Shown here in pieces: positions 1 through 26,316 of a stretch of DNA of 26,316 bases (the stretch's first letter is position 1; each line of letters begins with the position of its first letter). A program made the translations under genes and the position numbers. This stretch comes from a virus: the IMG/VR virus record IMGVR_UViG_3300027659_000183, positions 1-26,316 of that record; one strand, written 5' to 3'. The notes beneath the pieces are model-generated. The model worked only from the letters and a program-made list of their open reading frames with translations. It was not told the DNA's origin and ran no database searches.

Positions 1-1822
1 AAGTCTCGGTTACTCTTGAAGTTCCTTGAGAAGTATCAAATGTTGTTACAAACGCTGTCGTGGTATTAAACGCAGTCGTTGTGCCTCCAGAAGTTCCTGT
101 TGCTCTAGACGTGCTATTATTGGTATTGAACGCTGTTGATCGACTGGTGTCAGTAGCTCTACTTGTAGAACCAGTTGTATTAAACGTAGTAGTTCTAGAT
201 GTATCTGTTGCTTTTGATGTACCTTGCGTCGTATCAAAATTTGTCGTGGTGGCAAACGAAGTATTGAATATCGTCGTCGTAGCGAATGTGGTGACAAAAG
301 TTGTGGTTGTAGCATACAACGTATTAAACGTTGTGGTTGTACCGAATATTGTAGATCTACTTGTATCTGTGGTTTTACTTGTAGCGCCAGTCGTGTTAAA
401 GACCGTAGTAGTAGCAAACGTTGTGTTAAACGTAGTTGTTGTACCAAATGTCGTAGTTTTGCTAGTGTCGGTCGTCTTACTTGTACCTTGTGTAGTATCA
501 AAATTAGTGGTTGTCGCATACGATGTATTAAACGCAGTTGTCGTAGCAAACACCGTCGAACGACTAGTGTCGGTTGCTTTGCTTGTAGAACCAGTTGTAT
601 TAAACGTAGTTGTTTTAGAAGTATCAGTTGTTTTGCTAGTGGAACCAGTTGTATTAAACGTAGTCGTTTTGCTTGTATCGGTGGTCTTGCTCGTGCCTTG
701 TGTGGTATCAAAATTAGTTGTCGTAGCAAACGTAGTGTTAAATGTCGTCGTTGTAGAATATATGGTATCAAATACAGTTGTTGTAGCAAACGTGGTCGTT
801 ATAGTAGTGTCAGTAGTTCTAGACGTTCCTTGCGATGTATTAAACGCAGTAGTTGTAGCATACGAAGTATTAAACGCTGTTGTTGTACCGAACGTAGTCG
901 TTTTGCTAGTATCAGTAGTTTTGCTCGTGGCGCCAGTCGTATTAAATACGGTTGTTGTCGCATAAGCTGTGTTAAATGCAGTCGTTGTAGCATACAATGT
1001 ATTAAACGTGGTCGTTGTACCGAACGTAGTTGTTCTACTTGTATCAGTAGTTTTGCTAGTAGAACCAGTAGTATTAAACACGGTAGTTGTAGCATACGAA
1101 GTGTTAAACGTCGTTGTGGTTACAAATACTGTCGTGGTATCAAATACAGTGGACGTTGCTTTCGAAGTTGCAATATTAGTGCTGACAAGCGTGTTAGTAG
1201 TTCTAGTTGTCTGCGTAGTAATAACTGTGTCAGTTGTAAACGTCGTAATATAAGTTGTTTCAAAACTTGTTACGAACGTAGTCGTAGTATCAAATACAGT
1301 GGAAGTTGACTTAGAAGTAGCAGTCGCTTTAGAAGTTGCACGTGAAGTATCTGTGGTTCTATTGGTGTCAGTCAAGAACGCAGTATCTGTATTGAACGTT
1401 GTAACGAACGTCGTAGCAAATACAGTATTAAATGCAGTAGTCGTTGACTTGCTCGTAGAGGCAGTAGTCAACTTGCTGGTATCTGTTAATCTTGATGTAC
1501 CAGTATCAAGATTAGTTAGTGTAGCGTAAACAGTAGTCTTACTGGTATCGAATGTCGTAGTTTGACTTGTTTCAAACACAGTGGTTGTAGATTTAGTAGT
1601 ACCAGTTGCGCGCGACGTTTCAAAGACAGTAGCAAATCCAGCAGAAGCGCCATAGAAGTCAGAAAACTTGATAGTTCCAGATGTAGGAATAGCAGCGTTT
1701 ATCAATGTGTTCGCAACAAACGCACCACCACGATAATACTCAGAAATTGAGTGTGGTGCTGTACCGCCAAACTCTAGGGCGATGCTTGATAAACTAATTG
1801 TGCCTGACGACGGCAATGGCAT
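1..1822 (-). CDS. Threonine-rich repeat structural protein, 3' end cut by window edge
   Basis: An open frame runs from ATG at 1822 to the left window edge (606 full codons, no stop seen), so the C-terminus is missing. The first 60 residues form a distinct head, including EFGGTAPHSISEYYRGGAFV and then IPTSGTIKFSDFYGA; I know this head from structural and tail-tip proteins of T4-like marine phages. From about residue 62 on the protein is almost entirely a repeat built on F-x-T motifs spaced mostly 10 or 18 residues apart, with Thr often every third residue (for example TTTFNTTGSTSKTTDTSK). It starts 2 bases after the stop of the S74 fibre gene and has an AAGGA ribosome site, so it is probably co-transcribed with the fibres. 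A role as tail fibre, tip or surface decoration is inference from the head domain and position. Continuity of the frame is sure; function is not. Confidence 0.85.
   Translation of the reverse strand, partial: MPLPSSGTISLSSIALEFGGTAPHSISEYYRGGAFVANTLINAAIPTSGTIKFSDFYGASAGFATVFETSRATGTTKSTTTVFETSQTTTFDTSKTTVYATLTNLDTGTSRLTDTSKLTTASTSKSTTTAFNTVFATTFVTTFNTDTAFLTDTNRTTDTSRATSKATATSKSTSTVFDTTTTFVTSFETTYITTFTTDTVITTQTTRTTNTLVSTNIATSKATSTVFDTTTVFVTTTTFNTSYATTTVFNTTGSTSKTTDTSRTTTFGTTTTFNTLYATTTAFNTAYATTTVFNTTGATSKTTDTSKTTTFGTTTAFNTSYATTTAFNTSQGTSRTTDTTITTTFATTTVFDTIYSTTTTFNTTFATTTNFDTTQGTSKTTDTSKTTTFNTTGSTSKTTDTSKTTTFNTTGSTSKATDTSRSTVFATTTAFNTSYATTTNFDTTQGTSKTTDTSKTTTFGTTTTFNTTFATTTVFNTTGATSKTTDTSRSTIFGTTTTFNTLYATTTTFVTTFATTTIFNTSFATTTNFDTTQGTSKATDTSRTTTFNTTGSTSRATDTSRSTAFNTNNSTSRATGTSGGTTTAFNTTTAFVTTFDTSQGTSRVTET
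62..1640 (-). repeat. Degenerate 30/54-bp tandem repeats encoding Thr-rich peptide
   Basis: The DNA here is a long series of imperfect tandem units of about 30 and 54 bp, visible on the plus strand as recurring 'gtattaaacgtagttgt' and 'gtagaaccagttgtatt' blocks. They encode successive F-(N/D)-T segments of the Thr-rich protein. Because Thr codons are ACN, the plus strand becomes a row of NGT triplets. This removes stop codons and makes long but meaningless plus-strand open frames. Confidence 0.8.
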
Positions 1823-1824
1823 CG

Positions 1825-2946
1825 TTAATCCTTATTGAGCTGTGCTTTCAACTCATCAATTTGTGTCTGTTGCTCTTTGATTGCTTCGATTAAAAGAGGA
1901 ATCAATTTATCATATTTAACCGTCATATATTTGTTATCAATCGGCGCAGGTGCAACGATCTCTGGCATGATAGCATTTACTTCTTGCGCAGAAACACCGA
2001 CATGCATTTCTTTTTGATATCCGAGATCTTGCGCTGTGATGTTTGGTTCGTAGTAGAAACCATTTAACGATTTAACTTTTTCTACTGCGTTAGGAATATT
2101 TGAATAGCGATCTTTTAGTCGGTCATCTGAGAAGAACGCAGTAATGTCACCTGTGGCTGTAATGAATCCAGTAATTGTTGTGTTGCCAGCAGCTAGTGTG
2201 GAAGATACGTTAGCGAAACCAGTGATGGTAGTATTACCGAGTTCAACAGCACCAGCAACGACTAACTTACTACTCGGAGTAGAATTACCAATACCAACAT
2301 TACCAGCATTCGTAACAATAAATTTGTTTGTTAAATTAGCAGAACTTGCAACAGCTTCAAAAGTTCCACTTAACGCAGATGCGTAAGTATCAACTCTAAA
2401 TTCAGCAGCTCCGATTCTTACTCTATCTGGACCAGAAGTAGAAGGATCGTTGCCTTTGAATAAAAATAACTCAGATGCTTCCGAAGCAGTGTGTATTCTT
2501 TCACCAACATAAGTATGATTGTATGAGTTGGGTGAGTCGCCAGTAGTTCCTCTAAAACTTATAAAGTTTGGACCTGCATCAACTCCACCTATCGCAAGGT
2601 CACCGTTAATTGTGGTGTTGCCAGCGAAAAACGTACCTGTTACTGATAGAGCATGGCCAGGAGTTGTATTATTTACACCAACTCTATTATTTGTCCCATC
2701 GACAAACAAAACACCGCTGTCAAAGTTTGCATTACCACTAGTTTGTGTAAATGCAGTTCCGACAACTATGGTTGCAAGGTTCGCGCCAACTTCAAATGTC
2801 GCTGAACCATTGGAAGACAATAGTTTCCTGTCGGTAAGGTTGATTGCTAATTCACCTGCGGCGATGTACGAGGTGTTAGATGAGTTGCTTACGTTTGGCA
2901 GTAAGCCAGTGGTAGTAGTTCGTTTAATTTGAAATCTATTTGGCAT
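1825..2946 (-). CDS. Tail fibre with C-terminal S74 intramolecular chaperone
   Basis: 373 residues. The N-terminus (MPNRFQIKRTTTTG, then AAGELAINLTDRKLLSSNGS) matches the anchoring module of phage fibres that resembles the Mtd N-terminal domain. The middle is beta-rich and repetitive (GNTTI..., VGIGNSTPSSKL). The last 101 residues are a Peptidase_S74 / endosialidase chaperone domain: SDDRLKDRYSNIPNAVEKVK, then HVGVSAQEVNAIMPEI, and a closing helix LIEAIKEQQTQIDELKAQL. In this family the chaperone assembles the trimer and cleaves itself between Ser and Asp; here that would be Ser273-Asp274. The start follows AAAGGAG at good spacing. A 76-base gap upstream holds a hairpin and a promoter-like ACTAAATA, so this gene may also have its own transcript. 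The receptor is unknown. Confidence 0.9.
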   Translation of the reverse strand: MPNRFQIKRTTTTGLLPNVSNSSNTSYIAAGELAINLTDRKLLSSNGSATFEVGANLATIVVGTAFTQTSGNANFDSGVLFVDGTNNRVGVNNTTPGHALSVTGTFFAGNTTINGDLAIGGVDAGPNFISFRGTTGDSPNSYNHTYVGERIHTASEASELFLFKGNDPSTSGPDRVRIGAAEFRVDTYASALSGTFEAVASSANLTNKFIVTNAGNVGIGNSTPSSKLVVAGAVELGNTTITGFANVSSTLAAGNTTITGFITATGDITAFFSDDRLKDRYSNIPNAVEKVKSLNGFYYEPNITAQDLGYQKEMHVGVSAQEVNAIMPEIVAPAPIDNKYMTVKYDKLIPLLIEAIKEQQTQIDELKAQLNKD

Positions 2947-2987
2947 TTGCCTGTCTCCTTTTGCTAATATCTACTAGCAGATTTGTA

Positions 2988-3003
2988 CTGAGTATTTACT
3001 CAG
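2988..3003. promoter_or_regulatory. Short palindrome in the leader of the S74 fibre gene
   Basis: On the minus strand CTGAGTAAATACTCAG has two 7-base arms (CTGAGTA / TACTCAG) around a 2-base centre. It lies in the gap before the S74 fibre gene, 42 bases upstream of its start codon. There is no T-run after it, so it is not a convincing terminator. It could be an operator or an RNA hairpin in the leader. Significance is uncertain. Confidence 0.3.
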
Positions 3004-3006
3004 GTC

Positions 3007-3014
3007 TATTTAGT
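3007..3014 (-). promoter_or_regulatory. Possible late promoter, ACTAAATA
   Basis: The minus-strand octamer ACTAAATA differs at two positions from the T4 late element TATAAATA and lies in the only sizeable gap before the S74 fibre gene (start 2946). The same octamer occurs in the gap upstream of gp25 (25736-25729). The repeated placement in two intergenic spacers is the main support; short AT-rich matches are common by chance. Confidence 0.3.
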
Positions 3015-3022
3015 ATAATGTA

Positions 3023-3352
3023 TTATTCTTCGACTTGATAACCTAAATTACTTTCAACTATAGAATCTTCAAATGCTTTCTTAAAAGCAAGCATAACTAA
3101 CCCTCCTGGAATTTGAGTAAATACTCCAGGTTCAATTTCAACTTCATATGTTTTAGATACTAGTTCGTTTAATGTTACGGATGTTATAAAAACTGGTGTC
3201 ATTCTTATCAACACGTCATCAATAAATAACATTTCGTTTATATTGTATGTTATTGTGCCACTATTTGCAACTGGATCCCAGTTTATAGTAGTAATCGGAG
3301 AAACAAGTTCTCGCTTAACTTTAACATTTTCTTTAATAGTTACTCTTGACAT
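3023..3352 (-). CDS. Small hypothetical phage protein, 109 aa
   Basis: I do not recognise this protein. It begins MSRVTIKENVKVKRELVSPI, continues with alternating hydrophobic residues that suggest beta strands (TITYNINEMLFIDDVLIRM, PVFITSVTLNELV), and ends in an acidic stretch QVEE. It has no signal peptide, membrane segment or cysteines. The start is supported by AAAGGAT about 7 bases upstream. It sits 30 bases after the glycine-rich putative adhesin gene and 76 bases before the S74 fibre gene, inside the fibre cassette. It may therefore be a small virion component or a fibre-assembly factor, but that is only inference from position. Confidence 0.75.
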   Translation of the reverse strand: MSRVTIKENVKVKRELVSPITTINWDPVANSGTITYNINEMLFIDDVLIRMTPVFITSVTLNELVSKTYEVEIEPGVFTQIPGGLVMLAFKKAFEDSIVESNLGYQVEE

Positions 3353-3382
3353 TTTTAATCCTTTATGTTTTATAATTAAACT

Positions 3383-3985
3383 TTATTCGTAATAAAAAAT
3401 AATATATCCATTGGCTCCAGCAGATCCAAATCCTGATAGACCTAGTCCAGCTTGACCGCCATCACCTTTTTGTTCACTATTAAATCCAACGACTCCAGCA
3501 CCACCAGTTCCGGAATTGCCTGCGTCTTCTCCTGGATTACCTGTTGTATTTGTTATAGTGCCGCCAGATGCTGTACCACCAGCGCCGCCAGATCCAGATA
3601 CACCAGTTCCGCCACCTCCGCCACCAACACCAGAAAGTGTTGTTATAGTTTTAGTGCCACTGACAACTGAGGATGTTCCGCCTGTTGTTGCTCCTGTTAC
3701 GGAATTGCCACCAACACCGCCAACACCAACAGTGTATACCACTGTTTGTCCGCCTGTTATCGAATAAGAACTGTACGAATAACCACCACTACCGCCGCCA
3801 GCTCCATATGCTGGCTCAGCTGAACCAGTGCCTCGAGCGCCACCACCGCCAGCACCCCAGACAGCGATTGTAACAGTTTCACATCCACCTGGAGCTGTTT
3901 CTGTAGCAGAAGAGCCAGATGCATAATCGCGTCTAATTGGCGAAAACTTTCCGCCCATTAATAATGATTGCTGCATTGCGCCCAT
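3383..3985 (-). CDS. Glycine-rich protein, putative tip adhesin of the long fibre
   Basis: 200 residues from ATG 3985, whose A is the last base of the upstream fibre stop (TAATG). A frame open to 4054 would add 23 residues overlapping the fibre, but the coupled ATG is better. After a 30-residue leader, residues 36-200 are a glycine-rich domain: CETVTIAVWGAGGGG, a Gly/Ser stretch, SITGGQTVVYTVGVGGVGG, several GGAGG runs, and the end GSAGANGYIIFYYE. This pattern matches the Gly-rich phage domain family (VWGAGGGG ... TPGQ ... VGxGG). In T2/T6/S16-type phages a glycine-rich gp38 adhesin encoded right after the fibre gene caps the fibre tip; gene order and composition here fit that. There is no proven homology to gp38. 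It could instead be an independent short tail protein. Confidence 0.85.
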   Translation of the reverse strand: MGAMQQSLLMGGKFSPIRRDYASGSSATETAPGGCETVTIAVWGAGGGGARGTGSAEPAYGAGGGSGGYSYSSYSITGGQTVVYTVGVGGVGGNSVTGATTGGTSSVVSGTKTITTLSGVGGGGGGTGVSGSGGAGGTASGGTITNTTGNPGEDAGNSGTGGAGVVGFNSEQKGDGGQAGLGLSGFGSAGANGYIIFYYE

Positions 3986-6900
3986 TATGTTAGCCCTGAC
4001 CCAGATGCCAACCAAACAGTTGATGATATTTTTAACAAAGTACACACACCCCATGGCGCCAAAGTTCTAGATCCTGTTGTTGTCGTACCAGCAAGCCTTA
4101 GTGTGTCTGAATTAATTGCAATTGTAATGTTGGATGTTGCATTTCCGTTAAATACAGTAATAGCCGTACCAACAGGGAACGCTGTTGTTCCGTTTGCTGG
4201 TATGGTATAGGTGTAGGCTGTTGTGTTATTTTTGCCGATTGATTTACCGCTATCTGTGAGCGCGAAAGTATAAGTCGCGTTCTGAAGATTTTGCGGGATT
4301 TCGCGGAAACCAAGCTCTACACCATTGGCGAATGCCGTTCCAGTAGTGTGGTTGTAAATAAGAAGATCGCCACCAGCAGAGTCAAACACACCAGATTTTG
4401 TTACTGTTCCATTATTATAAAGACCAAACTGTACAGCTGTGCTTTGATCTTGAATATGTGCAGTAAACGATGCGAAATCTACTGAACTTCCTGTTGGAGT
4501 GTATGCTTCAAAATGCGCATAGTTCCATCCAATATTAGTTCTAGTCTTGCTTGATCTAAATCTTCCATCATCAGCAGGATAGATGTAATGCATTCCATCG
4601 CCACCAAGAGTCATATCAAGTCCAAGAGCGTCACTTGTTCTGGTATAGAAATTCATATCAGAGCCAACCCAGTTTCCATCTCTAGGATTGACAGATATGT
4701 ATCCAACATCTTTTACAGTAGAGACTGTATCAAGACCTTGTGCATATGATAATGCTATTGCTTTAGTGGTTACGCTAGTATTATTTAAGTTTCTAGGTAC
4801 TATTGGTGCAACTATATTAGTGGAGTTCAAATCAGAATAAATCTGACCAGCAACTTGCAGTTGTCCATTCAAGTAAAACCCACCACCATAATTTAGTCTT
4901 GTTCCATCGTAACCAATCTGATTTGTGTCGGATCCAAATCGAATAAAACCTAAACCACTATTTTGTACACCCTTAATACCTAGTGCGTTTGCTACGTTTA
5001 CATCATGTATTTCTGTATCATCACCAACACGAATAGCTGCGCCAGAACCACCAAATCTAGTGGACAGCAGCCCTGCTACTGTCGCTGCACCTGTTACTGT
5101 TAAGTTTGCAGTGCTTAGGGTACTTGTTGTTTTATTAAATGTGAATGTTGACGCACCGTTAGCAGTAGCAGAGTCGTTAAAAGTAACTTGTGTGTTGGTT
5201 GAAGCACCGATACCACTAATACCTGTCGTACCTTGTGCGCCAGTAGCACCCGTAGCACCTGTAGCACCTGTTGTGCCAGTTGTACCTTGGATACCTGTAG
5301 CACCTGTAGCACCTGTTGTTCCAGTTGTACCTTGTGCGCCAGTAGCACCCGTAGCACCTGTAGCACCTGTTGTGCCAGTTGTACCTTGGATACCTGTAGC
5401 ACCTGTAGCACCTGTTGTTCCAGTTGTACCTTGTGCGCCAGTAGCACCCGTAGCACCTGTTGTGCCAGTTGTACCTTGGATGCCTTGGATGCCTTGAGTT
5501 CCAACAGCACTAGACCAATAGACATTACCACCAGCACCAGAAGTTAAAACATTACCAGCATCACCAACACTATTATTAGCATTTATTTGTCCGCCAAGAT
5601 CTAATAGGTTTTGTGTAATAAATGTATTAACAGATGAGTTACCCACTGCATATGCAGAAGCATTTATAACAACATTAGAGCCAACAGTAATTGAATTTGT
5701 ATTAATGTTAGCAGTATCATTTACAGTCAAGTTAGCTGTTGTCAACCTTGCAGTAGCTTTTGTGAACGTCAACTGAGAGGAAGCATTGGCAACACCGCCA
5801 TCGTTAAAGATTATTTGGGTATCAGATCCAGCGATTGGTCCAGTGATGCCTTGTATTCCCTGAGTTCCGTTAGTACCAGAAGTACCTTGCGCACCAGTAA
5901 ATCCTTGAATACCTTGAATGCCTTGAGATCCGTTTGTTCCGTTAGTACCATTCGTTCCCGAAGTACCCTGAGTTCCTGTAAATCCTTGGATACCTTGAGT
6001 ACCTTGAGATCCGTTGGTTCCCGAAGTACCTTGGGTTCCAGTGAATCCTTGGATACCTTGAATACCTTGAATACCTTGTGCGCCAGCAGAACCAACGACA
6101 CTAGACCAATACACATTACCAGCGCCATTAGAAGTCAGAACCTGACCAGCAGAACCAACACTTCCATCTGCATTTATTTGTCCGCCAAGATCTAATAGGT
6201 TTTGTGTAATAAACGTATTAACAGTAGAATTACCTACGAAATATGCAGACGCATTTATGACAACATTAGAACCAACAGAAATCGAGTTAGTGTTAATCAC
6301 AGCAGTATCATTTACAGTTAAGTTAGCAGTCGTTAGTCTTGCAGTAGCTTTTGTAAAAGTCAACTGAGAGGAAGCATTAGAGAATCCGCCGTCATTAAAA
6401 ATTATTTGAGTATCAGAACCAGCGATTGGCCCAGTAAGACCTTGAATACCTTGAACACCCTGAGTTCCGTTGGTGCCATTCGTTCCTGAAGTTCCCTGAG
6501 ATCCAGTAAATCCTTGAATACCCTGTATTCCTTGAACACCCTGAGTTCCCCCAGTACCGCTAGTTCCAGAAGTACCCTGAGATCCAGTAAGACCTTGAAT
6601 ACCCTGTATTCCTTGAATACCTTGTGCGCCAGCAGAACCAACAACACTGGACCAATAGACATTACCGCCAGCAGCAGAAGTTAAAACTTGACCAGTGGTT
6701 CCGACGCTATCATTAGCATTAATTTGACCGTCAAGATGAAGTAGATTTTGAGTGATAAATGTATTGACACTAGAATTACCGACAGCGTATGCAGACACAT
6801 TTATAACAACATTAGAACCAACTGCGATAGAATTAGTGTTAATTACAGCTGTATCATTGACTGTTAGATTAGCGGTTGTTAATCTAGCAGTAGCTTTGGT

Positions 6901-8874
6901 AAAAGTCAACTGAGAAGATGCATTAGCAACACCACCATCGTTGAAAATCAGCTGGGTGTCAGAACCAGCAATTGGTCCAGCGATACCCTGAATGCCTTGA
7001 GTTCCTTGCGGACCTTGGATGCCTTGTATACCTTGTATTCCCTGTGTTCCATTAGTACCAGAAGTACCTTGCGCTCCAGTAAAACCTTGAATACCTTGGA
7101 TACCCTGAGCACCTGCAGAACCAACAACACTAGACCAATAGACGTTTCCATCAGCACCAGAAGTCAATATTTGACCAGCTGTGCCTACATTATTATTTGC
7201 GTTTAATTGACCGCCGAGGTCTAATAGTGTTGGAGTAATAATTGTATTTAAGCTGGCGTCACCAATAGTAATAGAATTGGTGTTAATAACTGCAGTATCA
7301 TTTACTGTTAGATTTGCTGTTGTTAGTCTTGCGGTAGCTTTTGTAAATGTTAGCTGGGAAGAAGCGTTAGAGAATCCACCATCATTAAAAATTATTTGAG
7401 TGTCAGATCCAGCGATTGGACCAGTAATACCTTGTATTCCCTGAGTTCCGTTAGTACCAGAAGTACCTTGCGCTCCAGTAAAACCTTGGATACCCTGAGT
7501 TCCCTGAATACCTTGTATTCCTTGAGCACCTGCAGAACCAACAACACTAGACCAATAGACGTTGCCAGCTTCACCAGAAGTCAATATTTGACCAGCTGTA
7601 CCAACTCCGCCATTTGCGTTTAATTGACCGCCAAGATCCAGTAGATTTTGCGTAATAAACGTATTTACAGATGAGTTGCCAACAAAATACGCTGAAGTAT
7701 TTACGACTACGTTAGAACCAACTGAAATAGAATTAGTGTTGATTACAGCAGTGTCATTAACTGTTAGATTAGCGGTTGTTAATCTAGCAGTAGCTTTTGT
7801 GAATGTCAGCTGAGAGGAAGCATTAGCAACACCACCATCATTAAAAATTAACTGAGTGTCAGAACCAGCAATTGGTCCAGTAATGCCTTGGATACCTTGA
7901 ATGCCCTGAATACCTTGAGCACCTGTAGTTCCTTGAGCACCTGCAGAACCAACAACGCTAGACCAATAGACATTACCATCAGCACCAGATGTTAGAATCT
8001 GCCCAGCAGAACCAACACCATTATTAGCGTTAATCTGACCACCAAGGTCTAATAGTGTTGGAGTAATAATTGTATTTAAGCTGGCGTCACCAATAGTAAT
8101 AGAATTGGTGTTAATAACTGCAGTATCATTTACTGTTAGATTAGCAGTTGTTAATGTATTTGTATCTTTATCAAATGTTAATAGAGAATCTCCGCCGAAA
8201 GAACCCGAATCGTTAAACTGAACTTGAGTGTTGGAACCACTTGGGATTCCAGATCCAGTTGTATCCCAGTAGACATTTCCTGCTGCTCCAGATTTTAGAA
8301 CTTGTCCAGCAGTACCAACTCCACCATTCGCGTTTATTTGACCACCAAGGTCTAATAGTGTTGGAGTAATAATTGTATTTAAGCTGACGCCACCAATTGT
8401 GATTGAGTTGGTATTGATTACAGCAGTGTCATTTACAGTCAAGTTAGCAGTAGTTAATGTATTTGTGTTTTTATCAAATGTTAGCTGGGAAGAAGCGCCA
8501 GCAACTCCACCATCGTTAAAAATTAACTGGGTGTCAGAGCCAGCTACTGGTCCAGCAATACCCTGAACGCCCTGAATACCTTGTAGTCCTGCGGAACCAG
8601 TACCAGAAATTCCTTGAATACCCTGTACACCTTGAATGCCCTGTACACCTTGAATGCCCTGTACACCTTGAATGCCCTGAGTACCTTGAATGCCTTGAAT
8701 GCCTTGAATGCCCTGTACACCTGATCCGCCACCGCCAATCTCTGAAACTACAGAACCGTTAGAGACCCATATCTTACCATCGTGTGTATTGATGCCAATG
8801 TCACCGTCAATACTTAATATGAAAGTATTGGGAACACGTCCAGGAACAGAAGTTTTCTTTATATTTGTGGTCAT
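3985..8874 (-). CDS. Giant modular collagen-like tail fibre, 1629 aa
   Basis: The N-terminus ([20 protein letters not shown], then [17 protein letters not shown]) is an anchoring module seen in phage fibres. Collagen-like G-x-y stretches follow ([12 protein letters not shown], later GTTGTTGATGATG at about residues 1110-1220). They alternate with a repeated globular module: [76 protein letters not shown]. Eight versions of the FNDGG-type module start at about residues 111, 215, 340, 493, 641, 823, 1018 and 1230. The last 400 residues differ: [20 protein letters not shown], then a C-terminal domain [20 protein letters not shown] ... WLASGSGLT that is frequent at phage fibre ends. No Shine-Dalgarno precedes ATG 8874, and a late promoter lies immediately upstream. 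Role: host-receptor fibre, trimeric by family analogy. Confidence 0.92.
5160..8560 (-). repeat. Eight repeated fibre modules with near-identical DNA
   Basis: Units of roughly 300-600 bp recur through the fibre gene, each with a 'ttaaaaattaactgggtgtcag'-like block on the plus strand. Similarity reaches identity in places: 7217-7314 and 8045-8142 read the same for 98 bases. Module identity at DNA level, not only protein level, points to recent duplication or gene conversion. Confidence 0.8.
5233..5500 (-). repeat. 99-bp tandem repeat encoding a 33-residue collagen-like unit
   Basis: The block 'ttgtgcgcc' recurs at 5233, 5332 and 5431, exactly 99 bases apart, with nearly identical sequence between copies. 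The unit encodes [15 protein letters not shown] followed by [18 protein letters not shown]. There are almost three copies, the leftmost-coding one shortened. Length changes in whole triplet multiples would keep the frame. Confidence 0.85.
8611..8720 (-). repeat. 18-bp tandem repeat encoding GVQGIQ
   Basis: The plus-strand unit 'ccttgaatgccctgtaca' repeats in tandem near the start of the fibre gene and encodes (GVQGIQ)n, a collagen-like G-x-y tract at about residues 52-88. The units are almost identical, so the copy number can be expected to vary. Confidence 0.8.
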
Positions 8875-8879
8875 ATAGT

Positions 8880-8887
8880 TATTTATA
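8880..8887 (-). promoter_or_regulatory. T4-type late promoter, exact TATAAATA
   Basis: The minus strand reads TATAAATAACTATATG, a perfect match to the T4 late octamer, with CTAT following as in many T4 late promoters. It lies in the 48-base gap between a terminator and the start of the giant fibre. In T4 the octamer spans about -13 to -6; counting from 8880 as -6 puts +1 at 8874, the A of the fibre ATG. The position right after a terminator is what makes this match convincing; two other exact octamers in the window lie inside genes. Confidence 0.75.
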
Positions 8888-8891
8888 CTCT

Positions 8892-8919
8892 AAAAGAAAG
8901 CCCACCGAAGTGGGCTTTT
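8892..8919 (-). terminator. Intrinsic terminator with cUUCGg tetraloop
   Basis: On the minus strand AAAGCCCAC-TTCG-GTGGGCTTT forms a 9-bp perfect stem (8918-8910 with 8905-8897) closed by the very stable cUUCGg tetraloop and followed by CTTTT. It lies 4 bases past the stop of the 58-residue gene and ends the baseplate/short-fibre transcript before the giant fibre promoter. On the plus strand the tail is weaker and no gene reads into it. Confidence 0.9.
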
Positions 8920-8922
8920 AAG

Positions 8923-9099
8923 TTATTCTGCGACTTTCTTATTTTTAGCTTCCAGCTTTTCCAACTTCGCAGTCAATTCTTCTAATTGTTTTGACATTAC
9001 ATCAAGTTGGCTCTTGGTGATTAGATGTTTACTAATCTCATCAAAAAGAGCCGTTTTCATGTTTTCAATATACACGTTTACAAATATTGCTTCACTCAT
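8923..9099 (-). CDS. Small coiled-coil protein, 58 aa
   Basis: 58 codons from ATG 9099 to TAA at 8923: it begins MSEAIFVNVYIENMKTALFD, then SKHLITKSQLDVMSKQLEEL, and ends TAKLEKLEAKNKKVAE. A GAGG ribosome site lies 6 bases upstream. The second half has a heptad-like pattern (L, L, L, L at 39, 42, 46, 49) rich in Lys and Glu, so a short coiled coil is likely. It follows the 599-residue fibre gene by 18 bases and is the last gene before the terminator. By analogy with small coiled-coil proteins encoded after phage fibres it could be an assembly chaperone or a trimerisation factor. I do not recognise a specific family, so that is inference. Confidence 0.75.
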   Translation of the reverse strand: MSEAIFVNVYIENMKTALFDEISKHLITKSQLDVMSKQLEELTAKLEKLEAKNKKVAE

Positions 9100-9117
9100 A
9101 ATAACCTCGTTTTAATT

Positions 9118-10917
9118 TTAGAATGTACCGCCATCCAAGTCTGCGTAGATAACCGCAGTACCATTAGATTGTAGAACCTTGCCATCTGTACCTAATGACA
9201 ACTTGCTTAGTGTGTTACCAGTATTAGCAACTAGCAAATCACCAGAGGTGTAAGAACCAGTTCCTGTACCGCCAGAAGTTGCTGGTAGAGCAGTTGTTAA
9301 GCTCAAGCTATTAGCTGTTAGCGCGACCGAAACAGTTGAGTTAGCAGTAATGTTAAGGACTGACGAGTTAGCAAGTAATCTATCGCTGTTGATGCTAACT
9401 ACTGTAGAGTTAGCAGTAAACAAACCAGAGATTATGCTATTAGCTGTTATTGCAGAGGAAACAGTCGAGTTAGCAGTAATGTTAACAACGCTCGAGTTAG
9501 CAACAAATGCACCAGTTGTTAGGTACGATTGTAGTGTTGCGTACGCAAAGTTTACGTTAGCAGTGTCAACAGTTGTGGTTGGTTCTGGAACTTGGCCAGC
9601 GAATAATTTATAAACACCGTCAGTAGCATCGCGGAACAGACCAGAATATTTGGTTGCGCCATCGTTGAATGTACCATAGAAACCAATATCAAGTGTATTA
9701 ACTGTATTATTACGAGCCAACGAAATAATAGAATCAGTTACAGATAGGTTTGTAGTATCAACAGTGGTTAGTGTACCATTGATATCAAGATTACCAGATA
9801 GTGTTAGGTCAGTAATCGATAGCGCACTATTAACATGAATACCTGATGTATTTACAGTTAGAGTTGAACCAGTAGTTACACCGACTGAATCAGCAGCAAC
9901 AGAAATACCATTAGCAGCACCAACATGAAGACCTGATGTGTTTGCAACAAGACCATTGCCAGCATCAACATTAATACCGTCAGCTGTTACTGAAATACCA
10001 TTAGCAGCATCAGCGAATACACCACTTGTATTAGAGATAATACCATTATTTGCTACAACAGCGATTGTTACAGCACTGCCTTCTGAAGAACCTGATCCAG
10101 AAATACCAGCACCAGCAGCAATAGTGGCAACATAGTTACCAGAAGTTTGAGTGCCGAGTGCTACATCACCAGAAAGTTGCGAAGTAGCAATAGAAAGGTT
10201 AGCAGTATTTACATGAACGCCAGATGCGTTTACAGTTAGAGTGCCATCACCGCGAACAACAAACACACCGCTAGAGTTAGCAGAAATACCATTGTTGGCT
10301 TTAACAGCAACAGCATCAGCAGCAACATCAATACCTGCACCAGCACCAACGTTAAGTGTTACGCTACCAGAAGTGCCACCATCAGTTAAACCAGCGCCAG
10401 CAACAACTTCAGTAATGTCGCCCTGTTGGCCAGTAATTAAAATTGCGGTAGAGTTAGAAGAAACAGTAACACCACCAGCACCGATAAAGAATACATCATC
10501 ATTGGCGCCAGAGGATGGGTCTAATTGTAGAATACCTTTGTTGGCTTCAGTATTGGCAACAGCAAGCAGATCATAAGTTACACCTGCAGCTGGAGTTACC
10601 CAGTGAACATTGCCAGCTTCGCCAGATGTTAGAATCTGACCAGCAGAACCAACCGCACCGTTGGCATAGATTTGAGTTGGAACTAGGTTAGCAACGATTA
10701 CTTTGTCAATACCAAGTGTAGAGTTAGCGACAAGAGCTTGGTTAGCAGTTAGAGTACCAGGAACACGGCGACCACCGATAGCGATGCTACCAGTAGAACC
10801 ATCTGGGTGACCCAAGAATAGTATTTCACCATTCGAGGTATACGCAAGTTCACCATTAGCAAGACCTGTTGGTGCTGCGTTGGTAGTACTGCGTTTAATT
10901 TGAATTTTATTGGCCAT
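9118..10917 (-). CDS. Tail fibre with Mtd-like N-terminal anchor, 599 aa
   Basis: The N-terminus MANKIQIKRSTTNAAPTGLA followed by NGELAYTSNGEILFLGHPDG has the arrangement of the major tropism determinant (Mtd) N-terminal domain, which attaches receptor-binding proteins to the virion. The body is repetitive: NGISVTADGINVDAGNGLVA, NTSGVFV/NTSGLHV/NASGVHV cycles of about 20-35 residues between residues 185 and 355, then a segment with IISLARNNTVNTLDIGFYGT. The C-terminal part has repeated VVNITANSTVSSAITANS units and ends YADLDGGTF. It starts one base after the stop of the 76-residue gene. It lacks an S74 chaperone. Probably a baseplate-proximal or short fibre; its receptor is unknown. Confidence 0.88.
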   Translation of the reverse strand: MANKIQIKRSTTNAAPTGLANGELAYTSNGEILFLGHPDGSTGSIAIGGRRVPGTLTANQALVANSTLGIDKVIVANLVPTQIYANGAVGSAGQILTSGEAGNVHWVTPAAGVTYDLLAVANTEANKGILQLDPSSGANDDVFFIGAGGVTVSSNSTAILITGQQGDITEVVAGAGLTDGGTSGSVTLNVGAGAGIDVAADAVAVKANNGISANSSGVFVVRGDGTLTVNASGVHVNTANLSIATSQLSGDVALGTQTSGNYVATIAAGAGISGSGSSEGSAVTIAVVANNGIISNTSGVFADAANGISVTADGINVDAGNGLVANTSGLHVGAANGISVAADSVGVTTGSTLTVNTSGIHVNSALSITDLTLSGNLDINGTLTTVDTTNLSVTDSIISLARNNTVNTLDIGFYGTFNDGATKYSGLFRDATDGVYKLFAGQVPEPTTTVDTANVNFAYATLQSYLTTGAFVANSSVVNITANSTVSSAITANSIISGLFTANSTVVSINSDRLLANSSVLNITANSTVSVALTANSLSLTTALPATSGGTGTGSYTSGDLLVANTGNTLSKLSLGTDGKVLQSNGTAVIYADLDGGTF

Positions 10918-10918
10918 T

Positions 10919-11149
10919 TTAGAATGAACCTCCGTCTAGGTTTAATTGTTCGACAACGTATGTGTCGTTTGCAGAATAATAAACTAGAGTAGAGTTGTTC
11001 GTTGGAGTTCCCTCTACCACATCTATCAATGAATCTAATCGTGAAGCAGTAACACCTGAAGCAGAAGTGACAGTAACAGCATCAGCCTGTGTAGAAGGTC
11101 TAATCGACCCACCAGTTGCAACAACTTTTATCTTAAGCGCACTAGTCAT
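10919..11149 (-). CDS. Small structural protein ending in DGGSF, 76 aa
   Basis: The protein starts MTSALKIKVVATGGSIRPST, includes DAVTVTSASGVTASRLDSL, and ends TYVVEQLNLDGGSF. The closing motif is the same as in the downstream 599-residue fibre (LDGGTF), so both may share a terminal structural element. It is preceded by 6 bases after the previous stop and followed after 1 base by the fibre gene, so translational coupling is likely. There is no clear Shine-Dalgarno. It may be a fibre connector or a small virion protein; the assignment to fibre assembly rests on position and the shared C-terminus. Confidence 0.75.
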   Translation of the reverse strand: MTSALKIKVVATGGSIRPSTQADAVTVTSASGVTASRLDSLIDVVEGTPTNNSTLVYYSANDTYVVEQLNLDGGSF

Positions 11150-11155
11150 ATTTAG

Positions 11156-11482
11156 TTATCTCGTAACCTCAGGGTTGATAGTAACAATGCCTTCGACGAT
11201 TCTAGAAACCACATTGCCAGAGGAAACCAATTCTAAATCCCATACGTATCGACCACCAGTAATGTTTGCGCTTGTAGCAGCATTCATAGAAACAGTAATT
11301 ATACCATTAGCATTACCAGTAACAGTAAATGAATTATAGGTTGTGGAGGTATAGTGCTTGCGCATCTGTGAACGACCAGTGTAGGTCGTTAGATTAATTG
11401 GAGTACCAGCATCATCTGCGACTTCAATCGTTGTTGAGAAGTCGGTTCCTTGGTCGATAAATAGATTTAGTTTGGTTGCCAT
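11156..11482 (-). CDS. Small beta-sandwich-type phage structural protein, 108 aa
   Basis: The pattern LFIDQGTDFSTTIEVADDAG, PINLTTYTGRSQMRKHY, then ITGGRYVWDLELVSSGNVVS and a closing VEGIVTINPEVTR is one I know from small conserved proteins in many phage tail regions. The fold is probably an Ig-like beta sandwich, similar in arrangement to N-terminal domains of some baseplate upper proteins. ATG 11482 follows directly on the stop of the preceding gene. It lies between a coiled-coil protein and fibre genes, which suits an adaptor or baseplate-peripheral role. That role is inference. Confidence 0.8.
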   Translation of the reverse strand: MATKLNLFIDQGTDFSTTIEVADDAGTPINLTTYTGRSQMRKHYTSTTYNSFTVTGNANGIITVSMNAATSANITGGRYVWDLELVSSGNVVSRIVEGIVTINPEVTR

Positions 11483-11701
11483 TTATTTTCTCTCTGACAA
11501 AATTGCCAACATTAGCGATTTTAATTCGTTTACAGTTTGTTTTATCGTATTTATTTCATCTTCTAGATTATCGACTTTGCTGTTCTTTTCGCGTCGTTTT
11601 CGATACGCTTCCAATGCTTGTACATTAGTATTTAATACTGCACCAGAACTTGTATCTTTTACCAAGTCAGGCGAGTTTTCGATCTTAATATAGTTCTTCA
11701 T
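11483..11701 (-). CDS. Small coiled-coil protein, 72 aa
   Basis: Residues 17-35 (TSSGAVLNTNVQALEAYRKR) match a motif of short conserved proteins in T4-like tail gene clusters (SGAVxNTDxxALxxYKKR). The second half, VDNLEDEINTIKQTVNELKS, has heptad spacing and should form a coiled coil. The start overlaps the previous stop by four bases (ATGA), so it is translationally coupled to the 534-residue protein. No function is known to me; a baseplate or assembly role follows only from neighbourhood. Confidence 0.8.
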   Translation of the reverse strand: MKNYIKIENSPDLVKDTSSGAVLNTNVQALEAYRKRREKNSKVDNLEDEINTIKQTVNELKSLMLAILSERK

Positions 11702-13302
11702 TTTTGTAGTGCAATAACTCGCAAATCAGTAATTCTGGGTGGGTTGTATTCTTGACCCTCAATAGCGGTCAATACAATCTTAATGCTGTATTTCTTGAAG
11801 CGAACGAAATCTCCAGTAGCTGGAGCTGCAGCAGTATATGCAAAGTATCCTTCGCTGTTTTTGTATATTTCTGGAATCTTGAATTCGAACTCGCGGAAAT
11901 CATTTAGGTTCTTAGGGTCTGAGTAAACACCCACTGGTGTTACTTGAGTCAATTCAATCCAAGGTAAACTATCAAAATCAGAAAAATCTTCAGCAGATTG
12001 AAATTTACCATATACTGTAACTCCTGTTGTTGCAGGTTTATATGCATCAACATAGACTTTAATATCTTCCGCATCCTGACCGTCAGCTAGACTAACAACA
12101 CGCGAAACATACTTAGCAATCGCAGCGCCATCTCTACCAGTTTCACCTGTTGTATCATTGTTTACACGATTCGTAACTAGAACTAATTGGGAACCATCTA
12201 ATCTAATAACAGGAGCAACATATTCATTCGCAGCAGTCATATATGCTTTCATCTGCAAAGAAGAATTAGCAGCAAGAATACTATCTTCATTACTGTAGCT
12301 CAATAAGAATCGAGACTTATCAGAAAGAATTTTTTCTTGTGCTTCATTAATATTAAAATATGCTGGATCTTCTGTATATGATGATCCTTCAGCATATGTA
12401 CCACTCATTTCTAATGCAAGAGAAGCAGTTGGTTTGTTGTCAATATCTAATCTAGGAATAATGGCGTGGTACTCGTAATTTTGAATAGACTCTACAGTAC
12501 CATCTAACAATGTAATGTACTGTGTAACACCATTTACTACTGTTTCTCGATATAGTTGAATTTCTTCGCCAACCGAGAAAGAATTTCCAGCACCTGTATT
12601 TACTAGCAGAACATATTTTTCGTTAGTATTATCTGATTGCAATCTGTACATATCCACAAACTTAGCTTTCTCAGCATAAGTATCATGAAACGCTCCGATC
12701 AAATCGCTTGTGTATGGAATCAAGTTTTGCATTCTGCTGACATCTTTGAGCACAATATATTCTAAGTTTTCTTTATTTCTTAGAGTGGCTATGCCTTGAG
12801 ATGCAACATTGAATTTTGCTCTATAAAGAACAAACTTTACATCTTGATTCAATAGTTCTGTATATTCCGAATTAGATTCAGAATAAAATGCTTTGTCGTT
12901 TAGAGGATTACTGTTGACTATGCTATCAGTAATTAAATCTCTTTCGCCAATAGTTGCGCCCCAGACAGAAAAGTCAGAACCTGGAGTTTGAATGGCGAAA
13001 CAATAACTTTTGGAAGCATCCAAAAATATTGGAACAGGAAATTCAAATGTAGTTGCTGTTGATCCATCCGTAGAAGTATCTACTAAATCTGCACTCAGAG
13101 AAACAGTGGAAAAAGGAACAACCGAGTTTCTGTCAGGAAGACCATCTTTCATTTCTAGCAAAAATACCTTTACACTAGAAGAACCTTTTTTCTTGAAGAA
13201 TAGATCTAATTTAGTAGCATAGATGCCAGTTGCCTCTCCAGGACTCGCGACAAAAAACGCTTGTGCTAGAAATTTTAATGAATTGTTTGTAGCGGTTGGC
13301 AT
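11698..13302 (-). CDS. Baseplate/tail structural protein with LAQ-FFV domain, 534 aa
   Basis: The N-terminus LKFLAQAFFV, then GIYATKLDLFFKKK, FLLEMKDGLPDRNSVVPFS, and TTFEFPVPIFLDASKSYCFA matches a beta-rich domain that I associate with large virion proteins of T4-like marine phages, usually near their C-terminus after a DUF4815 region. The rest (NLIPYTSDLIGAFHDTYAEK, NRVNNDTTGETGRDGAAIAK, DIKVYVDAYKPA) is also beta-rich; the last part (FREFEFKIPEIYKN, FVRFKKYSIKIVLT) looks like a closing jelly-roll. It starts after AAGGAG, 10 bases past the DUF4815 gene stop. It probably works with that protein in the baseplate periphery or fibre attachment; this is inferred. Confidence 0.8.
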   Translation of the reverse strand: MPTATNNSLKFLAQAFFVASPGEATGIYATKLDLFFKKKGSSSVKVFLLEMKDGLPDRNSVVPFSTVSLSADLVDTSTDGSTATTFEFPVPIFLDASKSYCFAIQTPGSDFSVWGATIGERDLITDSIVNSNPLNDKAFYSESNSEYTELLNQDVKFVLYRAKFNVASQGIATLRNKENLEYIVLKDVSRMQNLIPYTSDLIGAFHDTYAEKAKFVDMYRLQSDNTNEKYVLLVNTGAGNSFSVGEEIQLYRETVVNGVTQYITLLDGTVESIQNYEYHAIIPRLDIDNKPTASLALEMSGTYAEGSSYTEDPAYFNINEAQEKILSDKSRFLLSYSNEDSILAANSSLQMKAYMTAANEYVAPVIRLDGSQLVLVTNRVNNDTTGETGRDGAAIAKYVSRVVSLADGQDAEDIKVYVDAYKPATTGVTVYGKFQSAEDFSDFDSLPWIELTQVTPVGVYSDPKNLNDFREFEFKIPEIYKNSEGYFAYTAAAPATGDFVRFKKYSIKIVLTAIEGQEYNPPRITDLRVIALQK

Positions 13303-13312
13303 TTATAACTCC

Positions 13313-16300
13313 TTATCTTAACACTGGTCGGTCGGTGTCTGTAAATAATATAGCATCGGTGGGCACATAAGTAACACCACTGCCTACATCTGTAGAAATT
13401 TGAACTGGTTTTCCTGTAATCGGTGTAACTGCAATTTGAGTTGGCTCGCATGGCTTACATGGAACAAGTGAACCAGTATTGGTAAAGCTAATTGTTTTTA
13501 CCGTAGAATCGCCGATCTGTGTGCCTGCATTGTTATGATATGTAGCAGTAACAGTTAATGTTGTATCAGCAGGATTGAGCCACTTGACACTTACAATTCT
13601 ATCATTATTCAACTTACTTAAATTGGATTGAATAGAAGCAGTGCCGATAGTCGATGCTGTAAAATTAGTACCAGATAAAGAACTGCCTGATCTATTACCA
13701 GTAATATTTATTTTAACATATCCACCAGATATACGATTTGATGTCATGTAGGCACGGAAATCTAACGTAATATTTTTAACGACTTTAGCAGTTGAGCCAT
13801 TTGACATATAATAATTATTATTATCGCCTGGAACATGATTGTAAATCGTTAGTTTTAATGGGTTAGTATTATCTTCGTATTTGGTAAGTTGAATAGGCTT
13901 GGTTACTTCCGAAACAGTTCCATCCACACCTGTAACTTTTAATTTAACATAAACAGTTTCAATAATAGTAGGATATGTAAATGTTATATCTTCTGGGTTT
14001 TGAACAGTAGAAGTAGCAACACTTGAATCAACACAACCTGTAGAACACTGAACAAATGTCCATTCCCACGCAGATGGAGATTCTAGCTCAGAACCTTCTG
14101 GAGCAACAACACCACGATTAGTTTTATCTAAGAAAGACAGCGTATGAGTTGCCCCATTCGTTACTAAAGAACCAACAACATCAAAATCAGCAACAAGTAA
14201 AGGTGTCTTTGGTGTTTGTGGTGGCTCGACTACTGGTGGTTGCGAAATATTCTCAACAAGAGCAACGATAAATGCGCCGATAGATCTAGAAGATCCTACT
14301 GCTGGCGCGACATCATTAGTTACTGCAATTATATGATTACCTAATGATAGATTTCCAGGAATTGTTACGATGGCATATAGGACACCATTAGAATCAGAAT
14401 ATAGTGCCTCGCCTTCGGAACCATCAACTATTACGTTTGATGGAATTGATTGTTGATTGTATACGATATCACCAGGAACAGAACTAGAAGAATAGTCAAC
14501 ATTATCAACACTAATATAGTGTTTCGTAAATGGTTTTAATCCTCTCGCTATCAGTTTAAGTGTTCTATTAGCTGGATAGATATAATTGTTTTGATATGTG
14601 TTTTTATCATCAGCACTTAGTGTCTTAGGATAAGCGATAGATTGTTCTACATCAGAAAACTTATCTTTATCTAATTCAACAGAACCATTTTTGTATCTGT
14701 CATCTGGGTCGATTAAAATTTCTCTAGTAGAATAATCTTGAGAAACAAACTTAGTATTAGCATCGTATCCTACTGTAATAAAATTCTTGCTATAAGAAAT
14801 ATTATTAGCGGTGTCGCGAATTATTGTTGTTGATCCAGCATTAGAATTATTCAATTCAAGCTCGACTGTTTCTAAAGAAACAGGTGGTCTGCCGACGCCA
14901 ACACTCTCGTCGATTACAATGGTATGCTCATAATCTTCTGACCTTGCCAGACTGTGATCGTTAAATGGATCTACGAAGAAACCATTTTTGAAACGATCTA
15001 CGCCATTGTCATCAGGAATATTTAACTGAGTAGCTTTTTGTTCTAAGCGAGTCAAAGTTGTAAAATACTCTAAAGACGATACACGCTGCTCGATAGCACC
15101 AATATCTTTCATTCTATAACGCTTATTAGAAATAGGAGAAATATTCATTGTGTATGGAGCATTAATAACATACTGCGATTCAGCCACAGTCAATGATGGA
15201 TATGGCGGAATGTATGTCGTCGCAATTACCATTTGATCATCAGACTCTGCAACAGGTGATTTTGGTTGTATGGAAGGATCTCCTTCAACAACTTCAAATC
15301 CACCTTTTGATGTCAATACAACTGCATCTCTTCGTGGTAAATAATAAGTTAAATTACATTCAAAGTTTTGACCAGGATATGGATTGTAATCTGTGGTAGC
15401 AGAATTAAATATTGTTCCTGGTGGCGGATTCGCAGTCGTAGCAGAAGCATTAGAAGTTAGATTTGCAGTATTGGCTCTGTATGGACGGAAGTCAATAGAA
15501 TCGCGCAGATCAAAACGTCGATCTCTCGTAGCAGAGTAATAAGAAGGAATTTCCCAAGTTCTTACATACTGCGAAGTATTCGCACCGATAGCATCATTTA
15601 CACTATAAGATTCGACTGAGAAGAAGCCTTTACCTAGCGAAGCATTAGCTGCGAAGCAATCAAAGTCAACAATCAAATATGAGTTCGATACATTCGCAGA
15701 AGATTTTGGATATACGACAGCATGGTCATAATGAGTATCACGCTGACCGAAATCATAGGTAAAGTATTTTTTCAAATCTGAAAAAGCTTGTGGCGTGTCT
15801 GAAGTCAAATCTGATGTTTTTCTAATTGCGTTAATTTTGAAAACATCTGGAACGCCAAGATTAAATCCATAAGGATGAACAATCTCGTAAGTATTAGCTG
15901 ATAGATTTGTAGTAAACACAGTATCAACTACCAACGAAGAAGCCGAGGCAATTGAAACAATTTTTCTTGTTTGGCCATTAGCTTTGATATAATTTCCTTG
16001 CTTAAAATCAGTATCAAAAGTAGTACCAGAAGCACCAGTCACTGTTGTTGTTCCCGATGTGCTAATTGTACCAGTTAAAGATCCATTATAGAAGCGAACC
16101 AATTGATTACGTTTAACTTCTTTAGCTATTGGTCGAGCATTAGATTTTCTAGTATATGCATTGATTTTAATTTCTGTTGCATTAGGAGTGGTAAAGTTTG
16201 CATTAAAATTAACAGTTAAACTTTGCAATGTTGGATTTAGTGTTATTGTTCTTTTACTTGTAGACAAACTAATAATAGAACCTTTCTCATGAAAACGAGC

Positions 16301-18715
16301 ATAGCTATTAGCTACCAATGAAATAGAACCATTTACTGTCATTGATATATTATTGGCGATACTGACTACACGTCGTGGGTTTGTAAATCCAGCACCAGCA
16401 TCAAATACAATCGTTTCACCGACAACAAAGTCTGATAAAAATGTTGTTCCGTTGGTGCCCGTTAATACATTTGTAGCACTTGCGGTAACATTACCAGTAA
16501 GGTTGGCAGTGGTTAAAGTATTACCAGTAAGAATAATATCAATTTTATCTTCAGAAAAATCAGTATTATCTGAGAAGCCAAAGAATGAACCACCATCAGT
16601 TAAACTGATTGTTGTAGTACCAGTATTAGCAAGAGAAGCATTACTAAAAGAATTATAATAAAATTCAGTATCAGAATCGTTGTTTTGATTTCTAAGATTT
16701 TTAACAGCACGATTTGTTAAACCGAATACAAGAGCTGTATAGTCGGTGGCTTCTAATCTAGGATCAGAATATCCATCAATTGTTAAGTCTAAAGTTAAAC
16801 CTGACCCTGTTCCGCCAGTTACAGCAGACGCAGATATACTCGGATTGGCTGTGTATGTTCCGCCCTGAACTAAAGATACAGAACTTACATTACCTAATGC
16901 GTTATCTACACCAAGACGTACTGTTGCTGACTGCCCTAGACCGCCATTAATCGTAACAATGTCACCATTTGTATAATTGCCGCCATTGGCAGAAATAGCA
17001 ACACCATAAACAGAATTAGCAATCTGCGAAACTGCAATGTCAGCAAATGCGTTAGCAGTAGCACCTTGATAAACAATAGAACGAACTTTATTAAAATTCT
17101 GATTTTCGTTCATCTTAACATTAAACAAATACATTTTGTATTGTGCTGTTGGTGCACCTTTTTCTGCGCTGTCAGCATTATAAACTAGATTGCGAATATT
17201 AGCAGTACCGATTACACCTATACTACCAGTAGCAGAACTTGCTGAATTCTTACTGGCACTGATTGCATTTTGGAAAGAACCATATAGATTTACATCCACT
17301 GATTGATCAGCTGGGAAATATCCACGAAGCTCTTCGACTGTAACATAACTACCATAATTCATTGAAACAATTTGTTGTGTCGGTGATTCAGTATCAACGC
17401 CACGACGAGAAGTTAGTAGCTGATTTGATTTGAAATCAATAGAATTACCGCGAACATATGCTTTACCAGAACCAATGTCATAATAGAATTCTTGAGTATT
17501 TGCTGATGGCTTCGAGCTAATAGTAAAATCTTTTACAGTATAATGACCTGATTCGTCATAAGTACGTTGCGCTATTTCTTGTCCGAGCGCACCACCTATG
17601 ACTGTATTATTCCATCTCAATAGATTATTTTGACCAAACTCAGCAACTGCAAAGAAGATTTCGTTATTCGGTAAAGAATCTTTACTATAAGAAACGAATT
17701 GCGTATCTAGCTTTAGACGATGCGCGCCTGGAGCTGCATCATTTGTCAAGTCAGCAGAATTATCGTATAAAGAAGAATCAGCAAATTCATCAACTACGGT
17801 TTCCGTAGTCTCCATACCAATTACAATACCATTTGCTGCAGCGACGCCACCTTCTGATGGGTTTAGAATTAAGGTTTGATTAGAGGTTTTAACAAAAAAA
17901 CCGCTTTGATACACAACACCTTCAGAAATATTAATCGCATAAGCATTACCAACTGCAGTATAACGCTCATCAACTGGTGTGGTTAAGACTGTTGTGCTTG
18001 CAAGTAAATTGCTAAAATCTAAATTAATAGCAGATACCACAGCTGTTGTAGTTGTGTCTGCTAGCGATTCGATTGTCTCGCCGACAACGAAATCTTTTCT
18101 AATGTTGGTAATGGTAATTGTTTTTGTTGTTGAATCAACAATTTCTGTAATTAGACCGCGTGCATCAGAAGTCTGACCACGAACCCTAGTGTTTAGAGCA
18201 AATCCTGTTACATTATCAACAGTAAGTATGGTTGTTCCGAGGAATGATTTATCCTCGTTGTATATTCTGACAGTTTCTCCTTCTTGAAACTTATTCGCGC
18301 CATTTGTACCTGTCGCGGTATAATTAACAAATAACTTAGAAGGAGACGAAGTAGAAGAAACACCATCTTGACCTTTTAATATTCTAGCCTGTACGCCAGA
18401 AGTAACACCATAAAGAATAGCACCATTGAAAGATGTATTTGCTGCGGTAAAAGTAGAGTTAGAATCTGGAATAGCAACATAAGCAGCATCTGGCATAACT
18501 GTCGGAGCACAGCCTTTAAGCAGACTACCTTGTTTGAATACACTATCACCAAAGCGTTCAATTTGATTTTGTAGAATACTTTGAAGTTGGGTTAGTTCCC
18601 TAGCTTGAACTGGAAATGATGGTCTAAACAATACTCGATGAAATTTCTTATTTTCATCAAAGTCGTCATAGTATGGTGCCGACGCTAGAGTTGTATTTGC
18701 AATATCAGCTGACAT
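13313..18715 (-). CDS. DUF4815-type large virion structural protein, 1800 aa
   Basis: Residues 14-68 contain the DUF4815 signature: YYDDFDENKKFHRVLFRPSF, QARELTQLQSILQNQIERFG and FKQGSLLKGC. Later parts include a self-similar region rich in GNYTNGDIVTINGGLGQSAT-type loops at about residues 580-650, also seen in gp8. There is an RFDLRDSIDFRPYR block near 1065, conserved in this family, and LIARGLKPFTKHYISVDNVD near 1390. A PKD-like segment lies at about 1508-1605 (ADFDV ... AWEWTFVQCS ... YVKLKVTGVDGTVS), with CSTGC cysteines. The start uses GGAG upstream. It lies after gp8, where T4 has gp9/gp10, so it may connect baseplate and fibres; it is not recognisably homologous to those. Confidence 0.88.
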   Translation of the reverse strand: MSADIANTTLASAPYYDDFDENKKFHRVLFRPSFPVQARELTQLQSILQNQIERFGDSVFKQGSLLKGCAPTVMPDAAYVAIPDSNSTFTAANTSFNGAILYGVTSGVQARILKGQDGVSSTSSPSKLFVNYTATGTNGANKFQEGETVRIYNEDKSFLGTTILTVDNVTGFALNTRVRGQTSDARGLITEIVDSTTKTITITNIRKDFVVGETIESLADTTTTAVVSAINLDFSNLLASTTVLTTPVDERYTAVGNAYAINISEGVVYQSGFFVKTSNQTLILNPSEGGVAAANGIVIGMETTETVVDEFADSSLYDNSADLTNDAAPGAHRLKLDTQFVSYSKDSLPNNEIFFAVAEFGQNNLLRWNNTVIGGALGQEIAQRTYDESGHYTVKDFTISSKPSANTQEFYYDIGSGKAYVRGNSIDFKSNQLLTSRRGVDTESPTQQIVSMNYGSYVTVEELRGYFPADQSVDVNLYGSFQNAISASKNSASSATGSIGVIGTANIRNLVYNADSAEKGAPTAQYKMYLFNVKMNENQNFNKVRSIVYQGATANAFADIAVSQIANSVYGVAISANGGNYTNGDIVTINGGLGQSATVRLGVDNALGNVSSVSLVQGGTYTANPSISASAVTGGTGSGLTLDLTIDGYSDPRLEATDYTALVFGLTNRAVKNLRNQNNDSDTEFYYNSFSNASLANTGTTTISLTDGGSFFGFSDNTDFSEDKIDIILTGNTLTTANLTGNVTASATNVLTGTNGTTFLSDFVVGETIVFDAGAGFTNPRRVVSIANNISMTVNGSISLVANSYARFHEKGSIISLSTSKRTITLNPTLQSLTVNFNANFTTPNATEIKINAYTRKSNARPIAKEVKRNQLVRFYNGSLTGTISTSGTTTVTGASGTTFDTDFKQGNYIKANGQTRKIVSIASASSLVVDTVFTTNLSANTYEIVHPYGFNLGVPDVFKINAIRKTSDLTSDTPQAFSDLKKYFTYDFGQRDTHYDHAVVYPKSSANVSNSYLIVDFDCFAANASLGKGFFSVESYSVNDAIGANTSQYVRTWEIPSYYSATRDRRFDLRDSIDFRPYRANTANLTSNASATTANPPPGTIFNSATTDYNPYPGQNFECNLTYYLPRRDAVVLTSKGGFEVVEGDPSIQPKSPVAESDDQMVIATTYIPPYPSLTVAESQYVINAPYTMNISPISNKRYRMKDIGAIEQRVSSLEYFTTLTRLEQKATQLNIPDDNGVDRFKNGFFVDPFNDHSLARSEDYEHTIVIDESVGVGRPPVSLETVELELNNSNAGSTTIIRDTANNISYSKNFITVGYDANTKFVSQDYSTREILIDPDDRYKNGSVELDKDKFSDVEQSIAYPKTLSADDKNTYQNNYIYPANRTLKLIARGLKPFTKHYISVDNVDYSSSSVPGDIVYNQQSIPSNVIVDGSEGEALYSDSNGVLYAIVTIPGNLSLGNHIIAVTNDVAPAVGSSRSIGAFIVALVENISQPPVVEPPQTPKTPLLVADFDVVGSLVTNGATHTLSFLDKTNRGVVAPEGSELESPSAWEWTFVQCSTGCVDSSVATSTVQNPEDITFTYPTIIETVYVKLKVTGVDGTVSEVTKPIQLTKYEDNTNPLKLTIYNHVPGDNNNYYMSNGSTAKVVKNITLDFRAYMTSNRISGGYVKINITGNRSGSSLSGTNFTASTIGTASIQSNLSKLNNDRIVSVKWLNPADTTLTVTATYHNNAGTQIGDSTVKTISFTNTGSLVPCKPCEPTQIAVTPITGKPVQISTDVGSGVTYVPTDAILFTDTDRPVLR

Positions 18716-18727
18716 TAATTCGCTCCG

Positions 18728-20452
18728 TTAGAATTTTATTACTAGTTTAACTTGTTCTTTATTTGAAGTAGAACGAGAAACTTCTTGAATATTTTGAATG
18801 TATAAGACATCACCAGAATAGATAGCTAGGTTTGCAACAGTATTTCCGCTAGACGAAGTTCTTTGCGCTCCATTAGCACCCTGTAGAACTTCACCAGACT
18901 GAAACGCGCCACTAATTCCAGTCAATAACATAACTGATGAGTTGGCAAATGCGTATCTACCAGAAGCAGAAGAAACACTTCCTGTTACCACTTCGCCATT
19001 CGCATAAGATCCTGTTCCAGAACCTGTTATATTTATAGTGCATATTTGATTAAATGTATTTGTAGTGTATAAAGATCCATTAGCATACGTTGGACTCTTT
19101 AACAAACCAATAGTTCTATAGGTTACATTAGTGTTAAATAGTGTTTCGCCATAGTCATCAAATAAACAATGCACGCCAAGCGCATCCACGTATAGCTCGT
19201 CATGAACGTTGCTACCATGTCCGTCATCTGGTGAGATAATGGCACGCACCACAGCGCCAGATCCTAGACCAGTTCCAGCAGTGACTGTTACAGTCGCGTC
19301 TTTATATCCAGTACCATATGAAGTCATGTTAATTTTGTCAATAGAACCAGAAACCGAGTCCATATCTGCGTACGCAAGAGCACCCGAACCAGTTCTAGAA
19401 GAAATAGTCAATCTTGGACCAACAGAATATGTACAGGTGTTTGACAAAAAGCCAGAAGGAAATGCGCTAGAAACTGTAATTCCAAACGTCGAGTTCGAAG
19501 CAGAAATAGCTCTAGTGAACGTATTACCGCTTGGATTGATAACAGTAATGGCGCTGCTTGCATAATAATTTGTGGTTGTGTTAGCAGTATTTTCTATCAA
19601 TAATTGCGTGGTACTGCCAACTGTAGTAATAGTACCAGTATGATTTGGATATTTTGCACCAGCAGAAACTGGCTCTAAATGAAATATAGCTCCATTGATG
19701 GCAGCATTTGCTACTACCGCATTTTCAGTCACTGGAATATAATCGTTAGTAACATAACGCGAATAGTCTGCCTGCGAAATTGTGTATAGATATAGCCACT
19801 TGTAACCATCTGCTGTTTCGAATGGTGTTCCGATATAAGTCGCGCTCTTTGTAGGTTTTACAGTAGAGTTCGCGCCACCAGCATTAGAGATGCATTTGAA
19901 CACTTGTCGGGTGTCAGTAACAACAAAGAAATTCTCATCTTTTAATTCGACAGTATCGTCATATTGCGTATACGCAGTTCCGCTAGTCCACACGTATTTT
20001 TTAGTCATTTTCTTAAATGTAGGCTTTTTACCAAACATCATTTCATTCCATACATTATAAAATGAGCTTGTTTCTGATTCTACTTCAGCAGCAACGTCAC
20101 TAGTTGGATATTCGCTTTGCTTAGCAACAAACACATAATAACTGCTTTCGTCTTGGAACGAGACATTAATAGTTAATCCAACACCATTACCAGTCGTGTT
20201 TGTTGTTGATATGTTGTTAGCAGGAACATTAGTATTATAAACACCTGCGTTCGTTAAAGAAACAGCAGTAACATTTCCTTGTGAATTAGCCGTAACAGTA
20301 AATGTAGTTCCGCCAAAAATACTAACTTGATTAGTGTTAGTATATCCACTTCCAGCATTGGCGATGGTTAGCGCAGAAACTTTTTTATTGTCGATAGAAT
20401 TAATAAATTCGTCGATCGCATTTCTTTTGAATTTAGATAATAGCTTACTCAT
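18728..20452 (-). CDS. 8: Baseplate wedge protein gp8-like
   Basis: 574 residues. Features that fit T4-like gp8 relatives of marine phages are SSYYVFVAKQSEYPTSD, NEMMFGKKPTFKKMTKKYVW, the GTAYTQYDDT segment, NFFVVTDTRQVFKCISN, and GTPFETADGYKWLYLYTIS followed by YIPV. The N-terminal 115 residues carry a GSGYTNTNQVSIFGGTTFTV repeat and SYGTGYKDATVTVTAG occurs later; such GSGY loops are common insertions in phage virion proteins. T4 gp8 is 334 residues, so this version is much longer. The protein forms part of the wedge together with gp6 and gp7. The start is preceded by AAGG; the gap from the previous gene is 9 bases. Identity is based on motifs plus order after gp6 and the gp7-position gene. 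Confidence 0.82.
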   Translation of the reverse strand: MSKLLSKFKRNAIDEFINSIDNKKVSALTIANAGSGYTNTNQVSIFGGTTFTVTANSQGNVTAVSLTNAGVYNTNVPANNISTTNTTGNGVGLTINVSFQDESSYYVFVAKQSEYPTSDVAAEVESETSSFYNVWNEMMFGKKPTFKKMTKKYVWTSGTAYTQYDDTVELKDENFFVVTDTRQVFKCISNAGGANSTVKPTKSATYIGTPFETADGYKWLYLYTISQADYSRYVTNDYIPVTENAVVANAAINGAIFHLEPVSAGAKYPNHTGTITTVGSTTQLLIENTANTTTNYYASSAITVINPSGNTFTRAISASNSTFGITVSSAFPSGFLSNTCTYSVGPRLTISSRTGSGALAYADMDSVSGSIDKINMTSYGTGYKDATVTVTAGTGLGSGAVVRAIISPDDGHGSNVHDELYVDALGVHCLFDDYGETLFNTNVTYRTIGLLKSPTYANGSLYTTNTFNQICTINITGSGTGSYANGEVVTGSVSSASGRYAFANSSVMLLTGISGAFQSGEVLQGANGAQRTSSSGNTVANLAIYSGDVLYIQNIQEVSRSTSNKEQVKLVIKF

Positions 20453-20461
20453 TTACTTACC

Positions 20462-22315
20462 TTATGGGGTTGTGTTTAGCACCGTTTCAATAACGGTATC
20501 AAAAATTGTATCTACGTCCACAGTTGTTACATAAGCAGTGGCTGACGAAGTATTTATAGCGGTTGTTGTAGATCTTATGGTTTCATAAGCTGTTGAAATC
20601 GCTGTTATGTACTGCGTAGCATTTAACACAGTTCCTGTTTGGTTAAACACGGTATCTGTATAGAACTTAGTATTAATAGTTGTATCTTGAGTTACTGTCG
20701 TATTCGTATCTGTAGATAATTTTGTTTCTAGAGAAGTGTCATATTCAGTTAAAACTGTCGTAGAGGTCTGTTTAATAACAGTTGAAGTTACAAGATTAGT
20801 CTCAAGAGCAGAATTTGTGTATGTCGCTGTTCTATATGTTGTATCTTTTTCATACTCGGTTGTTGTATTTGTAGAACTCGAAGTACCTATTTCTGTTAAT
20901 ATAGAAGTAGAATACTTTGTTGCTAAGGTTGTAGCCTTAAATGTATCTGTTGCTATCTTGGTATCTTTGTCAGTCGCATAAGAAGTTGCAACTGTAGTTA
21001 ATGCTTCGCCAGTAAGAAAATATGTTAAAATTTCAGTTGGACGTGAAGTCGCAAACTTAGTAATGATGTCAGTGCTTTTATTTGTTAGTGTGGTAACATT
21101 TGTAGTAACATCAGTATCTAATGTAGTATCAAACGAAATCTCTTGAAATTTGGTATTATAGAAAGTTGTAAATTTGGTTTCTGCGCTGGTTTCATAAACA
21201 GTATTAATTGTAGTTAATACATTTGTCATAAACGTTGTAGCAGCGAACTTCTTTGTATCAATTGTAGTATCTTTTGACGTAGCATACGCAGTTGTGGTTG
21301 CAACTTTAGTAGCATATGCTGTTAAATACACAGTCGTTGTTTTAATTTCTGTTCCAGCAAAGAAAGACGTCGTCGTAGCAGTAGATGGCAACGTACCAGT
21401 TGTTATATTGGTTGTTTTAAGTGTATCTGTATTAAACTTCGTTGTCGTTGATTGTTTAGTATCATATGACGTGTTGAACGTTGTATTAAACGTAGTAAGC
21501 GTATTATACACAGTAGAAGTTGATAAAGATGTTTCTTTTGTACTACCACCACTGGTGTCGTATATTGTTGCAAATGTGGTTGCTATAAACGTGGTGGCTG
21601 TGTCTTTTGACGTAGCAACTTTTGTTGTTTCAGATACAGTGCTTACTTTACTACATCTCCAAATCCATTCGCCTTCAATTTCTTCATTAGAAAATTCGCA
21701 ATCGCCACCGAGCGATGGATTTCTAATATCAAATCCAAACGAAGCAGCGTCCACTTCAGCAGCATTTTTATTTACAAATCCTGAGCCATATCCACTTGTA
21801 GTAATCTCAGTATCTGCAGTCTTATTTGTATCAAACGTCGTTGTTGTAATAAAATTGGTATTGCGCGAAGTTTGATATGTCGTAGGTGTAGCAAACAACA
21901 ATGTTGAATATGTCGTAGAAGTCAAAAGAGCCGTATTGGTCAAATAATTAGTCGAAGCTGTGGTTGACTTATTAGTTTGAAAAGCTGTATCTGTTGATTT
22001 ACTAGTCTGGGTACTCGCGACTGCTTCACCAACATAAGTGGTGTCTGTGAGTACTGTTGTACTAATATCAGTATCAAACGCAGTTGCTGTCGTAATTAAT
22101 GTATTATACGTTGTAGTCGTAGTTGTAGATGTCGCTGTATTGTAAGTGGTATTCTTAGAAGTATCGCGCTTCGTTATAAAAGTAGTATCAAAAGCAGCAG
22201 TCGTTAAATACTCTGTAGCAAATGCAGTTGCTTTCGCAGTTTCTGTAAATGCGCTAGTCGTAATACCAGTAGAGGTAGTCAAGAAAGTAGACGTAGAAGT
22301 TAGATATAAAGTTTC
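20462..22315 (-). repeat. Thr-rich repeat region of the gp7-position protein
   Basis: This DNA encodes about 600 residues built on T-(aromatic)-x-T and TSK/TSR motifs, more divergent than the repeats at the left end of the window. It is broken at about 21640-21800 by ordinary sequence. On the plus strand it appears as recurring 'gttgta', 'gtatca' and 'gtatta' blocks. The two halves around the island show no obvious identical copies, so this array looks older than the one at 62-1640. Confidence 0.75.
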
Positions 22316-23455
22316 TATGTAATCAATTAATGCTTCTAAAGTAGTTCCTCTAGAAACAGCTATTTCTTGAACTAAAGTCCTGCCGAACTTTTCCATGCCC
22401 GCAGGATGCCACAAGTCGCGTAAAATACCAGAATATCTTTCAAAGGCAGTTAATGCTTGAACTTCGTATGAATATTCCTGATAGTAATAATTGTCATGAA
22501 TGTATTTGTCAGAACTTAAGAATCCTCTTGTATTCTTGAAAAACCCATCAGCCACACCATGACCAGCAAAACTAATAGTTCCTGCTGCATCACGAGAAGA
22601 ATCTACAGTGCTGACGAGTGTTACTGACGAACCATCAATATAACCAACTCCAGAATTGTATAGTTTAACAGCAGAAACTCCATCAGAATCAGTTAATCCT
22701 GTTACCACAACTTGTCCAGATATTCCGTCGCCGACGACATTTAATACTTCGCCCAAAGAAAATCCAGAGTCAGAACTAGTCATAGAAATTTGGTTTAAGG
22801 ATCCTTTAATTCTAGGACTTTGTAACACGTCAATATCAAGAGCATCTATAATATCGTCATTAATAATTTCTTCAGAGGGCACGAATGTACCTTTTATATT
22901 AGAAATATAAAGTATCTCATACAGATTACCGCTGATAGAATATGTTTTGTAGTCGTCTACAAAAGCCGTCGCACCAGAAACTCGACCAGTGATTGTTTTT
23001 CCAATGTATTGTTTTGTGTTTAGATTATATTCTAATTCCAGATATTTCGGAACAAACCACTGACCATCTGACGCGCGAAGAATATCGCCGCCAGGAATAT
23101 ACACATTGATGTCTTCATTAAATAGAATTCTAAAAAGAAGTTCTAAACCACGAGCAGTACCCTTCGAAGAATACACTTCTTTGATATGTTTTTGCAATAA
23201 TCGTTTATCTGCAGCGATATCTTTTGGAATACCGTGCATATATTTTTTTCTGAATTCATCTACGAATCTGTCTAGAGTAGTATCAATATCACGATATTCT
23301 GGAAGTCGACGAGAATCATAAGCAACATTATTAGTTTGTTCTAACCATTCAAAGTATGTTTTTACAAATGTAACGAACGTCGCTCCTTCGTCACGATAGA
23401 TAGAAGGAAATTGTTGTTCGATTAATGGAGAAATTAATTTCTCAATATCTTTCAT
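20462..23455 (-). CDS. gp7-position baseplate protein with long Thr-repeat C-terminus
   Basis: 997 residues, close to the 1032 of T4 gp7 and in the same place between gp6 and gp8, but sequence homology to gp7 is not evident to me. Residues 1-135 match a conserved baseplate-type N-terminus of marine T4-like phages: FPSIYRDEGATFVTFVKTYF, EWLEQ, HIKEVYSSKGTARGLELLFR, GGDILRASDGQW. Residues 135-380 form a mixed domain ending FERYSGILRDLWHPAGMEKF. From about 381 to the end the chain is Thr-rich repeat (TTTTFDTN, TTYNTLITT, TAYATKVATTTAYATSKDT), broken by a non-repeat island at about 552-605. The ATG overlaps the gp6 stop by one base (TAATG). The repeat part may be an elongated stalk or surface extension; nothing in it is catalytic. 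Confidence 0.85.
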   Translation of the reverse strand: MKDIEKLISPLIEQQFPSIYRDEGATFVTFVKTYFEWLEQTNNVAYDSRRLPEYRDIDTTLDRFVDEFRKKYMHGIPKDIAADKRLLQKHIKEVYSSKGTARGLELLFRILFNEDINVYIPGGDILRASDGQWFVPKYLELEYNLNTKQYIGKTITGRVSGATAFVDDYKTYSISGNLYEILYISNIKGTFVPSEEIINDDIIDALDIDVLQSPRIKGSLNQISMTSSDSGFSLGEVLNVVGDGISGQVVVTGLTDSDGVSAVKLYNSGVGYIDGSSVTLVSTVDSSRDAAGTISFAGHGVADGFFKNTRGFLSSDKYIHDNYYYQEYSYEVQALTAFERYSGILRDLWHPAGMEKFGRTLVQEIAVSRGTTLEALIDYIETLYLTSTSTFLTTSTGITTSAFTETAKATAFATEYLTTAAFDTTFITKRDTSKNTTYNTATSTTTTTTYNTLITTATAFDTDISTTVLTDTTYVGEAVASTQTSKSTDTAFQTNKSTTASTNYLTNTALLTSTTYSTLLFATPTTYQTSRNTNFITTTTFDTNKTADTEITTSGYGSGFVNKNAAEVDAASFGFDIRNPSLGGDCEFSNEEIEGEWIWRCSKVSTVSETTKVATSKDTATTFIATTFATIYDTSGGSTKETSLSTSTVYNTLTTFNTTFNTSYDTKQSTTTKFNTDTLKTTNITTGTLPSTATTTSFFAGTEIKTTTVYLTAYATKVATTTAYATSKDTTIDTKKFAATTFMTNVLTTINTVYETSAETKFTTFYNTKFQEISFDTTLDTDVTTNVTTLTNKSTDIITKFATSRPTEILTYFLTGEALTTVATSYATDKDTKIATDTFKATTLATKYSTSILTEIGTSSSTNTTTEYEKDTTYRTATYTNSALETNLVTSTVIKQTSTTVLTEYDTSLETKLSTDTNTTVTQDTTINTKFYTDTVFNQTGTVLNATQYITAISTAYETIRSTTTAINTSSATAYVTTVDVDTIFDTVIETVLNTTP

Positions 23456-25251
23456 TAGATTCTAATTCCAGTCATAGTAACAGTAATATCTTCTGGATCG
23501 ATGAGAAGGATTTTATTAGTTAAAGTATCTATATCTGCGTTTTCTGTTCTTGCATAAATCTTAATCGCATCAGTAGTATACGAATCAACAATTAAGTTGT
23601 TAATAGAAATCAATCCTGTATTATAATCAACAGTACCAACATTATTATTCAATACAGTTGTTATATTATTTACTAGAGCATAAACATACAAAGTTCCTGT
23701 TCCATTATCTTGAATGTAAGCGGTATACCCGTCATACACAAATGGCGTGGACTCAACAATGGCTTCGTGTCCTACTGGAAGAACATATCTAACATTTTCA
23801 TTATACAATTCATTCTCAAAACTCCATCTTTCTGAATAACTTACGCCAGGACTTGGTGTGATTCTTTTGCTAATTCTAACTTGTGTGTCATTAGAAATAA
23901 TCGAAACATCAGCAGCATCGATAGCAGAAGAAAGTTTAGAAAATCTTAGATCTGAACCAAAATCAGAAAGATAACTGGTATTAAACGAAGTAATTGCAGT
24001 AACAACATTCGATGCTAACTGAGAAGAAGTTTTCGTGGTTTGATTTATGTTGTACTTAACACGAGAAGAAATATCAAGATACAGATACTCTGGATTTACA
24101 ATTAATGGTTCTACTGATAGCGATGTTTTATCAGATAGAAAATCAACTATCTCATTCTTTAGAGAATCTGATAATACCTCTGATCCTATTGGTTTTGCAG
24201 AAATAACAATCTTACCATAGCGTTTTGGCGTGGCTTCTTCTCCGCCATACGCGACTACAGTTTCAATCGAAGGAAAATTGGCTTTGATCAATGACACTGT
24301 ATCTTCCGAAGTAATAGCGCGATTTTGATTAGTAAATCCACGAATCGCATTATAACGAATAGAATTATTATCTTCAGCGTATGCTCCACCATAAGAAGAA
24401 CCAGAATACACTAACGAAAATGTACTAGCTGGGAAAATATCTACAGATTCTACCGTAGAAAATGTCGAGGTGTAATTAGCATCTACGCCATTAGTTTCCA
24501 AATAGCTTACAAGTAATATGTTTCCTGGTGTTAGTTGTTTACCGACTACACCATTACCAAATGTAATCGAATACTGAAAATCTCTATAACCTTGTATAAA
24601 GAATACTTCGCTGTTTGCATTTAGATTAAATAATTCTTCGCTTCTACTCCATGGTGTAAATACTGCTTCTGTTGACGATTTTTGAACTGTTACAGAAACT
24701 GTGCTAATATCAACATTACTAGAATTGATTACAAACTGCGCGTTGGCAGAAGATACTAAGAATGCTTCTGTCTTCAAAGAACCTTCGTAAAAGAAAACAT
24801 TAGACACGCTGTAACTGTTAGAGGATTCTAACACTACAGGTTCTTTAGTATAAAAGTTATAAACTAAGCCATTGTTCGCAGTACCAGAAATTCTATAATT
24901 AGCTGGTAGCGTTATCGTGGTTGGCGATACGCTATTGTTTACTGAAGCAACAACATCAACTTCTATCCTAGAAGCAGATCTTGAACGTGGGGTATAATTT
25001 AACTCTTTCGCATGCGAGATGATTGATTCGCGAAGCTGCGCGGTATCTAAGAACATCTCACTACCAATCATGTTTAGATACATGGCGTTGTGATATGTGT
25101 TGTATGCAAGTAAGTCTAGCAAGACTGACAAGTTAGAACCTTCAAAGTCATAATCTCTAAATTGAGTTTGTTGACTTAGATATGTTTTTAGACTTTGTTT
25201 ATATGATGCAAAGTCTAACTGAGTATTGTTTAAGAATCCGTTGGTCGCCAT
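23455..25251 (-). CDS. 6: Baseplate wedge protein gp6
   Basis: 598 residues; T4 gp6 is 660. The N-terminal pattern is typical: DFASYKQSLKTYLSQQTQFR, DYDFEGSNLSVLLDLLAYNT, then YHNAMYLNMIGSEMFLDTAQ and LRESIISHAKELNYTPRSR. The middle has SVDIFPASTFSLVY and a region around VSLIKANFPSIETVVAYGGE (about residues 315-335), which in this family forms the core of the gpJ-like fold. In T4, gp6 dimerises to form the inner ring of the baseplate that joins the wedges. The ATG follows immediately on the gp25 stop, and the gene end overlaps the next start by one base, so the operon is tight. Confidence 0.93.
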   Translation of the reverse strand: MATNGFLNNTQLDFASYKQSLKTYLSQQTQFRDYDFEGSNLSVLLDLLAYNTYHNAMYLNMIGSEMFLDTAQLRESIISHAKELNYTPRSRSASRIEVDVVASVNNSVSPTTITLPANYRISGTANNGLVYNFYTKEPVVLESSNSYSVSNVFFYEGSLKTEAFLVSSANAQFVINSSNVDISTVSVTVQKSSTEAVFTPWSRSEELFNLNANSEVFFIQGYRDFQYSITFGNGVVGKQLTPGNILLVSYLETNGVDANYTSTFSTVESVDIFPASTFSLVYSGSSYGGAYAEDNNSIRYNAIRGFTNQNRAITSEDTVSLIKANFPSIETVVAYGGEEATPKRYGKIVISAKPIGSEVLSDSLKNEIVDFLSDKTSLSVEPLIVNPEYLYLDISSRVKYNINQTTKTSSQLASNVVTAITSFNTSYLSDFGSDLRFSKLSSAIDAADVSIISNDTQVRISKRITPSPGVSYSERWSFENELYNENVRYVLPVGHEAIVESTPFVYDGYTAYIQDNGTGTLYVYALVNNITTVLNNNVGTVDYNTGLISINNLIVDSYTTDAIKIYARTENADIDTLTNKILLIDPEDITVTMTGIRI

Positions 25252-25665
25252 TTATCTAATCCTGTTTAGAGTAAACTCTACTGTGCCTGTATCTGGTACT
25301 GCTGCCATAGTAAATACGATGGTTACATAGTACTGGTTGTTGTCATAATCAGGAGTAACATCAATGCTTAATTTATCTATTCTTGGTTCGAATTCTCGTA
25401 ATGTATCTGCGATAGACTCTTTGATGTCTAGAGTAACGATTGGACCCATTGGTTCAAACAACAATGCAATTAAACCAGCGCCGATTCTTGGGTTCAGTAA
25501 TCGTTCGTTTTTGTTTGTGACCACTAGATTTTTAATAGAACGTTTTACTGCATTTATATCTGTCAGTCGAATAAGGTCATTAGATACAACGTTTCTAGCA
25601 AAAGAAGTGGTAAAGTCACTATACGTGACTGTTGGACCAAGTGGTTTTGGTTTTCTAAATGCCAT
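25252..25665 (-). CDS. 25: Baseplate wedge protein gp25
   Basis: 137 residues, near the 132 of T4 gp25. The lysozyme-like-fold family signature is clear: NDLIRLTDINAVKRSIKNLV, then NERLLNPRIGAGLIALLFEP and TLDIKESIADTLREFEPRID, ending in a beta strand YYVTIVFTM. In T4, gp25 sits at the inner baseplate beside gp6 and gp53 and helps start sheath polymerisation. It has the usual position just before gp6. Its ATG shares one base with the stop of a 13-codon ORF, which carries the nearest good ribosome site. Confidence 0.93.
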   Translation of the reverse strand: MAFRKPKPLGPTVTYSDFTTSFARNVVSNDLIRLTDINAVKRSIKNLVVTNKNERLLNPRIGAGLIALLFEPMGPIVTLDIKESIADTLREFEPRIDKLSIDVTPDYDNNQYYVTIVFTMAAVPDTGTVEFTLNRIR

Positions 25666-25706
25666 TATTCGCCACCATCTCCGTTAAAGTCTTTAAGAGT
25701 TTTCAT
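25665..25706 (-). CDS. Possible 13-residue leader ORF before gp25
   Basis: ATG 25706 begins MKTLKDFNGDGGE and stops with TAA overlapping the gp25 ATG by one base. A GGAGAA ribosome site lies 5 bases before this ATG, in good spacing, while gp25 has its own weaker purine stretch GGTGGCG. The ORF could be a translational-coupling leader or a remnant of a longer gene whose N-terminus began MKTLKDF. The peptide is too short for homology to decide. It is more likely a coupling device than a structural protein. Confidence 0.35.
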   Translation of the reverse strand: MKTLKDFNGDGGE

Positions 25707-25728
25707 GTAAATTCTCCGCTGTATAGTG

Positions 25729-25736
25729 TATTTAGT
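25729..25736 (-). promoter_or_regulatory. Possible late promoter, ACTAAATA, upstream of gp25
   Basis: The minus strand ACTAAATA lies in the 76-base spacer between the gp5-like gene and gp25. With T4 late spacing the +1 would be near 25723, followed by GGAGAA and ATG 25706, a sensible leader layout. The octamer differs from TATAAATA at two positions but is the same as the one before the S74 fibre gene. A TATACA sequence just downstream could serve as a sigma70-like -10 instead. Confidence 0.35.
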
Positions 25737-25741
25737 AGTGC

Positions 25742-26316
25742 TTAAGAATCAAATTTGTATGTTTTTATTTTTACATCATCAAGAACACGCGGATCTCCAG
25801 CGTTCTGACGAATCTGCCTTGCAGTCATTTTAATATCACCGCGATTAGCCATAAAAGTGTCACCAGTCACATCTAAATTAAAATCACCACCAACTCTCCA
25901 ATTTACATCGCCAACAGTATCAATATTTGTGTCGCCATTTGTAGAAATGTTAGTGTCGCCCATTACTGTAATGTTGATGTTTCCTTTTACAAATATATCA
26001 TTATTTGCATATGTTACTTGTTGTAATCCACCCTGAGCGCGCATAACAATTGATTGGTCTGGCATCAACGTAATAAACGTACCATTCTTATGATATATGT
26101 TTACTCGCTCAAATCCTTCTGAATCATCCAACTCAATAAAATGACCGAAGTTGGATTTATAAACAATGTTCTTACCATAGATTGCTCCAAACTGACTATT
26201 GCTCTCAGCCCAGGATTGCGCACCAGAAGAGCCAGCTGTTTCTGTAACCACACGGCTTCTATCGCGCCAATCAGAAATTGGTGTTTTTCCTCGACCAGAA
26301 CCTTGTGGTCTTTCTT
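25742..26316 (-). CDS. 5: gp5-like baseplate hub/needle protein, C-terminal part
   Basis: The gene enters from the right edge, so its N-terminus is missing; the frame is open through ERPQGSGRGKTPISDW up to base 26316. The visible 190 residues end in KIKTYKFDS. The portion FGHFIELDDSEGFERVNIYH and KNGTFITLMPDQSIVMRAQG matches the start of the gp5/VgrG-type spike, and a run of GDTN, GDTNID, GDVNWRV, GGDFNLDV, GDTFMAN units follows, the short repeats of a trimeric beta-helix needle. In T4, gp5 also has a lysozyme domain; if one exists here it lies outside the window. Position before gp25 and gp6 agrees with the T4-like order in marine relatives. Confidence 0.82.
   Translation of the reverse strand, partial: ERPQGSGRGKTPISDWRDRSRVVTETAGSSGAQSWAESNSQFGAIYGKNIVYKSNFGHFIELDDSEGFERVNIYHKNGTFITLMPDQSIVMRAQGGLQQVTYANNDIFVKGNINITVMGDTNISTNGDTNIDTVGDVNWRVGGDFNLDVTGDTFMANRGDIKMTARQIRQNAGDPRVLDDVKIKTYKFDS

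Follow-up and report, generated by a model that had tools for sequence, protein, structure and literature searches.

A threonine-rich repeat protein from the tail-fibre block of a T4-superfamily phage as the probable arm of a giant antiparallel beta-hairpin

The virus record IMGVR_UViG_3300027659_000183, the whole of which (26,316 bases) is the window analyzed here, carries at one end a gene, gene A, whose product consists largely of a threonine-rich repeat. What fold such a repeat could adopt, and what it could do on a phage tail, are the questions raised by this locus. Since the window is the whole record, the C-terminus of gene A is unreadable from it, and complete proteins were taken from IMG/VR relatives.

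Gene A, its repeat, and its genomic surroundings

The window covers the block in which a T4-superfamily myovirus encodes its baseplate and tail fibres, with genes for gp25 (assigned by position and by eye), gp6, a gp7-like protein (gene B), gp8, a collagen-like fibre, a poly-Gly gp38-type ORF, an S74 fibre, and gene A. The first-pass annotation was right to place gene A in a phage tail context. By gp6 (45.5%) and by the gp7-like wedge (47%), the closest cultured phage is Stenotrophomonas phage DLP6. The features considered are the following:

2-1822, minus strand: gene A ORF, 607 aa, ATG at 1822, open at the contig end
1643-1822, minus strand: gene A residues 1-60, N-terminal attachment ('head') domain (alignment of 23 heads; phrog_30374)
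2-1642, minus strand: gene A residues 61-607, predicted outgoing arm of a Thr hairpin, truncated near the predicted tip (parity; pairing with L012; dN/dS)
1825-2946, minus strand: tail fibre with a C-terminal Peptidase_S74 chaperone domain (Pfam PF13884, PHROG tail families), directly upstream of gene A
3383-3982, minus strand: poly-Gly ORF, gp38-type and distal adhesin-like (phrog_863, E 1.3e-9), start codon uncertain
20462-23455, minus strand: gene B ORF, gp7-like baseplate gene
22307-23455, minus strand: gene B residues 1-383, gp7-like baseplate wedge domain (phrog_17744, baseplate wedge subunit, E 1e-118)
20462-22306, minus strand: gene B residues 384-997, second Thr-repeat tail, C-terminal, 614 aa, shorter and less regular than gene A
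21626-21808, minus strand: gene B residues 550-610, inserted non-repeat domain with two Cys (GFVNKNAAEVDAASFGFDIRNP...EWIWRCSK; non-repeat segment detection)

Both the profile and the position of gene B, flanked by gp6 (phrog_219) and gp8 (phrog_438), are those of a T4-type gp7, and its wedge domain is 47% identical over 94% to the DLP6 baseplate wedge AAY80_265. Its Thr-repeat tail had been overlooked in the first-pass annotation, as had the strict two-residue parity of gene A described below. The Cys-containing insert is common to L013 and L054, and repeat modules are common to genes A and B of different phages. The poly-Gly ORF, which when read from its first ATG shares bases with the end of the collagen-like fibre gene, probably encodes a free-standing distal adhesin.

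The 60-residue SGTIS...SDFYG domain at the N-terminus of gene A (phrog_30374) is its sole match in the PHROG scan, and the alignment of 23 heads gives the motif SGTIS..EFGG..SEYYRGG..PTSGTIKFSDFYG. The head is also found in cultured Vibrio, Xanthomonas, Ochrobactrum, and Stenotrophomonas phages, and it occurs before poly-Gly (in many phages) and other distal parts. It has no match in PDB or Pfam, and a PDB sequence search with gene A likewise gave none. A megablast comparison of the window with the database returned no match, nor did tblastn with the repeat alone. The low-complexity filter masks the repeat, and the empty tblastn result is not evidence of absence, because this search also missed DLP6 and the Vibrio phage discussed below.

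In agreement with the earlier description of a 60-residue head followed by more than 540 residues of F-x-T repeats, the head is followed by 547 residues (44% Thr), in which x-Thr follows all 59 Phe/Tyr. The aromatic spacings are mainly 4, 6, and 18, with a few of 8, 16, 20, 28, and 32, and local repeats of 10, 18, and 34 residues are present. Of the two spacings named before, 18 is indeed common and 10 is the sum of 4 and 6, but 4 and 6 are themselves main spacings. Thr was not found at every third residue (lag-3 autocorrelation -0.21); the dominant period is 2.0, with a spectral power of 11.9 against a shuffled maximum of 3.0. All 59 aromatics and all 33 Lys/Arg share one parity with 161 Thr, and the other parity holds 55 S, 37 A, 28 N, 24 D, 19 V, and 80 T, that is, all S and D, nearly all N, A, and V, and the rest of the Thr. 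This parity does not slip once across the 547 residues. Such strict alternation is the sequence signature of a single uninterrupted beta-strand. An alpha-helical coiled coil, considered because of a spectral side peak at 3.43, was rejected, since this peak is an alias of the two-residue signal and the parity is strict. The dN/dS of the repeat (0.13-0.21 against three relatives) indicates purifying selection. The 607 residues contain one His, and the repeat none.

Pairing between the arms in complete relatives

In complete relatives, this arm leads into a turn or tip domain at the midpoint, beyond which runs another arm of near-equal length. In L009 (1,202 aa) a non-repeat block occupies residues 539-740 in the middle of the repeat; L041 (128 aa) has a DGK turn at its middle; central blocks are also present in L021 and L062. 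The arms around the turn or domain measure 753 and 749 residues in L008, where the tip domain between them is read in two frames, 464/464 in L009, 585/585 in L217, and 259/259 in DLP6. The same kind of repeat occurs in the DLP6 wedge and in a small protein of Vibrio phage 6E35.1a.

Frame splits affect the Thr-repeat genes of four contigs (L008 at 4308-4368, L012 at about 2005-2032, L016 at about 6372-6418, and L017 at about 6990-7040). The L017 break shows a direct duplication, and that of L016 is apparently a deletion. These splits are probably assembly errors in repeats and less probably real frame variation.

In the mirror test, bulky residues at position i were correlated with those at S-i for every possible centre. 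The scan of L009 gave one centre, 633.5, with z 16.5 (next 8.1), and that of L008 one register of 749 pairs with z 20.6 (next 11.8). A single dominant centre at the turn or central block was likewise obtained for L021 (z 8.6), DLP6 (z 9.3), and L013 (z 7.2). Mirror scans over 60 residues were swamped by noise, the repeat being palindromic on a local scale, and only long registers were used. Because unlike classes pair with each other, tracks of a single residue class (aromatic alone or Lys/Arg alone) failed to peak at the right register in L009.

At the best register, the pair tables place Lys/Arg opposite an aromatic residue in 105 of 105 cases in L008, 64 of 64 in L009, and 34 of 38 in DLP6; no Lys/Arg and no aromatic stands opposite Thr in L008. 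As a control, the blocks between bulky residues were permuted 2,000 times, taking the best count over all registers. The maxima were 39 for L008 and 26 for L009, and none of the 2,000 permutations reached the observed value in L008, L009, or DLP6. For the short L041 this test is weak (38/2000).

A log-odds pairing matrix was built from L008 and L009 and then applied to other proteins. In the 12 proteins outside the matrix set about 90-100% of Lys/Arg matched an aromatic: L217 (64/66 over 585 ungapped pairs), L219 (62/62), L216 (55/56), L218 (57/59), L013 (46/46), L220 (44/49), L222 (35/39), DLP6 (35/39 over 259 pairs), L062 (24/24, or 43/43 gapped), L214 (21/21), L057 (29/31), and L017 (18/20). 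The matrix used to choose the register favours such pairs, but the choice fixes a single number per protein, against hundreds of pairs. Matrix scores were 97-370 for these coded proteins and at most 34 for ORFs without a Thr repeat. The best parallel-order control gave 10-28 pairs, near the permuted level, and in nearly all proteins the parallel-order and permuted controls reached at most half of the observed count. Some of the coded proteins, such as L013, have repeat modules in common with gene A; others have different heads.

Pooling of 1,739 pairs on the bulky face of ten proteins revealed a near-binary pattern. Thr almost never stands opposite a bulky residue across the arms (F-T 2 against 292 expected, R-T 1 against 164), whereas F-R (243 against 47) and T-T (905 against 514) are in excess, and Lys/Arg never faces Lys/Arg (0 against 26). 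The ordered Thr rows anticipated by the first-pass annotation are supported, in that Thr pairs with Thr across the arms. Where an aromatic has no Lys/Arg partner, the residue across from it is mostly aliphatic, small, or Gln. On the small face (S, T, A, N, D, V), N-S (132 against 68 expected) and D-S (105 against 61) are favoured and S-S is depleted (37 against 74). Rungs 4, 8, and 12 residues apart are mostly flipped (60/33, 45/21, and 30/8), and those 6 apart mostly have the same orientation (100/50), which may reflect packing of the ribbon.

For gene A itself, pairing rests on the return arm of a close relative, the window being without its own. Aligned with the reversed return arm of L012, the gene A arm gives 543 pairs (gapped), with all 76 Lys/Arg opposite an aromatic, and scores 354 in antiparallel and 82 in forward order. 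In the window gene A breaks off at TSQGTSRVTET, just ahead of the site of the L012 turn segment VYETFYLTEFKDGKQIIFEETSR, and thus the contig stops near the predicted tip. The complete protein would be close to 1,200 aa, or longer if it has a tip domain, and its return arm would match residues 64-607 in reversed sequence. A hairpin within gene A was also considered and rejected, as no internal pairing scored above 61, compared with 354 for the L012 arm.

The Thr tail of gene B, unlike L013 and DLP6, has no significant pairing code within its own sequence, and a hairpin is suggested there by homology only. In its relatives L013 and L054 the landmarks are symmetric about the turn. The landmark-to-turn distances in the three gp7-like homologues are 592/588 in L013, 456/451 in L054, and about 10/10 in gene B, which suggests coordinated changes in the length of the two arms. 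A two-residue shift of a rung has occurred on both arms at once in two homologue pairs.

Judged by sequence, the N-terminal parts that carry coded hairpins are of at least five different kinds. They comprise the gene A head, the gp7-like wedges, and the heads of the L021/L216, L217/L219, L220/L222, and L062 types, and some of these last four types may share a distant ancestry. L220 has between its arms a tip that matches phrog_863, a gp38-type family (E 3.3e-16), as does the window ORF at 3383-3982. The domains inserted in L009 and DLP6 gave no informative family or phage match, no head of the L217 or L021 kind was found among cultured phages, and a search of cellular genomes with L009 returned no relative. 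The hairpin proteins tested against Pfam and PDB had no sequence match beyond the wedge domains of gene B and DLP6 and sub-threshold noise.

Two further observations concern individual contigs. Another Thr-repeat protein, encoded at L010 1593-2483, has a partial code (8/9, around centre 150); it is the third of its phage, to which the 1,202-aa gene A relative also belongs. The second ORF of L017 (from 7014) contains, besides the main midpoint, extra short non-repeat excursions at 609-628, 730-753, 921-942, 982-1006, and 1259-1276, which resemble small hairpin turns inside the arms (SGEP, KGD, DGA).

Proposed fold and role, and alternative explanations

The period of two and the antiparallel complementarity point to a giant beta-hairpin, and gene A is very probably one arm of it, forming the stem of a tail-associated adhesin that presents a tip. 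The hairpin would be held by Thr:Thr ladders and cation-pi rungs, and the code would work like a zipper, preventing so long a low-complexity strand from slipping out of register. The head and the C-terminus would lie together at the base on the tail, with the tip about 50-250 nm away in the long forms. At the beta-strand rise of 0.33 nm per residue the arms, if extended, would span from about 85 nm (DLP6) to 250 nm (L008). The arms could lengthen or shorten symmetrically, so that reach changes and register is kept. The phrog_863 tip of L220, together with the gene A head that elsewhere fronts poly-Gly proteins, suggests that the hairpin serves as a stem, with a receptor-contacting tip set at a distance from the baseplate. 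The tip would present exchangeable receptor-contacting domains, receptor binding being inferred from gene context and the tip domains.

Structure prediction with AlphaFold2 gave the truncated arm of gene A, submitted as one arm without its partner and with only five sequences, a pLDDT of 28, too low to be informative. Of the two observations that the first-pass annotation had named as speaking against a defined fold, confidence below 50 throughout the truncated arm was found, whereas a lack of periodicity was not, the periodicity being very strong. For the short member L133, identical to L041, the model contains a hairpin (E77-94/E97-114) around a DG turn, the outer parts of both arms being below 50. 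Its ideal two-residue turn corresponds to i+j = 191, four residues off the 195 of the best register by the code. L013, with the same turn motif as L041, shows the same shift, and our guess is a bulge near the turn. In a Foldseek search of PDB with the L133 model, the best hits were generic long hairpins of pore-forming proteins (E 0.5), which were dismissed as not significant.

The same antiparallel pairing could also be formed between chains, in an intertwined homotrimer building a six-stranded needle like that of T4 gp37 D11, whose topology (PMC6957217) matches the arm-tip-arm order. This is a version of the preferred explanation and does not exclude it; we consider it quite possible, if somewhat short of an even chance. 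The small-residue face could line a narrow core, but T4 gp37 itself is without the pairing code (score 22, within background). Moreover, gp7, a carrier of the hairpin here, is present in T4 as one copy per wedge, which would favour monomeric arms.

A beta-solenoid, as proposed in the first-pass annotation, or a triple beta-spiral stem, with the chain winding round an axis in units of 10 or 18 residues and Thr rows on the surface, would account for the regular 4/6/18 aromatic spacing and the richness in Thr, and many phage fibre shafts are trimeric beta-helices. Such a stem needs no mirror symmetry, however, whereas the halves observed are complementary in antiparallel order, in a single register, about a midpoint turn or domain. 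The translation-related rungs of a solenoid or triple beta-helix were not found, parallel order being near the permuted level and antiparallel order at about 90-100%. Turns every 10-18 residues should disturb the parity of gene A, which never slips, and the 585-pair register of L217 is unbroken. This makes the solenoid or spiral improbable.

Low-complexity filler, that is, Thr repeats made by slippage, disordered or glycosylated and without a defined fold, is a still poorer candidate with very little probability left. Low complexity, the modules shared between A and B genes of different phages, and the low AlphaFold2 confidence speak for it; the dN/dS, the strict parity, and the recurrence of the code behind different heads speak against it. 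Cross-arm matching of 105 of 105 cannot arise by slippage, because the sequence is matched to its own reverse order. The claim of a defined beta-structure rather than a disordered linker has accordingly held up, on parity, antiparallel complementarity, and purifying selection. An ice-binding or surface-adhesive array of Thr rows, offered earlier by analogy with the Thr-rich beta surfaces of antifreeze proteins, hardly deserves consideration: the uninterrupted TxT face is absent, a bulky residue usually interrupting every 4 or 6 residues in gene A, the code accounts for Thr as the partner of Thr, and among the cultured carriers DLP6 is from a soil sample and the Vibrio phages are from seawater or oyster samples.

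With the giant hairpin as the preferred explanation, these proteins probably represent a new class of fibrous proteins, a two-stranded beta-ribbon with a near-binary code of T:T and aromatic:cation pairs over up to 749 pairs (about 250 nm extended), attached to at least five phage N-terminal parts and lengthening symmetrically. To our knowledge, this would be the first natural protein stem in which so long a pairing code, legible in the sequence, sets the register. A search of open-access papers on Thr-rich phage fibres or cross-strand codes gave nothing relevant, the sole 'threonine-rich' match being a host S-layer motif. An apparently featureless low-complexity region would become readable, with residue contacts predictable from sequence across hundreds of pairs. 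The code would explain how a very long beta-strand could avoid misregistration, and would offer a simple design rule for long protein fibres. It also reveals probable host-contacting proteins overlooked by the BLAST low-complexity filter, Pfam, and automatic annotation.

Comparison with known phage proteins

The nearest architectural parallel is the T4 gp37 needle, in which the stem segments 882-931 and 960-1009 (50/50-residue arms) enclose a tip, 932-959, inserted in the stem; the whole T4 long tail fibre measures about 145 nm (PMC6957217). The needle and, as predicted from sequence, the coded hairpins share an out-and-back chain, a tip inserted in mid-stem, arms of matching length, and both stem ends at the base. 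The coded hairpins differ in their arms of 32-750 residues, up to about 15 times longer, and in their rungs of Thr and aromatic:Lys/Arg pairs. The needle contains a His-coordinated central row of irons (14 His in 128 aa), whereas the gene A repeat lacks His. No sequence similarity of gene A to the needle was found with PDB, the PHROG scan, or the code detector.

The gp38-type distal adhesins (phrog_863) share with the L220 hairpin tip the poly-Gly domain of the same family. They differ in that, where the gene A head fronts poly-Gly elsewhere, gene A has the hairpin stem, and their PHROG label is 'tail fiber assembly'. Long phage beta-hairpins are also known as the chaperone 'tentacles' of Alteromonas phages; these are about 9 nm long and sit on a helical chaperone body, and the part of their description considered here reports no code or Thr repeat (PMC10579305).

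Among cultured phages, the wedge of DLP6 (KU682439.2, AAY80_265) is a true homologue of the gene B wedge domain and carries the same coded hairpin, differing in a non-repeat domain inserted in the outgoing arm; the text of the DLP6 paper nowhere mentions threonine (PMC5349666). QZI87587.1 of Vibrio phage 6E35.1a, a 177-aa protein annotated as 'putative cell wall mannoprotein', has the gene A head and a coded hairpin with 12 of 12 Lys/Arg opposite an aromatic, but its arms are only about 55 residues each, it is Trp-rich, and its turn, CGKGVCG, contains two Cys. The host reach of some T4-like phages thereby becomes testable in cultured DLP6 and Vibrio phage 6E35.1a. In the Vibrio phage records L226, L227 (from 3001, 177 aa), and L225 (from 3001, 185 aa) the coded-hairpin gene is unannotated, and the annotation instead shows two tiny ORFs of some 100 bases.
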